From NCBI RefSeq assembly GCF_001583495.1, contig NZ_LQAQ01000093.1, positions 1 to 64,000 on the forward strand: a stretch of 64,000 nt of DNA, read 5' to 3'. Source of the stretch: Flammeovirga sp. SJP92. Its GTDB lineage: Bacteria; Bacteroidota; Bacteroidia; Cytophagales; Flammeovirgaceae. The notes beneath the pieces are model-generated. The model saw nothing but the letters and a program-made list of their open reading frames with translations. It had not been told where the DNA came from and did no database searches. Below are positions 1 through 64,000 of this stretch, one piece after another. The position numbers and the translations under genes were made by a program. How positions within the stretch are numbered: position 1 is the stretch's first letter; every line of letters starts with the position of its first letter.

Positions 1-45
1 AACTCCAAAAGAGAAGTTTTAAAAGCCTTTCGTTAAAGGCGAGTG

Positions 46-75
46 CAAAGGTAAGAAGAGAAATTTAATTTGCAA
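46..75 (-). promoter_or_regulatory. Strong rRNA-type promoter P2, reading left
   Basis: This repeats the P1 design exactly 180 bp further on: minus-strand TTG (75-73), 19-nt spacer, TACCTTTG (53-46), then CACTC. A small GCCTTT/AAAGGC hairpin (25-40) follows in the transcribed leader. The tandem pair implies a very highly expressed product, possibly an rRNA operon, immediately left of the window. Confidence 0.75.
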
Positions 76-225
76 TGCTTATTTTGTTTTATTTAGAAAC
101 TTAATTTACATCGCTGATTTTCAACTGAATCAAATACCTTTTCATTATATCAATCTCCCTGAATCGGGTTATCACATAGGATAACCCCTACGTGTTTTTT
201 CCTCAGCCGTTTGCTGAAGGGAGTG

Positions 226-255
226 CAAAGGTAATAGGATGTTTTTTAAATGCAA
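226..255 (-). promoter_or_regulatory. Strong rRNA-type promoter P1, reading left
   Basis: On the minus strand TTG (255-253), a 19-nt spacer and TACCTTTG (233-226) match the Bacteroidota sigma-A consensus TTG-N19-TAnnTTTG exactly. The box continues as TACCTTTGCACTC, the form I associate with rRNA, tRNA and ribosomal-protein promoters in this phylum. The start-proximal region carries a short hairpin (about 201-219). No gene lies between here and position 1, so the target is outside the window. Confidence 0.75.
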
Positions 256-358
256 TAACTTCTATAAAAAATTACATTAAATAAACGCAAATAAATTCAC
301 TATCAAAAAGGAATGTAACACCTAGCACTGGGTAATACATTAATCAACAACGGATTAA

Positions 359-1627
359 CTAGATTCTCTCTTGGTTATGATTGATATACTTTGATCCAAA
401 AAAATATATCAAGCCTGCGATAATTAATGAATCAAAGAAGTAAATAGACGTGATTGTGATGGTTTCGTAGTAGCTCAATAAAGAAATACCACTACTAACT
501 AACCATGCTATTAATGCTAATATCCCCCATTGTGGTCTATCTTCTAGTTGGTAATTCTGCTTTTTGAGTAGAAAAAAGTCTATAATATAGATTGCAGAAA
601 CAGATGGGGTGAATACTCCTAATAAGGAAAGGAAGTCAAATAAGTAATCTGAAAACCGACCTAATGCCAGTAATGTTCCTAATAAGCTTGTGATGATACA
701 TAGCTTTTTGAATGTAAACTTTTCTGATATTGTAGAAAAAGTCAGTACTACTGAATAAAGGTTTGTGGCATTAGTCACCCAAGTGGTGATAAAGAGTAGA
801 ACAAATGCTGGTAAAATCAATCCCATCATCTGCATCATTTTCATTATATCTTTCTCCCCTGTATTGATCGCTAGGATGGCACTAATTAATAATACTAATG
901 GAAATCCGAGCGTCACTCCTAATACTGATATTAAACTATGCTTATCATTATGGACAAACCTTGAGAAATCTGCCATTAATACGGGCAACAAAATGGAGGA
1001 GCCTATTAGGATGGAAGTCGCTTCGAACGTGGAAAGGGTGGGTAAAGTTGGGGTAAAGTTGATAATCTTATTCCATGTCATGTTTTCATCAAAGGAATAA
1101 AACATTACTCCTATTAAGAATAACAATAGAAATGGCACAAAGAAATTGGCGAGCCTTTCTAAACTTTTTATTCCATACATGGTGCTAAGCGTAATGATAA
1201 TACTACTCCCAAATATGACTACCCAAAATGGTGTTTGGAATTCGAATAAGGATAAAGTGGTATCGTTGATGGCTTCGGCGAGTAATTCTAATGCTACTGC
1301 ATACCAACCCAACAAACAAATACCTATCATTAGATTAATAAGTTTTACGCCTTTTGTTCCAAAGGGAAAACTCAAAATCATATAAGTGGAAAGACGGCTT
1401 CTGTTTCCGATCAGTGTAGTACAAAAGCTCAGTATGGTAAGGACCAATGTAGAAACACCAAATGCGTAAAGTGCATTTTCAAACCCTGCCTCTAGCGTAA
1501 TTTCCGACCCTAAGTATAAAATGGGTAAGCTCACTCCCGTCCCTGCTATGATAAGGGCAATTGCCCATCCACTCATAAAGTCCTTCGCTTCTACCTTGGA
1601 AGTTGTATACTGATTCTGATCACTCAT
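359..1627 (-). CDS. NCS1-family cytosine/purine-type permease (CodB-like)
   Basis: This is an inner-membrane permease of 422 residues with about twelve hydrophobic segments. The N-terminal stretch (about 20-55, AxIIAGTGVSLPILYLGS) and the following SFPFGTKG region resemble CodB-type members of the nucleobase-cation-symport-1 family. The substrate is probably a nucleobase or a related N-heterocycle, imported with Na+ or H+. The start codon overlaps the end of the upstream minus-strand metalloenzyme gene by 8 bp, so the two are translationally coupled and probably act on the same compound. The exact substrate cannot be read from the sequence. Confidence 0.82.
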   Translation of the reverse strand: MSDQNQYTTSKVEAKDFMSGWAIALIIAGTGVSLPILYLGSEITLEAGFENALYAFGVSTLVLTILSFCTTLIGNRSRLSTYMILSFPFGTKGVKLINLMIGICLLGWYAVALELLAEAINDTTLSLFEFQTPFWVVIFGSSIIITLSTMYGIKSLERLANFFVPFLLLFLIGVMFYSFDENMTWNKIINFTPTLPTLSTFEATSILIGSSILLPVLMADFSRFVHNDKHSLISVLGVTLGFPLVLLISAILAINTGEKDIMKMMQMMGLILPAFVLLFITTWVTNATNLYSVVLTFSTISEKFTFKKLCIITSLLGTLLALGRFSDYLFDFLSLLGVFTPSVSAIYIIDFFLLKKQNYQLEDRPQWGILALIAWLVSSGISLLSYYETITITSIYFFDSLIIAGLIYFFGSKYINHNQERI

Positions 1628-2672
1628 AGGTTTGTTGGTCTGTTTGTTTTAGTTTGTCCGCCAAAGGTAATAAACTTGGTAAACATACTTCTCCGTCTTT
1701 GATGATCAAGGTATCATCAAACTTTATCGTTACTTTTTCTACAATTCCATCGAAATGGGAAGCGGCCTCTTGACCATGTGGTGGCATGTCCATCGGACTA
1801 GTGTAGCCAAATCCAAAATCAACACCGCCCCATACTCTTTCATCTTCAACAATATCTCCTGACAACTCAGTCACGCCTGGATTTAAACCGATCATGTTGT
1901 GAGAAATCTTATACATGTTTTCATCCTTAAATGAAGAAATGTATTCTTTAAATTGATCCGCTTCTTTATTGCCTTCAATTTTTACGATAGCTCCCTTTTC
2001 CATCACAAACTCCACTCGGTTTTCTCCTGAAAGATCCGCATTCATTAAGGTATCAAAAACGATCTTCCCTTCCATACTTTTCAGTTTTGGAACAATATTG
2101 ACATAGCCAGGAGCAGTACCGAAAATGGGGTTAGAGTAGTCACCATCATCAATGTCAAAAGCATATGACAAATCAATGTCGTATTTCACATCAGTACCAT
2201 TGGCACTTGAAATGTGAATGGTCTTGCTCCTTTTGGCTAAGTCCAACACCTCATTTAAAAGGTGCTTTAAAGTAGGAATATCAAAGTGAGTGAAAATTCT
2301 TAGTAATGAATCAATAGGGCTATCACCTAAAATTAAGTAGCGTAATTTCTTATTTTGAGCCATTGCAGTCTCCCAGATATCAGAATACAGCATGACGATA
2401 GATTGTAAATCGATCCACACGTCTACATTACACAACGCTGGGGTTAATGCTTCATGAGGCCAATATTTCATTCCATCCTGCCCGTCATATTTGGCTTGAG
2501 GTACGATCAAAATCAATGGTTTTGCCTTCAAACTTTCTACTTCTTTTGCTAGTGCATTAACCAAATCCATATCTGAACCGGAATCGGCTGTCAATGCGAC
2601 AATCTCCCCTTCTTGCACCTTAAACATGGTTTGAATAAGGGTCTCACAAAACTTCTGATATCTGTAATCCAA
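1620..2672 (-). CDS. M29 aminopeptidase / NicX-like metalloenzyme
   Basis: This soluble protein of 350 residues resembles the leucyl aminopeptidase (M29, aminopeptidase T) superfamily, which also contains the ring-opening 2,5-dihydroxypyridine dioxygenase NicX. Visible features are a C-terminal HGQEAASHFDG segment (about residues 307-317) with two histidines and an aspartate, and a preceding GLNPGVTELSGD segment, both typical of the metal-binding half. The first codon of this frame is TTG; an ATG at 2627 (residue 16) is an alternative. It precedes and overlaps the NCS1 permease gene. Pairing with a nucleobase-type permease favours heterocycle breakdown over peptide cleavage, but that is inference. 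Confidence 0.65.
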   Translation of the reverse strand: MDYRYQKFCETLIQTMFKVQEGEIVALTADSGSDMDLVNALAKEVESLKAKPLILIVPQAKYDGQDGMKYWPHEALTPALCNVDVWIDLQSIVMLYSDIWETAMAQNKKLRYLILGDSPIDSLLRIFTHFDIPTLKHLLNEVLDLAKRSKTIHISSANGTDVKYDIDLSYAFDIDDGDYSNPIFGTAPGYVNIVPKLKSMEGKIVFDTLMNADLSGENRVEFVMEKGAIVKIEGNKEADQFKEYISSFKDENMYKISHNMIGLNPGVTELSGDIVEDERVWGGVDFGFGYTSPMDMPPHGQEAASHFDGIVEKVTIKFDDTLIIKDGEVCLPSLLPLADKLKQTDQQTYE

Positions 2673-2752
2673 AATTGTACTACTTTATTAAGGTGAAAGT
2701 TGCTCAAAATACAAGGACAAAAGAAAATGAAAAAAATATGGTACTTGTTGTG

Positions 2753-2786
2753 GTCCGGCGGACGTTGCAATGCAACGTCCCTACAG
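2753..2786 (-). repeat. GTAGGG-headed palindromic intergenic repeat
   Basis: Read on the minus strand this starts GTAGGGACGTTGCATTGCAA and closes with CGTCCGCCGGAC. GGACGTTGC and GCAACGTCC form a near-perfect inverted repeat. It lies between the TonB receptor gene and the metalloenzyme gene. It looks like a REP-type mobile palindrome; a second repeat with the same GTAGGG head lies at about 28168. Confidence 0.6.
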
Positions 2787-2870
2787 CGGTATCCAACATA
2801 AAGAATATTCTACCATAATGTATCTTCTTATTGCCTTGTACTTACCCTTCTCCCTTTTATTATTTAATTC

Positions 2871-5243
2871 TTAAAATCTAAATGTCATTGCTGTTCCGAA
2901 AGATCTTGGTTGACCTCTCCACGCTACATCATCAGGGCTACCCACAAATTGTCCTGGTGAAAATTCCTGATAGTATTGTTGATTCATGATGTTATTACCC
3001 CACACCTCAAATTCAAACATTTTGTAACTCACTGAGAATCTTGCATTCAATAGGTTATAAGCATCTGAAATATGTTCTTCTAGGTTGCTTTCATGCCAGT
3101 ACGTTTTTCCTGTATGATCTAAATTGACAAAGCCATTGAATCTCATTTCTTTTGAGATCTTGAATGAAGAAGAAAGGTTTACCCCAAAATTGCTTACCGG
3201 AACGAATGGTGTTTTATTTCCATTGTATTTACTATTGTCTGTCACATCAGAATTTTCTCCACCTGTTGTTCCTCCTTCTATAATTTCAGAGTCTGACATA
3301 CCATAGTTAAATCCTAAATCAAGGTACTTGCTCAAACGGAATTTGGTATCTACTTCAAAACCAATCACACGGCTTTTATCATAGTTATAAATACCTCCAT
3401 AAAAATCAGTCAAGTCTAAAATGAACTGTTGTTGATTCGTAAAGTCGGTATAGAAAGCTGAACCGTTGATGATGATTCTCTCATTCCAAGCGGATGTTTT
3501 AAAACCAAATTCATAATTGTCTGTCAACTCATCTTTAAAGTCTTTATTGAATAAGTTCGTCACTGCGGGGTTGAATCCACCTGTACGGTATCCTTTTCCG
3601 TAATTAGCAAATAGTAGGATGTTTTCTTTGGCTTGATAAGATAATGAAGCTTTCGGTTGGAAAACGTTGTTTGATCTTGATGATTTTACATCATTCAATC
3701 GGTCATCCTGTTCAAAGTTGTCAATATCAAATCTAAAACCTACAGAAGCTGTTAGTTTGTTTGTGATTTTATAATCTAAAAATCCGAATAACGCTACAGT
3801 TTGCGTTACATTGGTCAAGTCAGCGGCAACGACATTGAACTGTTCCCATGTATCATAATCTCTGACTAATCCATCTTGATAGAAAGGTTCGTCTACGATT
3901 TGGAAAAATCCTCCAAAACTCCAATCCAATTTTGAAGCGTTGTTTCTATTCTCAATTCTGATTTCTTGATTGAAAGTCGTTGAAGAAGTTACTTCATTTT
4001 GGGTAAAGTCATCATAAGGTAAGAAATCAAGATCGCCGTATGTTTTTCTATCTACCTGATTAAATGACGTGATACTTTGAATATTGAAATGATCCGCTCT
4101 GTAATTGATCTTCATATTTCCATTGTGATTGATCATACTTGATTGACCAAGTACATCACTCACGATCACATTATTTCCTTCTTTTGGATTGGGGTCCAAT
4201 ATTCCTCCTGGCTCTTGAACACCATCTACTTCATAACCTGTTGGGTTCACCGAATAATAAGCGGCACCACCTTCCAAATTAAAATGTTGATATGCTACTG
4301 AAACACTTAAACGATCAGTTAAATCCGCTTTCAGTTGACCTCTAATATTGAAATCCTTTCTGAAATCGACATATTCATTCAAATAGTCATTCATCAATAA
4401 ACCGTCTGAATCTTTGTATTGGGTAGAGAATCTATAATATAATTTATCATTGACGATTGCTCCTGAAGATACAAATTGCCCTGTTTTAGCATTTCCGTTG
4501 GCATAACCTACTTTCAATTTATTACTCATAGTATTTGTAGGTTCTTGCGTATAAATATTGATCGCTCCACCAATCGCATTTTTACCATACAAAGCACCTT
4601 GAGGTCCTTTTACCACTTCCACCAACGCCAAGTCATATAATTCTTGATTCAATAAACTTGGATCAGCGACTGTCACTCCATCAATTACAAATGCAACTGG
4701 AGCGTCTCCTCCTCTCAGTTGAGGAATACCACGTACAGAAATAAAGTTGTTGCCTACCGCTTGTGAAGTATTGAATTTCATATTGGGTACCAAAGTCGCA
4801 AAAGCACTCAAATCAGTGATACCTGCATTTTTGATTCCTTCTGAATTAAGTGCCTGAACTGATTCTGGAATGACTTGAATAGATTCGGTTCTTCTTCTCG
4901 ATTTACCCACAACTCCCATAAAACCTACAACATTCACTTCTTCCAGTTGTTGAGCATCTTCTTCTAAAACGATCTCTAATTTATTCTGATTTACGACTTC
5001 AATTTCTTGAGTGATGAAACCAGTGTAAGAAATCACAAGTGTCGATTTTTCTGGAACGATGATTTCAAAATTGCCATTAAAATCCGTTACGGTTCCTGAA
5101 GTTGTACCTTTCTGTATTACTGTAGCACCTATTAATTCTTGATTATCGGCAGAAGTAATTGTACCCTTGATGATAATATTTTGCGAAAAAACAGAGGTAG
5201 TAGTAAAAAAGACTAGTAAAAGTATTAATTGAATTTTTTGCAT
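2871..5243 (-). CDS. TonB-dependent outer-membrane receptor
   Basis: This 790-residue outer-membrane receptor begins with a signal peptide ending at about residue 20 (VFSQN). A carboxypeptidase-regulatory-like beta domain follows (about 22-95), then a plug domain (about 110-230, with PVAFVIDGV and VEVVKGPQGALYGKNAIGGAIN), and a 22-strand-type barrel ending in an aromatic residue (TFRF). It should import a ligand using TonB energy. No SusD-type lipoprotein lies beside it, so it is a stand-alone receptor rather than a SusC. It is upstream of the metalloenzyme and permease genes on the same strand, separated by about 200 bp containing a palindromic repeat. The ligand is unknown; a small organic compound handled by those two genes is plausible. 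Confidence 0.88.
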   Translation of the reverse strand: MQKIQLILLLVFFTTTSVFSQNIIIKGTITSADNQELIGATVIQKGTTSGTVTDFNGNFEIIVPEKSTLVISYTGFITQEIEVVNQNKLEIVLEEDAQQLEEVNVVGFMGVVGKSRRRTESIQVIPESVQALNSEGIKNAGITDLSAFATLVPNMKFNTSQAVGNNFISVRGIPQLRGGDAPVAFVIDGVTVADPSLLNQELYDLALVEVVKGPQGALYGKNAIGGAINIYTQEPTNTMSNKLKVGYANGNAKTGQFVSSGAIVNDKLYYRFSTQYKDSDGLLMNDYLNEYVDFRKDFNIRGQLKADLTDRLSVSVAYQHFNLEGGAAYYSVNPTGYEVDGVQEPGGILDPNPKEGNNVIVSDVLGQSSMINHNGNMKINYRADHFNIQSITSFNQVDRKTYGDLDFLPYDDFTQNEVTSSTTFNQEIRIENRNNASKLDWSFGGFFQIVDEPFYQDGLVRDYDTWEQFNVVAADLTNVTQTVALFGFLDYKITNKLTASVGFRFDIDNFEQDDRLNDVKSSRSNNVFQPKASLSYQAKENILLFANYGKGYRTGGFNPAVTNLFNKDFKDELTDNYEFGFKTSAWNERIIINGSAFYTDFTNQQQFILDLTDFYGGIYNYDKSRVIGFEVDTKFRLSKYLDLGFNYGMSDSEIIEGGTTGGENSDVTDNSKYNGNKTPFVPVSNFGVNLSSSFKISKEMRFNGFVNLDHTGKTYWHESNLEEHISDAYNLLNARFSVSYKMFEFEVWGNNIMNQQYYQEFSPGQFVGSPDDVAWRGQPRSFGTAMTFRF

Positions 5244-5358
5244 AATGATTGTCTTGAAAGTGATGAGTAACGTTAGTTCAGTGAAATGGACAATGAAATA
5301 ACTTCGTAATTATACCTTAATCCTCTGTTTTATTGTTTCTTTACAATTCCTAATTATT

Positions 5359-5366
5359 TATTTTTG
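5359..5366 (+). promoter_or_regulatory. -7 element TATTTTTG
   Basis: TATTTTTG matches TAnnTTTG. A TTG at 5333-5335 is a possible but somewhat distant -33 element (23-nt spacer). Transcription would start near 5373. This rules against the in-frame TTG at 5364 and supports the ATG at 5394 as the start of the next gene. Confidence 0.45.
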
Positions 5367-5393
5367 AATTCCGGTATAATTTTTAGGAAAAAA

Positions 5394-6650
5394 ATGGAAA
5401 AAGCAAAAAACCAAGACATCAACAGTATTCGATATACTTCTCATTGCTTTGAACAACTAATCAAATTGGTCATTCAGCAATTTACTTTAAATCATAATCA
5501 ATACTCACCGAAAAGAGTCACCCAACTTTATGGGTTCGGTAATTATGATCCTAATGAACCCAACCTGAAAAGTGATTTTGAAAAGCAGTCCGGCGACTTT
5601 GTCAATGGAAAGTATTTATATGATAAAAACAGGGCACTGGAGAGCGGAAAGATTCAAATCAAAATCAATAGTTATTACAGTCAGCTGATGGTGAACTATA
5701 TCGGCTATCAAGATTTTTATGATTTTATTGATAATGAGATTGAGGATGTTGAAGAGAAAGAAAAGCAGTTAGAGTGGCTCAATCAGAAACAGAATGTTGA
5801 AAACAGCTATTACATTTCTTATCATTTCGGGGAAAACAAACAGGTGATCAAAGGTCAGGTTGAGATTTATAATGATTGGAAAAATGTGAAGTATAAATAC
5901 ATCTACCACCAAAATGATGGCACTTACAAAGAATTCCATTATCAAGGACAGTTGACTAAAAGGGTAGATATTATTCATATTCGAACTAAAACACTAATGG
6001 ATAATAAGTTAGTGGATAGCGGTGAGGATATCTTGTACGCCGGTCATATCGAACCGAACAGCAGTCCTTTTTTGATCGGTACTTATAATGCTTTTGATAT
6101 TTATAACCGTGTGATTGCTGGAAAATTGATTTTTGAGAAATTCGATTCTAAAGATGAAATGATTGAGGCGTCTTTGAAAAGGGAGATTCCAAATTATATT
6201 ATTCAGGAAATCAGAAATCAATTGATTATGAATAATGGTAGAGTTCCGAATTCATCACTTGAGATTTCTTCTAAAAGTCCTTTTGCTTCTACTTATGAAA
6301 AGCTGACAGGGAGTTATCAAATTAACTTCTCTTATGCTGAAAATGGCTCTGCTGATCTTCAATTCAACATTGATCCCATCACTTATAAAATCAGTTCTGC
6401 TACGGAAGGCTGTATTTTCAAAAAAGACGATATTGATATAATTCAAAATGGTTCAGTGGTACATTTTAGTTTTCAATTGCTCGGCCTTTCAAAAGTACTT
6501 AGTGGTGAAATTTTCTTTAAAAGTTTTTATTTAAATCAGCTTGATGAGCCTTTTGAAGGGGTGTTTAGTGGGATGGATCATGAGGGGAAGTTGATTAATG
6601 GGAAGGTGAGTATTGTAAAGAATGAAATGCCTACTTTTTCCAATAAGTAA
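5394..6650 (+). CDS. Hypothetical cytoplasmic protein, 418 aa
   Basis: I do not recognise this family. From the ATG at 5394, preceded by AGGAAA, the protein has 418 residues with no signal peptide or membrane segment. It is rich in Tyr, Asn, Lys and Ile. It contains several short beta-rich blocks with G-x-Y/F-x-G patterns (for example HFGENKQVIKGQVEIYNDW, and near the end GVFSGMDHEGKLINGKV), suggesting repeated antiparallel beta sheets. The frame remains open upstream to a TTG at 5364, but that codon overlaps a predicted -7 element. The gene stands alone between a divergent TonB receptor gene and a repeat-filled spacer. Confidence 0.7.
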   Translation: MEKAKNQDINSIRYTSHCFEQLIKLVIQQFTLNHNQYSPKRVTQLYGFGNYDPNEPNLKSDFEKQSGDFVNGKYLYDKNRALESGKIQIKINSYYSQLMVNYIGYQDFYDFIDNEIEDVEEKEKQLEWLNQKQNVENSYYISYHFGENKQVIKGQVEIYNDWKNVKYKYIYHQNDGTYKEFHYQGQLTKRVDIIHIRTKTLMDNKLVDSGEDILYAGHIEPNSSPFLIGTYNAFDIYNRVIAGKLIFEKFDSKDEMIEASLKREIPNYIIQEIRNQLIMNNGRVPNSSLEISSKSPFASTYEKLTGSYQINFSYAENGSADLQFNIDPITYKISSATEGCIFKKDDIDIIQNGSVVHFSFQLLGLSKVLSGEIFFKSFYLNQLDEPFEGVFSGMDHEGKLINGKVSIVKNEMPTFSNK

Positions 6651-6676
6651 CTTTAATGCTTGACTTAAAGACACTA

Positions 6677-6967
6677 CTTTCAAGGTTCTTTCTTCTTCAT
6701 TTTTCCATTGATGAAAAACGAAGCAAAAAATCTAGGCTGTGAAGTCAAAAGCTAAATTTCATTCCTTTCACCTAAATGATTTTAAACTCGCTGTGCTCAA
6801 ACAAGAAAATCATTATTAACGGCTCATTACATGAAATTCTTAACGCTTTTCCCTTCAATGCCACAGGGAGTACTACCTAATATAAGGGAAGAAAAACACT
6901 GGCGCAAATGTTAAGCGTAAGCGTCATTTGTGCCTAACGGATCATCAGAAATCTCCTGATTTCTAAA
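6677..6967 (+). repeat. Dispersed 290-bp non-coding repeat, copy 1
   Basis: This spacer between the hypothetical gene and the pyridoxal kinase gene is almost filled by an element that recurs in inverted orientation at 29271-29559. The core from AGTCAAAAGCTAAATTTC to CGCTTTTCCCTTCAA is nearly identical in the two copies. Its far end carries TTAAGCGTAAGCGTCAT, a motif also related to the palindrome cluster at 19.3 kb. There is no credible ORF in it, so it is probably a MITE-like or structured intergenic element. Confidence 0.8.
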
Positions 6968-7062
6968 CCAATTAAGTTCAATGAAAGGTTTGTTTATATG
7001 TCACTGCATAATTTTATCGTAAATTTGCATATCCTATTTTAACAAGCACCCATTTATTTGAA

Positions 7063-7917
7063 ATGAAAAATATTTTATCAATACAATCACACGTTACGTA
7101 CGGACATGTAGGCAATGCCGCCGCTGTCTTTCCATTACAATATTCAGGATTTGAAGTTTGGGCGTTGAATACTGTTCAATTTTCTGGGCATACCCAATAT
7201 GATGGGTGGAAGGGAGATGTGTTCTCGGGAGAACATTTAAGAAGTGTGTTAGAAGGAGTGTTTAGGCATACGTCAAAATCTTCATGTGATGCAATTTTGT
7301 CTGGCTACCTCGGGAGCAAGGATACGGGTAATATTGTATATGAGATTGTAGCTGATATTAAAAAAGAAAATCCTAATGCTTTGTTCTGTTGTGACACGGT
7401 GATGGGAGACGTGGAAGCAGGCTTTTATATTAGTGAGGAAGTCCCTCCGCTTTATAAGAACAAGATTATTGAAGTGGCAGATATTATCACTCCCAATCAG
7501 TTTGAATCGGAATATTTGAGTGATCAAAAGATCAAAACACTTGAAGACGCGAAGGAGGTTGCTCGACTTTTACATGCGAAAGGTCCAAAATTGGTTTACT
7601 TGACTTCTTTAAAAATTGAAGAAACACCTTCAGGGCATTTGACTGTTTTACTGTTTGATGGTCAAAACCATTTTATCATTCATAACCCCATCATAGAAAT
7701 GGGTGAAGTATATGGCACTGGAGATTTATTTGCCGCTTTGACATTAGCGAATATTCTGAATGGCTTCCCTGCCAATAAAGCTTTGGAAAGAACAATCAGC
7801 AGTATGTATCAACTTATTCAAGCTACCGCTGAAAAGAAAAGGCTTGAATTGGATTTGATTGGAAGTCGGAAATTCTTTGAGCCTAAGAGTATTTTGTTTG
7901 AGGCAATTCAATTATAG
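7063..7917 (+). CDS. pdxY: Pyridoxal kinase (PdxY/PdxK type)
   Basis: This 284-residue cytoplasmic kinase phosphorylates pyridoxal to PLP as part of vitamin B6 salvage. The N-terminus ILSIQSHVTYGHVGNAAA is the signature start of PdxY/PdxK proteins. ITPNQFESEYL lies mid-protein, and the C-terminal GTGD anion-hole/catalytic motif is at residues 218-221. Length matches the family (about 285). It is a single-gene unit, preceded by the 290-bp repeat and followed by a strong bidirectional terminator. PdxY and PdxK cannot be told apart with certainty here. Confidence 0.92.
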   Translation: MKNILSIQSHVTYGHVGNAAAVFPLQYSGFEVWALNTVQFSGHTQYDGWKGDVFSGEHLRSVLEGVFRHTSKSSCDAILSGYLGSKDTGNIVYEIVADIKKENPNALFCCDTVMGDVEAGFYISEEVPPLYKNKIIEVADIITPNQFESEYLSDQKIKTLEDAKEVARLLHAKGPKLVYLTSLKIEETPSGHLTVLLFDGQNHFIIHNPIIEMGEVYGTGDLFAALTLANILNGFPANKALERTISSMYQLIQATAEKKRLELDLIGSRKFFEPKSILFEAIQL

Positions 7918-7923
7918 ATTTAT

Positions 7924-7968
7924 AAAAAAAATGGAGATTATACTAATGTTGTACAATCTCCATTTTTT
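7924..7968. terminator. Bidirectional intrinsic terminator
   Basis: The arms AAAAAATGGAGATT and AATCTCCATTTTTT form a hairpin flanked by A and T runs. It separates the convergent pyridoxal kinase and acyltransferase genes and should stop transcription from both sides. Confidence 0.85.
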
Positions 7969-7987
7969 ATATTTCTTACTTAAAAAT

Positions 7988-9133
7988 CTAGCTTCTCAAA
8001 AACTTCTTGGTTAACCACTTTCTGACTGGTTCGTCATAGAACTTGACGAAAATGTATGACATTAGGATAGAGCCACCAAATACAGCTACTCCCCAAACTG
8101 CTGCCATTGTATAAGAAGTTTTCCCAGACAACACTTCATCAACTACCCATTTTGTGTAGATATAAATCAATGGATAATGTGTGATGTAAATCGGATAAGA
8201 AATATCTCCTAAGAATTTAGCTAACTTTTTAGTTTTAGGACTTTCAATTGTGCCATTTGCTCCAATGTAAACAATCAATGGGAATACAAGAATAATCACT
8301 AAGGCTTCGTATAAACCATTGATCCATGCTGTCTCTTTCCATCCTAAACTTGGAATAGCCAAAACGGTAAACATTAAAGCTGATGTTACCAAAAATGAAT
8401 GTTTATAATGCTTTGGTTTCATAAACCTTGAAAGCAATAGTCCTGAAAGGAAAGGATAAGCTAATCGCAATGAACCAATTTTCAATTGTTCTCCATCTAG
8501 AGACCAACCTCCTGCTATCACTCCTAGTGGATTTGTTACTGCAAAGTGGATCAATAATGCCCCTGCAATTGCCGCTAAAATCATTAAGATGATATTAGGA
8601 AGTCGTTTTAAAATCAATGCATAAAGCGTGTAGGCAATATATTCAAAGAAAAGTGTCCAACCCGGACCATTTAGTGGGTACATTTCTCCCCAACCTCTGA
8701 TGTCTAAAGATTTCCCTACTGGAATCATTGTGAAACCAATCAGCATTACCAATAACATTTTGGTTACTGGCGTATTTTCTATCAATGGAAAAACTGTTGG
8801 TGAGATTTGGGCATAAAATGTCACTGCTCCTACTATGGACCCGATAATTACCATAGGTTGCAATCTGATAATTCTTCTTTTGAAGAAACCCGTCAAGGTC
8901 ATTTTATCCCATCTGTTATCGTAAGCATAGCCAATCACAAAACCGGATAACACAAAGAAGAAGTCTACCGCTAAGTAACCGTGATTGATAATCTGCTCGT
9001 TTCTTTTTCCCAAAGCGAAAGCTTCAAGGATATGGAAGACCACAACGATAACCGCTGCTACGCCCCTAAGACCGTCTAAGATCTCGAAATGTTTGTTGGA
9101 AGATTGATTCATGATGTAGTTAATGTCGCTCAT
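7988..9133 (-). CDS. Acyltransferase family 3 membrane protein (OatA/YrhL type)
   Basis: This 381-residue integral membrane protein has about ten hydrophobic segments and the acyltransferase-3 signature. ILDGLRGVAAVIVVVFHILEA near the start holds the conserved R and H; HGYLAVDFFFVLSGFVIG follows; and RRIIRLQPM lies soon after. Such proteins move acetyl or other acyl groups onto sugars of cell-wall or surface polysaccharides, or onto exported antibiotics. No SGNH domain is fused. The gene is monocistronic between two terminators, so its acceptor cannot be inferred from context. Confidence 0.87.
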   Translation of the reverse strand: MSDINYIMNQSSNKHFEILDGLRGVAAVIVVVFHILEAFALGKRNEQIINHGYLAVDFFFVLSGFVIGYAYDNRWDKMTLTGFFKRRIIRLQPMVIIGSIVGAVTFYAQISPTVFPLIENTPVTKMLLVMLIGFTMIPVGKSLDIRGWGEMYPLNGPGWTLFFEYIAYTLYALILKRLPNIILMILAAIAGALLIHFAVTNPLGVIAGGWSLDGEQLKIGSLRLAYPFLSGLLLSRFMKPKHYKHSFLVTSALMFTVLAIPSLGWKETAWINGLYEALVIILVFPLIVYIGANGTIESPKTKKLAKFLGDISYPIYITHYPLIYIYTKWVVDEVLSGKTSYTMAAVWGVAVFGGSILMSYIFVKFYDEPVRKWLTKKFLRS

Positions 9134-9241
9134 TTCAATAATTCACAATATACGTTTTTCATCTCTCTAACACTCTTCCATTTGTAATATTTAAGATTTA
9201 GAATTCATCATTTACAGTTCAAAATCAGCAACATACATAAT

Positions 9242-9279
9242 AAAAAAAGCCAACTATTCATTGCTAAGTAGTTGGCTTT
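9242..9279 (-). terminator. Terminator of the MerC-like gene
   Basis: AAGCCAACTA and TAGTTGGCTT pair into a 10-bp stem followed on the minus strand by seven T. It lies just downstream of the MerC-like gene and upstream of the acyltransferase gene. Confidence 0.85.
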
Positions 9280-9307
9280 CCTTTTTATAGAAATCTATAG
9301 TATTGAA

Positions 9308-9715
9308 TTATACTGTACAGCATTCTTCCCCTCTAGATTTTAAATCTCTTTGATTGTAAATATGAAGTGCAATCAATCCAATGGAAGGAAATAGAATTGT
9401 ATTTTCATGAAGGCTTAGCCAATGCATTTTCTCATTTAAAATCACAAAAGACAATGACGACCAACTCAATACAAACAAAAACTTCACAATTTTATTATGA
9501 CTTGACCTGTAGGATTGCACCACAGCGATTAGTGATATGAATAGAAACAAATAATCAAACTGCCTCCACCAAGAAGGTGACGCTTCACAACAACTATCCG
9601 CTGCAATACTGCAACTGTCAGCAATAAACAGAAAAGGTGTAATCACACAATGGATCAAACACAGAAAACTTGTGACAGCTCCAAAAACATCAGATTTATA
9701 AGTTGATAAATTCAT
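9308..9715 (-). CDS. MerC-domain membrane protein, co-regulated with hmu
   Basis: The frame stays open upstream, but the start is best placed at the ATG at 9715, because a promoter lies at 9775-9747. The protein has 135 residues and four hydrophobic segments. The first holds FLCLIHCVITPFLF, the C-x-x-H-C arrangement of MerC-type metal transporters. A cysteine-rich external loop (CSIAADSCCEAS) and a C-terminal EECCTV tail could bind soft or thiophilic metals. MerC proteins carry Hg(II), but in Bacteroidota they are often found without mercury-resistance genes. Its promoter shares an unusual palindrome with the divergent haem operon, so a role in iron or other metal homeostasis is more likely than mercury resistance. 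Confidence 0.8.
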   Translation of the reverse strand: MNLSTYKSDVFGAVTSFLCLIHCVITPFLFIADSCSIAADSCCEASPSWWRQFDYLFLFISLIAVVQSYRSSHNKIVKFLFVLSWSSLSFVILNEKMHWLSLHENTILFPSIGLIALHIYNQRDLKSRGEECCTV

Positions 9716-9746
9716 GTGCACTAATAATGAAATTGTATTTAGGCTA

Positions 9747-9775
9747 CAAAAATAGAAAAAAAACATATGATGCAA
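9747..9775 (-). promoter_or_regulatory. Promoter of the MerC-like gene
   Basis: On the minus strand TTG (9775-9773), an 18-nt spacer and TATTTTTG (9754-9747) form a consensus promoter. The -33 TTG lies inside the operator at 9771-9785, so a bound repressor would block it. The untranslated leader would be about 25 nt. Confidence 0.7.
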
Positions 9776-9785
9776 TATAATCGCA
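9771..9785. promoter_or_regulatory. Operator copy 1, TGCAA-N5-TCGCA
   Basis: TGCAATATAATCGCA is a 5-5-5 dyad, one of three copies in this divergent spacer. It covers the -33 element of the MerC-like gene promoter. The 15-bp dyad size fits a dimeric Fur-superfamily-type repressor, but the regulator is not identified. Confidence 0.65.
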
Positions 9786-9911
9786 TTTGAATATATACGA
9801 ATATTAAAGCTTGTATGAATTTTATTTTCGAATTGATACCTATTGAAGAGTGCGTAACTAATTACAAACAACAATGTTTATTTTTTTTTAGATAAATTAA
9901 CAATCATCAAA

Positions 9912-9926
9912 TGCAACTCTGTCGCA
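9912..9926. promoter_or_regulatory. Operator copy 2, TGCAA-N5-TCGCA
   Basis: TGCAACTCTGTCGCA has the same half-sites and spacing as copies 1 and 3. It lies where the -33 region of the hmuR promoter is expected. Confidence 0.65.
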
Positions 9927-9934
9927 TTTATTTA

Positions 9935-9942
9935 TACTTTTG
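9935..9942 (+). promoter_or_regulatory. -7 element of the hmu operon
   Basis: TACTTTTG matches TAnnTTTG. No clear TTG lies at -33, so the promoter may be weak or need an activator. It overlaps operator copy 3. A transcript start near 9949 makes the in-frame ATG at 9911 unusable and points to TTG at 9980 as the hmuR start. Confidence 0.6.
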
Positions 9943-9955
9943 CGACTATATCGCA
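9941..9955. promoter_or_regulatory. Operator copy 3, TGCGA-N5-TCGCA (perfect dyad)
   Basis: TGCGACTATATCGCA is a perfect 5-5-5 dyad that overlaps the end of the -7 box and the expected transcript start, the classic position for repression. Confidence 0.7.
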
Positions 9956-9979
9956 TTTAAGCACTTATCAAAGTTCATT

Positions 9980-12289
9980 TTGAAAATCTCCATAACACGT
10001 AAATTACTTCCTTTTTTAAGCATTATATTTTTTACAATAAATGCCTATTCTCAAACTAATAAGAATACAATCAGGATAGTTGACGCTAATAATGAAGGCA
10101 TCCCCGGTGTTACTGTTCAAATCGAGGACAGTAACGATTTTATTGGTGTCACTTCCTCTAATGGAAGTATTATCAATAAAGTAAAAAAGACCACTAAAGT
10201 GACGATTCACAGCCTGGGTTTTGAAACAATAGTGAAAACGATTCAACCTCATAAAAGCTATACCTTTCAGCTTCAAGAAAAAGTAGATGAGTTGGATGAG
10301 ATCGTTGTAACTGGTGGTTTTGTTCCTACTAAAGCAAATTCTTCTTTATTCAATGTAAAGAGAATTGGAGTGGAGGAAGTGGAAGCTCGTGGTGCTGTGA
10401 ATATGAGTGACTTACTAGAACAACAACAAAATATAAAAGTGATTCATGATGATGTTTTAGGGAGTAGAATTATTCTCAATGGTTTATCAGGTGTCAATGT
10501 AAAAATGTTGATGGATGGTCTACCTTTAGTGAATGGTAGTGGGGATGATTTTGATTTGAATCAACTGAATTTGAATGATATTGAGAGAATTGAAGTGGTA
10601 GAAGGTCCACTTTCTGTGCAGTATGGCAGTAATGCTTTAGCAGGTACGATCAATATGATTACAAAAAAACCGTCAATGAATGATCCTTGGAAAGGAGGTA
10701 TAAATACATACGTTGAGTCTATTGGGAAATTTAATGTAGATGGCAGTATTAGAAAGGGTTGGAAAAATACTTCAATGTCATTGAGTGGTGGTAGAAATCA
10801 GTTTCTTGGGTATGATCTAGATCAAAGTAAAAGAGGAAAATTCTGGAGACCTAATACACAGTATTATGGAAACCTTAGATTAAAACACCAAATTAATAAA
10901 GTTTCTATTGCAGGTTTTTATCAACAATTTTTTGAGGATTCTAAGTCACTTGGAGAAAGTCAAGGTGGTATAAATTCCAAAATTGGTGAAAATGGGGCGT
11001 ATAGCTATGCTATTGCAAGAGATAGAGAATATAAAACACATAGAATCAATAGTGGAATTAATATTGACGCAGAATTTTCTGATAGGAGTCAATTACAAAT
11101 TACAAACGGGATTTCATTTTATGAACAGCAATCTCAGCTCTATGTAAACGATTTATATCACAACATGAAGTTTTTGAGTGATACACTCTCCGATCATGAT
11201 ACTACATCATTTATGACCTTTACGTCTAGAGGTAGTTATGTGCTATCTGAAATAGGTCGCCACAACTCCGTTTGGGTAGTGGGTTATGAAGCCAATATCA
11301 ATAGAGCTGCAGGAGGAAAAGTAAGCACTGACTCAGGAAATGGATATGATGAATACTCTCTTTTCACAGCATATAAATGGCAAATTTCAAATGCTTGGGC
11401 CTTTCAAACTGCTTTCAGAACAACTTTTAATACTGTTTTTGATAATGGAGCAATTGATATTGCAGGGGCAAGTGTTCCTCTTATTCCTTCATTTAATGTT
11501 CTGTATAAGCCATCTGAAAATTGGCAATATCGCTTGAGTTATGGTAAAGGTTATAGAGTACCTTCTATGAGAGAGTTGTATTATTATTTCAGAGATGCTA
11601 ATCACTATATTGTTGGAAACCCAGATCTAACACCTGAAAATGGTGATAATTTTAATTTACAAACAACTTATGCCCAAAACTATAATGATTGGAGATGGTC
11701 ATTAAACACATCTGTTTTCTATAATCAGATCAAAAACAAAATTGAAATGGTTAACCTGGACAGTGTACCTCCGAATATTTCAGAAAATACTCCTGTCAAA
11801 AGAACTTATGAGAACATCGAGAACTACATTTCTACAGGGTTTTCGGTCAATCTTGCCACAGAATATAAATCACGATTTACGTTTGATCCAGGGTTCAGCT
11901 TTTTAGCTCGATCTGGATCGGAATCTTCTGATCAATTTTTCAATAGCTATGAAATCACACTAAGGAGTAGTTATCTGATCAGGAAATTTGATACTAAAAT
12001 CAACGTCTTCTATAAATATAACAGCCCTTATGCTGAATTTTCTAAAACCAAAGAAGGTGAAGTTGGAACACAAACTCTAGAGGCTTACAGCTTATTGGAT
12101 TTGACACTAACTAAACCATTTATGAAGAGAAAATTATTGACTACAGTAGGTGCAAAAAACTTACTCAACGTCACTACTGTAAATATCTATGGTGATGGTT
12201 CCAAAGGTATTTTGTCCAGAGTTGGTACAGGTGAAAGACCTATCAGCTATGGTACTACATTTTTTATCAAACTAGGTTATCAATTTTAA
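9980..12289 (+). CDS. hmuR: HmuR-type TonB-dependent haem receptor
   Basis: From a TTG at 9980 the protein has 769 residues and begins with a clean signal peptide (KISITRKLLPFLSIIFFTINAYSQ). The open frame reaches ATG 9911, but that lies upstream of the predicted transcript start. A carboxypeptidase-like domain comes first, then the plug (DEIVVTGGFVP, LNGLSGVNVKMLMDGLPLV, IEVVEGPLSVQYGSNALAGTIN), and a barrel ending in GYQF. It should import haem across the outer membrane with TonB energy. Assignment as HmuR rests on the next gene being HmuY and on the HmuSTUV genes that follow, the order known from Porphyromonas and Bacteroides loci, except that here hmuR precedes hmuY. Confidence 0.85.
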   Translation: MKISITRKLLPFLSIIFFTINAYSQTNKNTIRIVDANNEGIPGVTVQIEDSNDFIGVTSSNGSIINKVKKTTKVTIHSLGFETIVKTIQPHKSYTFQLQEKVDELDEIVVTGGFVPTKANSSLFNVKRIGVEEVEARGAVNMSDLLEQQQNIKVIHDDVLGSRIILNGLSGVNVKMLMDGLPLVNGSGDDFDLNQLNLNDIERIEVVEGPLSVQYGSNALAGTINMITKKPSMNDPWKGGINTYVESIGKFNVDGSIRKGWKNTSMSLSGGRNQFLGYDLDQSKRGKFWRPNTQYYGNLRLKHQINKVSIAGFYQQFFEDSKSLGESQGGINSKIGENGAYSYAIARDREYKTHRINSGINIDAEFSDRSQLQITNGISFYEQQSQLYVNDLYHNMKFLSDTLSDHDTTSFMTFTSRGSYVLSEIGRHNSVWVVGYEANINRAAGGKVSTDSGNGYDEYSLFTAYKWQISNAWAFQTAFRTTFNTVFDNGAIDIAGASVPLIPSFNVLYKPSENWQYRLSYGKGYRVPSMRELYYYFRDANHYIVGNPDLTPENGDNFNLQTTYAQNYNDWRWSLNTSVFYNQIKNKIEMVNLDSVPPNISENTPVKRTYENIENYISTGFSVNLATEYKSRFTFDPGFSFLARSGSESSDQFFNSYEITLRSSYLIRKFDTKINVFYKYNSPYAEFSKTKEGEVGTQTLEAYSLLDLTLTKPFMKRKLLTTVGAKNLLNVTTVNIYGDGSKGILSRVGTGERPISYGTTFFIKLGYQF

Positions 12290-12298
12290 TTTTCAATA

Positions 12299-13387
12299 AT
12301 GAAGTTATTCAAAACAACAATCTTCAGCAGTATTTTACTTTGTTCGTTATTCGCTTGTGAGTCATCAGACGAGACTACAACTCCAACTCCTCCAGACGAC
12401 GAAAATGTAGAAAGTAAGCTAATTACAGCAGACATCACTAGTAATTTTTCTCACCAAGTTTTTGTTGACTTTAACACTGGTACAACTACTAGATCTGAAA
12501 CAAATACTTGGGAGTTGGCATTCAATCAAGAAGGAGTAGTTCAATCCAATACAGGAAAAAAAGTGGCTTTATTAATGCCTACAGAAACAGATTTTGAAGC
12601 TATCAATGAAGAAAGTGTTTCAGGGCTTCAATATTTCTATGACGATGAATCCGCTGACTTAACATTAACAGCATGGAACAGAGAGAACTTTGAATTAAAC
12701 AAGCCTTATATCTTGGATTTAGGTATCAACGAATTGGCAAAAGCTTTAGGATTCAAAAAATTCATTATCACTGAAAACTCTGCTTCTCAAGCTATCATCC
12801 GTTTTGCTGATTTAGACGGTCAAAACGAGCAAACTACAACGATTGAAAAAGGTGAAGGATTTGTATACTTTTCTACCATCAATAATAAAGTAGCTGAAGT
12901 AGAGCCTGCCAATTGGGATATCGTATTAAAGCCTGTAACTGTAAGAACTGGTGCTCCATGTTTTACTATGGGTGATGCTGCAATGCCTGGTATCAACTGT
13001 GACATCATGCGTTTGAATACTTCTGTAGTTATCAACCAAAATGGTAATGTAAAAGGGGTTAAAAGCACTAAAGCTGAATTTGCTGATTTTGAACCTACAG
13101 ATGAAGTAGATAGTCCAATCAACAAGTTAACTATTGAAGACAGTAATTTTGAAGAAATCACAGCGGATAACGTTGGTAACAACGAGTTTACGACAAAAGG
13201 TGATGTGATTGGTAAAGAGTGGTTCCATATTTTACAACCGCATAGAGATGGTGTATACAAAGTATATAGTCATATCTCTTTCATTGTAAATGATGAAGAA
13301 GGAAACAACTACAAACTTCGATTCCTTGCATACACAAAAGACGGTCAAAATGGCTACCCTACTTTTGAATATCAATTAGTCAAATAA
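12299..13387 (+). CDS. hmuY: HmuY-like haem-binding surface lipoprotein
   Basis: This 362-residue lipoprotein has a signal peptide with lipobox LFAC (Cys about residue 19), a threonine/proline-rich linker, then HmuY-type beta domains. The segment HQVFVDFNTG followed by TNTWELAF is the family hallmark. HmuY captures haem at the cell surface and passes it to HmuR. It starts 10 bp after hmuR. At 362 residues it is much longer than the roughly 215-residue Porphyromonas HmuY. The extra C-terminal half (about 190-362) may be a second binding module. It has only two mature-domain cysteines, in APCFTMGDAAMPGINCD, which could form a disulphide. Axial haem ligands cannot be assigned by eye. Confidence 0.82.
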   Translation: MKLFKTTIFSSILLCSLFACESSDETTTPTPPDDENVESKLITADITSNFSHQVFVDFNTGTTTRSETNTWELAFNQEGVVQSNTGKKVALLMPTETDFEAINEESVSGLQYFYDDESADLTLTAWNRENFELNKPYILDLGINELAKALGFKKFIITENSASQAIIRFADLDGQNEQTTTIEKGEGFVYFSTINNKVAEVEPANWDIVLKPVTVRTGAPCFTMGDAAMPGINCDIMRLNTSVVINQNGNVKGVKSTKAEFADFEPTDEVDSPINKLTIEDSNFEEITADNVGNNEFTTKGDVIGKEWFHILQPHRDGVYKVYSHISFIVNDEEGNNYKLRFLAYTKDGQNGYPTFEYQLVK

Positions 13388-13437
13388 ATAGTGTAAAAGT
13401 ACTTGAATAATACAAGTACATACTAAAAAGTAAAGCT

Positions 13438-13464
13438 ATCCTTGAGTGTATGTCACTCAAGGAT
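13438..13464 (+). promoter_or_regulatory. Perfect intercistronic hairpin between hmuY and hmuS
   Basis: ATCCTTGAGTG and CACTCAAGGAT form a perfect 11-bp stem with a TATGT loop. No T run follows, so it is not a standard terminator. It may stabilise the hmuRY message 3' end, serve as a processing site, or reduce hmuS expression. The loop contains an in-frame ATG (13450), which makes the unstructured ATG at 13492 the better hmuS start. Confidence 0.7.
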
Positions 13465-13491
13465 ACTTTCATTACAAACAGCTTCATTAGA

Positions 13492-16400
13492 ATGAAATTC
13501 ATCAAAAAGAACAAAAAGCAAATATTTAAATCAAGTGCTATACTCCTAGTCACTTTGATGGTGTATTTGTATTACGCGACTCAAGTCAGCGTAACGCAGA
13601 TTGCATTTATTTCCTTTTCAGAATTCCAGCTTTCTAAAATCAATAAAGTAAACAACAGCGAGTGGATCAATATCACTTCACTTTCTAAGAAAAACATAAG
13701 CGATGCCACAAGTTATGATGTGATCTACCTATTTGGTCGAGGGTTGTCATTATCTGCAGATGAGCAACGTGAATTGATGAAAGCGAGTCATATGGGCACA
13801 AAAGTATATGTATATGCTTCCAATAATGACGCTTACAATATGATTAGCAATGTTGACTCTGTGTCGGCATTGGAAATTGAGGCTTACTTGGATAATGGCG
13901 GTGAGGACAACTATCATCAGCTATTAAATTACACAAGGGTCAATGTAGATAAAAAAGCTTGGTTCCTGCCAGAAGTAAAACCTGTAGAAGAGATTCCTGA
14001 GGATGCTTATTTAAGCATGGGAACTACAAAGGCATTTACTGAATTAGCTAAAGTCATTGAAAACCAAAAGAATAATAATACTTATAAAGAAGGTCAGCCG
14101 ACCGTCGCATTATTGACGAGTGTACCGGGACCTTTTAATGCTAACCCTGAACATATTTTTGATTTACAGAAAGCTCTTTTTGATAGAGGGTTGAATGTCA
14201 TCACAATTACTTCTCACACCCAACGTATCCGAATGATGAAAGAGGTTTCACCTGATTTGGTGGTTTACCTTCCTCATGGTCGTTTGGCTGGGCACTCAAG
14301 AGAAGATGTAGGTCAGTGGTTGAAAGAATATAATATTCCGGTACTGTCTCCATTGAGTATTTTCCAGAAAAAAGAAGATTGGGAAAACTCTCTTAAAGGA
14401 ATGTCAGGCGGAATGTTGAGCATGAGTGTGGTTCTTCCTGAATTGGACGGTGCTGTGGCTCCTTATGCTTTTGCGGTAGAAATGAAAGATGAATCTGGTT
14501 TCTTGAAGTTTAAAGGAATTCCAGAAAGAATCGACTGCTTGGCAGATATGTGTAGGAACTATATTGACATCAAGCAAAAGCCAAAATCAGAACAGAAAAT
14601 CGCGATTTACTATTTCAAAGGTCCTGGTATGAACGCTATGGTAGCATCCAACCTTGAGGTAGAACAATCATTGTACAACACTTTGAAAATGCTGAAAGCA
14701 CAAGGTTTCAAAGTGGATAATATGCCAAAGAATCAAAAGGACTTCCATGAAATGATCCAGAAAAATGGATTAGTTTTAGGACCGTATGCGAAAGGTAAGT
14801 TTGATGATTTTGTGAAGACAGCTGATCCTGTTTTAGTGGACACAGCAAGTTACCAACAATGGACAGCGAAAGATCTTACGAAAAGTGCTTACGGTGAGGT
14901 GGTCAAGAAATATGGTGAGGCTCCAGGTGAATATCTTTCTGTAAAAGAAAAAGACAATGCCTATATCGCAGTTTCAAGATTGGATTTTGGCAATGTGGTT
15001 TTATTACCTCAACCTATGCCTGGTCTTGGTGATGACAGTTTCAAATTAGTGCATGGTGCCAAAGCAGCTCCTCCCCACCCTTATGTGGCTTCTTATTTAT
15101 GGACAAAAAATGATTTTAAAGCCGACGCCATCATCCACTTCGGCACGCACGGTAGTTTAGAATTTACACCGGGTAAGCAAGTTGGTTTATCTTCTAATGA
15201 TTGGAGTGATGCTTTAATCGGAAGTACACCACACTTCTATGTTTATACGATCAGTAATATCGGTGAAGGAATCATTGCGAAGCGAAGAAGTTATGCCACC
15301 ACAGTCACTCACTTAACGGCTCCTTTTACTGAAGGTGAAATTTATAGTGACCTCAAAAAATTAGAGGAAAAGCTAGACAAATTTTACAGTGTAGAAAATC
15401 CTAATCTTAAAGAAAAATATAAAAAGTCAGCTGTTGACATTGCTCGTCAGATGAAAATTGATGAAGATCTTCAATTGGATTTCTCTGGTGAGGTAAGTGA
15501 TTCTACATTATTCGCCATCTCTCAGTATGTAGAGGAAATCGGTAATTCAAAAGTTGCCAATGGTTTGTACAGCTTGGGCAGACCTTACACTGAAAAGCAA
15601 TTAAATGAGACGGCTTTATTGATGTCATTAGACCCGATCGCTTACAGCTTAGCACAGTTGGATGTTGCCGATGGAATTATTGATCAAAAGAAATCAGAAG
15701 ATGCTCGTTACTTTGATAAGCATTACCGTCAGCCGACAAAAGCGATTTTACAAAAACTTTTATCCAATCAATTAAGCATTGCGCAAGCCAAAAATCAATT
15801 GATCAAACAAGAACGATTGGATAAGATTAAGGCTTGGGAAGAAAAGCAACAAAAAGCGAAAATGCATGCTATGGCTCACGCCAAGAAAAAGGTGGATGGT
15901 AAAAGTGGTGCTTCTCAGGTCAAAAAGAAATTGGATATTCCGAAAGACGAATTGTTGAAACAAAGAGCGGAAGCACAAAAGAAAAGTGCGATTGTCCGTA
16001 AAGGGATGTTGTATGCACAAAATGTTGAGAATGTATTCGTTGGTTTAGAGAATGTTTTAAAGTCGAAGGAAAACCTTAAGATCAGTACTCAACAAGAGCA
16101 ACTTGCTTTGGTCAACGGCATCAAAGGTGGTCATATTTTACCGACTTCTGGTGGAGATCCAATTACCAATGCTTATGCGGTGCCAACGGGTAGAAACCTT
16201 TACTCTATTGATGCGGAAGCGACACCTTCCAAGGAATCATGGGAGTTAGGAAAATCTTTAGGAAAGAAATTATTGGAGCAACATTTTGCGAAAAACGGTG
16301 AGTACCCGAAGAAAGTGAGTTTCACACTTTGGGCTAGTAGTTTTATCGAAACGGAAGGGGCGACTTTTGCTGAAATATTATACTTACTAGGCGTTGAACC

Positions 16401-17703
16401 TGTTCGTGGTCCGTTTGGAAAAGTAATGGATGTACAGTTGATTCCTTCAGAAGAATTGGACCGTCCGAGAATTGATGTAGTAGTGCAAACTGCAGGTCAA
16501 TTTAGAGATTTGGCAGCATCAAGAATGTTCTTGATTAATAAAGCGGTGAAGTTGGCGGCTAATGCTGATGAGATTGTTACCAACTTTGTAAAAGAAGGCG
16601 TAGCAGAGGCTGAGCGTTTCTTAAAGGAAAAAGGAATGTCTCCTCAAAAAGCACAACGTTTTGCAGCGGATAGAGTGTTTGGCGGTGTGAATGGCAACTA
16701 CGGAACAAACATCATGGGATTGGTAGAAAAAGGAGATCGATGGGAATCAGAAGATCAAATTGCTTCTACTTATATCAACAACATGGGTGCGGTTTACGGT
16801 GAAGAAGATTGGGGAGAATTTGCAGAAGGCATTTTTGAAGCAGCACTTCAAAATACTGATGTAGTTGTTCAACCAAGACAAAGTAATACTTGGGGTGGTT
16901 TGAGTTTGGATCACGTGTATGAGTTTATGGGCGGATTAAGTATGGCAGTTAGACATACAACTGGTAAAGATCCTGACGCTTATTTCAATGATTACAGAAA
17001 TGCCAATAATGTCAAAATTCAAGGTGTTAAAGAAGCCTTGATGGTAGAGGCTCGTTCTACTTTATTGAACCCTAAATACCTGAAAGGGATGATGAAGGAA
17101 GGGGCGACAAGTGCTGAAAATGTAGCGGAAACGATCCGTAATACTTACGGTTGGAATGTGATGAAACCTAACGAAATCGAGAATCATCTATGGGATGATT
17201 TAATGGAAGTGTTGGTGGAAGACAAATACAACTTAAAGACACAAGATTTCTTCGAAAAAGAAAACCCGTATGCACTGGAAGAAGTGACGGCTGTAATGTT
17301 GGAAACAATCCGTAAAGGCTATTGGAAAGCGAGTCAAGCTCAGATTGAGAAGTTGGTGGAAGTACATCAGGAAATGATTGACAAGCACAAAGCAGGTTGT
17401 AGTGAGTTTGTTTGTGACAACATGAAGTTGAAAGATTTTATTGTAAAAAATTCTACCAATCAACAACTGAAAGAGAGTTACCAACAGCAAATCGCAAAAG
17501 TCAGAGAGTTGCCAACAGATCAACAATCTGAAGTAAAAGAAGAAAAGAAAAGTATTCAATTAGAAAAAGAGGTGATCCAAGAAGAAACCGTGGGTCAACC
17601 AAAAGATAATCAAGAAAGTTTGAGTAATTCTGAAATCGGCATTGCCTTGGGCGTGATCGCTTTATTACTCCTTTTAATAGCTGTCTATTATAAAGTAAAA
17701 TAA
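13492..17703 (+). CDS. hmuS: HmuS, membrane-anchored CobN-like haem chelatase
   Basis: From ATG 13492 the protein has 1403 residues; ATG 13450 is possible but sits in a hairpin loop. It belongs to the CobN/ChlH/BchH large chelatase-subunit family; IIHFGTHGSLEFTPGKQ is a clear CobN signature. Unlike cytosolic CobN it starts with a lysine-rich tail and one membrane segment, and ends with a second segment (GIALGVIALLLLLIAVYY) followed by lysines. By the positive-inside rule the main body is periplasmic. A lysine-rich insertion lies at about residues 775-845. Bacteroidota HmuS has been linked to removal of iron from haem. No ATPase partner is encoded here; HmuT, HmuU and HmuV follow directly. Confidence 0.88.
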   Translation: MKFIKKNKKQIFKSSAILLVTLMVYLYYATQVSVTQIAFISFSEFQLSKINKVNNSEWINITSLSKKNISDATSYDVIYLFGRGLSLSADEQRELMKASHMGTKVYVYASNNDAYNMISNVDSVSALEIEAYLDNGGEDNYHQLLNYTRVNVDKKAWFLPEVKPVEEIPEDAYLSMGTTKAFTELAKVIENQKNNNTYKEGQPTVALLTSVPGPFNANPEHIFDLQKALFDRGLNVITITSHTQRIRMMKEVSPDLVVYLPHGRLAGHSREDVGQWLKEYNIPVLSPLSIFQKKEDWENSLKGMSGGMLSMSVVLPELDGAVAPYAFAVEMKDESGFLKFKGIPERIDCLADMCRNYIDIKQKPKSEQKIAIYYFKGPGMNAMVASNLEVEQSLYNTLKMLKAQGFKVDNMPKNQKDFHEMIQKNGLVLGPYAKGKFDDFVKTADPVLVDTASYQQWTAKDLTKSAYGEVVKKYGEAPGEYLSVKEKDNAYIAVSRLDFGNVVLLPQPMPGLGDDSFKLVHGAKAAPPHPYVASYLWTKNDFKADAIIHFGTHGSLEFTPGKQVGLSSNDWSDALIGSTPHFYVYTISNIGEGIIAKRRSYATTVTHLTAPFTEGEIYSDLKKLEEKLDKFYSVENPNLKEKYKKSAVDIARQMKIDEDLQLDFSGEVSDSTLFAISQYVEEIGNSKVANGLYSLGRPYTEKQLNETALLMSLDPIAYSLAQLDVADGIIDQKKSEDARYFDKHYRQPTKAILQKLLSNQLSIAQAKNQLIKQERLDKIKAWEEKQQKAKMHAMAHAKKKVDGKSGASQVKKKLDIPKDELLKQRAEAQKKSAIVRKGMLYAQNVENVFVGLENVLKSKENLKISTQQEQLALVNGIKGGHILPTSGGDPITNAYAVPTGRNLYSIDAEATPSKESWELGKSLGKKLLEQHFAKNGEYPKKVSFTLWASSFIETEGATFAEILYLLGVEPVRGPFGKVMDVQLIPSEELDRPRIDVVVQTAGQFRDLAASRMFLINKAVKLAANADEIVTNFVKEGVAEAERFLKEKGMSPQKAQRFAADRVFGGVNGNYGTNIMGLVEKGDRWESEDQIASTYINNMGAVYGEEDWGEFAEGIFEAALQNTDVVVQPRQSNTWGGLSLDHVYEFMGGLSMAVRHTTGKDPDAYFNDYRNANNVKIQGVKEALMVEARSTLLNPKYLKGMMKEGATSAENVAETIRNTYGWNVMKPNEIENHLWDDLMEVLVEDKYNLKTQDFFEKENPYALEEVTAVMLETIRKGYWKASQAQIEKLVEVHQEMIDKHKAGCSEFVCDNMKLKDFIVKNSTNQQLKESYQQQIAKVRELPTDQQSEVKEEKKSIQLEKEVIQEETVGQPKDNQESLSNSEIGIALGVIALLLLLIAVYYKVK

Positions 17704-17705
17704 CT

Positions 17706-18368
17706 ATGGAGGGTGTTTTCTTTTTAATACTTTCCATGAGTTTTGTTCTAATGATTGCAGACCGATGGCAGTCTCGACCGCTGCCGTCGGTCCTTAGATA
17801 CTTTTTGCTCAGCAGTGCAGCATTACTTTCTTTCAATACGCTGATCAGTCAGAATAAAAGTTATTGGTTTGAAGAGTTAATGACGGAACGATGGGTGATG
17901 TTGTTCTTTGGTAGTTTGATTATTGAAATGAGTTTGGGTGTTTTAATGTCCCGCTATTCCAATACCAAATTGATCAAAGGGCTCTATCAAGTACTTTCAT
18001 TTTTGCCGAGACCCACTTCCCTTTTCTCCATTTTGATTATTGAAATACTGATTTTTGATTCAATTAATGGATGGAGTTTTAAGGCTGTAAGCATCGCTTA
18101 TGCGATCTCGATCTTAATTATTGGATTAGGTTTTTATTTTTCATTCAGAAATAATCAATCACTGATCCGAATCAAATCAGTAGTGGTTACAGTATTCAGC
18201 ATATTACAGCTATTGCTGATTTCCACCTTATTCAATCCTCAAAAACTACATGGAGGAAACTCCGATTTTGATGTACAATCATCGCTTTTTGTACTGATGA
18301 TTTTCGGAGTATTTGCATTGATCGGTTATTTATTATCAATTCGAAAAAAACATGGATTACGTAAATAA
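17706..18368 (+). CDS. hmuT: HmuT, polytopic membrane protein of the haem operon
   Basis: This 220-residue protein has about six hydrophobic segments, no recognisable catalytic motif and a basic C-terminus (RKKHGLRK). It starts 2 bp after hmuS and its end overlaps hmuU by 17 bp, so it is translationally coupled to both. Position and topology match the HmuT slot of hmuYRSTUV operons. It is probably a membrane scaffold or permease part of the HmuSTUV complex; no ABC transporter signature is present. The name is by synteny only. Confidence 0.7.
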   Translation: MEGVFFLILSMSFVLMIADRWQSRPLPSVLRYFLLSSAALLSFNTLISQNKSYWFEELMTERWVMLFFGSLIIEMSLGVLMSRYSNTKLIKGLYQVLSFLPRPTSLFSILIIEILIFDSINGWSFKAVSIAYAISILIIGLGFYFSFRNNQSLIRIKSVVVTVFSILQLLLISTLFNPQKLHGGNSDFDVQSSLFVLMIFGVFALIGYLLSIRKKHGLRK

Positions 18369-18957
18369 AATATTGTTTTGGATTTCATCAGGGTTGATGT
18401 TTCCAACCGTCGTAGCACTGATTGTAATGTTCGTGCTTTCTTTGGTAAAACTGGGAGAAAACTACCATGCTTTTATCCAAAGAGTAAAACAGAAAAAGAC
18501 GATTAAGCCCTATATCGAAGAATTAAAGAAGGAGTTAATTCAGCCTAACTTTGCTTCTGATTCTATTCTTGCTTCAAGCATCAACGAACTTTTCACTTTT
18601 GAAGATTCAATGGTTAGAAGGGAAAGGGTAGTTGCGGAGTTTGAAGCCAAAGGAAGAAAGTCTTTGAGTATGTTGAAAAACCTAGCGAAGATGGGACCTG
18701 TAGTGGGTTTGATGGGTACTTTAATTCCAATGGGTCCTGCCTTGGTAGGACTTTCATCAGGTGATATTGCTTCTATGGCAAATAATATGCAGATGGCATT
18801 TGCCACTACAGTTGTCGGTTTGATCATCGGCGGAATCGGATTTGTATTGCAAAACGTACAGCAGAAATGGTTTGCTGAAGACTATGCTACTTTAGTTTTT
18901 ATTGTTGATTTAATGCAAGAAGAAAATGAGAAGAAGACAGAATCCGTTCTTAAATAA
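18352..18957 (+). CDS. hmuU: HmuU, MotA/TolQ/ExbB-type channel protein
   Basis: This 201-residue protein has three membrane segments. The last two flank GLMGTLIPMGPALVGLSSGDIASMANNM and AFATTVVGLIIGGIGF, the hallmark of the MotA/TolQ/ExbB proton-channel family. It overlaps hmuT at its start and hmuV at its end, so all three should be made together. In this family, pentamers surround a pair of ExbD-like helices and turn proton flow into mechanical work. Its partner here is most likely HmuV. Confidence 0.88.
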   Translation: MDYVNKILFWISSGLMFPTVVALIVMFVLSLVKLGENYHAFIQRVKQKKTIKPYIEELKKELIQPNFASDSILASSINELFTFEDSMVRRERVVAEFEAKGRKSLSMLKNLAKMGPVVGLMGTLIPMGPALVGLSSGDIASMANNMQMAFATTVVGLIIGGIGFVLQNVQQKWFAEDYATLVFIVDLMQEENEKKTESVLK

Positions 18958-19264
18958 TGAGGATGATATAGATCCGGTAGCATCTGTAGCCAACCTTTTT
19001 GATGTGGCAATGGTTTTTGCCGTCGCTTTGATGATCGCCTTTGTAACGAGATTCAATATGCAAGAATTTTTCTCTGATGAAGATTTTACGATCGTAAAGA
19101 ATCCAGGGAAAGAGCAGATGGAAATCATCACCAAAAAAGGAAAAGAAATCACAAAGTATAAGCCTTCTGAAAATCAAGACAAAAAGGAGTCTGGTAATAA
19201 AGGAAAGAAGATTGGTACGGCGTATCAGTTGGAATCTGGTGAGGTGATTTATATTGAGGATTAA
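18926..19264 (+). CDS. hmuV: HmuV, DUF2149 protein with ExbD-like membrane helix
   Basis: This 112-residue protein matches DUF2149. It has a short cytoplasmic N-terminus (RRRQNPFLNNEDDIDP), one membrane helix (ANLFDVAMVFAVALMIAFV) and a small C-terminal soluble domain. The helix carries an aspartate near its start in the context FDVAMVF, which resembles the proton-carrying IDVMLVL of ExbD. The gene overlaps hmuU by 32 bp. It is likely the stator-partner subunit of HmuU; this ExbD comparison is my inference from sequence pattern and topology. Confidence 0.8.
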   Translation: MRRRQNPFLNNEDDIDPVASVANLFDVAMVFAVALMIAFVTRFNMQEFFSDEDFTIVKNPGKEQMEIITKKGKEITKYKPSENQDKKESGNKGKKIGTAYQLESGEVIYIED

Positions 19265-19294
19265 TAATTCATCAATTGCCTTTTATAATATCGC

Positions 19295-19426
19295 AAGTGT
19301 TAAGCCGGCAGGCGTCACTTGTGATGATACTTTGGCGAAGTCTCCCGACTTCGAATATATCGTTCATTTCGAAGTCAGGAGACTTCGCCAATAATAAGTT
19401 CCAAGTGACGCTCACGCTTAACACTT
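19295..19426. repeat. Nested palindromic repeat with 24-bp inner arms
   Basis: The inner arms 19332-19355 and 19368-19391 are inverted copies with one mismatch (TTGGCGAAGTCTCC... and its complement). Outside them, 19295-19320 and 19403-19426 form a second inverted pair sharing AAGTGTTAAGC and GCGTCACTT. The whole would fold into one long hairpin. It follows hmuV immediately and looks like a REP/BIME-type mobile palindrome; the outer arms resemble a motif in the 290-bp repeats at 6.9 and 29.3 kb. Confidence 0.8.
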
Positions 19427-19438
19427 GAAACAGAGATC

Positions 19439-19470
19439 CATCAGCCCACGGCTTAAGTCGTGGGCTGATG
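19439..19470. repeat. Palindrome CATCAGCCCACG / CGTGGGCTGATG
   Basis: A 12-bp perfect inverted repeat encloses GCTTAAGT. It is a second REP-type palindrome next to the larger one. It lacks a T run and so is a poor terminator. Confidence 0.7.
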
Positions 19471-19475
19471 ATGAA

Positions 19476-19530
19476 TAAAAAAAGTCTCACTACTTCATAC
19501 ATTAGATGTATTAAGGTAGTGAGACTTCTT
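19476..19530. terminator. Bidirectional terminator between hmuV and frr
   Basis: AAGTCTCACTAC and GTAGTGAGACTT form a 12-bp stem, and the loop itself can pair further (ATACAT/ATGTAT). Seven T follow on the minus strand, the direction of frr. It also separates the convergent hmu operon. Confidence 0.85.
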
Positions 19531-19556
19531 TCTTGTATACAACAAGAAAAGACAAC

Positions 19557-20120
19557 TTATACAGTCATGATATCTTTTTCCTTAGCTACAAAGATTGCAT
19601 CAATCTTAGCTGTATACTTGTTAGTAAGATCTTGCACTGAAGCTTCAGCATCTTTGATTGCATCTTCAGAAGCACCATCTTTTAATAACTTCTTCAAACC
19701 GTCGTTTGTCTCTTTACGAGCATTACGAAGGCTGATTTTACCTTTTTCGATTTCGCCTTTCACTTTCTTTACAAGCTCACGACGACGCTCTTCTGTTAAT
19801 GGAGGCATGTTGATACGCACTTGCTCACCATCGTTAATAGGGTTAACACCAAGGTCTGAGTCACGGATGGCTTTTTCGATTTCAGCCAACATATTTTTTT
19901 CCCAAGGCTTGATTACTACAGAGTGTGCATCTGGCGTAGTTGCTGATGCCACTTGGTTAATAGGAGTTGGAGCGCCATAGTAGCTTACCATAAGACCGTC
20001 CAACATAGATGCTGAGGCTTTACCAGCACGAATTTTTTGTAATTCATGTTCAGTATGGCTGATGGCTTTGTCCATCATATCCTTTGCCTCATCAAGGTAC
20101 ATTCCTATTTCCTCTTCCAT
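19557..20120 (-). CDS. frr: Ribosome recycling factor
   Basis: This 187-residue protein splits post-termination ribosomes together with EF-G. The sequence aligns with RRF over its full length: HELQKIRAGKAS early, a central PWEKNMLAEIEKAIRDSDLGVNPINDG, and RIPMPPLTEERRRELVKKVK-like residues. It lies 84 bp after pyrH on the same strand, the common bacterial pyrH-frr order. A 12-bp intercistronic hairpin lies between them. Confidence 0.97.
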   Translation of the reverse strand: MEEEIGMYLDEAKDMMDKAISHTEHELQKIRAGKASASMLDGLMVSYYGAPTPINQVASATTPDAHSVVIKPWEKNMLAEIEKAIRDSDLGVNPINDGEQVRINMPPLTEERRRELVKKVKGEIEKGKISLRNARKETNDGLKKLLKDGASEDAIKDAEASVQDLTNKYTAKIDAIFVAKEKDIMTV

Positions 20121-20151
20121 TTTACTATTTTTTTTAAGGGATTATTTAGCA

Positions 20152-20194
20152 AGAGCATGTTTGCTAACTTTCGATGAAGTAACAAACACGCTCT
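20152..20194 (-). promoter_or_regulatory. Hairpin between pyrH and frr
   Basis: AGAGCATGTTTG and CAAACACGCTCT pair over 12 positions with one G-U wobble. No T run follows. It could tune frr expression relative to pyrH or mark an RNA processing site. Confidence 0.5.
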
Positions 20195-20204
20195 AATTTA
20201 TTTC

Positions 20205-20912
20205 TTATTCTGAAACAACTGTACCAATTGGCTCACCTGACATCAATTCAAACAAGTTATTCGGCTTGTTCATGTCAAAAACTACAATCGGAAGGTTGTT
20301 TTCTTTACATAAAGTAAAGGCAGTTAAATCCATAATCTTAAGATTCTTGCTTAATGCTTCATCAAAAGATAATTGTGGAATCTTAGTAGCTGTAGGATCT
20401 TTTTCTGGGTCTGCAGTATAGATACCATCTACACGAGTACCTTTTAATACTACGTCAGCATCAATTTCAATTGCTCTAAGTGAAGCCGCTGAGTCAGTTG
20501 TAAAGTAAGGATTACCAGTACCAGCACCGAAAATCACAACTCTGTTCTTTTCTAAGTGACGTACTGCTCTTCTACGGATAAAAGGCTCACACACCTGATC
20601 CATTTGAATTCCTGACATCAGACGAGTGTAAACACCTACTCCTTCTAATGCACTTTGTAAAGCCATACCGTTGATGACCGTCGCTAACATTCCCATGTGG
20701 TCACCTTGAACTCTGTCAATTCCCATCTTGTCGGCTTGCATACCACGGAAGATATTTCCTGCACCGATAACAATGGCTACTTCGACCTCTTGGTCTACTA
20801 CTTTTTTAATCTCTTGTGCGTATTGAACCAAACGTGTTGGATCAATTCCATACTGTTGCTCACCCATTAAGGCTTCGCCACTCAATTTCAGAAGAACTCT
20901 TTTATATTTCAT
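20205..20912 (-). CDS. pyrH: UMP kinase
   Basis: This 235-residue hexameric kinase makes UDP from UMP for pyrimidine nucleotide synthesis. Signatures are the N-terminal [56 protein letters not shown] and [13 protein letters not shown]. Length matches the bacterial family (about 235-240). A TATATTTG -7-like element lies at 20941-20934 just upstream, but without a well-placed -33. It is followed by frr. Confidence 0.97.
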
Positions 20913-21044
20913 ATATGGCTATTTGAAGTTTTGCAAATATAAAAAAGTCATGCAAATGATGGGAGAAAATATGTACCTTTCGTAAAAACTTATCATATTG
21001 CAAGACAATATTTTAGCATTTTTTATTCAACTTCGTGTTTAAAC

Positions 21045-22679
21045 ATGTTATCAATAAATAAAATACAACTAGCTTTTTGTGCTTTTTTTCTGACTGTATT
21101 AACTGTTAATGGTCAAACTCAAAGACCTGTCAGACAGTGTATGAGTGGTACTCATAAGCATGAGCCTGCTGTACAATTTAGAACAACCCCTTATCTATCA
21201 CAAGCAAAACTTAAACAAAGTTTCAGAAGTAAACTTCTAAATCTTCCTGTAGTAGTACATATTGTGCATCAAAGCCAAGAAAGTATTGGTCAGGGCAATA
21301 ATCTTTCTTATGATCAAATAATGTCGCAGATCAACGCGACCAATAAAGACTTGACCCTCCAAAATTCTAATAAAGGTCAAACAATGGATGAATTTAAGTC
21401 CAGTGTATCGAATCTTAATATTGAATTAAAGATGGCAATATATGACACTTTGGGCAATGAACTCAATGAACCAGGCGTCAACCGAATTATTGGTCTAAGA
21501 AGTTATTCTCCTTCACAAGCCAATAACCTGATCAGTCAAAATATTTGGGATCCAGAAAAATACCTTAATATTTGGGTAATTCCATTAAGTGGAAATAACT
21601 TAGGTTACGCCTTCTTTCCTAATTATTTAGAGTTCAGCCAAGGGTTAGTAAGCAGTGGTGAAGTGGCTTCCAGTACTATTGATGGTGCTGTAATCGGTAC
21701 TAATTTCTTTGGTTCAAATGAATTCAAAACATATAGCAATCTTTCTTCACCTTATGATCTAGGCAGAACATTGACTCATGAACTAGGACACTACTTTGGC
21801 TTATTGCACATATGGGGAACTGGAGGTTCTTCTACTTGTACTAAAGATGAAGCAACTGGTGAGTATGAAAATCATGATTTCTGTGCCGATACACCTCATA
21901 TTACTAATTCACATGCTAGTTCACAAACCTCTACAGTATGTGATGGCGAAAATGCTAACGTTACTAAATACCTCTGTGATACTGAAAAATTCCAATCTGC
22001 TCAGTATCAAAATTTCATGGACTACACCGATGACGAATGTATGACTTTATTTACTTTCGATCAGAAAGCAAGGGTAGATATGGTCATGGAAAATGCACCT
22101 CATAGATGGACGCTGAATTCAGATGAACCTACAGGTAATATCACACTGAATGGAGAAATAGGAAGTGATTTTCACACCATCACTTGGGAAGCTGTAAATG
22201 TTGAGAACGCCACTGCATTTATTGTGGAAAAACAAGTAGAAAATGAAGGGTTTGAAATTATCAGCCCTGCATTGAGTCTTTCTACCAATAGCTTTAATGC
22301 TTTTTATGACCCCTCTGAAAGTTCAAAAAAAATCAGTTACAGGGTCTATTTAGTAAACCATAATGGATACTCTTATTCATCCAATGTTATATATATCAAA
22401 GATGGTATTGTAGATGTACTTCCACCTTCAGTACCTGAAACTTTTGTCATTTACCCTAATCCTTCAGATGGTATCTTCACTTTAAACCCTTCAGAACATA
22501 TGCTTCAGAAAGGAGTATTGGAAGTTTTATCAGTTCACGGAAAAAGGATATTGACAAAAAACCTTTATGACAAAAACACAACCGTCACCATTGATTTAAC
22601 AGATCAGCCAAGAGGCACTTACATAATGTTGCTCAACTCTGATAAAGGGTCCTTTTATCAAAGATGTATCAAAAGATAA
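21045..22679 (+). CDS. Secreted M43 (cytophagalysin-type) metalloprotease with T9SS signal
   Basis: This 544-residue protein has a signal peptide (to about VNG-Q), a pro-region, and a pappalysin/cytophagalysin (M43) zinc protease domain. The motif HELGHYFGLLH is at residues 245-255, and the Met-turn is NFMDYTDDECM (about 325-335). Conserved cysteines around CTKDEATGEYENHDFCADTPH fit the family. The last 80 residues (VIYPNPSDGIFTL... to RCIKR) are a type A C-terminal domain recognised by the type IX secretion system, so the enzyme should be secreted or surface-attached. It is monocistronic and ends at a strong terminator. Confidence 0.9.
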   Translation: MLSINKIQLAFCAFFLTVLTVNGQTQRPVRQCMSGTHKHEPAVQFRTTPYLSQAKLKQSFRSKLLNLPVVVHIVHQSQESIGQGNNLSYDQIMSQINATNKDLTLQNSNKGQTMDEFKSSVSNLNIELKMAIYDTLGNELNEPGVNRIIGLRSYSPSQANNLISQNIWDPEKYLNIWVIPLSGNNLGYAFFPNYLEFSQGLVSSGEVASSTIDGAVIGTNFFGSNEFKTYSNLSSPYDLGRTLTHELGHYFGLLHIWGTGGSSTCTKDEATGEYENHDFCADTPHITNSHASSQTSTVCDGENANVTKYLCDTEKFQSAQYQNFMDYTDDECMTLFTFDQKARVDMVMENAPHRWTLNSDEPTGNITLNGEIGSDFHTITWEAVNVENATAFIVEKQVENEGFEIISPALSLSTNSFNAFYDPSESSKKISYRVYLVNHNGYSYSSNVIYIKDGIVDVLPPSVPETFVIYPNPSDGIFTLNPSEHMLQKGVLEVLSVHGKRILTKNLYDKNTTVTIDLTDQPRGTYIMLLNSDKGSFYQRCIKR

Positions 22680-22697
22680 TCACTATTAATGAGTAAT

Positions 22698-22737
22698 AAA
22701 AAAAGAGCTAAGAATCGTAATTCTTAGCTCTTTTTTT
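22698..22737. terminator. Bidirectional terminator
   Basis: GAGCTAAGAAT and ATTCTTAGCTC pair around CGTA-type loop bases, with A7 before and T7 after. It serves both the M43 protease gene and the convergent MFS gene. Confidence 0.9.
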
Positions 22738-22753
22738 ATTAGAAAATTATTTT

Positions 22754-24070
22754 TTAGTGATGCCCTCCAGATGGCACAGAAGAAGATTCTCCTGTATTTT
22801 TTGAGTCCTTGACGGTCATCCAAACTGCTGCTGATATTGCCAAAGCAATTGATGCAATATAGAACATTAATGTTTTGTCTTCAGCATCAGAAAGAATTTT
22901 ACCAATAAATGCAGAAACGGCTAACTGAGGTAATACTACTGATAAGTTGAAAATACCCATATAGAAACCCATTTTAGCCTTCGCTACTTTTTCTGACATG
23001 ATTGCAAATGGAAGTGATACAGTAGCTGCCCAACCAATACCAAGAATTACCATCATTGTATAAATCATAAATACTGAATTATTACCCAATACAATCATAC
23101 CTGCATAACCTACAGCCATGATAGCAATACACATTGCATGTGTCTTCACTCTACCAATTTTCTTTGTTATAGGCTCTAATATCAGTGCTGGCAAAACTGC
23201 TGCGACAGCATTAAAAATAAGGAATGACCAGTTGATCACACTTCCTACTTCTTGATCCCCCAAATTAGGATATTCCTGTTGTACATAAGCAAACATAAAT
23301 ACAAACATTGTCTGAATTCCTAACCAAGTTGGAGCATGTGCAAGTAAAACTTTGATAAAACCAACTGTATCTGTCTCAGATCTTCCTCTACCTTTTTCTT
23401 CATCCTCTACATTATTTAGTGTTTTAGGCTCTTCAATAAAGAATACTGGTAATACTGAGAAAATAAACACTAATAATACACCAAAATAAATCAAAGAAAT
23501 ATTACCTAAGGTAGATCCTAAGAAATAAGCCAAGACACCAAATGTTCCTGAAATAGTCTGCATCCATGTATATCCTTTCGTTACTGTTTCTTCATTCGTA
23601 ACATCTGCAATAATTGAACGAGTAGGATTAAAACTGATGTTGATTGATAAATCCAAGACCAAAGCTACAGCAATAGCCACATATATAGACGCTGGATGTT
23701 GCCCATCTTTAAGTTCCGAAACGGCTTTGGTAGGTTCAAATCCCAACATATCAGAAATTACGTGAATATTAGGTAATGCTAATAACATCAGTGCTGTCAA
23801 AATACCACCAATTAAAATAAAAGGCCTTCTCCTTCCTCCTAAAAACCAAACTTTATCTGAAGCTAAACCTGCTAAAGGTTGCCCAATAATACCTGCAATT
23901 GGACCTGCCGCCCAAACTATACCTACTTCATGAATATCAAAGCCATATTTGGTGTTAAGAATCCAACTAAGTGCAGCGATCTGGATTGATAAAGCAAATC
24001 CCATAGCTGTTGATGGGAGACTCAGAAGTACGAAAAAAGAAGATTTTAATTGTTTTTGTATTTCTAACAT
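22754..24070 (-). CDS. MFS transporter, SLC45/sucrose-porter-like
   Basis: This 438-residue inner-membrane transporter has about twelve membrane segments. The loop after the second helix reads GLASDKVWFLGGRRRPFILIGG, like the SD-x-GRRRPFI signature of glycoside/sucrose porters (SLC45, GPH-like). The substrate is therefore probably a disaccharide such as maltose or sucrose, moved with protons. The tail ends GGHH. The gene is divergent from a propeller histidine kinase gene, which may regulate it. Substrate assignment is inference. Confidence 0.8.
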   Translation of the reverse strand: MLEIQKQLKSSFFVLLSLPSTAMGFALSIQIAALSWILNTKYGFDIHEVGIVWAAGPIAGIIGQPLAGLASDKVWFLGGRRRPFILIGGILTALMLLALPNIHVISDMLGFEPTKAVSELKDGQHPASIYVAIAVALVLDLSINISFNPTRSIIADVTNEETVTKGYTWMQTISGTFGVLAYFLGSTLGNISLIYFGVLLVFIFSVLPVFFIEEPKTLNNVEDEEKGRGRSETDTVGFIKVLLAHAPTWLGIQTMFVFMFAYVQQEYPNLGDQEVGSVINWSFLIFNAVAAVLPALILEPITKKIGRVKTHAMCIAIMAVGYAGMIVLGNNSVFMIYTMMVILGIGWAATVSLPFAIMSEKVAKAKMGFYMGIFNLSVVLPQLAVSAFIGKILSDAEDKTLMFYIASIALAISAAVWMTVKDSKNTGESSSVPSGGHH

Positions 24071-24308
24071 AACTAAACTTTTTTGTAGCTTTATTAAAGG
24101 TTGTTTATGAAGTATTAGTTCAAGCTATAATGGGTATTTTTGATCTAATACTTAATGTGTTTCATTTTCATTTCCTAACAAATATATTTAAGTCCTTAAC
24201 ACAAACTAATGATCTTAAGCATTATTATATCATTCAGGTAAATCTTTTTATATTACAACGGGTTGCAGACCTATCGCTTCATTGAAAAATATTTTTTTTA
24301 ACATATTA

Positions 24309-27278
24309 ATGATCCACTTTACACGAGTTTTCATTCTACTCTTTGTTATTTCAATCACTCCGCTTTATGGTCAAAAGATGTTTATGCACCATTGGACTAA
24401 GAAAGATGGGCTAGCACATAACTATGCTTTCATGATGAAAGAATACAAAGGAAAGTTATGGATTGGAACAGATGACGGTGTATCTGTTTTTGATGGAAAA
24501 TCGTTTAAAAGCTATGGCATTAAAGATGGATTGAAATCCCCTTATGTGATAGGATTTACTGAAAATTATTCCGATTCACTGTATTTATTTACCTGGAGAG
24601 GCGGAATTCACGTCTATGATGAAACGGCTGATTCTATCAAAACATATCCTTATTTGCGTAAAGGCAAAGCACAAAGACTACATAGAGGATTAAGAATAAA
24701 GAATGAAATATATGGCTGGCAATGGAGTGGTGCCTATTATTTTAATGAGGAAAAAAGGACCTCTGCAAGCTTATTCCTATATACATCCGTTGACTCTACA
24801 TTACAACTAACCACCAAAAAAGAAGGTATCAAAAGTCCTATTAATCTTAACTTCTATAAGAAAAGCGTTCCACTCGGGTTTGCACGCTATCAAAACAAAA
24901 TGCTTACTTATGGCCTTGTTTCAAAAGGGGTAAGAGTTGTGGAAGGTACGGAGTTAAAAGGGCATTTTTTCCAAGAAGCATTAGGCGATAAAATAGTATC
25001 TGGATTTAATAAAACAAGAGATGGGGGGGCATTAGTAGGAACTAGAGGGAAAATCTACAAATTGACTCCTGAAGGAGAGATTAGCCATGAATATATTATT
25101 CCTAATAATTACTATGTCAATCAGATGTATCAATTGAAAAATGGAACTATCATCGCATCCGTTCACCCTAATACAACTATCCAGAAAAGTATAGCCATTA
25201 ATCCAAAAGACAACTCCTATTTTTACCTTGACAGAAAACTCCAAACCAAGTCTACTTCAGCTGCCATTTACGTGGACTCTAAAGATAGAATTTGGCTTTC
25301 TACACAAGGTGATGGTTTGTATATGATAGAGAATTTTGATTTCAATTATATCAATATAAAAGACATTGAAAGTCCTCATATTTTGTCAATTAATCAATAT
25401 GACTCTAACCATATCATTTTCTCATCAACCAGCAAATCCTACCTTATCAATATGGAAAAGGATTCGCTTTCAGTATTTAAAGAATTTCCTTTAAAAAGTA
25501 TTTATATTTCTGAAAATGACAGCTTTCAGGTATTCTCCACTTATACCAAAAGTTTTACCAATACCAATGATTCTATTCCTATCCGCTGGTCTAGATTTGC
25601 GGGTAGAAATGATGCTGGCCTATGGTATATGCAAGAGGATTCCCTCAAAGTTTTCCAGCGCAAAAAGGATAACAATTATGCAATGAAAAAGGTGTTTTGG
25701 AGATTTCCTAAAGGTAAGATCAAAATACCCAATATCAGCAAAGCCATCGTCAAGGATAACCGGGTGTGGGTGGCCACTAAAGGAGCCGTGTCTTTGTATG
25801 AATATTCTAAAAACTACAAACTCACCCTCATCAAAACGTGGAGCGGTATTTTTAAACAATGGGAATGGATCAATGATATTAATATAGACGACCCTAATGG
25901 CTATTTATGGACAGCAACAACAGATGGCTTATATATTCTTGATTATACAGATATTGAAAATGCTACTCTGAAAAAAATCAAATCCTTAGACAATGTAAAC
26001 TGTTTTACACTTAAGTTTGATCACCTTGGACAATTGTGGGTGGGTTCTATGAATGGTCTGGCTGTGTTCCAAGATGGTATTTTGATTCGTGAATTTGATG
26101 AATCTTCGGGTTTACTTTCGGATCAAGTGACCAGTATTTTTGAATCCAGCAACCATCAGATGTGGATTGGTACACACAGAGGAATGATCAATATGCCCAA
26201 TCATTCTTTAGTAAAAAATATCTCTCCTCCTATTACTCTATGGAAACAAGAAATATATGAAGCCCACAGTAAACAAGGAGCAATACAACTTCCCATAGAT
26301 GTCAGTGCATTATCTGAAATGGAATCCTTACGATTACAATATAAACTGTCACAGACCAGTGATTGGATTGATTTCCCCTATCAAAATACACTTACTATCA
26401 GTAATCAATTTCCTGGAACATACAAACTGTACCTCAGAGGAAAAACTACAGGTTCTGAATGGTCTGTTCCTCAAGAAGCTACCCTCAATGTAGAAGGTTA
26501 CTTTTGGGAGTATCCTTTGTTCAAAGTGGGTATCATCATCTTAATTTTAACATCTGTAGTCTATTACTCTAACATTCTTATTAAAAAAGAAAAAGGGAAA
26601 TCGACAGAACTAAAAAAAATCTTAAAGCAAAAAACTGCTGCTCAAGATAAACTGACGCGTGTAAGAAAAGAAATTGCACAGGATTTTCATGATGAAATGG
26701 GAAATAAACTTGCTAGTATTACGGTGCTGGCTGACCTTGCTGCAATGAAAATCAAAGGAAAAGATGAGGATACTGAGAAGATTCTTTCAAGAATAGAAAC
26801 ACAATCGAAACAATTATATACTGGAACCAGAGACTTTATTTGGTCGATTGATGCTCAAAATGATGAGCTAGGTGTGATCTATGACTACATCAAAGATTTT
26901 GGAGAAGAATTCTTTGATGACTTAGAGATTCGCTATCACACCCACAAAGAATTGGCTGGTTATGATCACCTGTCCCTTCCACAAAGCTGGAGTTTACAAC
27001 TGGTTTTTATTTTTAAAGAAGCGATGACCAATATCGCAAAATATGCCCATGCAACACATGTTTATTTATCATTGAGCATTAAAAACAGCATGGTAACTTT
27101 TAGTATTAAAGACAATGGTGTAGGCATTTCTGATGAACAGATTGTAAAAAACGGAAATGGTCTGAAAAATATGAAAGCAAGAATTAATAAACTGGGTGCT
27201 GCAACCTTGAATATTGAATCTAATGCAGGAAAAGGCACTGCTATCATTGTTCAGTTTAAAATTAATTTTGAAGAGTAA
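24309..27278 (+). CDS. Propeller-type sensor histidine kinase (NarX-like core)
   Basis: ATG 24309 gives the better signal peptide (MIHFTRVFILLFVISITPLYG); the frame also opens at a TTG at 24282. The large periplasmic part is built of two-component regulator propeller repeats with G-x-L/I-W-I/V-G-T patterns (KLWIGTDDGVSVFDG, QLWVGSMNGLAVF, QMWIGTHRGM). A Y_Y_Y-like domain follows, then one membrane helix (about 735-758). The cytoplasmic HisKA_3 domain has QDFHDEMGNKLASI (His 794 from this start) and a HATPase domain (DNGVGISDEQ, GNGLKNMKARI). It probably senses an extracellular glycan or oligosaccharide and phosphorylates the regulator encoded at 27542. It lacks the fused AraC regulator of hybrid systems. 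Confidence 0.88.
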   Translation: MIHFTRVFILLFVISITPLYGQKMFMHHWTKKDGLAHNYAFMMKEYKGKLWIGTDDGVSVFDGKSFKSYGIKDGLKSPYVIGFTENYSDSLYLFTWRGGIHVYDETADSIKTYPYLRKGKAQRLHRGLRIKNEIYGWQWSGAYYFNEEKRTSASLFLYTSVDSTLQLTTKKEGIKSPINLNFYKKSVPLGFARYQNKMLTYGLVSKGVRVVEGTELKGHFFQEALGDKIVSGFNKTRDGGALVGTRGKIYKLTPEGEISHEYIIPNNYYVNQMYQLKNGTIIASVHPNTTIQKSIAINPKDNSYFYLDRKLQTKSTSAAIYVDSKDRIWLSTQGDGLYMIENFDFNYINIKDIESPHILSINQYDSNHIIFSSTSKSYLINMEKDSLSVFKEFPLKSIYISENDSFQVFSTYTKSFTNTNDSIPIRWSRFAGRNDAGLWYMQEDSLKVFQRKKDNNYAMKKVFWRFPKGKIKIPNISKAIVKDNRVWVATKGAVSLYEYSKNYKLTLIKTWSGIFKQWEWINDINIDDPNGYLWTATTDGLYILDYTDIENATLKKIKSLDNVNCFTLKFDHLGQLWVGSMNGLAVFQDGILIREFDESSGLLSDQVTSIFESSNHQMWIGTHRGMINMPNHSLVKNISPPITLWKQEIYEAHSKQGAIQLPIDVSALSEMESLRLQYKLSQTSDWIDFPYQNTLTISNQFPGTYKLYLRGKTTGSEWSVPQEATLNVEGYFWEYPLFKVGIIILILTSVVYYSNILIKKEKGKSTELKKILKQKTAAQDKLTRVRKEIAQDFHDEMGNKLASITVLADLAAMKIKGKDEDTEKILSRIETQSKQLYTGTRDFIWSIDAQNDELGVIYDYIKDFGEEFFDDLEIRYHTHKELAGYDHLSLPQSWSLQLVFIFKEAMTNIAKYAHATHVYLSLSIKNSMVTFSIKDNGVGISDEQIVKNGNGLKNMKARINKLGAATLNIESNAGKGTAIIVQFKINFEE

Positions 27279-27345
27279 TTATCAATGTAAATCTCTTCAC
27301 AACCTTTAATAATTGACGTTAAATTTTGCTAGTATGACTACTAGC

Positions 27346-27373
27346 ACTACCCAAAACTACCCTAACGGGTAGT
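27346..27373. promoter_or_regulatory. ACTACCC repeats: two direct, one inverted
   Basis: ACTACCC occurs at 27346-27352 and 27356-27362 (10-bp period, one helical turn) and inverted as GGGTAGT at 27367-27373. The last two form a 7-bp dyad around TAAC. It lies between the kinase and regulator genes and is a candidate autoregulatory binding site. Confidence 0.5.
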
Positions 27374-27485
27374 ACAAGCAGTCAGTTATAAGCTTAAATT
27401 TGAATAAATGAATCGTTAAGCAGTACAATTCCTAATTAACCCCTAATACTATAGAGTTGGGGAACTCATTCTTATTGTTGAAAAC

Positions 27486-27527
27486 TAAAAAAGAGGTGAT
27501 TTTACATTGTTTCACCTCTTTTTTTTT
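27486..27527 (+). terminator. Terminator or attenuator 14 bp before the regulator gene
   Basis: AAGAGGTGA and TCACCTCTT pair, followed by nine T. It ends only 14 bp before the response regulator ATG. It either ends the kinase transcript or acts as an attenuator for the regulator. Confidence 0.75.
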
Positions 27528-27541
27528 CGTAAAATAATGTC

Positions 27542-28165
27542 ATGAGAAAAAAAATCATCATTGTCGAAGATAATAAAGATGTCCAAGAAGCTTTCAAACT
27601 TCTAATCGAAACAAAAACAAATGATTACTCTGTTATCAGCACCTATGATAACTGTGAAGACGCACTGTCAAATTTAAAATCTGATAAACCTGATATCGTT
27701 TTAATGGATATTGATTTACCAGGAATGAATGGAATTGAAGGGACAAGACAGATACGTCAAACATTGCCAAAAACTGATATTTTGATTATTTCTGTACACG
27801 AAAACAGTCAATATGTATTTGATGCATTGTGTGCAGGAGCGACAGGTTATATCACAAAAAACAGCAATCACACACAACTTTTAAAAGCATTAGATGAAGT
27901 TTCTGCAGGTGGGGCACCAATGTCTACTCATATTGCAAAATTGGTTGTAAAATCTTTCCGAAGAGAAAGTGAGTCGCCTTTAACAGGCAGAGAAACCGAT
28001 GTGCTGAATTTATTGGCGGAAGGAAAAAGCTATATGGATATTGCAGATCATATCTCTGTATCAAAAGATACGGTAAAATTCCATATCAAAAATATATACT
28101 TGAAGCTTCAAGTTTCAAACAAAATAGAAGCGGTTACAAAAGCCAAAAGCGAAGGTTTCATCTAG
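27542..28165 (+). CDS. NarL/FixJ-family response regulator
   Basis: This 207-residue protein has a receiver domain with acidic pocket VEDN (9-11) and phospho-acceptor Asp56 (IVLMDIDLPGMNG). A C-terminal LuxR-type HTH (about 145-207, LTGRETDVLNLLAEGKSYMDIADHISVSKDTVKFHIKNIY) follows. It is the natural partner of the HisKA_3 kinase upstream. A terminator-like hairpin separates the two genes, so their ratio may be regulated. A REP-like palindrome follows the stop codon at once. Confidence 0.92.
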   Translation: MRKKIIIVEDNKDVQEAFKLLIETKTNDYSVISTYDNCEDALSNLKSDKPDIVLMDIDLPGMNGIEGTRQIRQTLPKTDILIISVHENSQYVFDALCAGATGYITKNSNHTQLLKALDEVSAGGAPMSTHIAKLVVKSFRRESESPLTGRETDVLNLLAEGKSYMDIADHISVSKDTVKFHIKNIYLKLQVSNKIEAVTKAKSEGFI

Positions 28166-28167
28166 TA

Positions 28168-28190
28168 GGGGCAGACCTATGTGTCTGACC
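28168..28190. repeat. GTAGGG-headed palindrome GGGCAGACC...GTCTGACC
   Basis: GTAGGGGCAGACC, TATGT, GTCTGACC begins 3 bp after the response regulator stop. It has the same head and layout as the minus-strand repeat at 2786-2753, with a different stem sequence. Confidence 0.5.
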
Positions 28191-28265
28191 GAATAGGCAA
28201 AAAAGGCTTGTCTGATTAAAATCTATAACTAACCAAACACAACCAACAAACCAAAATCATACAAT

Positions 28266-28303
28266 AAAAAAAGGTCTGATGTTCGAAACATCAGACCTTT
28301 TTT
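28266..28303. terminator. Bidirectional terminator
   Basis: AAGGTCTGATGTT and AACATCAGACCTT make a 13-bp perfect stem with a CGA loop, with A and T runs on either side. It serves the response regulator gene and the convergent small gene. Confidence 0.9.
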
Positions 28304-28321
28304 AGTCGAAGTAATAAGAAA

Positions 28322-28468
28322 TTACTTAGCAGCGAATTCAGCTTTGATAGCTTCTACGTCTACTTTCTTGATCACTGGCTTAGCGCTCAAACGTTGGATT
28401 GTAGTAACGCGAGTTTTAGCGATCGTTTTATTTCTTTTACTTTTTCTGATAAGTTTTGTATATCCCAT
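28322..28468 (-). CDS. 48-residue basic protein, possibly ribosome-associated
   Basis: A small gene missed by length cut-offs. The product MGYTKLIRKSKRNKTIAKT... ends ...VEAIKAEFAAK, with 14 Lys/Arg and 3 acidic residues in 48. I cannot name the family. It has its own consensus promoter (28560-28530) and a strong terminator 19 bp after the stop. The TTTGCAC promoter form is the one used by ribosomal genes. Size, charge and promoter suggest a small ribosomal or nucleic-acid-associated protein. It is not bS21, Thx, bL34, bL36 or DUF4295 by eye. Confidence 0.75.
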   Translation of the reverse strand: MGYTKLIRKSKRNKTIAKTRVTTIQRLSAKPVIKKVDVEAIKAEFAAK

Positions 28469-28529
28469 GACTATATTTTATAAAATATCAATTATCAAAT
28501 TAAGACATATTCCTAGAAATATGAGCGTG

Positions 28530-28560
28530 CAAATTTAACTGATATATCCCTATTGCTCAA
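28530..28560 (-). promoter_or_regulatory. Consensus promoter of the 48-residue protein gene
   Basis: Minus-strand TTG (28560-28558), 20-nt spacer and TAAATTTG (28537-28530), continuing GCACGCTC. The leader would be about 55 nt. Confidence 0.7.
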
Positions 28561-28679
28561 ATTCTTTTCAAAAAAAGAAGAAGAAATTTCAATATTATCC
28601 GAAAAAAGTAGCTTAACGGCTATAAATTAAGCTATTTCAGACCATTAAATATTTGTTATCTGACCAAATTTAAACTTCT

Positions 28680-29198
28680 ATGCACAAACAAAAACTTCAA
28701 AATACCATCATTTCCACCAAAAGACTCTTCTTAAAAAGATTTTCCACTGAAGACGCTCTCCCATTTTACACCATGAATTTAGATAAAGAAGTAATGCAAT
28801 TTACAGGCGATGCTCCTTTTAAAAGTGTAGAAGAAGCAAAAGCTTTTATAGAAAATTATGATCACTATCAGAAATATGAATATGGGCGGTGGTCTGTTTT
28901 TTTAAAAGATAGCGAAGAGTACATTGGTTTCTGCGGATTGAAATTTTCTGAAGAAAAAAATGAAGTTGATATTGGCTTTCGCTTTATAAAAAAACACTGG
29001 AATAAAGGATACGCTACTGAATCTGCATTAGGTTGTTTTGAGTATGCACAAGAACATGGCATCAAGAAAATAGTAGCAAGAGCCCATCAAGATAATACCG
29101 CTTCAGTAAAAGTGATCCAAAAACTAGGGATGACATTCAGTCATTTTTTTGAAGAGCATAAAGAAAAATGGATTCAATATCAAATTCATTTTGACTAG
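28680..29198 (+). CDS. GNAT acetyltransferase, RimJ/RimL type
   Basis: This 172-residue protein is a full-length GNAT acetyltransferase of the RimJ/RimL subgroup. Features are STKRLFLKRFSTEDALPFYTMN at the start, YIGFCGLKF (strand 4), FRFIKKHWNKGYATESALGC (acetyl-CoA-binding loop, here N-K-G-Y-A), and ARAHQDNTASVKVIQKLGM. It transfers acetyl from acetyl-CoA to an amine, which may be a protein N-terminus or a small molecule; the substrate is unknown. Single gene. Confidence 0.88.
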   Translation: MHKQKLQNTIISTKRLFLKRFSTEDALPFYTMNLDKEVMQFTGDAPFKSVEEAKAFIENYDHYQKYEYGRWSVFLKDSEEYIGFCGLKFSEEKNEVDIGFRFIKKHWNKGYATESALGCFEYAQEHGIKKIVARAHQDNTASVKVIQKLGMTFSHFFEEHKEKWIQYQIHFD

Positions 29199-29270
29199 GG
29201 ATATTCTGTGGTTAATTTAGTACTTCGTATTATAACTATATTGTAAACTAAGTTTTCGAATATTAATGGT

Positions 29271-29559
29271 ATTTAGGAGTCAGGAGATTTCTGATGACCT
29301 GTAGGACACGAATGACGCTTACGCTTAATATTCGTACCAGTAGACTTTTTTAGTTTGATAGTGCTTCCCCCGGCCTTGAAGGGAAAAGCGTTAAGAATTT
29401 CATGAATTGAGCCGTTAAAAATGATTTTCTTGTTTGAGCAAAGCGAGTTTAAAATCATTTAGGTGAGAGGAATGAAATTTAGCTTTTGACTTCTAAGCCT
29501 TGAATTTTTTGCTTCGTTTTTGTTTCAAGACAAAAATGAAGAAGAAGGTAGCTTGAAAG
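29271..29559 (-). repeat. Dispersed 290-bp non-coding repeat, copy 2 (inverted)
   Basis: The reverse complement of this spacer aligns with 6677-6967 along its length, including GAAGCAAAAAATTC..., the AAGTCAAAAGCTAAATTTC core and the TTAAGCGTAAGCGTCAT end. A TTTTTGT/ACAAAAA hairpin is intact here and decayed in copy 1. It lies between the GNAT gene and rnhA. Confidence 0.8.
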
Positions 29560-29641
29560 GAAGCCTTATTAAACTTATAGAAATGCCTATTGAAAGTTGA
29601 TGAAAATTTAGTTTACAATGTAACAACTGATAAAAGTAAGA

Positions 29642-30289
29642 ATGGGCGGAAGTAAGAAACCAAAGTTTTATGTGGTATGGTCGGGAGGAACTCCTGGTAT
29701 TTATACATCATGGGCAGATTGTCAAAAACATGTGCAAGGAGTAAAAGGAGCCAAATACAAATCATTTGACTCTAGAAGGGAAGCTGAAATAGCCTTTAAA
29801 GGTAAACCGTCTGAATACATTGTAAAGAAAAAAGCAGGAGAAAAACCTAAGCAAGTTTATGATCCTTCCGTGGGATTGCCCATTACAATCAACAGTATTG
29901 CCACAGACGCGGCGTGCAGTGGTGCTAGAGGTCCTATGGAATACCGTGGCGTGTGGATTGAAACAGGTCAGGAGTTATTTAAAATGGGCCCTTACGAGGA
30001 CGGCACCAACAATATTGGTGAGTTTCTGGGAATAGTACACGCTTTGGCTTACTTAAAACAGCACAATTATGATCAGACGATTGTGTACACCGATAGCCGT
30101 ACGGCCATGAAGTGGGTCCGTGATAAGAAAATCAAGACCACTTTAGACCGAAATCACAAAAATGAAGAACTGTTTGTTTTAGTAGACAGGGCTTTGAAGT
30201 GGCTTGAAAGTAATTCCTATATGAATCCAATCCGAAAGTGGGAAACCAAAGCTTGGGGTGAAATCCCTGCCGACTTCGGAAGAAAATAA
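29642..30289 (+). CDS. rnhA: Ribonuclease HI with N-terminal viroplasmin domain
   Basis: This 215-residue enzyme cuts the RNA strand of RNA-DNA hybrids. The N-terminal viroplasmin/RNase-H-N domain (residues 7-52, KFYVVWSGGTPGIYTSWADCQKHVQGVKGAKYKSF) binds hybrids. The catalytic domain has IATDAACSG (first Asp), NNIGEFLGIVHAL (Glu) and VYTDSRTAMKWV (second Asp). The segment AACSGARGPMEYRGVW matches the Bacteroidota form. It is followed 72 bp later by ppk2. Confidence 0.93.
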   Translation: MGGSKKPKFYVVWSGGTPGIYTSWADCQKHVQGVKGAKYKSFDSRREAEIAFKGKPSEYIVKKKAGEKPKQVYDPSVGLPITINSIATDAACSGARGPMEYRGVWIETGQELFKMGPYEDGTNNIGEFLGIVHALAYLKQHNYDQTIVYTDSRTAMKWVRDKKIKTTLDRNHKNEELFVLVDRALKWLESNSYMNPIRKWETKAWGEIPADFGRK

Positions 30290-30360
30290 TAGCAGTGCAT
30301 GTGGTACATCTTTCTACAGATAGCCTACATGCCTTTACCTACAACTAAAAATTACCATTT

Positions 30361-31161
30361 ATGAGCGAAGACAAGTATACCAAAAAAGGAAAACTACAGA
30401 AAGACTATTACGAGGAGGAATTAGAAAAACTGCAGACAGAATTTGTAAAAATGCAGGAGTGGGTAAAGAAAGAGGGCTTGAAAGTAGTAGTGATTTTTGA
30501 AGGTAGAGATGCTGCCGGAAAAGGCGGTGTGATCAAAAGAATAACTGAAAAACTCAATCCACGTGTGGCTAAAATTGTAGCATTGGGTGTACCTACGGAA
30601 AGAGAAAAATCACAATGGTATTTCCAGCGTTATGTACCGCATCTTCCTGCAGGTGGTGAGATTGTCTTATTTGACAGAAGCTGGTACAACAGAGCAGGTG
30701 TTGAGCATGTAATGGGTTTCTGTACTGAAGATCAATATCAGGAGTTTTTAAGGACATGTCCGGAGTTTGAAAGAATGCTGATTCGTTCGGGTATCATTCT
30801 CATCAAATATTGGTTCTCCGTTTCAGACGATGAGCAGGAAAAACGTTTTTCTGAGCGTATCAATTCTTCTATCAAAAGATGGAAATTCTCTGAGATGGAT
30901 TTGGAATCAAGAGACAAATGGGTAGAATATTCTAAAGCAAAGGATAATATGTTTGCTTATACAGATACCAAACAATCTCCTTGGTATGTAGTCAAAGCGG
31001 ATGATAAAAAGAAAGCGAGACTAAACTGCATGAGTCATTTACTATCAAAAATTCCTTATGAGGAAATCAAATACAAGAAGATTGACTTACCTCCTATCAA
31101 TAAGGAAGGGTATGTAAGACCACCGCTTGATGATCAGACATTTGTGCCGGATAAATACTAA
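30361..31161 (+). CDS. ppk2: Polyphosphate kinase 2
   Basis: This 266-residue cytoplasmic enzyme uses polyphosphate to phosphorylate nucleoside diphosphates (or the reverse). It shows Walker A GRDAAGKGG (48-56), Walker B FDRSWYNR (D105 to R111), and the lid region KYWFSVSDDEQEKRF. Length and a single domain match short class I PPK2 proteins. The C-terminal YVRPPLDDQTFVPDKY is family-typical. It may be co-transcribed with rnhA and ends at an intrinsic terminator. Confidence 0.95.
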   Translation: MSEDKYTKKGKLQKDYYEEELEKLQTEFVKMQEWVKKEGLKVVVIFEGRDAAGKGGVIKRITEKLNPRVAKIVALGVPTEREKSQWYFQRYVPHLPAGGEIVLFDRSWYNRAGVEHVMGFCTEDQYQEFLRTCPEFERMLIRSGIILIKYWFSVSDDEQEKRFSERINSSIKRWKFSEMDLESRDKWVEYSKAKDNMFAYTDTKQSPWYVVKADDKKKARLNCMSHLLSKIPYEEIKYKKIDLPPINKEGYVRPPLDDQTFVPDKY

Positions 31162-31174
31162 TTATTAGATATTC

Positions 31175-31214
31175 AAAATCCTGTTAGTGATACCATTCAA
31201 CTGACAGGATTTTT
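31175..31214 (+). terminator. Terminator after ppk2
   Basis: AAAATCCTGT-T-AGT pairs with ACT-G-ACAGGATTTT, followed by T residues. Confidence 0.8.
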
Positions 31215-31317
31215 TATTTCCCAAAAACACCCATTTTTTCACTTTCCCATTTCATCATTTCACCTCCCAATATCTTCACTTCACTCACTTCTCTATAAAT
31301 ACAGCCTCTCACCCGCC

Positions 31318-31325
31318 TACTTTTG
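31318..31325 (+). promoter_or_regulatory. -7 element of the RND efflux operon
   Basis: TACTTTTG matches TAnnTTTG. No TTG lies at -33. The upstream 95 bases (31209-31303) have no G at all on this strand. Transcription near 31332 excludes the in-frame TTG at 31336 and supports ATG 31360 as the start of the adaptor gene. Confidence 0.5.
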
Positions 31326-31359
31326 GTTTGTCACATTGACTCATCAAAAATTATTAAAC

Positions 31360-32415
31360 ATGAAAAAACTACTCGGAATACTTCTTATGGGAAGCTTAAT
31401 AATAGGATGTACTTCTACTGCTGAAGAGACATCTAAAGAAAAAATAAAATACGTGAAAATAGAGACTGTAGCGGATCAGAACATGAAGTCTGATATCACT
31501 TTTAATAGTCAAGTAAAGGAGAAAACTGAAGTGGTGCTGTCTTTTAGAATTGGAGGTCCTGTTCAAAAAATTAGAGTGAAGCAAGGTGATTATGTCAAGA
31601 AAGGACAAATTATCGCTCAGGTGGATCAACGTGATTATCTTTTACAATTAGAACAAACGAAAACACAATACGAACAGGCTAAAAAGGAGTTGGCACGTTA
31701 TCAGAAATTATACGATAGCAATAAACTTCCTGAAAATACTTACGACAAAATGAAATCGGGTGTAACGTTAGCCAAAATTGCTTTCGAAAATGCTCAAAAT
31801 CAGCTTTACGATACAGATTTAAGAGCCCCAATTTCAGGTTATATTTCTTCAAAGTTTATTAATGATCATACCACTGTTGGACCAGGAGTTCCTGTAGTTG
31901 CTATGATTGATGTTTCCACATTGGAAGTCACTACCAAAGTTCCCTCTTCACAACTTCATTTAGTGCAATATATCAAGAAGGCTCAATTGGACATTCAAAG
32001 TCTACAATTGGAGCACCTTCCATTAGAATTCAAAACCATTAGCGAAAAAGCAGGAAGAGATGATTTGTATGAATTGACTTTCCTTTTGAAAGATGCTGAC
32101 CAACGTATCAAATCGGGAATGTTGGGTACAACACACGTTTCTTTTGAAGGAAAAAACACTCAGCTTTCTATTCCATTATCATCTGTTTTTGATGGTCACA
32201 AAGAAACTTCCGTTTGGGTACTTCAAAAAGGAAATACACTGAAGAAAAGAACTGTAGTCCTTGGTAAACCCTTAAATGACGGACGTGTGGAAGTACTGTC
32301 GGGTTTAACTACCAACGAACAAATTGTCGTAGCAGGTGTGTATGATCTCATCGAGAATCAAGCTGTAGCACCCATTCAACAACCATCGAAATCAAACATA
32401 GGAGGGCTTTTATAA
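31360..32415 (+). CDS. RND efflux periplasmic adaptor lipoprotein
   Basis: ATG 31360 gives 351 residues with a lipoprotein signal (MKKLLGILLMGSLIIGC, Cys 17). It has the membrane-fusion-protein layout: a split lipoyl domain (RIGGPVQKIRVKQGDYVKKGQIIAQVD and DLRAPISGYIS), a coiled-coil hairpin between them (about 90-150), a beta-barrel, and a membrane-proximal domain. It links the inner-membrane pump to TolC. Its stop codon overlaps the pump start (TAATG), so translation is coupled. Confidence 0.93.
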   Translation: MKKLLGILLMGSLIIGCTSTAEETSKEKIKYVKIETVADQNMKSDITFNSQVKEKTEVVLSFRIGGPVQKIRVKQGDYVKKGQIIAQVDQRDYLLQLEQTKTQYEQAKKELARYQKLYDSNKLPENTYDKMKSGVTLAKIAFENAQNQLYDTDLRAPISGYISSKFINDHTTVGPGVPVVAMIDVSTLEVTTKVPSSQLHLVQYIKKAQLDIQSLQLEHLPLEFKTISEKAGRDDLYELTFLLKDADQRIKSGMLGTTHVSFEGKNTQLSIPLSSVFDGHKETSVWVLQKGNTLKKRTVVLGKPLNDGRVEVLSGLTTNEQIVVAGVYDLIENQAVAPIQQPSKSNIGGLL

Positions 32416-35400
32416 TGTTAGAAAAATTACTAGATCAAAAAGCACTCATCACTTCATTGTTGATTGCAGTGCTGATAGGTGGCGTATTTTCTTACCTCAA
32501 TATAGGTAAACTAGAAGACGCTGAAATTCCTTTGAAATCCGCCATTGTGATCACTCCATATCCTGGTGCGACACAACATGAAGTAGAATTGGAAGTGACC
32601 GACGTTTTAGAGCGTGGTATCATGAAGTTGGAAAACATCGATAAAGTAACTTCTACTTCGTCTGCAGGTTTATCGGTGATTCAAATTGATATCCAACAAA
32701 CCGTAGACACAGATGATTTACCACAGCTTTGGGACCACTTGAGAAGGAAGGTCAAGGACGTAGAAATGTATTTACCAAGCGGTGCTTACACTCCTATTGT
32801 CAACGATGATTTTGCGGATACTTACGGCATGTTGTATGCCATTACTTCTGATGGATATACACTGCCAGAACTTCAAAAATATACTGAACTTGTTGAAAGA
32901 GAGATTTTAAAAGTAGATGGGATCAGAAGAGCTCAAATCTTTGGTACACAAACAGAAGCAATTGAGGTACTGTTTGACCAGGAAAAACTAGCGGGCATGA
33001 AGATCAATCCGATCTATATCGCTTTGGAAATGAGAAACCAAAGTGAGATTGCTAATGCTGGAAATCTTGATATAGAGGCACTATCAATGCGTATTAATGT
33101 AGAAAATAAGTTTGATGATATCAGTGATGTTGAAAACCTTATTATTCAGATTCCACAAGGAGGTACAGTACGTTTAGGAGATATTGCCACGATCAAAAGA
33201 AGCTTCCTTGCTCCAAAACGTGAAGGTTTATATTTCAATGGTCAACAGGCTTTGGCGCTTGGTTTTTCAAATGAATCAGGAATCAATGTTGTTGAATTAG
33301 GAGACCGATTGAATGTGCGTATGGCCGAAATTCAAGAGGAACTTCCTGCCGGTATTCAAATCAAAGAAATTTATTCTCAACCGAGTAGAGTAGAATTAGC
33401 TGTAAACGACTTCGTATTTAACCTTGTCGTTTCCATTATCATCGTGATTGTGATTCTACTTTTAGCCATGGGTTACCGTTCTGGTTTATTAATTTCAAGT
33501 GGCTTATTATTTACCATCTTGGGTACATTGATCGTTATGCTGATGATCGACTTACCATTGCACCGAGTTACTTTGGCCGCTATCATCTTAGCGATGGGTA
33601 TGTTGGTAGACAACTCTATTGTGGTAGCAGATGGTATTTTGGTAGACCTCAAAAAAGGTGTGGATCCGAAATTAGCATTTGTCAATACGGCCAAGAAAAC
33701 AGCCATGCCTTTATTGGGTGCGACTATGATTGCTATTCTTGCTTTCTTCCCATTAGCTATGGCGCCTCACTCCGCAGGGGAATTCTTAAGCTCACTGTTT
33801 ACCGTATTAGTGATTTCATTATTACTCAGCTGGATTTTTGCCATGATTCAAACGCCTTTTATGGCTAAATATTTCTACAGAAAAGAAGGAAATAAAAGAC
33901 AGGAAGACCAACCGACTCCTTATGATAACTCCATCTATAGATTGTTCAAATCTTCGTTGATGTTTTCATTAAAATATAAAAACTCATTTTTGATTGGTAG
34001 CACGGTTCTTTTGGTAGGATCGCTGTACGCAATGCAATTTATGAGAGTCGATTTCATGCCTAAGATTCCTTATGATCAATTCGTCATCGAGTACAAACTA
34101 CCTGAAGGAAGTAATCTTGAGGCCGTAGAAAAAGAGATGAGAGAAATTGAGGGAGAAATCGAGCAGTTTGATAACATCAAAAACATCACACTTTCATTAG
34201 GAAGACCTCCTGCCCGATTCACTTTGATGCGACCAATGTCAAATGGAGGCATGAACTACGGTGAATTTATTATTGAAACGACCACTGTTGAGAGTGTCGC
34301 TGAAGTAATTCCAAAAGTGCAACAGTTCTTGGATGAAAATTATCCACATGCCAATTATAGATTATTGGAGTACGGAGCCGCTTTTGAAAGTTCTGAATTA
34401 GCCGTGGAGTTTAGAGGTCCAGACCCTGCCGTTTTAAGAGAGTTAAGCAACCAAGCCAAATTGATTTTATTGAATAGTCCAATGTCCAAAAATGTCACGG
34501 ATGATTGGGGCAATAAATCCAAAAGAATCACACCTCAATACTCATTAGAACATGCACAACGCTTAGGAATTACAAGATTGGACATGGGACGCTCTTTACA
34601 AATTCAATCCAGCGGAATGCCAATCGGAGCCCTTTATGATGGTAAAAACCAAATTCCAATTGTACTGAAAAGTAAAACCGCATTGGATCAGAATATTGAA
34701 AACATTGGCAATGTACCTGTATGGGGTGAGCGTTCTCAATTCAGTGTTCCATTGGCACATATCACTGATTCTATAAAGGTAGACTTAGAAGATTTTGCAG
34801 TCAAAAGGATTGACGGAACAAGATGTATCAGTGTAGAAAGTGATGTGAAAGCAGGTTTTACAGGTGTAGAACTTCTCAATGATATCAAAGAAGACATCGA
34901 AGCAATTCATTTACCTAACGGGTATTCGATCACATACGGAGGTATGGTAGGTGTTCAAGACGATGCCAACAAAGCCTTGTTCAAATACTTCCCATTAGCC
35001 ATTGGTTTGATTGTGATTATCACCATTGCTTTGTTCAATAACCTGAAGCAATCACTGATTGTATTTATGATGATTCCTTTCGCCTTTGTGGGGGTGAGTA
35101 TCGGTTTCAATATTACAGGTATGTTCTTCAACTTCATGGCCATTATTGGAGCATTAGGTTTGATTGGTATGATTATCAAAAATGCCATTGTATTACTAGA
35201 TGAAATCAACCTTGGACTCGATGAAGGAAAAAGCAGATTGGAGGCGACTATTGATGCCGCTATGTCAAGAATGCGTCCTGTAATGATGGCTTCTATGACC
35301 ACTATTCTAGGGATGATACCATTACTTTCAGATCCTATGTTCGGTGCATTAGCACTGACCATTATGGCAGGTCTTTTAGGAGGTACATTGATCACATTGA

Positions 35401-35450
35401 TGGTGATTCCGGTGTTATATGCCTCTATGTATCGTATTGAAGTTAAATAA
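32415..35450 (+). CDS. RND-family efflux pump (AcrB-like)
   Basis: This 1011-residue inner-membrane pump has the twelve-helix RND layout, with two large periplasmic loops after TM1 and TM7. Helix 4 has MGMLVDNSIVVADGI, with the D-N pair of drug-efflux members. TITIPYPGATQHEVE-like residues (PYPGATQHEVELEVTDVLERG) mark the pore domain. The C-terminal GMIPLLSDPMFGALALTIMAGLLGG is typical. The substrate cannot be deduced. It is encoded between its adaptor and TolC genes, with a LytS/LytTR pair directly after. Confidence 0.95.
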   Translation: MLEKLLDQKALITSLLIAVLIGGVFSYLNIGKLEDAEIPLKSAIVITPYPGATQHEVELEVTDVLERGIMKLENIDKVTSTSSAGLSVIQIDIQQTVDTDDLPQLWDHLRRKVKDVEMYLPSGAYTPIVNDDFADTYGMLYAITSDGYTLPELQKYTELVEREILKVDGIRRAQIFGTQTEAIEVLFDQEKLAGMKINPIYIALEMRNQSEIANAGNLDIEALSMRINVENKFDDISDVENLIIQIPQGGTVRLGDIATIKRSFLAPKREGLYFNGQQALALGFSNESGINVVELGDRLNVRMAEIQEELPAGIQIKEIYSQPSRVELAVNDFVFNLVVSIIIVIVILLLAMGYRSGLLISSGLLFTILGTLIVMLMIDLPLHRVTLAAIILAMGMLVDNSIVVADGILVDLKKGVDPKLAFVNTAKKTAMPLLGATMIAILAFFPLAMAPHSAGEFLSSLFTVLVISLLLSWIFAMIQTPFMAKYFYRKEGNKRQEDQPTPYDNSIYRLFKSSLMFSLKYKNSFLIGSTVLLVGSLYAMQFMRVDFMPKIPYDQFVIEYKLPEGSNLEAVEKEMREIEGEIEQFDNIKNITLSLGRPPARFTLMRPMSNGGMNYGEFIIETTTVESVAEVIPKVQQFLDENYPHANYRLLEYGAAFESSELAVEFRGPDPAVLRELSNQAKLILLNSPMSKNVTDDWGNKSKRITPQYSLEHAQRLGITRLDMGRSLQIQSSGMPIGALYDGKNQIPIVLKSKTALDQNIENIGNVPVWGERSQFSVPLAHITDSIKVDLEDFAVKRIDGTRCISVESDVKAGFTGVELLNDIKEDIEAIHLPNGYSITYGGMVGVQDDANKALFKYFPLAIGLIVIITIALFNNLKQSLIVFMMIPFAFVGVSIGFNITGMFFNFMAIIGALGLIGMIIKNAIVLLDEINLGLDEGKSRLEATIDAAMSRMRPVMMASMTTILGMIPLLSDPMFGALALTIMAGLLGGTLITLMVIPVLYASMYRIEVK

Positions 35451-35457
35451 GAAAATT

Positions 35458-36789
35458 ATGAAAATGAATAAATTGGTTTTGATGGTAATGGGGTGGTTAA
35501 TGATCACTCCTAACCTTCAAGCACAAGAAGTCCTTTCCTTAGAAAGTTGTAGAGAAATGGCTTTATCACACAACCGTGATTTGAAAACAGCCGCTCTACA
35601 AATCCAAGAAGCGGAGTCTAATTATAAATTAGCCAAGAAAGCTTACCTGCCGAGTATTGAAGGGTCAGCTACAGGTATTATGATGCCGACTTTAAACCTT
35701 GATCTTTTCCCAGGAATGGCTATTCCTGAAGGACCTGCTATCCCTCCTATTGGTGTGGAAAGTCCTGGTATTTTAACTGCAGGTGTTTTTGCTGTTCAAC
35801 CTATTTATACTGGTGGAAAAATAAAAGCTGTCAACGAGCAAGCGAAATTAGGTAAAGCGATGAGTCAGGAAAATTACAACTTGACTTATGCAGAATTAAT
35901 TGAAAAAACAGACGAAGCGTATTGGAATGTAATTGCCGCTAAAGAAGGGGTAAAACTGACCAAAACGTATGTTGAGATGTTAGATAGTTTGGAATCTCAA
36001 ATGGAATTGATGTACAATGAAGGTCTACTTCCATTGAGTGAAAAACTGAAGGTGAGTGTACAGAAAAACCAAGCGGTATTAGAACAAGTCAAAGCCGAAA
36101 ACCAAGTCACATTAGCTATTCTTTTCCTGAGTCAGATTATTGGAATTGAAGATGAGACGAAATACGAGTTTATAGATGAATTGGCCTTTCAATCTTCTAC
36201 CATCAATATTCAAGAAGGCGTCAATATTGGATTGGCACAACGTTCTGAAATTAAACTATTAGATAACCATATCAGAATAAATGAGCTGGAGCAAAAAGTA
36301 ACACAGGCCGATTACCTTCCTCAAGTAGGTGTGATGGCCGGTGGTATGTATATCTATGGTAATAATGGACTGGACAATATTGACCCAATTGCAGTTGTAG
36401 GTGGTACGGTGAGAATTCCAATTTTCCATTTCAATGAAAGCCAAGAGAAAAAGACAGTAGCCAGACTTCAAACTCAAAAAGCCATTCATGAGCGTGATAA
36501 TGCATCAGAAATGATCTCTATTGAAATCAAACAGATCGGTTATCAATTAGAGGAAAATAGAAGATCCATTGCGATAGCTCAAGATAATATTACACAAGCA
36601 CAAGAAAGCTTGGAAGAAACAAAAATCAGTTTTTCATCAGGTTTAAATACAACAACAGAGGTATTACAGTCACAGTCAGAACTATTGAGAATGCAGTTTG
36701 AATTAATCTTGGCCTTAAAAAATCATGAGGTATTAAAAACAAAGTGGCTAAGAGCAACAGGACAGATTCATAACCCGCCGATTAGATAG
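35458..36789 (+). CDS. TolC-family outer-membrane efflux protein
   Basis: ATG 35458, 7 bp after the pump gene stop, gives 443 residues with a signal peptide (MKMNKLVLMVMGWLMITPNLQAQ). The protein has two repeats of the OEP domain with long alpha-helical stretches and conserved LSLESCREMALSHNRDLK and AKKAYLPSIEGSATG. It forms the exit duct of the RND pump. The open frame extends into the pump gene but without a signal peptide start. Confidence 0.9.
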   Translation: MKMNKLVLMVMGWLMITPNLQAQEVLSLESCREMALSHNRDLKTAALQIQEAESNYKLAKKAYLPSIEGSATGIMMPTLNLDLFPGMAIPEGPAIPPIGVESPGILTAGVFAVQPIYTGGKIKAVNEQAKLGKAMSQENYNLTYAELIEKTDEAYWNVIAAKEGVKLTKTYVEMLDSLESQMELMYNEGLLPLSEKLKVSVQKNQAVLEQVKAENQVTLAILFLSQIIGIEDETKYEFIDELAFQSSTINIQEGVNIGLAQRSEIKLLDNHIRINELEQKVTQADYLPQVGVMAGGMYIYGNNGLDNIDPIAVVGGTVRIPIFHFNESQEKKTVARLQTQKAIHERDNASEMISIEIKQIGYQLEENRRSIAIAQDNITQAQESLEETKISFSSGLNTTTEVLQSQSELLRMQFELILALKNHEVLKTKWLRATGQIHNPPIR

Positions 36790-36815
36790 TAATCGTTATT
36801 TCCAACAATGAAAAG

Positions 36816-36875
36816 CATGTAATGTTCGTTACATGTTCGCACTCTACCGAAAGTTTTTTACATTTGGTAGAGTGC
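36816..36875 (+). terminator. Two hairpins after tolC, the second enclosing a -7 box
   Basis: CATGTAA/TTACATG (36816-36835) is followed by a perfect 10-bp stem GCACTCTACC/GGTAGAGTGC (36839-36875). The loop of the second contains TACATTTG (36859-36866), a good -7 element for the kinase gene at 36890. The stems may end the pump transcript while the loop starts the next one. Confidence 0.55.
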
Positions 36876-36889
36876 ATTTCTAAAAAAGT

Positions 36890-37924
36890 ATGATTCACAA
36901 CGAAGACACCATATATGCCCCAAAATACATCATCAAAAGAATACTGCTTACTATTCTTCTGGGGTTTCTATCCAATTATTTATTACTGCAATTGATGGGC
37001 GGACCACCTGAAGGAATGAGTATTACGGTTCCTTTTACGGCTGGAACTCTATTCTATGTCATATTAGTAGAATCTATTATTTGGATTGATAAAAAGCTAG
37101 AACAAAAAATCCCTATTTCTCCCAAAAATTTCAAAAAGAGAATATTAAGTCAATTGGGTTATTCATCCATCGTTGCTGTGATTATTATGGCCGGTTTGAT
37201 GTATCTTATTCAATTTCCCAATTATGAAAGGGATACCATCATCGCCACCGTACTTTTTCTTTTGATCTCAATTATTGTCTTTATCTCTATCAGTTTTTTA
37301 TTCCTGCTTTTCAGAATCATCAAAAAAGGGCTGGAAATGGTATTGGAAGTAGAAAACTTGAAAGTGGAGAAATTAGAAATGAGTTATAAAGCCCTCCAAG
37401 ATCAATTGAATCCTCACTTTTTCTTCAATAACTTAAGTATTTTGAAATCGCTTATTGTTTTAAAGAAAGAACAGGAAGCCAAAGACTTTATTCAGAATTT
37501 CTCAAGTATCAGCCGTTACGCTTTACAACATTCTGATTGGGTGACGATCTTGGTGAAAGAAGAAATTGAATTTGTAAAACAATATACTTCTCTACATCAA
37601 GAAAGAGCCAAGAATAGTATTTTTCTAGACATCAATATCTCTGAAAAATGCATGAGCAAGGAAATTCCTCCCATGACTTTTCAATTACTGATTGAGAATG
37701 CCATCAAACATAATATTGCTGATGAACATTCGCCTTTGAATATTGAAATTTTTGAAGAAGAGGAATATATTGTGATTCAAAATTCATTGAATGAAAAAGC
37801 TTCAGCTTACTCTACCAAAAAAGGGTTGGAAAACCTTAAAAAGAGATTTGCCATATTGATTGACCAACCTTTGATTATTGAGAAAACAACCACACATTTT
37901 AAAGTGAAATTACCCTTATTATAA
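36890..37924 (+). CDS. LytS-type sensor histidine kinase
   Basis: This 344-residue protein has four membrane helices in the first 145 residues, a short linker, and a His_kinase (LytS/YehU type) domain with LQDQLNPHFFFNNLSIL (His176). A HATPase follows, with PPMTFQLLIENAIKHN. It has no extracellular sensor domain, so it probably senses something in the membrane. The gene is 12 bp before its LytTR partner and directly downstream of the RND pump, suggesting envelope stress or pump regulation. Confidence 0.9.
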   Translation: MIHNEDTIYAPKYIIKRILLTILLGFLSNYLLLQLMGGPPEGMSITVPFTAGTLFYVILVESIIWIDKKLEQKIPISPKNFKKRILSQLGYSSIVAVIIMAGLMYLIQFPNYERDTIIATVLFLLISIIVFISISFLFLLFRIIKKGLEMVLEVENLKVEKLEMSYKALQDQLNPHFFFNNLSILKSLIVLKKEQEAKDFIQNFSSISRYALQHSDWVTILVKEEIEFVKQYTSLHQERAKNSIFLDINISEKCMSKEIPPMTFQLLIENAIKHNIADEHSPLNIEIFEEEEYIVIQNSLNEKASAYSTKKGLENLKKRFAILIDQPLIIEKTTTHFKVKLPLL

Positions 37925-37936
37925 AACCATAAATAG

Positions 37937-38704
37937 ATGAACTACTTAATTATTGAAGATGAGATGTACAATGCCGAAATGTTGGAACTGATGGTTCAAA
38001 CACTTCGACCGGAATGGAATTTAATGGATAAAATAGACAAAGTGAGTACAGCGGTGGAGTGGTTTTCATCACCCAAAGCGGAAAACTGTGATGTCATTTT
38101 TATGGATATCCAATTAAAGGATGGTATTTCGTTCTCAATCTTTGATCAAGTTCATATCCCTCAACCCATCATTTTCACCACGGCTTTTAATCAGTATGCA
38201 ATACAAGCTTTTGAAGTAAACAGCGTGGATTATCTTTTAAAACCTGTAGACGAAAATAAACTGAGCAAATCCATTGAAAAATTGGAGGCAAGCAAGACAC
38301 CCAACAAGTCGGAACAGATCGATTACCAATTGATTCTTTCCGCTATTCAAGGGGAGAAAAAAGAATACAGAAAGCGTTTTTTGATTCATGGAGTTCAAGC
38401 TTTTTTCAAATTGGATGTCAGTGAAATCGCCTACTTAAAAAGTGAAGCCAATATTACCACTGCTGTACTTTTCAGCGGTAAAGAACATATTCTGAATCAC
38501 ACCTTAGAAAGCTTAGAATCACAACTAGATCCTAAAGATTTTTTCCGTGTTAACAGAAGCTGTATTGTCAATATTCAAAGCATCAAAAGTTTTGAAAATC
38601 ACTTCGGTGGTAAACTAGCCGTTTTCTTGACTACAAGTGAACAACCAGAAATTATGATCAGCAGGTTGAAAGCAAATTCGTTTAAAATGTGGATTGATCA
38701 GTAG
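37937..38704 (+). CDS. LytTR-family response regulator
   Basis: This 255-residue regulator has a receiver domain with Asp57 (VIFMDIQLKDG) and a C-terminal LytTR DNA-binding domain (about 150-252). The LytTR domain shows EIAYLKSEANITTAVL, FFRVNRSCIVNIQSI and the final FKMWID. It is the partner of the LytS-like kinase. It probably binds direct repeats near the efflux operon or the kinase promoter, but I could not point to the sites. Confidence 0.92.
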   Translation: MNYLIIEDEMYNAEMLELMVQTLRPEWNLMDKIDKVSTAVEWFSSPKAENCDVIFMDIQLKDGISFSIFDQVHIPQPIIFTTAFNQYAIQAFEVNSVDYLLKPVDENKLSKSIEKLEASKTPNKSEQIDYQLILSAIQGEKKEYRKRFLIHGVQAFFKLDVSEIAYLKSEANITTAVLFSGKEHILNHTLESLESQLDPKDFFRVNRSCIVNIQSIKSFENHFGGKLAVFLTTSEQPEIMISRLKANSFKMWIDQ

Positions 38705-38737
38705 GATATTGTTAGAAGTTTGAACTTCACGAACTAT

Positions 38738-38786
38738 AAAAAAAATAGCCTTCTCATAATGGATTATGACAAGGCTATTTTTTTTT
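38738..38786. terminator. Bidirectional terminator
   Basis: AAAAAATAGCCTT and AAGGCTATTTTTT pair, with an inner CATAAT/ATTATG extension. It ends the LytTR gene and overlaps the last codons of the convergent TPR gene. Confidence 0.85.
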
Positions 38787-40031
38787 TCTTGCGGCTTTTC
38801 TTCTCTTCTTATTATCTTTTCTAAACTTCTTAGCTTCTTCTTGGAGCTTCTTCCTACCTGCTGCATAGGTCAAGATTTTAGAATAATAAAGGTCTGCTTT
38901 TTCCCAATCTTCCTTTCGCTTGGCATAGCGAGCCAATGCAGCCAAAGAATAATGATAATAACCTGAACCGTAATCACCAATATCTTCTACAAACTTCACA
39001 GCTCTCAGATAGTAATAATTGGCCTTTTCAGGATCGTTGAGATAATCTCTGTAATAAGCTCCGAGATAAAAAGCTGCGTATCGGCCACTCATCTCCTCAT
39101 AACCAAACATACCCTTATCTACTCTCTCCAATAATAATTTACTCACGGTATGCAACTGAGGGTAACGACCACTATAATATAGTAAACGGGCGTAATACCT
39201 TTGGAAATAAGGATTGTTAGGGTATTTTTTATATAAATATTCAGAAACCTGTAAAGCTCGAATCATCTTTCCTCCATTAGAAGAGTGCACTTTCATTAAA
39301 TAGTACATGGCTTCAATTCGGGTATAGAAAGCTTCTTTTCCACACGTTTCTAGTTGTTCAATGCCTAGTTCTTTATCGCCTCCATCAAACATCCACAATA
39401 CCGTACGGAGCATTTTATAATTCTCCTTGATCCACTCAACATAATAATTGTACAGACCATCACCGTAAAGTAATTCTGGTGTCAATTCCGTTTTTGGCAT
39501 CCCTTTAAGGCGATCAAAGTAGTTCAATGCTTTTCGAACAGCAAAAGTAGCTTTCGCCCAATTGTGTCGCTCTCCATTCAAACGACCTTCAAAAGCCCAT
39601 GTCCCTGCAAGTATAAAAAGTGCTTCTTGATTGTCTTTGTCTTTCTTATAAATCCGGTCAGCGAAATAGATAGCAGAATCCATGTACACAAAGAAATCTT
39701 TGTCAAAAGAGGTGTTCTCAATATTGGGAACAATTTTCCACCACTGTGATAAACCTAGAAGAAAATAAGGAAGTGGGTGTTCTGGGTAGTGACTTTTAAG
39801 CCAATTGAATTGCCCTTCGGCTACCTTGAAATCAAAATTATACATAGCATCTATGCCCGACGTAATCTCTAACTGAACCGTAAGATTAGTCATTAGCATA
39901 TCTACTTCATCCAAGGACGGCAAGGAAGTTTGTGACCTAGCCTCTGTTGCTAAAAAGGAAGAAGTAATCAATGCAACAAAGAGCGTTAAGTATCTTTGTA
40001 ACGTATGTATAGTATCAGGTATTATTAGCAT
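38775..40031 (-). CDS. Exported tetratricopeptide-repeat protein
   Basis: This 418-residue protein has a signal peptide (about residues 1-33, ending TEARSQ) and then helix-turn-helix repeats across its length. TPR-like blocks are visible at about 65-100, 105-165, 225-300 and 325-385. It ends in a very basic tail (DNKKRRKAARKKK). TPR proteins of this kind act as protein-binding scaffolds in the periplasm. The partner is unknown. The last codons run into the shared terminator hairpin. Confidence 0.75.
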   Translation of the reverse strand: MLIIPDTIHTLQRYLTLFVALITSSFLATEARSQTSLPSLDEVDMLMTNLTVQLEITSGIDAMYNFDFKVAEGQFNWLKSHYPEHPLPYFLLGLSQWWKIVPNIENTSFDKDFFVYMDSAIYFADRIYKKDKDNQEALFILAGTWAFEGRLNGERHNWAKATFAVRKALNYFDRLKGMPKTELTPELLYGDGLYNYYVEWIKENYKMLRTVLWMFDGGDKELGIEQLETCGKEAFYTRIEAMYYLMKVHSSNGGKMIRALQVSEYLYKKYPNNPYFQRYYARLLYYSGRYPQLHTVSKLLLERVDKGMFGYEEMSGRYAAFYLGAYYRDYLNDPEKANYYYLRAVKFVEDIGDYGSGYYHYSLAALARYAKRKEDWEKADLYYSKILTYAAGRKKLQEEAKKFRKDNKKRRKAARKKK

Positions 40032-40179
40032 ATAAATAGATCGTCCTCAATAAGCACTCAGCCCAAATAACTTTAAACTAATTTTGAGTTCGTACTTAGA
40101 ACATCCCAAGTTATAATCAAGAAACAAATTACTTCTCAGATCCACTCCTTTATTTTAATTATTTAAGTTTTTTTATAAT

Positions 40180-43100
40180 TCAAATTACATCTTCTAATAG
40201 TTTTTCAGTGTCAAGCATCATTTTCACTATTTCTTCTATCAGTTTTTCTGTTTTATCTAAAAAGTCCAAATCTTGAATATCACCTATTGGCTGATCCACT
40301 TTGCAGGTTTTTAAGCCCTCATTTATTTTTCTAAAGAAATAGAATCCTGAAGCTACTCCTTTGCTTAAATCTATATCTGTGAGCCCTTCATTTTGCATCA
40401 CATTACTTGCCTTTCTCAATTTAGACTGAAACCTTCCATTCATTTTGTCTAGGCCTGCTTTGGTTAAAAGATAACTGTAGACTACCAATTGTAAGAATTT
40501 TCCTTTGTGCTCGTCTTCCAATAATTCAGTCCAGTTTTTCACACCCAAATCTACAGGATTAAAACCACCCGATTTATAATCCACCACTCTAAGCTGTCCG
40601 TCTATCACATCAATTCTATCTGCCATACCGGAGAGTTTGACTACTATTTTTTCTCCTTCCACCTCTACTTCAAAAGTATGATCCACAAATTTCTCCAACC
40701 CTACAATAGTAATCGCTTTATCATTGGACTGTTCAATTTCTTCAATCTGTTTTTTGAAAAATCTTTCCAGAAGATTTTGAGCTACTGCTTTTAGAAGTAG
40801 GTTTTGTCCTCTGCTTAGATCAGCCCCTTCTTCTTTAGCGGTATCTTGAATTAATTTCAAAATGAAAGTTTTGTCAGCAATCGCATTTTCGAAGTGTTCT
40901 TTTCTCAATACAAAAGGTGTATCAACAGCAGCATCTTTTAGTCCTGCCATCCTTCTCAAACCCCATTCACAAGCCAAGTGAATCAAGTTACCAAAGGTTC
41001 TATTGTCCAAGTCTTCTTCTACCTCTTCCTCTTCTTTGAGCTTTAGTACTTTTTCATCTATAAAGGTCAATGGATTTCTGATAAATGAATTCAATGCAGA
41101 CGGACTCACACCACTGGCTAGCCTTTCCTTGATTCGTATTTGAAGCACCTCTTCTTTTTCAATCGCAACAGGCAAAGCCATGGCTTTATCGGCTTTTGAT
41201 AACAGCCATACATCAGACTTCAGCGTAATTTGATTAGAAGGCACTTCAGCTAGCTCTTCTTTCACCTGCAAAACCAATCGGCTCATTTCTCCAATATCAC
41301 CTCCGACATTACTGTCCAAATAAGCAAAAACAAGGTTATCAGCCCTGTGGAATAATCTGTAAAAAGTATAAGCAAAGGCTGCCTCATTGTCCATATATGT
41401 TGGCATTCCATACTGTACTCTAGTATCAAATGGGATAATAGCTTCTACCGCTTTTTTGATTGGTAAGTTTCCTTCATTGCAAGAAAGAATCAATATATTT
41501 TTAAAATCCAATGCTCTACTTTCCAGCATACCCATAATCTGTAAGGGTGCAATTGGCACACCTGTAAATGGCACATTGGAAGAACGTAATAATTCCAAGA
41601 GCAATGACTTGAATACCGAAATAGATAATTGGCCGTTGTCTTGGGCAAATTGAGGCAAAGTATCTTGTAGACGACGGATGACTTTATAAAATTGTACTAG
41701 CAATTCACCTTCAAAAGAGTCTTCCAATGTTTCAGAAGAAGAAATTCCTAATGTATCAGGATTGGCTTTTAGAATATCTGCCAATACTTTTACCAATTCA
41801 ATAAAAGAACCTAATGCATTGCGATAGTCATTTCTCCAATCCTGGAACACTGCTTTATAGATAGGATGTTTATCTCCCCAATCGTTGAGCATTTCTAAAG
41901 GCACCCAAACCATTTTCTGCTTTACAATTTCATCTAAAATAGAAGTAGAAATTTCTTCAAACTCTTTCAATGAGCTAGTGTACTGAAAATAAGGGTGTCG
42001 TAATATATTTTGTACATCTTTGAAATACGCACTTTTTTTACTATCAGCAGAAAGTCTCATTCTTTCCTGTAGTTGAAAAATGGTTCTCAACAAATCAAAT
42101 AAAGGCGTTTTGAAGAATGGCATACCCATTGTAATATTGGTCATTTGTGCCAAAGTCTTCTCTTCTCCAAAATCTATATCAGGAAGCGATCTTAAAAGTG
42201 CAGGAAGCAACGCTTCATCAGGAAGAAGAATTGCCGTGTGATTCAGTGTTTTTTTAAAATCAGCTCTTTTCTCTGGTGTATCTAATAAACTTTTCAGCCA
42301 TTCTCCTGCATATTTGGCCTGCCCTACCACATTACTGATGGCTTTGATTTCCACTTGTTTCGGGTGTGTACTCCACCAGTCTTTTTGAAAATCAATATGC
42401 TGTTTGGCAAAACCTTCCGTATATCTTCTTAGATAATGCCCTGCTTCATGGTATTTGCTGAAATATTGTTTGTCGGCATCAAAGAAAGTCTGAGCTTTTC
42501 CAATGTCGGTGAGTTTTTGTACAATAGCCTGTTCTACGCCTGACATTTGTGAAAAACCTGCAAAAATTACTTTTTTAATCCCCAAATATTCAATCCTAGT
42601 CTCAAGGTTATTGTAAGCTTCTCTAAAAGCCAAACCACCATACGCAAAACCTTCTTTCTTCAGCTCCTCCTTAAATTCAAAATAAGTAGAAGACAGGTTC
42701 TCCCAGAATTCTAAGAAATCTGCCATGGTCTCTTTCTTGGCAAATAACTCATCGCGTACCTGCTTAATCAATTCCTCTTCCTCACCCAAAGATTCAGCCC
42801 AGTGCTCAATGGCTTTTGCCTCTCTCAGGTGTTCAAACATTTTTTCTGCCTGTTCTTCAGAGAGGTTGTTGTCAATCATATTAAATTCTCTCAATAATGA
42901 TTTTCCTAAAGCGCCAAACTTTTCTATGGTAATGGTTTTGTCTTTTTTTCTGTAAAGAGAAAATAGCTTAAATAATAATGTCACACTGTCTGCTTTCACC
43001 AAATTCGACAGTCTTTCTGCAAAACCTTCCATTGACAAAACCGCCGGAGCAATTGTGGTAGTAGGTATCACCTCTCCAAAATATTGCTTGAAGTACATCC

Positions 43101-43212
43101 CCGCCCTTCTCGACGGAAGTACCACAATAATTTTGGTCAACTGTTGCTGATGTTCGTTGTAAATACGCTGTGCAACTGATTTTAGAAATGGAAGGTGATA
43201 ATCTTGTGACAT
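40180..43212 (-). CDS. AddB-like PD-(D/E)XK nuclease
   Basis: This 1010-residue protein resembles the AddB/RexB side of a helicase-nuclease that processes double-strand breaks. The N-terminus (IIVVLPSRRAGMYFKQYF) is like a helicase-fold motif of AddB. The C-terminal RecB-type nuclease has NLIHLACEWGLRR (His), then GMADRIDVIDGQLRVVDYKSGG with the D...DYK catalytic core. No four-cysteine iron-sulphur cluster flanks the nuclease, unlike Bacillus AddB. No AddA (UvrD-type helicase) gene lies next to it here. Function in repair is inferred from the family. Confidence 0.8.
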   Translation of the reverse strand: MSQDYHLPFLKSVAQRIYNEHQQQLTKIIVVLPSRRAGMYFKQYFGEVIPTTTIAPAVLSMEGFAERLSNLVKADSVTLLFKLFSLYRKKDKTITIEKFGALGKSLLREFNMIDNNLSEEQAEKMFEHLREAKAIEHWAESLGEEEELIKQVRDELFAKKETMADFLEFWENLSSTYFEFKEELKKEGFAYGGLAFREAYNNLETRIEYLGIKKVIFAGFSQMSGVEQAIVQKLTDIGKAQTFFDADKQYFSKYHEAGHYLRRYTEGFAKQHIDFQKDWWSTHPKQVEIKAISNVVGQAKYAGEWLKSLLDTPEKRADFKKTLNHTAILLPDEALLPALLRSLPDIDFGEEKTLAQMTNITMGMPFFKTPLFDLLRTIFQLQERMRLSADSKKSAYFKDVQNILRHPYFQYTSSLKEFEEISTSILDEIVKQKMVWVPLEMLNDWGDKHPIYKAVFQDWRNDYRNALGSFIELVKVLADILKANPDTLGISSSETLEDSFEGELLVQFYKVIRRLQDTLPQFAQDNGQLSISVFKSLLLELLRSSNVPFTGVPIAPLQIMGMLESRALDFKNILILSCNEGNLPIKKAVEAIIPFDTRVQYGMPTYMDNEAAFAYTFYRLFHRADNLVFAYLDSNVGGDIGEMSRLVLQVKEELAEVPSNQITLKSDVWLLSKADKAMALPVAIEKEEVLQIRIKERLASGVSPSALNSFIRNPLTFIDEKVLKLKEEEEVEEDLDNRTFGNLIHLACEWGLRRMAGLKDAAVDTPFVLRKEHFENAIADKTFILKLIQDTAKEEGADLSRGQNLLLKAVAQNLLERFFKKQIEEIEQSNDKAITIVGLEKFVDHTFEVEVEGEKIVVKLSGMADRIDVIDGQLRVVDYKSGGFNPVDLGVKNWTELLEDEHKGKFLQLVVYSYLLTKAGLDKMNGRFQSKLRKASNVMQNEGLTDIDLSKGVASGFYFFRKINEGLKTCKVDQPIGDIQDLDFLDKTEKLIEEIVKMMLDTEKLLEDVI

Positions 43213-43415
43213 TTGTAAGTTTTTTAAAGTAATGCGACGAAATTACAAACAGATCAGAGATCATAAAAGAAGAATAATAATTTCTATATTTTTTTTATTA
43301 CAGCAACTATTTAATATTTCACACGTTCTTTAGTATATTAAGCTTGTCATGCTGATCAAGTATTAAAACAACGACCAATTATTATTTCATTCATAACTCT
43401 ATTATTTCTTTTGCT

Positions 43416-43655
43416 ATGAACATTCTCAAAGTAACTTTCGGATTCCTTCTTTTATGTTTAATTTTCGTTTTCACTCCATTTTTCAAAATGATTACATGGG
43501 TGGGGATTCAGTTCATTTCTTTCATCACATGGTTTGGAATGGGGACGCTTGCACTGATGATCGGAGCCTATTTTCAATTGAGAAAATTGTTTAGAAAAAA
43601 CGAGAAAAACACATTTCAGAAACCTTCCACTCCACACTATTCAATCACTCAGTAG
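43416..43655 (+). CDS. Small two-helix membrane protein
   Basis: This 79-residue protein has two hydrophobic segments (about 4-25 and 28-52) followed by a basic cytoplasmic tail (RKLFRKNEKN). I see no family match. The ATG start and the base composition look genuine. It is not obviously linked to its neighbours. Confidence 0.55.
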   Translation: MNILKVTFGFLLLCLIFVFTPFFKMITWVGIQFISFITWFGMGTLALMIGAYFQLRKLFRKNEKNTFQKPSTPHYSITQ

Positions 43656-44209
43656 AAAAGTTAAAAAATCATCTATTTCTTACACTATTGATAGAAAAGC
43701 CTTAGATTGATGTTTAACTAATTCAAAAAACTGTCTTATTTAAATAAGGGTCAAAATACACTTATTAGAGCACTTCACGCCCAATTCATAAAAGGTTAAT
43801 ACCTTCTCTCTTTTTTTTACTCAAAAATCAACAAAATACAGACAAGGCTTAATGGCTTACACTCAACAAAATGACAGTTTTACAACTTGGTATATGTCAA
43901 TATTTAAAAAGTAACATAAAGTTTATATAAATATTAATTTATTTACCCTACCCACCTGAAAAAATGTTAGATAATATTTAGTAAAAAGAGAATTTTTTGA
44001 ATTAAAAATGTGAATAAAGTTATATTTTTAGTTTGATAATTAACATTCTAACGGTTTCGCAACCGGTTACATAAAATCTTTCTGAATTTGATGACCTACA
44101 TCATACTAATCCATAAATAATTTACAAAAATTGCACATGCATTAAGAAACGTCAGAAAGACGTCACTTAATCATTGTTAATAATAATACAATTAAATTTT
44201 AATATTAAT
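43656..44209. other. 554-bp spacer upstream of the GT35 gene
   Basis: It is very AT-rich, with no tRNA, sRNA terminator or credible ORF. The last 180 bp look like a promoter region, with TTTTTAGTTTG (near -7 consensus but one base short) at 44027-44037 and a dyad at 44052-44065. An ACGTC/GACGT mini-hairpin lies at about 44150-44165. Confidence 0.5.
44052..44065. promoter_or_regulatory. Dyad CGGTT-TCGC-AACCG
   Basis: A perfect 5-4-5 inverted repeat with a central CG, the layout of LacI-family operators. It lies about 150 bp upstream of the GT35 start and just after a degenerate -7 box, so it may be a carbohydrate-responsive repressor site. Confidence 0.4.
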
Positions 44210-45868
44210 ATGTCACGTTTCGAGCAAGATTTTAAGCACCCTTATGCTTACGACCCAAAATATAAAAAACGTGTAGCCTACTTCTGTATGGAGTTCGCTA
44301 TTGACCAACCATTCAAGATTTATTCTGGTGGTCTTGGTTTCTTAGCGGGTTCGCATATGCGTTCTGCTTATGAGTTAAACCAAAACTTTATCGGTATTGG
44401 TATTCTTTGGAAATACGGTTATTATGACCAAGTACGTAAGGGTAACCAAGAAATGGATGCCTTATTCCAAGAGAAGATCAATAACTTCTTAGAAGACACA
44501 AACATTAAATTTACAATTCAGGTAAATGGTCACCCAGTTTGGGTAACTGCGAAGTACTTACGTCCAGGTGTATTCAACACTGTACCGATGTTCTTCTTAA
44601 CAACTGACCTTCCTGAAAACGACTACTTGTCGCAGTCTATCTCTCACCGTCTTTATGACGCTGATGCTTCTGCAAAAGTAGCTCAATATATGCTTTTAGG
44701 TTTAGGTGGAGCTAAACTTCTTGACGAGTTGGAATACAACGCGGAAGTTTACCACTTCAACGAAGCACACGCATTACCGGCTGCGTTCCACTTAGCGAAC
44801 AAGTTTGACGGTGATATGGAGAAAGTGAAAGAATTATTAGTATTCACTACTCACACTCCAGAAGAAGCTGGTAACGAGAAACACGATATCCACTTCTTAA
44901 ATAAATTAGGATACTTCAATGGTATTCCATTAGACCAAGTGCGTAAGATCACTGGTATCCATGACGATACTTTCGATCACTCACTTGCTTGTCTACGTTT
45001 ATCAAGAGTAGCTAACGGTGTATCGAAATTACACGGTGAAGTATCTAACGATATGTGGAACAAATATGGTGACATCTGCCGTATTACTTCTATCACAAAC
45101 GCTCAAAACCGTACTTACTGGGCTGATGAGCAGTTATACAACGCTCTTCACAAAGAAGAAGATGAGCAGTTAATCAAACGTAAGCGTTACTTAAAATCGA
45201 AATTATTCGAAACAGTAGCGGATCAAACAGGTAAATTAATGGACCCTAAGGTTCTTACTATCGTTTGGGCTCGTCGTTTTGCTGCTTATAAGCGTGCGGA
45301 CTTAATCACAAGAAACAAAGAGCGTTTCGACCGTATCATGAACAACCCTGACAGACCAATCCAAATCATCTGGGCAGGTAAGCCTTATCCAATGGATTAC
45401 GGTGCGGTTTCTACGTTCAACCAATTAGTTCACTTATCGAAGTCTTACAGTAACATGGCTGTATTAGTAGGTTATGAATTAAAACTTTCTCGTAAGTTGA
45501 AGCAAGGTTCTGACGTATGGTTAAACAACCCTCGTGTACCTCGTGAGGCATCTGGTACTTCAGGTATGACTTCAGCGATGAACGGTGGTATCAACCTTTC
45601 TACTGATGACGGTTGGATCCCTGAATTCGCTAACGGTGAGAACTCTTTCGTTCTTCCATTGGCAGACTTGAATGCTCCTATCCACGAGCAAGACGAGCAA
45701 GATTTGAACAGCTTATTAGACATCTTAGAGAATGAAATCATTCCTATGTACTATGATGAGCCTGAAACTTGGACTGAGCGTGTGAAAAACTCTATGCGTG
45801 ACGTTCTTCCTTACTTCGACGCTAACCGTATGGCGTTACAGTACTACGAAAAATTATACAATGAGTAA
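44210..45868 (+). CDS. glgP: Short GT35 alpha-glucan phosphorylase-like protein
   Basis: ATG 44210 gives 552 residues. It resembles the short glycogen/maltodextrin phosphorylases (GT35). It has VAYFCMEFAIDQPFKIYSGGLGFLAGSH, VYHFNEAHALPAAF, FTTHTPEEAGNEKHDI and WARRFAAYKRADL. The normal reaction is phosphorolysis of alpha-1,4-glucan to glucose-1-phosphate using PLP. In the C-terminal motif EASGTSGMTSAMNGG a Thr (residue 454) stands where classical phosphorylases have the PLP-binding Lys (GTSNMK), so the mechanism is open. Codon choice is strongly biased (CGT, TTC, GGT), indicating high expression. It ends in a UUCG-capped terminator. Confidence 0.85.
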   Translation: MSRFEQDFKHPYAYDPKYKKRVAYFCMEFAIDQPFKIYSGGLGFLAGSHMRSAYELNQNFIGIGILWKYGYYDQVRKGNQEMDALFQEKINNFLEDTNIKFTIQVNGHPVWVTAKYLRPGVFNTVPMFFLTTDLPENDYLSQSISHRLYDADASAKVAQYMLLGLGGAKLLDELEYNAEVYHFNEAHALPAAFHLANKFDGDMEKVKELLVFTTHTPEEAGNEKHDIHFLNKLGYFNGIPLDQVRKITGIHDDTFDHSLACLRLSRVANGVSKLHGEVSNDMWNKYGDICRITSITNAQNRTYWADEQLYNALHKEEDEQLIKRKRYLKSKLFETVADQTGKLMDPKVLTIVWARRFAAYKRADLITRNKERFDRIMNNPDRPIQIIWAGKPYPMDYGAVSTFNQLVHLSKSYSNMAVLVGYELKLSRKLKQGSDVWLNNPRVPREASGTSGMTSAMNGGINLSTDDGWIPEFANGENSFVLPLADLNAPIHEQDEQDLNSLLDILENEIIPMYYDEPETWTERVKNSMRDVLPYFDANRMALQYYEKLYNE

Positions 45869-45927
45869 GAATTAATAGTCTTCTGAAAAGAAGAAATATT
45901 ATTTCAAACAATTTGTTATTAATATTA

Positions 45928-45959
45928 AGCGAGTTTACTTCGGTAAGCTCGCTTTTTTT
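45928..45959 (+). terminator. Terminator with UUCG tetraloop
   Basis: AGCGAGTTTAC and GTAAGCTCGCT pair with one wobble or mismatch around a C-UUCG-G tetraloop, followed by seven T. It ends the GT35 gene. Confidence 0.9.
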
Positions 45960-45993
45960 ATTTTTGCGTTGTATACCAAATTAAAAAAGTAGT

Positions 45994-46341
45994 TTGATTA
46001 TTATTTTCAACAATATTGTCCCATTCAAAGGTTTTACAGCATTAGCTTGTTATCCTTTTCTTTTTGTTCGTCACGAATTTAAAAGTTATCAACATACCAA
46101 CTGTTGGTATCGCATGATTCAACACGAGAAAATTCATTTCAAACAACAAATCGAAATGTTATTCCTCTTTTTCTATTTCTGGTATATTACTGAGTTTTTA
46201 ATTCGGTTAGTTATTCACAAAAATGTTGATAAAGCGTATAGAAATATCTCTTTTGAAAGAGAAGCTTATCATCATGAGCAAGATGACAACTACTTATTCA
46301 CACGAAAAAAATTCCGCTGGATTCATTTTATAAAAGGATAA
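45994..46341 (+). CDS. Small membrane protein with HEKIH zinc-site motif
   Basis: This 115-residue protein starts at a TTG (45994), just after TATTTTTG (45959-45966), a good -7 element. It contains QHEKIHFKQQIE (His44, Glu45, His48), like the HExxH zinc site of metallopeptidases, then a hydrophobic segment (55-75) and SFEREAYHHE (87-95), which could supply a third ligand. The layout suggests a minimal membrane metallopeptidase-like family seen in Bacteroidota. Activity is unproven. Confidence 0.65.
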   Translation: MIIIFNNIVPFKGFTALACYPFLFVRHEFKSYQHTNCWYRMIQHEKIHFKQQIEMLFLFFYFWYITEFLIRLVIHKNVDKAYRNISFEREAYHHEQDDNYLFTRKKFRWIHFIKG

Positions 46342-46683
46342 AATTATCATCCTAAAGAAATAAAGTGTTAAACAAACACCTTTTTATTTAAATGATTTTC
46401 GCAAAACAACAACACTCAAATAACTAATTATCAAAACTTTACAATCACATGTTGTAGTAATTTCGACAATAACGAAAAAAGGCTGTAATGATCAAGTTGA
46501 CATTCATAATTTCAATACACAATTATTAACAACTAACATTGCAACAAGCAATCGCTAATCATCGCGACAAATAAAAGTCAACGTATGAAATGAATTTCAA
46601 ATAAAATCTCAATCTATTTGAAACCTTAAGATTAGCGAAACACAACAAAAACAATTTTTAGTATTACTTATTAATTTTTCGTT
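46342..46683. other. 342-bp spacer before the GH16 locus
   Basis: It is AT-rich with a weak hairpin GTGTT/AACAC (46365-46379) followed by CTTTTT that may end the previous gene. CGCTAATC (46553-46560) and GATTAGCG (46630-46637) form an inverted pair 69 bp apart, possibly regulatory. No ORF or RNA gene is seen. Confidence 0.4.
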
Positions 46684-47661
46684 ATGTCTATTAAGTTAAA
46701 AACTCTTTTTATTGGAGGTTTCTATCTTCTTACTTCATTTTTAATTGGATGTTCAGAAAATACTGTAGAAGAAATCATTGATGATGTTATATCTGCTACT
46801 GGAATTGTATTAGATAAAACTAGCGTGGAACTAGAAGAAGGTCAAACCGCAGAACTCACGGCAAGCATCCAACCAGCTGATGTGACTGGAGAAATCACTT
46901 GGAGCTCTTCAAATACTGCTATAGCTACTGTAGAAAATGGAACCGTAACTGCTGTTTCTGAAGGTACTGCAACTGTTGTCGCTTCTCATGGTGTTTTTAC
47001 CGCTTCATGTAATGTAACAGTAACTGCTCCAGAAGTAAATGAGCCAGATCCAAGTCTACCAGCTACACTTAAAGGTAGCGAGTACTTCGTTATTCAATTG
47101 GATCAAACATCATTTGAATCCATAGAAGATAGAGTTTCGGCTGATTTACGCCCTGATGACGACACTAAATTCTTATATATCTGGGATGGCACGTTCAATA
47201 ATGGAACTCCTCAAGGTAACAACTTTTACAACCAAGAAGAAGGATGGGTAAGCTTAGTTGTAGGAAACGTAGGTTGGTCAGGTGCTGGTTTCTTTGCCAA
47301 CTCGCTTTATGGAGAAATTGACATGACAGCCATTGATGCCAATCCTGAGAATTACGTATTCCATGCGGCATTCAAAAGTACTCAAGAAAACAGCTCTTAC
47401 ACGTTAATGTTTGCTGATGGGACTTCAGAAATTAAAGTAGTTGTTGGACCTACAGCACAAGAAGGTATTGCTCCTTATACTGACTTCACTAGAGATGGAG
47501 AATGGCAATCAGTTGAAATTCCAATGACGCATTTAAAAGACAGTGGATTAGATTTAAGCAGTCCTATTTCTAATGTAAATGTTTTAGCTGTTTTAGCAGG
47601 TGGTGCTACAGGTACTACATTTGACATGGATGCTGCTTTCTTTTATAAAAAAGGCGAATAG
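46684..47661 (+). CDS. Surface lipoprotein with BIG2 domain, glycan-binding candidate
   Basis: This 325-residue lipoprotein has a lipobox FLIGC (Cys about 23), then a bacterial Ig-like group 2 domain (about 38-117, GIVLDKTSVELEEGQTAEL, ITWSSSNTAIATVENGTVTAVSEGTATV). A second, beta-rich domain (about 125-325) resembles the surface glycan-binding modules found next to glucanases. It lies 168 bp upstream of the GH16 gene, which carries the same type of BIG2 domain. It probably captures laminarin-like glucan at the cell surface; this role is inferred from context. Confidence 0.75.
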   Translation: MSIKLKTLFIGGFYLLTSFLIGCSENTVEEIIDDVISATGIVLDKTSVELEEGQTAELTASIQPADVTGEITWSSSNTAIATVENGTVTAVSEGTATVVASHGVFTASCNVTVTAPEVNEPDPSLPATLKGSEYFVIQLDQTSFESIEDRVSADLRPDDDTKFLYIWDGTFNNGTPQGNNFYNQEEGWVSLVVGNVGWSGAGFFANSLYGEIDMTAIDANPENYVFHAAFKSTQENSSYTLMFADGTSEIKVVVGPTAQEGIAPYTDFTRDGEWQSVEIPMTHLKDSGLDLSSPISNVNVLAVLAGGATGTTFDMDAAFFYKKGE

Positions 47662-47829
47662 TCAATTCATTTTCATTTAATTATACTACTTATTACTCAA
47701 AGGCATCAGTACTATTGATGCTTTTGGGTAGAACTACCAAGGTCATTGACAACCTATTTTATAAAACACATTATCAACGGTTGATTATCATTTTGTCCAA
47801 ATGGACAGTCAACAAAAAGCATTAAAATA

Positions 47830-48879
47830 ATGAAACATTTGGGAATACTCCTTTTGAGTTTATTTAGTCTTGGCAGTTGTAATTCAGATGACATTACCCA
47901 AGAAGAAGGCATCAGTTTACAGCTAGATCAAACCACACTTGAAATAAAAGTGGGTGAAGTGGCTACCTTAAAAGTAGCAGAAGCACCAATATCGGATGCT
48001 ACATTAGAATGGTCATCGAGCAATGAAGATGTGGCTACTGTATTTCACGGAGTAGTTACGGCAGTGGGTAGTGGAGATGCTATAATTATGGCTACTTTAG
48101 GCGATCAACAAACTACTGCTTCTGTTAAAGTAAATCCACTGGAATATGAGTTAGTTTGGTCAGACGAGTTTGATGGCACATCATTGAATATGGACAATTG
48201 GACTTATGAAGTGAATGGTTCTGGAGGCGGAAATGGCGAACTGCAATATTACACAGATAGAGAGGAAAACCTTCGTGTAGAGAACGGTCACTTGATCATT
48301 GAAGCTAGAAAAGAAGATTATTTAGGCAAAGAGTATACATCTGCTCGTATTGTATCAAAAGACAAAAAAGATTTCAGATACGGTAAGATTGAAGCAAGAC
48401 TAAAAGTTCCTGACGGCAGAGGTACATGGCCTGCACTTTGGATGCTGGGTTATGGTTCATGGCCTCGTGCTGGAGAAATAGATATTATGGAATATGTTGG
48501 ATACGATCCGAACACTTTCCACTGTGCTCTTCATACTAAAAACAAAAACGGTATGAATGGTCAAAATGCAAAAGGTGGTAAAACATATGACACCAATGTT
48601 TCTGATGATTTTCATGTGATCACTATGGAATGGGTAGAAGACGAAGTCAATGGTTTTGACCGCATCCATGTTTCTGTAGATGGAGAATTAATTAAGACTT
48701 TCGCTGAAACCGCTCAATTGAGAGACAGTGGCGACTGGCCCTTCCATGAACCTTTCTTCTTGATTGTAAACCTAGCAATCGGTGGTTCTTGGGGAGGTGT
48801 GAAAGGTATTGACAACAGTATTTTTGATGAAAAAGTAATGTTTGAGATCGATTACATCAGAGCATATCAATTACAATAA
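47830..48879 (+). CDS. GH16 beta-glucanase (laminarinase type) with BIG2 domain
   Basis: This 349-residue lipoprotein has a signal peptide ending LGSC and a BIG2 domain (about 27-105). A GH16 catalytic domain (about 110-349) has GEIDIMEYVG; Glu216 (nucleophile), Asp218 and Glu221 (acid/base) follow the E-x-D-x-x-E rule of retaining endo-beta-1,3- or 1,3-1,4-glucanases. WPALWMLG precedes it, and the C-terminal NLAIGGSWGG is typical of laminarinases. It acts at the cell surface. The upstream lipoprotein and downstream sensor-regulator complete the locus. Confidence 0.93.
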   Translation: MKHLGILLLSLFSLGSCNSDDITQEEGISLQLDQTTLEIKVGEVATLKVAEAPISDATLEWSSSNEDVATVFHGVVTAVGSGDAIIMATLGDQQTTASVKVNPLEYELVWSDEFDGTSLNMDNWTYEVNGSGGGNGELQYYTDREENLRVENGHLIIEARKEDYLGKEYTSARIVSKDKKDFRYGKIEARLKVPDGRGTWPALWMLGYGSWPRAGEIDIMEYVGYDPNTFHCALHTKNKNGMNGQNAKGGKTYDTNVSDDFHVITMEWVEDEVNGFDRIHVSVDGELIKTFAETAQLRDSGDWPFHEPFFLIVNLAIGGSWGGVKGIDNSIFDEKVMFEIDYIRAYQLQ

Positions 48880-49000
48880 AAAGAAAAGATAGTTTTCATT
48901 TTCATATAAATCATGTTACAAACGAATAGAGTTAGATAATTCGACTAAGTTTTGATAACTCCTAAACTACTTCATACTTCAGGTTAGATAATAAGCCCAG

Positions 49001-49036
49001 AGTGCCTTTATAGATTTCTATGAAGGTACTTTTATT
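49001..49036 (+). terminator. Terminator after the GH16 gene
   Basis: AGTGCCTT, ATAGA and TCTAT, AAGGTACT pair with one G-U, followed by a T-rich run. Confidence 0.75.
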
Positions 49037-49117
49037 TTTAATATATTTGATCAGAAGGACTCCTTCTTCAACCACGAAATGAATGATTTTTTTATTTAAT
49101 ACTTAATATCCTATCCA

Positions 49118-51883
49118 ATGACTTCAAGCCTTTTGGAACTGATTTTTTTCAACGATTTATACCCCAGTAAGCCGAGTATTGTGAAAAAATCACTTTTCCC
49201 AAAACTCTTGATTCCACTACAGAAAAGTGCTTTATTATTTTTCTTCCTTCTGCCATTCTATAATTCATATGGTAATGAGGCTGTGAAAACACCACATATC
49301 ATTAATTACAACAAAAATGATTATCAGGCTGGACGTCAGAACTGGGAGGTGGAAATTGATAAATACGGCATTGTCTTTTTTGGCAACTCAGAAGGCTTGC
49401 TTTATCACAACCATGGAGAATGGGGATTGATTCAGTTACCTTCAAAAGAAGGAATTCGGTCCTTGTGTATTGATGAAGAAGTAATTTGGGCCGGAGGCAA
49501 AGAATATGGTTATTTTTCAAGAACAAAGGAAGGGACATTTGAATTTACGTCCATTGGAATTCTTGATTATGAACAGATCTGGAATATTGAGGTGGTGGAT
49601 AATACCGTTGTCTTTCAGACAGAAGATAAAATCATTCTCTATCATAAACTGGAAAAAACTACAAAAGTGCTGACCTATTATGAGGGCGTAAATGCTTCTG
49701 TAAAATGGAACAAAAAGGTTTGGGTTCTTTTTAGAGATGGTAAAATTGGATTTATCTCCAAAAATCAAATTCAAGTAAAACAAACTATTCCTGCTTTTGC
49801 CAATCAACAAATCCGACATCTTTTTGCTCACAAAAACTACATTTATGTGCCTTTGCTCAATGGTGAAATTTATCGATACAATGGCGAGTCTATTGAGAGT
49901 ATCAAATTATCATCAGATCTAAAAAACAAAGCGTTCTTTACGGGCCTTTCCTATAATGATAATTCCATAGGAATTGGTACCGTTGCAGATGGTTTTGTCA
50001 GCATTGACCAATACGGTGCTTTAATCCATCAGGCTAAACAAGATGATGGTCTTTTGGACAATACAATACTATCTATGGCTAAAGATAAAATGGGTAATAT
50101 TTGGTTAGGATTGGATTATGGTATTGCAAAATTAGAATTACAAAGTGCATTTCATACAACCTTCAAGGGTGCCGCTACTTACACGATTACTGATTTTCAG
50201 GGTGAAACTTTTTTAGGAACTAACAAAGGACTTTACAGCGCTAAATATAATCATCAGTTTGAATTACAAAAAGATGTAAAAGGGCAAATATGGAGCACTA
50301 AAATCATTGATAGTGAATTATTTATCAGTCACAATTCCGGACTTACAAAGTACACATCTGAAGGTTTTGATACTATTGATATCTTCACTGGAGTTACTGA
50401 TATTGAAGCATTTCAAGGTACGCCATTTTATGTAGTTTCTACTTATGATGGATTAATGCTGTATGTGAAGGATAAGAATAAATTATGGTATGTAAGCCAA
50501 CCGGAAGTTTATGGGTTTGCACAACTTTACTACGATAAGAACAATCATTGTATTTGGGGCGAAATCAAAAATAAAGATCTCATTAAAATTACATTGAATA
50601 CTGATGCTACAATCTCAGCTTCTGCAGAAAAAGGCATTAAAAGAATTTTTACATCGAATAATAAACTACTTTTTTGGAATGGTGAACATTTCCTTCAAAA
50701 CCAAAATGGCCAATTTGAAATATTTGATCACCCTTTACTCAATGCAATTCCTCATGGAGATATTTCATGCCTGGCTTTTAATGAAAAAGAAAATTACGTC
50801 AGTTACATTCAGGAAGGAAAATTGAACCTGCTAGAACTGCTTTCGGATGGAAACCTGCATTCCTACGCCACTTTAATGAAGCCTCTTAATACTGATATCA
50901 ACAAAGATTTTGAATTTCTAGATTTCAAAAATGATAAATTAAGATTAGCCACAGACAGAGGTGTTATCACTTATGATGTAAAATATCAATCTCACTTCAA
51001 AAAAGAGGCACAACCTATTATCTCTTCATTAAATGTAACCAATCAAAATAAAAAATACATTTACCCTTATTTCAATAAAATAGAGCTTGATCAAGGGGAA
51101 AAGGACATTACTTTCTATTTTCAAATTGATAAACTCTCTTCTGACATCGCTCAATTCAGATACAAACTGTTGCCATTGGATGAAGAATGGTCCACTTGGA
51201 GTACTGATCAATTGATCCTTACCAAACAAAGTTTAAAAGGAGGAGATTATACCATTGTACTTCAATGTAAGGTCAATGATGGAAAAATAAGAGAAAGTAA
51301 ACTGGATTTCAGCATTGAAAAATATTGGCACGAAACAGCCCTACTACTCATTCCAATTCTTCTCATCGTATTGGTGCTTGCTTTTTTCATTAGAAAAGTA
51401 GCTAAATCCATCTATTTCAAAAAACTAACTTCTGAAAAAGAGCAAATTGAACAGCAGAATTCGAAAGAAATAATTGCTTTAAAAGAAGAACAATTGATGA
51501 AATACATGGAAATTATCAATCATAAAGACGCTTTTCTTTTGAAAGTTCAAAGCGGATTGGATAAAATGAAAACCAGCGAAGCTAAAAAGTGGTCTCAGTG
51601 GATTGATGATGAAATAAATAAAGAAAAAAAAGACCTTCTCTTCCATCAATTATTCTCAGAAATACAACAAGATTTTATTAAATCTATTACTGAACAATAT
51701 CCGTCGCTCACTGCCAATGATATTAGAATATTATCATTTATACGCATCAATCTCAGTAGTAAAGAAATTGCTGATTTAATGAATATCACACCTAGGAGCT
51801 TAGACACAAGCCGTTATAGATTAAGGAAAAAACTGAACCTTGAACAAGGAGTGGACCTGCATAAATTTATCAGAGAGTTCTAA
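49118..51883 (+). CDS. Membrane-spanning propeller sensor with LuxR-type HTH
   Basis: This 921-residue one-protein regulator has an N-terminal signal/anchor, a periplasmic beta-propeller (repeats such as NIWLGLDYGIAKLE) and a Y_Y_Y-like domain (about 650-730). One membrane helix follows (about 742-763), then a cytoplasmic coiled coil (about 765-835). The C-terminal LuxR-type HTH has SLTANDIRILSFIRINLSSKEIADLMNITPRSLDTSRYRLRKKLNL. There is no kinase or receiver domain, so it should bind DNA directly while tethered to the membrane. Position after the GH16 gene suggests it controls laminarin use. Confidence 0.87.
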   Translation: MTSSLLELIFFNDLYPSKPSIVKKSLFPKLLIPLQKSALLFFFLLPFYNSYGNEAVKTPHIINYNKNDYQAGRQNWEVEIDKYGIVFFGNSEGLLYHNHGEWGLIQLPSKEGIRSLCIDEEVIWAGGKEYGYFSRTKEGTFEFTSIGILDYEQIWNIEVVDNTVVFQTEDKIILYHKLEKTTKVLTYYEGVNASVKWNKKVWVLFRDGKIGFISKNQIQVKQTIPAFANQQIRHLFAHKNYIYVPLLNGEIYRYNGESIESIKLSSDLKNKAFFTGLSYNDNSIGIGTVADGFVSIDQYGALIHQAKQDDGLLDNTILSMAKDKMGNIWLGLDYGIAKLELQSAFHTTFKGAATYTITDFQGETFLGTNKGLYSAKYNHQFELQKDVKGQIWSTKIIDSELFISHNSGLTKYTSEGFDTIDIFTGVTDIEAFQGTPFYVVSTYDGLMLYVKDKNKLWYVSQPEVYGFAQLYYDKNNHCIWGEIKNKDLIKITLNTDATISASAEKGIKRIFTSNNKLLFWNGEHFLQNQNGQFEIFDHPLLNAIPHGDISCLAFNEKENYVSYIQEGKLNLLELLSDGNLHSYATLMKPLNTDINKDFEFLDFKNDKLRLATDRGVITYDVKYQSHFKKEAQPIISSLNVTNQNKKYIYPYFNKIELDQGEKDITFYFQIDKLSSDIAQFRYKLLPLDEEWSTWSTDQLILTKQSLKGGDYTIVLQCKVNDGKIRESKLDFSIEKYWHETALLLIPILLIVLVLAFFIRKVAKSIYFKKLTSEKEQIEQQNSKEIIALKEEQLMKYMEIINHKDAFLLKVQSGLDKMKTSEAKKWSQWIDDEINKEKKDLLFHQLFSEIQQDFIKSITEQYPSLTANDIRILSFIRINLSSKEIADLMNITPRSLDTSRYRLRKKLNLEQGVDLHKFIREF

Positions 51884-51884
51884 C

Positions 51885-51919
51885 AAAAAAATCCCTCCAA
51901 GAATTGCTCCTTGAAGGGA
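51885..51919 (-). terminator. Terminator of the small TPR gene
   Basis: TCCCT-C-CAAG and CTTG-A-AGGGA pair; on the minus strand seven T follow. It lies directly after the convergent regulator stop codon and about 140 bp beyond the TPR gene. Confidence 0.75.
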
Positions 51920-52061
51920 CATACTTCATCTAAATAATGATCAAGTAATTTTTAATATACGAACTTCCTCATAGCACTATTACAACAAACTATTCATTTA
52001 TAATAGCATTTATCTTGAAACACTTTCCCTACTTAATGGTAAAAGTGCCGTTATGGACTTA

Positions 52062-52460
52062 CTATTTTTTTCTTCCGTAAATCATGACTTTTCTTTGAAG
52101 GCTTTCTCTGTTTGCTTTCTCAATGTTGGCAATATCAGTTGAAAGTGCTTTCATGTAAGTTGCTAAAGCCTTATCTGTTTGACCTAAACGAACATAGTAG
52201 TCACCTAATACTTCTAAGTTTTCAGCATTTTCTTCAATTGCAATTGCAGTATCAATCCATTCTTTTGCTAATGCTAAATCGGCATTCCAGTTGATTGACA
52301 ATTGTGCTGCTTTAGTATAAGTTTCCCAATCATTAGCTTCAGCTTTTGCAATCATTTCTGATAATTTTGCTGTATTTGATTCATTAGAATTTTCAAGGTT
52401 TGAAGCAAAAGTAACTACTGAAGATAATGTGATAACTAAAGAGATAAATAACTTTTTCAT
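52062..52460 (-). CDS. Small exported TPR protein
   Basis: This 132-residue protein has a signal peptide (MKKLFISLVITLSSVVTFAS) and about three TPR-like helical pairs (for example AENLEVLGDYYVRLGQTDKALATYMKAL). It ends in RKVMIYGRKK. It is probably a periplasmic scaffold or an adaptor; the partner is unknown. Single gene. Confidence 0.75.
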   Translation of the reverse strand: MKKLFISLVITLSSVVTFASNLENSNESNTAKLSEMIAKAEANDWETYTKAAQLSINWNADLALAKEWIDTAIAIEENAENLEVLGDYYVRLGQTDKALATYMKALSTDIANIEKANRESLQRKVMIYGRKK

Positions 52461-52944
52461 AAGAGTATAATTTTAAGTTTCTGTAAATGTTTACGTTTTG
52501 TTTTACACTTTCATAAGATTCCATCTTTGTGCCACAAAATCATAAATAATTCATTTACAACCACTTAAGACCTGTTATTTATTTTAGTATCCAAATACTA
52601 ATGTTCGTTAACGAACGGAATTTCCTAAAACAGCACATTTTATTGTTCATTTTCAGAAAAATGGAAGGGTATAAAAAGAAAGGGTTACATCATCAATAGA
52701 TTATTTGGCAAAAAGCTTTTGATACTTGGCGTTTTCCCTTCTAAAACTCAATCTTTTTTTACAAGTTTCCCTTTAAGGTCAATAGAGTTACTACCAGATG
52801 AACAACTTCATTAGTTTCAAAAAAACATGGATAAAAAATAACCTAGCTACAAAATGCAGCTAGGTTAAATTTCTACTTTACGTTTCGAAATAAATCTCCT
52901 GCCACGACCTTAAGTTAGCCTCAAGGAAGAGCAGGATGATTTTT
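52461..52944. other. 484-bp spacer with a perfect 14-bp palindrome
   Basis: It contains GTTCGTTAACGAAC (52603-52616), a perfect palindrome about 143 bp upstream of the small TPR gene, and the GH97 terminator at 52832-52867. The rest is AT-rich with no credible ORF. Confidence 0.5.
52832..52867 (-). terminator. Terminator of the GH97 gene
   Basis: AACCTAGCT and AGCTAGGTT pair perfectly; on the minus strand TTATTTTTTAT follows. Confidence 0.8.
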
Positions 52945-55146
<2,202 letters not shown>

Positions 55147-55284
55147 AAGGGAAAGTTGTTAAAAAGTAGCTGATTAAATTACATAAAATACTAACAAACA
55201 GCCAATTAAGTGTATTTAAAATCACTTAAAAAGTAGTATATGTTTTATATTTTTATTGTTCCAAACCTTCCTGAAATAGGTTAT

Positions 55285-56922
55285 TTATTGAATTTCCATT
55301 AAATGTTTTTCAAAATTCTCTCTTCCGTCCTTCGCATTGTTACGTGCTTTTGTCCTGTAGTTATAAATAGTCGTAATTGAGTATCTTAAAAACTCAGCAA
55401 TTTGGGTACTTTCCTCTATCCCTAATCTTACCAACGCAAAAACTCGCAATTCTGTATTCAAGAGCTCATTCTTTTTCAAAGTAATTTTGGCCTCATCCAC
55501 CATCAAATCATTATAACTCTGTACAAAGTTGGGATAAAGCTTCAAGAAAGACTGATCAAAATCCTTATAGAAAATTTTCAATTCCTGATCTACAATTTCT
55601 TTTGATTTCAACACTTTCAAAAGATCTTCTTTATTCGATTTATTTCCTTTTCTCAAAAGTTGCATTCTATAATCATCCAGCTTGCCTATATAGGTTGAGC
55701 ACAGCTTCAAATACCTTGCAATAGATTCTTCTTGCACATTATTGACACTCATCAACTGTTTGTTCGCATTTTCAACTTCTTGTTTACTATTTTTCAATTC
55801 ATCATTCAGCTGACTCAACAATTGATTTGTATCTTTTACCTGAGCATTTGAGGCCTCCAGTTCACGTTTTTGTTTTTGAATAAAAATCATCCCGAAAATC
55901 AAAATGATCAACAACAGGCAAACGATTGTTGAGAAAATCATAATGTACTTTCTTGTCTTTTCTCTGTTTTCTTGATAAGAATGATCTATTAAAGGCAAGA
56001 TTTCCAATACCTCAGCTCTTCTTAATTGTGCATTGCTTTCTACTGCATCATCTAAGGCTACTTTAATATAATGATAAGCCCTGCTCAATTCATTGTTCTT
56101 ATAGAGCTCCAAAGCTAACTCTCTTAAAGAAGTATGTTCTTTTACACCATTTAGAATATCAGACTGGGATGATAAGGTGAGAAAATCTATTTTTTTATCA
56201 ATTAAACCTTTTCGACCGTAAGCATCTGCTAAAGTATACGCTGTTGATGCATACACCCTATCCTCAATGTTTACTCCCTCTAAGATATCTTCTAAAATAA
56301 TAATCGCTTCATCCAAACGTCCAATTTCTTTGTATAGTTCTGCCTTTGCTAAATGATGACCTAAATCGTTTTCTGGGAGTGCATCCATCAAGTTTCTTTC
56401 ATACCCTTCCCACTTATGCCTGTATTTCATCCTAATAGAAGACGTAATTCTTAAAGAAGATAACGTATTGTACAACACGGCGTTAATGGAATAAAAGTAA
56501 GCCTGAAACTCTGGAGGTAATTCTACATCTTCATATTCATTCAAAATAGCTACAGATTCATGGTATAATCCCACCAAAATATAAGCTTGCGCTAAACGAA
56601 GGTTGGCTTCTATCATCGTATTTTCTTTTTGAAAAGAAGCCGCCAACCTCACTCCTCTTCTAGAGTAAAGTAATGCAGAATCAGCATTATAAGGAAGATA
56701 TTTTTCCGTGATTTTCTTTATCAACTCATACTCTCTGACTGGGTCAGTTTCAATATTCAGCAATTGATTGATGTTTCTGATATCATTTCTTCTTTTTTCA
56801 AAGTATGATTCCCTCTGTTCCAATAGGTCATCCAGCCTATTCAACAGCTTCTTATCATTTGCACTTAAAGAAAATGACGAGCACACCATCAACAGTCCAA
56901 AAAGGAGTTTTGCTAACCGCAT
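55285..56922 (-). CDS. SusR-like membrane regulator (TPR, TM, HTH; DUF6377 type)
   Basis: ATG 56922 gives 545 residues with a signal peptide (MRLAKLLFGLLMVCSSFSLSA). The open frame starts at 57015, but TAGTTTTG (56986-56979) is a likely -7 box. TPR-like repeats fill residues 40-320; one membrane helix follows (about 330-352, IMIFSTIVCLLLIILIFGMIFI), then a long coiled coil. The C-terminal domain has NTELRVFALVRLGIEESTQIAEFLRYSITTIYNYRTKARN, a LuxR/SusR-like HTH. In Bacteroides, SusR proteins of this layout sense maltose and activate starch genes. It lies directly upstream of the GH97 gene, its likely target. Confidence 0.85.
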   Translation of the reverse strand: MRLAKLLFGLLMVCSSFSLSANDKKLLNRLDDLLEQRESYFEKRRNDIRNINQLLNIETDPVREYELIKKITEKYLPYNADSALLYSRRGVRLAASFQKENTMIEANLRLAQAYILVGLYHESVAILNEYEDVELPPEFQAYFYSINAVLYNTLSSLRITSSIRMKYRHKWEGYERNLMDALPENDLGHHLAKAELYKEIGRLDEAIIILEDILEGVNIEDRVYASTAYTLADAYGRKGLIDKKIDFLTLSSQSDILNGVKEHTSLRELALELYKNNELSRAYHYIKVALDDAVESNAQLRRAEVLEILPLIDHSYQENREKTRKYIMIFSTIVCLLLIILIFGMIFIQKQKRELEASNAQVKDTNQLLSQLNDELKNSKQEVENANKQLMSVNNVQEESIARYLKLCSTYIGKLDDYRMQLLRKGNKSNKEDLLKVLKSKEIVDQELKIFYKDFDQSFLKLYPNFVQSYNDLMVDEAKITLKKNELLNTELRVFALVRLGIEESTQIAEFLRYSITTIYNYRTKARNNAKDGRENFEKHLMEIQ

Positions 56923-57054
56923 ATTTATTGTATTCAATGACTTGATTATAAGTGATTCTAATTCGTAGGGTAAAATAACAAAACTAGCAGACAATTTACA
57001 CTTTATTCCTAGCACAGAAGCCCATTGATTCTATGAGATATAATACTTATTAAC

Positions 57055-57084
57055 AAAAAAAGAGATCCACGGGATCTCTTTTTT
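57055..57084. terminator. Hairpin GAGATCC / GGATCTC with A and T runs
   Basis: AAAAAAAGAGATCC-AC-GGGATCTCTTTTTT is a symmetric intrinsic terminator, probably the final stop for transcripts from the SulP gene. Confidence 0.75.
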
Positions 57085-57219
57085 CCTTTAACAATTTTTC
57101 ATTGTTCTACATTCTTTTTACCAAGTATCTGTTCTAATCTACTTTCTAATAACTATTCTATTCTAATAGTTAAGAGAAGTTATCTATAACCATTTTTTCA
57201 TTTTCATATTTTGGAAAAG

Positions 57220-57251
57220 TTCGGTCAATGAAATAAATATCATTGACCGAA
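57220..57251 (-). terminator. Perfect 11-bp hairpin downstream of the SulP gene
   Basis: TTCGGTCAATG and CATTGACCGAA pair perfectly around a 10-nt AT loop; on the minus strand CTTTTCC follows. It is about 270 bp after the SulP stop. Confidence 0.55.
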
Positions 57252-57493
57252 AAAGAAGGTGAATTGAATGTTTGTTTAAGATAGTTTTTATAACTACTTA
57301 AAGCTTTAATTCGATTTTCTCATTTCCATACTTACAAGACATTACAATCTTAATCATTAAATATTTTTTAATCGTGCTACTTACATTTATTGAGGTACCA
57401 CTTTATAAATAAACACGCTATATGAAGCGTATCGGCTACTAATCGACGTTTTATCATTTAAAAAAAAGATGAACTATCATTTAAAAACAGTCC

Positions 57494-57506
57494 AGTTTTT
57501 AAAAAC
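57494..57506. repeat. AGTTTTTAAAAAC palindrome, downstream copy
   Basis: The same palindrome appears as AGTTTTTAAAAACT at 59256-59269, so it flanks the SulP gene on both sides. Confidence 0.35.
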
Positions 57507-57524
57507 ATCTTCAGACATGTAATC

Positions 57525-59096
57525 CTAAATTATCTCTTCTTGTGGTTTTTCATGATTATTTTCTCCATTAAAGCCCACCAATTTTACTTTTATATTTCTA
57601 GTTAATACATTTTTCTTGAAATCTTCTATTATTTCCATCACATCAGGATGCATAGAATGGTTTTTTGTAGCATCAATAATCACTTCACTGTCATTAGGCA
57701 TATTCTTCAGCGTTCTCAAAATACTAGCTTTATTTAGGAAACTCACATCTTCTGCCAATTGTATATGGATGGGTTCATTGCTGTTCAGATAATCAGGATT
57801 AAGGTGATAAGGAATTTTAAAGTTATTCCATAAAATATTAATGATACCAACAACCATTCCCAGCCCAATACCTTTGAGCAAGTCTGTAAATACAATACCA
57901 ACTACAGTGACCACAAAAGGCAAGAATAATGAAAAATCCTTTTTATAAAGCTCTATAAACTGCTTAGGATTTGTCAATTTGTACCCAATCACTAAAAGTA
58001 TTGAGGCTAAACAAGCTAATGGAATCAGATTTAGAACTTTTGGAATCCCCATCACACAGATCAACAGGAAAATACCATGTAAAAAGGCCGAAGCTTTAGT
58101 TCTACCACCTGTTTGAATATTGGCAGAACTACGAACAATTACTTGCGTAATGGGCAAACCACCAATTAAACCCGATACAATATTACCTGTACCTTGCGCA
58201 ATTAATTCTCTGTTGGTTGGCGTTATTCTCTTTTGAGGATCTAGTTTATCCGTTGCTTCTACGGACAGTAATGTTTCCAAACTGCCAACAATGGCGAGGG
58301 TTAATGCTACGATATACACTTGACTATTGGCTAGCTGTGAAAAGTCTGGAGTAGTAAACTGAGCAAAGAAATCTGAGAAACTATCTGCCACTGGCAAAGC
58401 AACCAAATGCTCTTTTTCAATATCTAATACTGGGATATCATCAAAGACAACATTCAAAATAACACCAAGCCCTACTGCAATGAGTGGACCAGGCACTCTA
58501 GCCAATAACGTTTTTTTAATAATCGGTCTTTCCCAAAGAATTAAAATAGTAAGGGAAACGATAGAAATGATCACCGCTCCTGGAGTGATGGCATCAAACA
58601 TATAAAATAACTCACTGAAGGTATTGTGTCCATCCACTTGGAAAAAGGAGAAATCGCCTTCAGGATCTTCATCATACCCTACAGCATGGGGAATTTGTTT
58701 CAGAAAAATAATCAAACCGATTCCACTCAGCATTCCTTTGATTACTGATGAAGGAAAATAATAGCCAATAACCCCTGCTTTGAGCAAACCCAATATGATT
58801 TGGAATACGCCTGCAAATACTACTGCCAGCAAGAACGTTTCAAAGGCTCCTAAATCATGAATGGCGTTTAAAACGATGACTGCCAATCCTGCCGCTGGTC
58901 CACTTACTCCTAAGGAGGAACCACTCACCAAAGAAACAATAATGCCACCTACAATACCCGCTATAATTCCAGAAAAAAGAGGAGCTCCTGAAGCCAAGGC
59001 AATACCCAAACATAAGGGCATCGCGACCAAAAACACCACTATACTTGCGGGAAGGTCATACCTTAAATTCGAAAAAAAATTTGACTGTTGATTCAT
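57525..59096 (-). CDS. SulP-family anion transporter with STAS domain
   Basis: This 523-residue inner-membrane protein has the SulP core of about fourteen helices, with RYDLPASIVVFLVAMPLCLGIALASGAPLFSGIIAG at the N-terminus and LIAQGTGNIVSGLIGGLPITQVIVRSSANI at the signature site. A C-terminal STAS domain covers about 430-510. The substrate may be sulphate, bicarbonate or a similar anion. In many Bacteroidota such genes neighbour a carbonic anhydrase, favouring bicarbonate, but no such gene is here. TATCTTTG (59139-59132) is a likely -7 box. Confidence 0.9.
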   Translation of the reverse strand: MNQQSNFFSNLRYDLPASIVVFLVAMPLCLGIALASGAPLFSGIIAGIVGGIIVSLVSGSSLGVSGPAAGLAVIVLNAIHDLGAFETFLLAVVFAGVFQIILGLLKAGVIGYYFPSSVIKGMLSGIGLIIFLKQIPHAVGYDEDPEGDFSFFQVDGHNTFSELFYMFDAITPGAVIISIVSLTILILWERPIIKKTLLARVPGPLIAVGLGVILNVVFDDIPVLDIEKEHLVALPVADSFSDFFAQFTTPDFSQLANSQVYIVALTLAIVGSLETLLSVEATDKLDPQKRITPTNRELIAQGTGNIVSGLIGGLPITQVIVRSSANIQTGGRTKASAFLHGIFLLICVMGIPKVLNLIPLACLASILLVIGYKLTNPKQFIELYKKDFSLFLPFVVTVVGIVFTDLLKGIGLGMVVGIINILWNNFKIPYHLNPDYLNSNEPIHIQLAEDVSFLNKASILRTLKNMPNDSEVIIDATKNHSMHPDVMEIIEDFKKNVLTRNIKVKLVGFNGENNHEKPQEEII

Positions 59097-59516
59097 AATG
59101 TTAGTATATAGAAGTGAGAAACATGGCAGATCAAAGATATCCGGTGTTTTTAGCGTGTATTTTGTTCTACCTACCTAGAGTAACAGGATAATATTTAGCT
59201 ATTTCATCTTAAAATTTCGTACCTACCTTTCTGTTTGGTTCTTTTTAAATAGTTCAGTTTTTAAAAACTCCTATGATCAGGTTCAAAAGTTAAATATAAA
59301 ACAACCGATCAATCTCTCTCCTGCTACAGAATTAATTTATTTACAAATGCTTGTCGGTTGAGGAAACATATGTGTTGTATAACAATATTAACAAAAAATA
59401 CGACTTCTACACGCTCTTGTTTAAACAAATAGTATATACATATTAGTTTTTAACCTTTTTCGTATAAAAATTTCTTATACATTTGTTAAACAAACATTGA
59501 AATATAAATCATTAGA
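59097..59516. other. 420-bp divergent spacer, SulP / M13 peptidase
   Basis: It holds -7-like elements for both sides: TATCTTTG (minus, 59139-59132) and TACATTTG (plus, 59478-59485), neither with a clear -33 TTG. AGTTTTTAAAAACT lies at 59256-59269. No RNA gene or ORF is seen. Confidence 0.5.
59256..59269. repeat. AGTTTTTAAAAACT palindrome, upstream copy
   Basis: A 14-bp perfect palindrome in the SulP/M13 divergent spacer. It matches the one just beyond the SulP stop codon. Confidence 0.35.
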
Positions 59517-61571
59517 ATGAAAACTCTATTAACAAAAGCTCTTAGTGTCACTCTAGGTGTCAGTGCTTTGATGTATACTTCATGCGGTAATCAAACTGCA
59601 AAAGATGAAGTAGCAACTGAAAAAGCACTTGATCTGTCTAACATGGACACTTCTGTAACACCAGGCCAAAACTTCTACACTTATGCCAACGGTGGCTGGA
59701 TGAACAAAGCAACAATTCCAGCTGATAGAGGTAGATGGGGTAGTTTTGATGAATTGCGCGAGCGTAATGAAAAAGCTACATTGGATGTCCTTAACAATGC
59801 TATTGCATCTGGCAAACTAAAAGAAGGCAGCGACGAGATGAAGGCTGTCTACGTGTACAAAAGTGGTATGGACTCTGCAACTATTGAAAAGTTAGGTGCT
59901 CAACCACTTACTCCTTACATGACTTTGGTGGACGGATTGAAATCCAAAGAAGACTTACAAACAGTATTAACTGAATTACATAAATCACAGACAGGTGTGA
60001 TTTTTGGTCCAAGCGTATTCCAAGATTTAAAAAACAGCGAAATCCAATCGTTCTACATTGGGTACAGCGGACTAGGTCTTCCAAACAAAGACTATTATAC
60101 AAAACAGGATTCTGCATCTGAAGCAACAAGAGAACAGTATGTTCAGCATATCACTAATATGTTCAACTTATTAGCGATACCAAATGCAGAAAAAGCGGCA
60201 AAGCAAGTTTTTGACTTTGAAAATACTTTAGCGGGATTCAACCTTACTCCAGTAGAAGAAAGAGATCCTACAAGAATGTATAATCCATACACTGTAGCGG
60301 ACCTTCAAAAGATCTGTAAAACAATTGACTGGGCAAAATACCTTAAAGATATCAATGTTCCTGCTGAAACTGTAATTGTAACACATCCTCCTTACTTTGA
60401 GGAATTGGACAATATGATTGCTAATACTTCATTAGAAACAATCCAATTGTACTTAAAGTGGCATTTAGTACACGAAGCAGCTCCTTATTTAAGCAGCAAT
60501 TTCGTTGACGAAAGTTTTGATTTCTATGGTAAAAAAATGAGAGGTTTAGAAGAAAACCGTCCTCGTTGGAAACGTGTATTAGGTACTACGAATGGTCTTG
60601 TTGGTTTTGCTGTAGGTAAACTTTATGTACAAGAAGTATTCCCTGAAGAAGCAAAGCAGAAAGCAGAAAAAATGGTAGCAAATATCAAAGAAGCGTTTGC
60701 TGCTCGTATCAAAGGCTTGGACTGGATGACTCCTGAGACAAAAGAAAAAGCACTTGTGAAATTAGAAGCGTTCAATGTAAAAATTGGTTACCCAGACAAA
60801 TGGGAAACTTATGAGAAATTAGAAGTTTCAAAAGACACTTACTTCCAAAACATTGTCAACAGCAGCAAGATTGAGTTTGTGAAAAACATGAAAGAATATG
60901 GTAAGCCAGTTGACAAGTCGAAATGGGGTATGACTCCTCAGACTGTAAACGCTTATTACCACCCATTATACAACGAAATTGTATTCCCTGCCGCTATCTT
61001 ACAACCTCCATTCTACAACTACCAAGCTGATGAAGCTGTAAACTATGGTGGTATTGGTGCTGTAATTGGTCATGAGATCTCTCACGGTTTTGATGATTCG
61101 GGACGTCGTTTTGATGCTCACGGTGAAATGAAAGACTGGTGGACAGAAGGTGATGATACTGCTTTCAAAGGAAAAGCTGAAATGGTAGTAAAACAATACA
61201 ACGGCTATGAGCCAATTGAAGGTTTACATATCAATGGTGAACTTACATTAGGTGAAAACATTGCCGATCTTGGCGGTGTTGCTGTAGCTTATGATGGTTT
61301 ACAACGTTATTTATCATTACAACCTGAAAAGCCTGGAAATATTGACGGTTTTACTCCTGAGCAACGTTTCTTCCTTTCATGGGCCACTATCTGGAGAACT
61401 AAATCAAGAGAAGAGGCATTAAGAACTCAGATTCAAACTGACCCTCACTCTCCTGGTCAATACAGAGCAGTAGGTCCTTTATCAGATTTTGATCCTTTCT
61501 ATACAGCTTTCAATATCGTAGAAGGCGATTCTATGTATGTAGCACCTGAAGAAAGAGCAAAGGTTTGGTAA
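59517..61571 (+). CDS. M13-family metallopeptidase lipoprotein (neprilysin/PepO type)
   Basis: This 684-residue lipoprotein (lipobox MYTSC, Cys about 23) has the M13 N-terminal domain beginning MDTSVTPGQNFYTYANGGWM. The peptidase part has IGHEISHGFDDSG (His519, Glu520, His523) and GENIADLGG (Glu580, Asp584), plus NAYYHPLYNEIVFPAAILQPPF before them. It cleaves peptides of limited size outside the cytoplasm. Codon bias is strong, suggesting abundant expression. It is monocistronic and ends at a long terminator. Confidence 0.95.
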   Translation: MKTLLTKALSVTLGVSALMYTSCGNQTAKDEVATEKALDLSNMDTSVTPGQNFYTYANGGWMNKATIPADRGRWGSFDELRERNEKATLDVLNNAIASGKLKEGSDEMKAVYVYKSGMDSATIEKLGAQPLTPYMTLVDGLKSKEDLQTVLTELHKSQTGVIFGPSVFQDLKNSEIQSFYIGYSGLGLPNKDYYTKQDSASEATREQYVQHITNMFNLLAIPNAEKAAKQVFDFENTLAGFNLTPVEERDPTRMYNPYTVADLQKICKTIDWAKYLKDINVPAETVIVTHPPYFEELDNMIANTSLETIQLYLKWHLVHEAAPYLSSNFVDESFDFYGKKMRGLEENRPRWKRVLGTTNGLVGFAVGKLYVQEVFPEEAKQKAEKMVANIKEAFAARIKGLDWMTPETKEKALVKLEAFNVKIGYPDKWETYEKLEVSKDTYFQNIVNSSKIEFVKNMKEYGKPVDKSKWGMTPQTVNAYYHPLYNEIVFPAAILQPPFYNYQADEAVNYGGIGAVIGHEISHGFDDSGRRFDAHGEMKDWWTEGDDTAFKGKAEMVVKQYNGYEPIEGLHINGELTLGENIADLGGVAVAYDGLQRYLSLQPEKPGNIDGFTPEQRFFLSWATIWRTKSREEALRTQIQTDPHSPGQYRAVGPLSDFDPFYTAFNIVEGDSMYVAPEERAKVW

Positions 61572-61588
61572 TTATCCATACTTAAAAA

Positions 61589-61637
61589 GAATAAAGGGAA
61601 AAGCAACAATCCTATCCGTTGCTTTTCCCTTTATTTT
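61589..61637. terminator. Bidirectional terminator, 18-bp stem
   Basis: AATAAAGGGAAAAGCAAC and GTTGCTTTTCCCTTTATT pair perfectly. It sits between the convergent M13 peptidase and lipoprotein genes. Confidence 0.9.
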
Positions 61638-62146
61638 TACTGTGTTAATTCAAAATCACTAACATTAATTGTAATATCCAAACCGCCCACATAATCACCT
61701 GTGTAAAAACCAGAACAATATATTGATACCGGATAGAAATAAGTATCATGGTATTTGACCTCTATCGTTACTCCCTTCATAGGATCTTCGGCATCATTAA
61801 TTTTCAACTTACTTTCTTCTACTATACGCTCAATAAAAGCATAAAGCTCTGGTACTGTTTCATAATATGTCAAGCTGTTTATTTCCCTCTCACCTTCCAT
61901 AGTAAAAGAATCATACACACCATTTTTCACATTGATTGTTAGTTTTGGTTGACCGCCAAAAGAGGAAGAGAAAATTTGTTGTGAAAATGAATAATCTTTA
62001 AAGTTACTTTTTGTCCACATTTCAAGATTTTGACTATAAGCTTCCTGATCAAAATTAACGGTATACAACTCGTTCTTTTCATTACATGAAAACAATAGAA
62101 ATGCGAAAGCAAACGTGAGTAATAGTAGGTTTTTCATCTTTTTCAA
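61637..62146 (-). CDS. DUF6174-like lipoprotein
   Basis: This 169-residue protein has a lipoprotein signal (LLLLTFAFAFLLFSC, Cys about 21). The body resembles DUF6174: LEMWTKSNFKDYSFSQQ near the start, KLTINVKNGVYDSFTM, then ITINVSDFELTQ at the end. The domain is often met as a small periplasmic or surface lipoprotein of unknown role. It is alone, with the hairpin array upstream. Confidence 0.75.
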   Translation of the reverse strand: MKKMKNLLLLTFAFAFLLFSCNEKNELYTVNFDQEAYSQNLEMWTKSNFKDYSFSQQIFSSSFGGQPKLTINVKNGVYDSFTMEGEREINSLTYYETVPELYAFIERIVEESKLKINDAEDPMKGVTIEVKYHDTYFYPVSIYCSGFYTGDYVGGLDITINVSDFELTQ

Positions 62147-62273
62147 AAGAGTTTAGTTAAGTTTTTAAATGTTTCTGTAAAGGTATATTTATTTCATTGA
62201 TAATGATACTTTTCCTATCAATTTGAATACAAAAAAAATCACTACTGTTACTACATTTTATTATTTACAAAGC

Positions 62274-62331
62274 ATAAAAAAAACAGCCCACAAATTGCAG
62301 GCTGTATTTCCTCATTTTTAATTGCTAAATA
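62274..62331 (-). ncRNA. Hairpin unit A of a three-unit array
   Basis: CAGCC and GGCTG (62284-62304) form the stem; on the minus strand eight T follow. The conserved tail TTTCCTCATTTTTAATTGC is shared with unit B. A degenerate -7 box (CATCTTTG, 62385-62378) lies about 100 bp before the terminator. Confidence 0.45.
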
Positions 62332-62530
62332 TTTTTTCAATGAACTTATGTCCATCTTTTATTCTACATTGATAGCACAAAGATGTACATTACTTTTTAA
62401 TTTGAATTCCAAAAAACAACAGATCGTTTTCGAAAAACAACATTCTCATTTAATAATCAGTATTATTCTGGGTATCCATGATATAAGTTTCAAAAAATCA
62501 CCTATTACTAGTATCAATAAATTTATATTA

Positions 62531-62590
62531 CATAAAAAAACAGTCTACAAACTGTAGACTGCATTTCCTCATTTTTAATTGCTAAATATT
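62531..62590 (-). ncRNA. Hairpin unit B of a three-unit array
   Basis: CAGTCTACA and TGTAGACTG (62541-62561) pair perfectly; seven T follow on the minus strand. Relative to unit A, the stem shows a compensated C-G to T-A change. TACTTTTG (62720-62713) is a -7-type box that would give a transcript of about 175 nt. Confidence 0.5.
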
Positions 62591-62757
62591 TTTATTGATA
62601 TACTATCTTCTATTGACTCCACAAATGTCTGCATAATAATGGAGAAGCGATTTTAAAATTTATCATCTTCATTTCGAAAAACAACACACTTTTTACTGTT
62701 GAAGAACTAAGACAAAAGTATTTAATATTAATTCCCATTTATGGTGAGTACTTAAAA

Positions 62758-62815
62758 ACAAAAAAACAGCCTACAAAAAGTAAGCTGTTTTTCCCATTTT
62801 TAACTGCGTGTAATC
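62758..62815 (-). ncRNA. Hairpin unit C of a three-unit array
   Basis: CAGCCTAC and GTAAGCTG (62766-62786) pair with one mismatch; T7 follows on the minus strand. TACCTTTG (62911-62904) is a -7-type box that would give a transcript of about 140 nt. Confidence 0.5.
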
Positions 62816-62976
62816 TAATTCCATCTTGAATAGAAATAAATTACGTAGTGACTGTCTGATTCACTAAAGACTTTATTTTACTACTACTATCTTGATTGTG
62901 ATACAAAGGTAGTAACATTGACCACAACGCTATATCAAAAAGTGATTAAAAACTAACAGATAATAATTATTAGCAT

Positions 62977-63951
62977 TTATTCAGGCATTTCCGACCTTAG
63001 TTTTGACGGAGAAATAGAGAACTGTTTTTTAAAACCGTCTGAAAAATGTGCCGAATTACTAAAACCTAAATCCAATGCAATTTCAGTGATCGCATCTTTT
63101 GAATTCACTATCCGATTATAAGCTTCTGCGTATCTTTCTTTCATCACAAATTGATGTATTGGGAGCCCTGTTACCTTTTTAAAGTTTTGCCTCAATTTCG
63201 TTACACTTTGTGCAAACATTTTTGACAACTCTTCAATCTTCGGAGGATTAACAAATTCTTTTTCCAGCAATTTTTTAATCTCCAAAATCACTTCATAATC
63301 ATCATGCAGCAACCCCACTTCTTCCCCATCTTCATTTTCTTTGATAAGCTGAGTAAACAGCAAAGCCAATAATTCTATCGCTTTCGCTATTGACAATACC
63401 TTGTGGCCATAATCTTTGTCTCTTAAAACAAGAATTTCATGAAGGTTTTTCTCCATCAAAGAAGTGATTGGCTTAGCAATCACCCACGGTTCTTTACTTT
63501 TAAAAAGCTGATCCAATTGAGAAAAACGCCCATTGGCAATTTTTTGCCAATCTTCGATCCGCACCCGAATGGCTATCCATCGCACCACTTCTCCTTTCAA
63601 CAGTTTGATTTCAATTGGCGTTTCTGTATTGGACAACAATACGCCATTTTGATGATTTGGACCAACGCTCAGGTTATTTCTTTTTGGTAAATTGAATTCA
63701 GAATTGATGATAAAACGTACCATCAGAAGAGGTGCTGTATTCTGTTCAACTGAAATGATAGTATCTTCTTTGAAGGCAACTTCATTGATTCCTAAAGACA
63801 CTCCAAAAATATCATGATAAAAAGTGGTTGTGATGTTAACATCTTCATGCTCTACTCTCAAATGTTCACCATCCCAATGACCTCCAAATTCATCTGCAAA
63901 ATACTGGTACAATTCAGTGGTCTCGTGTTCTTTTATAGTATATTTCTTCAA
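62977..63951 (-). CDS. AraC-family transcriptional regulator
   Basis: This 324-residue protein has a C-terminal AraC/XylS double HTH (about 228-322). The first helix pair lies in PPKIEELSKMFAQSVTKLRQNFKKVTG, and the second is the signature AITEIALDLGFSNSAHFSDGFKKQFSISPSKLR. The N-terminal part resembles YqhC/PchR-type sensors and may bind a small ligand. The frame starts at a TTG (63951), with no nearby ATG. A TGTAAC-N4-GTTACA dyad lies 17 bp upstream and may be its operator. Confidence 0.87.
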   Translation of the reverse strand: MKKYTIKEHETTELYQYFADEFGGHWDGEHLRVEHEDVNITTTFYHDIFGVSLGINEVAFKEDTIISVEQNTAPLLMVRFIINSEFNLPKRNNLSVGPNHQNGVLLSNTETPIEIKLLKGEVVRWIAIRVRIEDWQKIANGRFSQLDQLFKSKEPWVIAKPITSLMEKNLHEILVLRDKDYGHKVLSIAKAIELLALLFTQLIKENEDGEEVGLLHDDYEVILEIKKLLEKEFVNPPKIEELSKMFAQSVTKLRQNFKKVTGLPIHQFVMKERYAEAYNRIVNSKDAITEIALDLGFSNSAHFSDGFKKQFSISPSKLRSEMPE

Positions 63952-63967
63952 ATTCTTTTTCCTACAT

Positions 63968-63983
63968 TGTAACTTTTGTTACA
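63968..63983. promoter_or_regulatory. Dyad TGTAAC-TTTT-GTTACA
   Basis: A perfect 6-4-6 inverted repeat 17 bp upstream of the AraC-family start codon, placed for autoregulation. Confidence 0.45.
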
Positions 63984-64000
63984 CAATATACCATTTCAAA

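What the first reader, a model, noticed from the sequence alone, without database searches (positions are those of the whole stretch)
13492..19264. Possible proton-driven periplasmic haem-dechelation machine (HmuSTUV)
HmuS is CobN-like but has N- and C-terminal membrane anchors that place the chelatase body in the periplasm. The operon has no AAA+ partner, yet encodes an ExbB/TolQ-like HmuU and a DUF2149 HmuV with FDVAMVF in its single helix, like the proton-carrying Asp helix of ExbD. Overlapping genes imply fixed stoichiometry. I propose that proton flow through HmuU-HmuV powers metal removal or porphyrin handling by HmuS.
Basis: partly seen in the sequence, partly recalled or inferred. Interest (0 to 1): 0.8.

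Follow-up and report, generated by a model that had tools for sequence, protein, structure and literature searches.

The report
Ion-driven partner pair for haem dechelatase
A bacterial haem-uptake operon pairs an enzyme that pulls iron out of haem outside the cytoplasm with two small membrane proteins that look like an ion-driven motor; in the relatives examined, archaea included, that pair mostly keeps company with this type of enzyme rather than with outer-membrane transport, which suggests that ion flow powers the enzyme.

Summary
The operon is real and of the known hmu kind: TonB receptor, HmuY, HmuS (CobN family, hydrophobic anchor at both ends), HmuT, HmuU (MotA/TolQ/ExbB) and HmuV (DUF2149). 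HmuS dechelation and a periplasmic place for it are published. The role of HmuU-HmuV is not settled: papers assign them to powering the outer-membrane receptor or to inner-membrane haem transport. Of 57 well-flanked DUF2149 loci, 56 have HmuU adjacent and 55 a CobN, but only 36 a TonB receptor. DUF2149 occurs in 131 of 199 genomes of one archaeal class, where ExbD reaches its cut-off in 0 of 199 and a receptor plug in 1. All 67 full-length CobNs near DUF2149 have a hydrophobic end; 20 short CobNs elsewhere have none, and 6 of their 18 stretches carry a ChlI/D-type AAA+ gene. In a tree the two groups part at one branch. So an ion-driven pair appears to replace the ATPase. Ion flow and contact with HmuS are inferred. 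HmuV resembles ExbD in layout and Asp, not by profile. Gene overlap does not show stoichiometry, purified HmuS makes 1-2 turnovers alone, and some archaeal T-U-V sets lack a nearby CobN.

The parts
9911..12289 (+). HmuR-like TonB-dependent receptor (first gene of the run)
   Evidence: PF00593, PF07715; matches to the TIGR01785/01786 haem receptor subfamilies are far below their cut-offs
12299..13387 (+). HmuY-like protein
   Evidence: PF14064 HmuY, 66.7 bits, cut-off 27
13492..17703 (+). HmuS: CobN-type chelatase/dechelatase with an N- and a C-terminal hydrophobic segment (open frame from 13450)
   Evidence: PF02514; best solved relative 9d26, HmuS haem dechelatase; residues equivalent to H538, Q1198, S1199, W1202, D1208, H1209, E1212 kept
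17706..18368 (+). HmuT: inner-membrane protein with six hydrophobic segments, distant relative of DUF2162
   Evidence: no Pfam match; hhalign of 11 HmuT against 45 DUF2162: 81%, E 1.2e-5 over 165 columns; control comparisons under 2%
18352..18957 (+). HmuU: MotA/TolQ/ExbB-type channel subunit; Pro116, Thr123 and Thr153 conserved
   Evidence: PF01618; conservation over 89 HmuU next to HmuV
18926..19264 (+). HmuV: DUF2149, one helix with conserved Asp26, then a small domain
   Evidence: PF09919; Asp in 89 and Glu in 1 of 90 rows; NLFD in 30 of 30 archaeal copies picked by HMM; low-confidence model with helix 17-49 and short strands

Best explanation
HmuU and HmuV form an ion-driven motor of the ExbBD/MotAB type whose cargo is HmuS, not the outer-membrane receptor. 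HmuR brings haem into the periplasm, powered by one of the cell's separate ExbB-ExbD pairs. HmuS, held at the inner membrane by both ends, demetallates it. Ion flow through a HmuU ring moves HmuV (through Asp26), and HmuV's outer part works on HmuS, either forcing the metal-releasing shape or ejecting protoporphyrin so that the enzyme can turn over. HmuT probably passes the freed iron, or another product, inward. In the soluble relatives CobN and ChlH this remodelling is done by a cytoplasmic AAA+ ATPase; outside the cytoplasm there is no ATP, so an ion-driven partner has taken its place. Shown here: the gene linkage, the split between short and end-anchored CobN, and the conserved motor residues. 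Inferred: ion flow, physical contact, and which step is powered.
For: Linkage: of 57 DUF2149 loci with at least 5 kb on each side (from 87), U within 300 nt in 56, CobN within 10 kb in 55, a T-like protein in 41 by a fixed rule (44 on a second look), TonB receptor in 36, ExbD and TonB in 6 each. No outer membrane needed: DUF2149 in 131 of 199 genomes of the class of G304 (archaea), ExbD over cut-off in 0 of 199 (one weak match), receptor plug in 1 of 199; among the 14 control genomes Methanosarcina acetivorans holds MotA_ExbB, DUF2149 and CobN but neither ExbD nor plug. Of 30 best-scoring archaeal copies, U adjacent in 29, CobN adjacent in 25; 4 more end at a contig edge, 1 has none. Partner swap: 67 of 67 full-length CobNs near DUF2149 have a hydrophobic segment at one end or both (51 at both); of 26 not near it, 20 short ones have none and 6 long ones have both. 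ChlI/D-type AAA+ in 6 of 18 stretches with short CobN and in none of the 93 loci L001-L093. Tree: 95 CobNs that are DUF2149-linked (86) or have a hydrophobic C-terminus (9) part from 20 short ones at one branch, FastTree local support 100. Co-occurrence: HmuS hits of 550 bits or more in 3 of 296 Bacteroidota genomes (the window's own and two others), the same 3 that hold DUF2149; next best 242 bits. Motor residues: HmuV Asp26; HmuU Thr123 in 85 of 85 and Thr153 in 80 of 85 ungapped rows. The genome has two other ExbB genes, each with ExbD beside it. Purified HmuS makes only 1-2 turnovers; ATP is not needed. In T. lovleyi the authors found no CobS or CobT for this CobN.
Against: HmuS purified without TUV does convert haem to protoporphyrin with NADH, so the chemistry does not strictly need the pair. 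Sonicated B. theta membranes reach about 80% conversion, although NADH could energise vesicles. HmuV has no significant profile match to ExbD. In Bacteroidota 13 of 14 well-flanked loci also have a TonB receptor, so a Ton-like role cannot be excluded there; no TonB was confirmed in the window's genome (the frame after ExbD in L001 has no Pfam match). PMC10100974 reports 981 species with R, T, U, V and 337 with T, U, V in which HmuS was not detected at its 30% identity threshold; I could not tell whether a divergent CobN is there. Some archaeal T-U-V sets show no CobN in the stretch seen (L195, L199, L202, L203, L204), and CobN is missing from two well-flanked loci, L051 and L076, although both genomes hold an end-anchored CobN elsewhere. 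12 of 18 stretches with a short CobN have no ChlI/D gene either. No contact or co-fold could be tested.
Confidence: 0.58

Rival explanations
1. HmuU and HmuV are the ExbB and ExbD of a dedicated Ton system that powers haem import through HmuR (the published assignment for B. theta).
For: Stated in PMC10100974, which also claims strong sequence and predicted structural similarity of HmuU/HmuV to ExbB/ExbD, and in the Figure 1 legend of PMC12583661; HmuU is in the ExbB family; a receptor lies in the operon and in 13 of 14 Bacteroidota loci.
Against: The same pair with an end-anchored CobN occurs in archaea without ExbD or receptors. No TonB gene among the six. The T. lovleyi locus has the T-U-V-CobN set and a separate exbB-exbD-tonB set side by side. 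The window's genome has two other ExbB genes with ExbD. Loci such as L010, L036, L059 and L091 show no receptor within 10 kb. HmuV does not match ExbD by profile.
Confidence: 0.17
2. HmuT, HmuU and HmuV form one inner-membrane transporter, driven by ion flow, that moves haem, porphyrin or freed metal into the cytoplasm; HmuS only makes its substrate.
For: Presumed for P. gingivalis. T, U and V are contiguous and overlap; T-like in 41 to 44 of 57 loci; in archaea DUF2162 next to U in 28 of 30; some archaeal T-U-V sets show no CobN. The T slot in Runella, inside a hydrogenase-maturation cluster, has sub-threshold matches to DsbD_2 and to the nickel transporter family NicO.
Against: After a second look T is missing from 12 of 57 loci and unclear in 1 (L080), including 7 of 8 Pseudomonadota, while U, V and CobN remain; T is very variable (window HmuT 11-20% identical to 10 other HmuT-like proteins).
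Confidence: 0.19
3. HmuU-HmuV act as a gate, scaffold or stability partner for HmuS and conduct no ions in use.
For: No conductance or coupling data turned up in the passages read; linkage alone cannot tell a motor from a scaffold.
Against: The helix Asp and two channel Thr positions are kept across bacteria and archaea, as expected if ions pass.
Confidence: 0.06

Closest known systems
HmuS haem dechelatase of Bacteroides thetaiotaomicron (PDB 9d26; PMC12583661)
   Same: Same family, end anchors and active-site residues; same six kinds of gene in the operon
   Different: Met79, the haem ligand of site 1, is aligned with Arg in the window protein; the stretch of the methionine-rich insertion has few Met in the window (sequence)
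CobNST and ChlHDI, ATP-driven class I chelatases
   Same: HmuS is homologous to CobN/ChlH
   Different: Those use AAA+ partners (passages); here the body is outside and HmuUV sit where the partner would be
ExbB-ExbD, TolQ-TolR and MotA-MotB ion-driven motors
   Same: HmuU is in PF01618 with the conserved Pro and Thr; HmuV has one helix with an Asp and a domain beyond it
   Different: HmuV is DUF2149, not PF02472; the pair travels with a chelatase and also occurs in archaea without ExbD or receptors
Pseudomonas aeruginosa PA1922-PA1925 (Zur regulon)
   Same: Receptor, CobN-like, gene annotated exbD, and DUF2149 in a row (passages)
   Different: Induced by zinc shortage; substrate unknown; not examined as sequence here
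pSZ77 cobN cluster of Trichlorobacter (Geobacter) lovleyi (PMC3403914; L008)
   Same: T-U-V-CobN set
   Different: Sits among cobalamin genes next to a full exbB-exbD-tonB set; the authors predict corrinoid or siderophore transport and leave the CobN role open

Membership tests
HmuS haem dechelatase | CobN/Mg-chelatase domain over the whole body | tested here: met
   PF02514, 1008.9 bits, residues 145-1298
HmuS haem dechelatase | N- and C-terminal membrane segments | tested here: met
   sequence; C-terminal segment also by hydropathy of the truncated copies L003/L004
HmuS haem dechelatase | Active-site His538, His1209, Asp1208, Glu1212, Gln1198, Ser1199, Trp1202 | tested here: met
   aligned to 9d26; His1209 in 11 of 11 hmu-type rows, Asp in 69 of 85 other linked or anchored CobNs
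HmuS haem dechelatase | Site 1 haem ligands Met79 and His254 | tested here: not met
   His254 equivalent kept, Met79 equivalent is Arg; in 11 hmu-type rows R 6, M 4, L 1, so this feature varies more than published (one MAFFT alignment)
HmuS haem dechelatase | Methionine-rich insertion | tested here: inconclusive
   an insertion-like stretch is present but with few Met (sequence; alignment)
HmuS haem dechelatase | Removes Fe(II) from haem | not testable with these tools
   needs enzyme assay
MotA/TolQ/ExbB channel family | PF01618 above its cut-off | tested here: met
   45.6 against 22.9 bits
MotA/TolQ/ExbB channel family | Conserved Pro and two Thr of the channel helices | tested here: met
   Pro116 and Thr123 in 85 of 85, Thr153 in 80 of 85 ungapped rows; they align with a canonical ExbB; that these matter for proton passage is recalled
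MotA/TolQ/ExbB channel family | Pentamer around a dimer | not testable with these tools
   no complex prediction on hand
ExbD/TolR | PF02472 match | tested here: not met
   only DUF2149 at E 0.01
ExbD/TolR | Profile similarity to ExbD | tested here: not met
   hhalign 0.6-1.2% probability, although Asp is laid on Asp; the ExbD profiles had only 4 and 9 rows
ExbD/TolR | Single N-terminal helix with Asp | tested here: met
ExbD/TolR | Periplasmic domain of the ExbD fold | tested here: inconclusive
   model too weak; fold search empty
ATP-driven class I chelatase complex | AAA+ partner gene next to the large subunit | tested here: not met
   none in the operon; ChlI/D-like in none of L001-L093; only 6 of 18 short-CobN stretches have one

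The most novel reading that the evidence does not exclude
HmuS is one branch of a widespread family of end-anchored, extracytoplasmic CobN chelatases in bacteria and archaea that have exchanged the AAA+ ATPase for an ion-driven ExbB/DUF2149 motor, a way of powering metal-tetrapyrrole chemistry not described in the papers searched. Gene neighbours suggest that other branches act on corrinoids or on zinc or nickel complexes.
Probability: 0.5. Interest if true: 0.85.

Novelty: new variant of a known kind. Interest (0 to 1): 0.7.

Why it matters
If true, ion-driven motors of the ExbB class would have a new kind of job, running an enzyme rather than a flagellum, gliding or outer-membrane transport, and would have it in archaea too. 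It would offer a reason why purified HmuS stalls after one or two turnovers, change the published role of HmuUV in gut bacteria, and give a function to DUF2149 and to many 'CobN' genes of archaea that the EMBO J paper leaves without one.

Tried and rejected
Structure models of HmuV (mean pLDDT 62) and HmuT (64) are too weak, and PDB fold searches gave nothing at E 0.001; not used. hhalign of HmuV with ExbD: Asp on Asp but not significant. Gene fusions tying V to CobN: none among seven archaeal loci; long DUF2149 frames there are over-extended starts. A first tree of 117 rows gave three changes because two truncated CobNs (L190_1, L192_1) were labelled soluble; they were dropped, and 115 rows gave one. 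treekit warns of long branches and uneven letter make-up in these trees. Overlap as a sign of stoichiometry: rejected on known 5:2 motors. Literature: 5 papers with DUF2149, none with DUF2162; two papers on this motor class hold neither 'chelatase' nor 'CobN' (term searches); searches listed no paper that, by its title, start of abstract or the passages I opened, proposes HmuUV as the power source of HmuS. Subscription papers and preprints are not in that library. PMC10100974 had already listed HmuV homologues in Methanomicrobia.

What I saw of papers: PMC12583661 abstract, sections 5, 8, 11, first part of 21, and passages; PMC10100974 section 12 and passages; PMC13227078, PMC4542158, PMC8531726, PMC9431628, PMC10434189, PMC545781, PMC7689651, PMC3403914, PMC3621897, PMC9389320, PMC12505986 passages only; others listing only.

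The Asp was checked on 30 HMM-picked copies, themselves best-scoring. The short CobNs (19 archaeal, 1 from the window's genome) come from genomes that hold DUF2149, and I chose stretches by CobN length; one partial short CobN (G308:C111) was not fetched. Anchors are hydropathy calls (19-residue mean over 1.6). The ChlI/D profile was built from the window genome's gene and its hits, so distant AAA+ could be missed; a Walker-type regular expression marked one frame in 6 of 87 loci, none a ChlI/D hit.
Full report
What is there. On the + strand lie a TonB-dependent receptor, HmuY, HmuS, HmuT, HmuU and HmuV in that order. HmuS is a CobN/Mg-chelatase protein whose closest solved relative is the HmuS haem dechelatase 9d26. 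Its active-site residues, in B. theta numbering H538, Q1198, S1199, W1202, D1208, H1209 and E1212, are kept. One published feature is not: Met79, a ligand of the second haem, is aligned with Arg. HmuU is in the MotA/TolQ/ExbB family; HmuV is DUF2149. The genome has two further ExbB genes with ExbD beside them; the frame after ExbD in L001 looks like TonB to the eye but has no Pfam match. It also has two FeoB_C matches, a ferrochelatase and no match to the Heme_oxygenase family. A second, soluble CobN lies at C93:345947-349207 with a ChlI/D-type AAA+ gene about 5 kb off.

What is already known. PMC12583661 shows that HmuS removes iron from haem, that ATP is not needed, that activity is in the membrane fraction, and that recombinant HmuS makes only 1-2 turnovers; its Figure 1 legend gives HmuU and HmuV the job of powering the receptor. 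PMC10100974 says the same, claims similarity of HmuV to ExbD, calls HmuY, HmuT and HmuV diagnostic of haem transport, and lists HmuV clusters in Methanomicrobia; it also counts species with T, U and V in which HmuS was not detected at 30% identity. PMC13227078 argues for a periplasmic HmuS and presumes that HmuTUV carry haem across the inner membrane.

Test 1: whom does HmuUV follow? A scan of genome contigs with a DUF2149 alignment gave 80 loci, to which 7 plasmid loci were added. Of the 87, 57 have at least 5 kb on both sides of DUF2149: U within 300 nt in 56, CobN within 10 kb in 55, a T-like membrane protein in 41, a TonB receptor in 36, ExbD and TonB in 6 each. A second look finds T in three more (L036, L042, L064), unclear in L080, and absent in 12. 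By group, CobN and receptor: Bacteroidota 14 and 13 of 14; Desulfobacterota and other deltas 17 and 16 of 17; Pseudomonadota 8 and 7 of 8; other bacteria 5 and 0 of 5; archaea 11 and 0 of 13. The two archaeal exceptions, L051 and L076, lie in genomes with an end-anchored CobN on another contig.

Test 2: cells with no outer membrane. In the class of G304 (a Methanococcoides genome) 131 of 199 genomes have DUF2149, none has ExbD over its cut-off (one weak match) and one has receptor plugs, two on one contig, perhaps contamination. Of 30 best-scoring archaeal copies, U is adjacent in 29 and the motif NLFD present in 30. CobN follows within 1.5 kb in 14; wider flanks of the other 16 show CobN in 11, a contig end just after DUF2149 in 4, and none in 1 (L195). 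Seven further loci, picked because the DUF2149 frame was long or the genome had several copies, gave CobN in 3 (L198, L200, L205) and none in the stretch seen in 4 (L199, L202, L203, L204). So in such genomes the link is not strict.

Test 3: two kinds of CobN. Of 93 full-length CobNs, 67 lie within 10 kb of DUF2149 and all have a hydrophobic segment at one end or both (51 at both); of the 26 others, 20 short ones (1191-1342 aa; 19 archaeal, 1 from the window's genome) have none and 6 long archaeal ones have both. ChlI/D-type AAA+ genes turned up in 6 of the 18 stretches with short CobNs and in none of L001-L093; no HmuU or HmuV was seen in those 18 stretches. In a FastTree tree 86 DUF2149-linked CobNs plus 9 others with a hydrophobic C-terminus are separated from the 20 short ones by one branch with local support 100, after two mislabelled fragments were dropped. 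In Bacteroidota, HmuS hits of 550 bits or more occur in the window's genome, G253 and G290 only, the same 3 of 296 that hold DUF2149; the next best hit has 242 bits.

Test 4: does it look like a motor? HmuV Asp26 is Asp in 89 and Glu in 1 of 90; one search pattern favoured Asp, but the 30 archaeal HMM picks agree. In HmuU, Pro116 and Thr123 are kept in all 85 ungapped rows and Thr153 in 80. HmuV is not recognisably ExbD by profile, and its model is poor. It is laid out like ExbD; it is not filed as one.

Other clues. A Desulfobacterota neighbour (L043) joins a BtuF-like binding domain with CbiZ, which points to corrinoids, as does the T. lovleyi plasmid, whose authors found no CobS or CobT in that genome. 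In Runella the set lies among hydrogenase-maturation genes, with a T-slot protein weakly like DsbD_2 and NicO, both below cut-off; in P. aeruginosa it is Zur-regulated. This argues against HmuV being specific to haem. HmuT is a distant DUF2162 relative (81%); DUF2162 has a PCPxC motif in 44 of 45 rows, which HmuT lacks.

Verdict. The operon is of a known kind. That HmuUV serve HmuS rather than the receptor is favoured by linkage, by archaea, by the two kinds of CobN and by motor residues, and is put at 0.58 in the full mechanistic form. Which step is powered, and whether the ion is a proton, is open.

Noticed in passing
window 13437-13465: Strong 12-pair hairpin between HmuY and HmuS, terminator-like on both strands by the scan, perhaps lowering read-through into HmuSTUV; it covers the upstream ATG of the HmuS frame.
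   Followed up: partly
window 13738-13740 (HmuS residue 97 of the 13450 frame): Residue aligned with Met79, the published site 1 haem ligand, is Arg; in 11 hmu-type rows R 6, M 4, L 1 (one MAFFT alignment).
   Followed up: partly
L043:10288-12294 and 666-721 aa frames in other Desulfobacterota loci: BtuF-like (Peripla_BP_2) plus CbiZ fusion with a signal-like start beside the T-U-V-CobN set; Pfam was run on the L043 copy only. Hints at corrinoid processing outside the cytoplasm.
   Followed up: partly
L011 (Runella slithyformis plasmid): U-V-CobN set inside a hyp hydrogenase-maturation cluster; membrane protein in the T position has matches below cut-off to DsbD_2 and NicO.
   Followed up: partly
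L202, L203, L204: Archaeal T-U-V sets with no CobN in the stretch seen but with large predicted surface proteins upstream; one genome (G479) has 8 DUF2149 matches.
   Followed up: no
DUF2162 proteins, e.g. L008:7708-8409: PCPxC motif in 44 of 45, possible metal or thiol site; absent from the window's HmuT.
   Followed up: no
window 9308-9874, - strand: 188-aa frame upstream of the receptor with Cys and His residues in a membrane segment; looks MerC-like (recalled, not searched).
   Followed up: no
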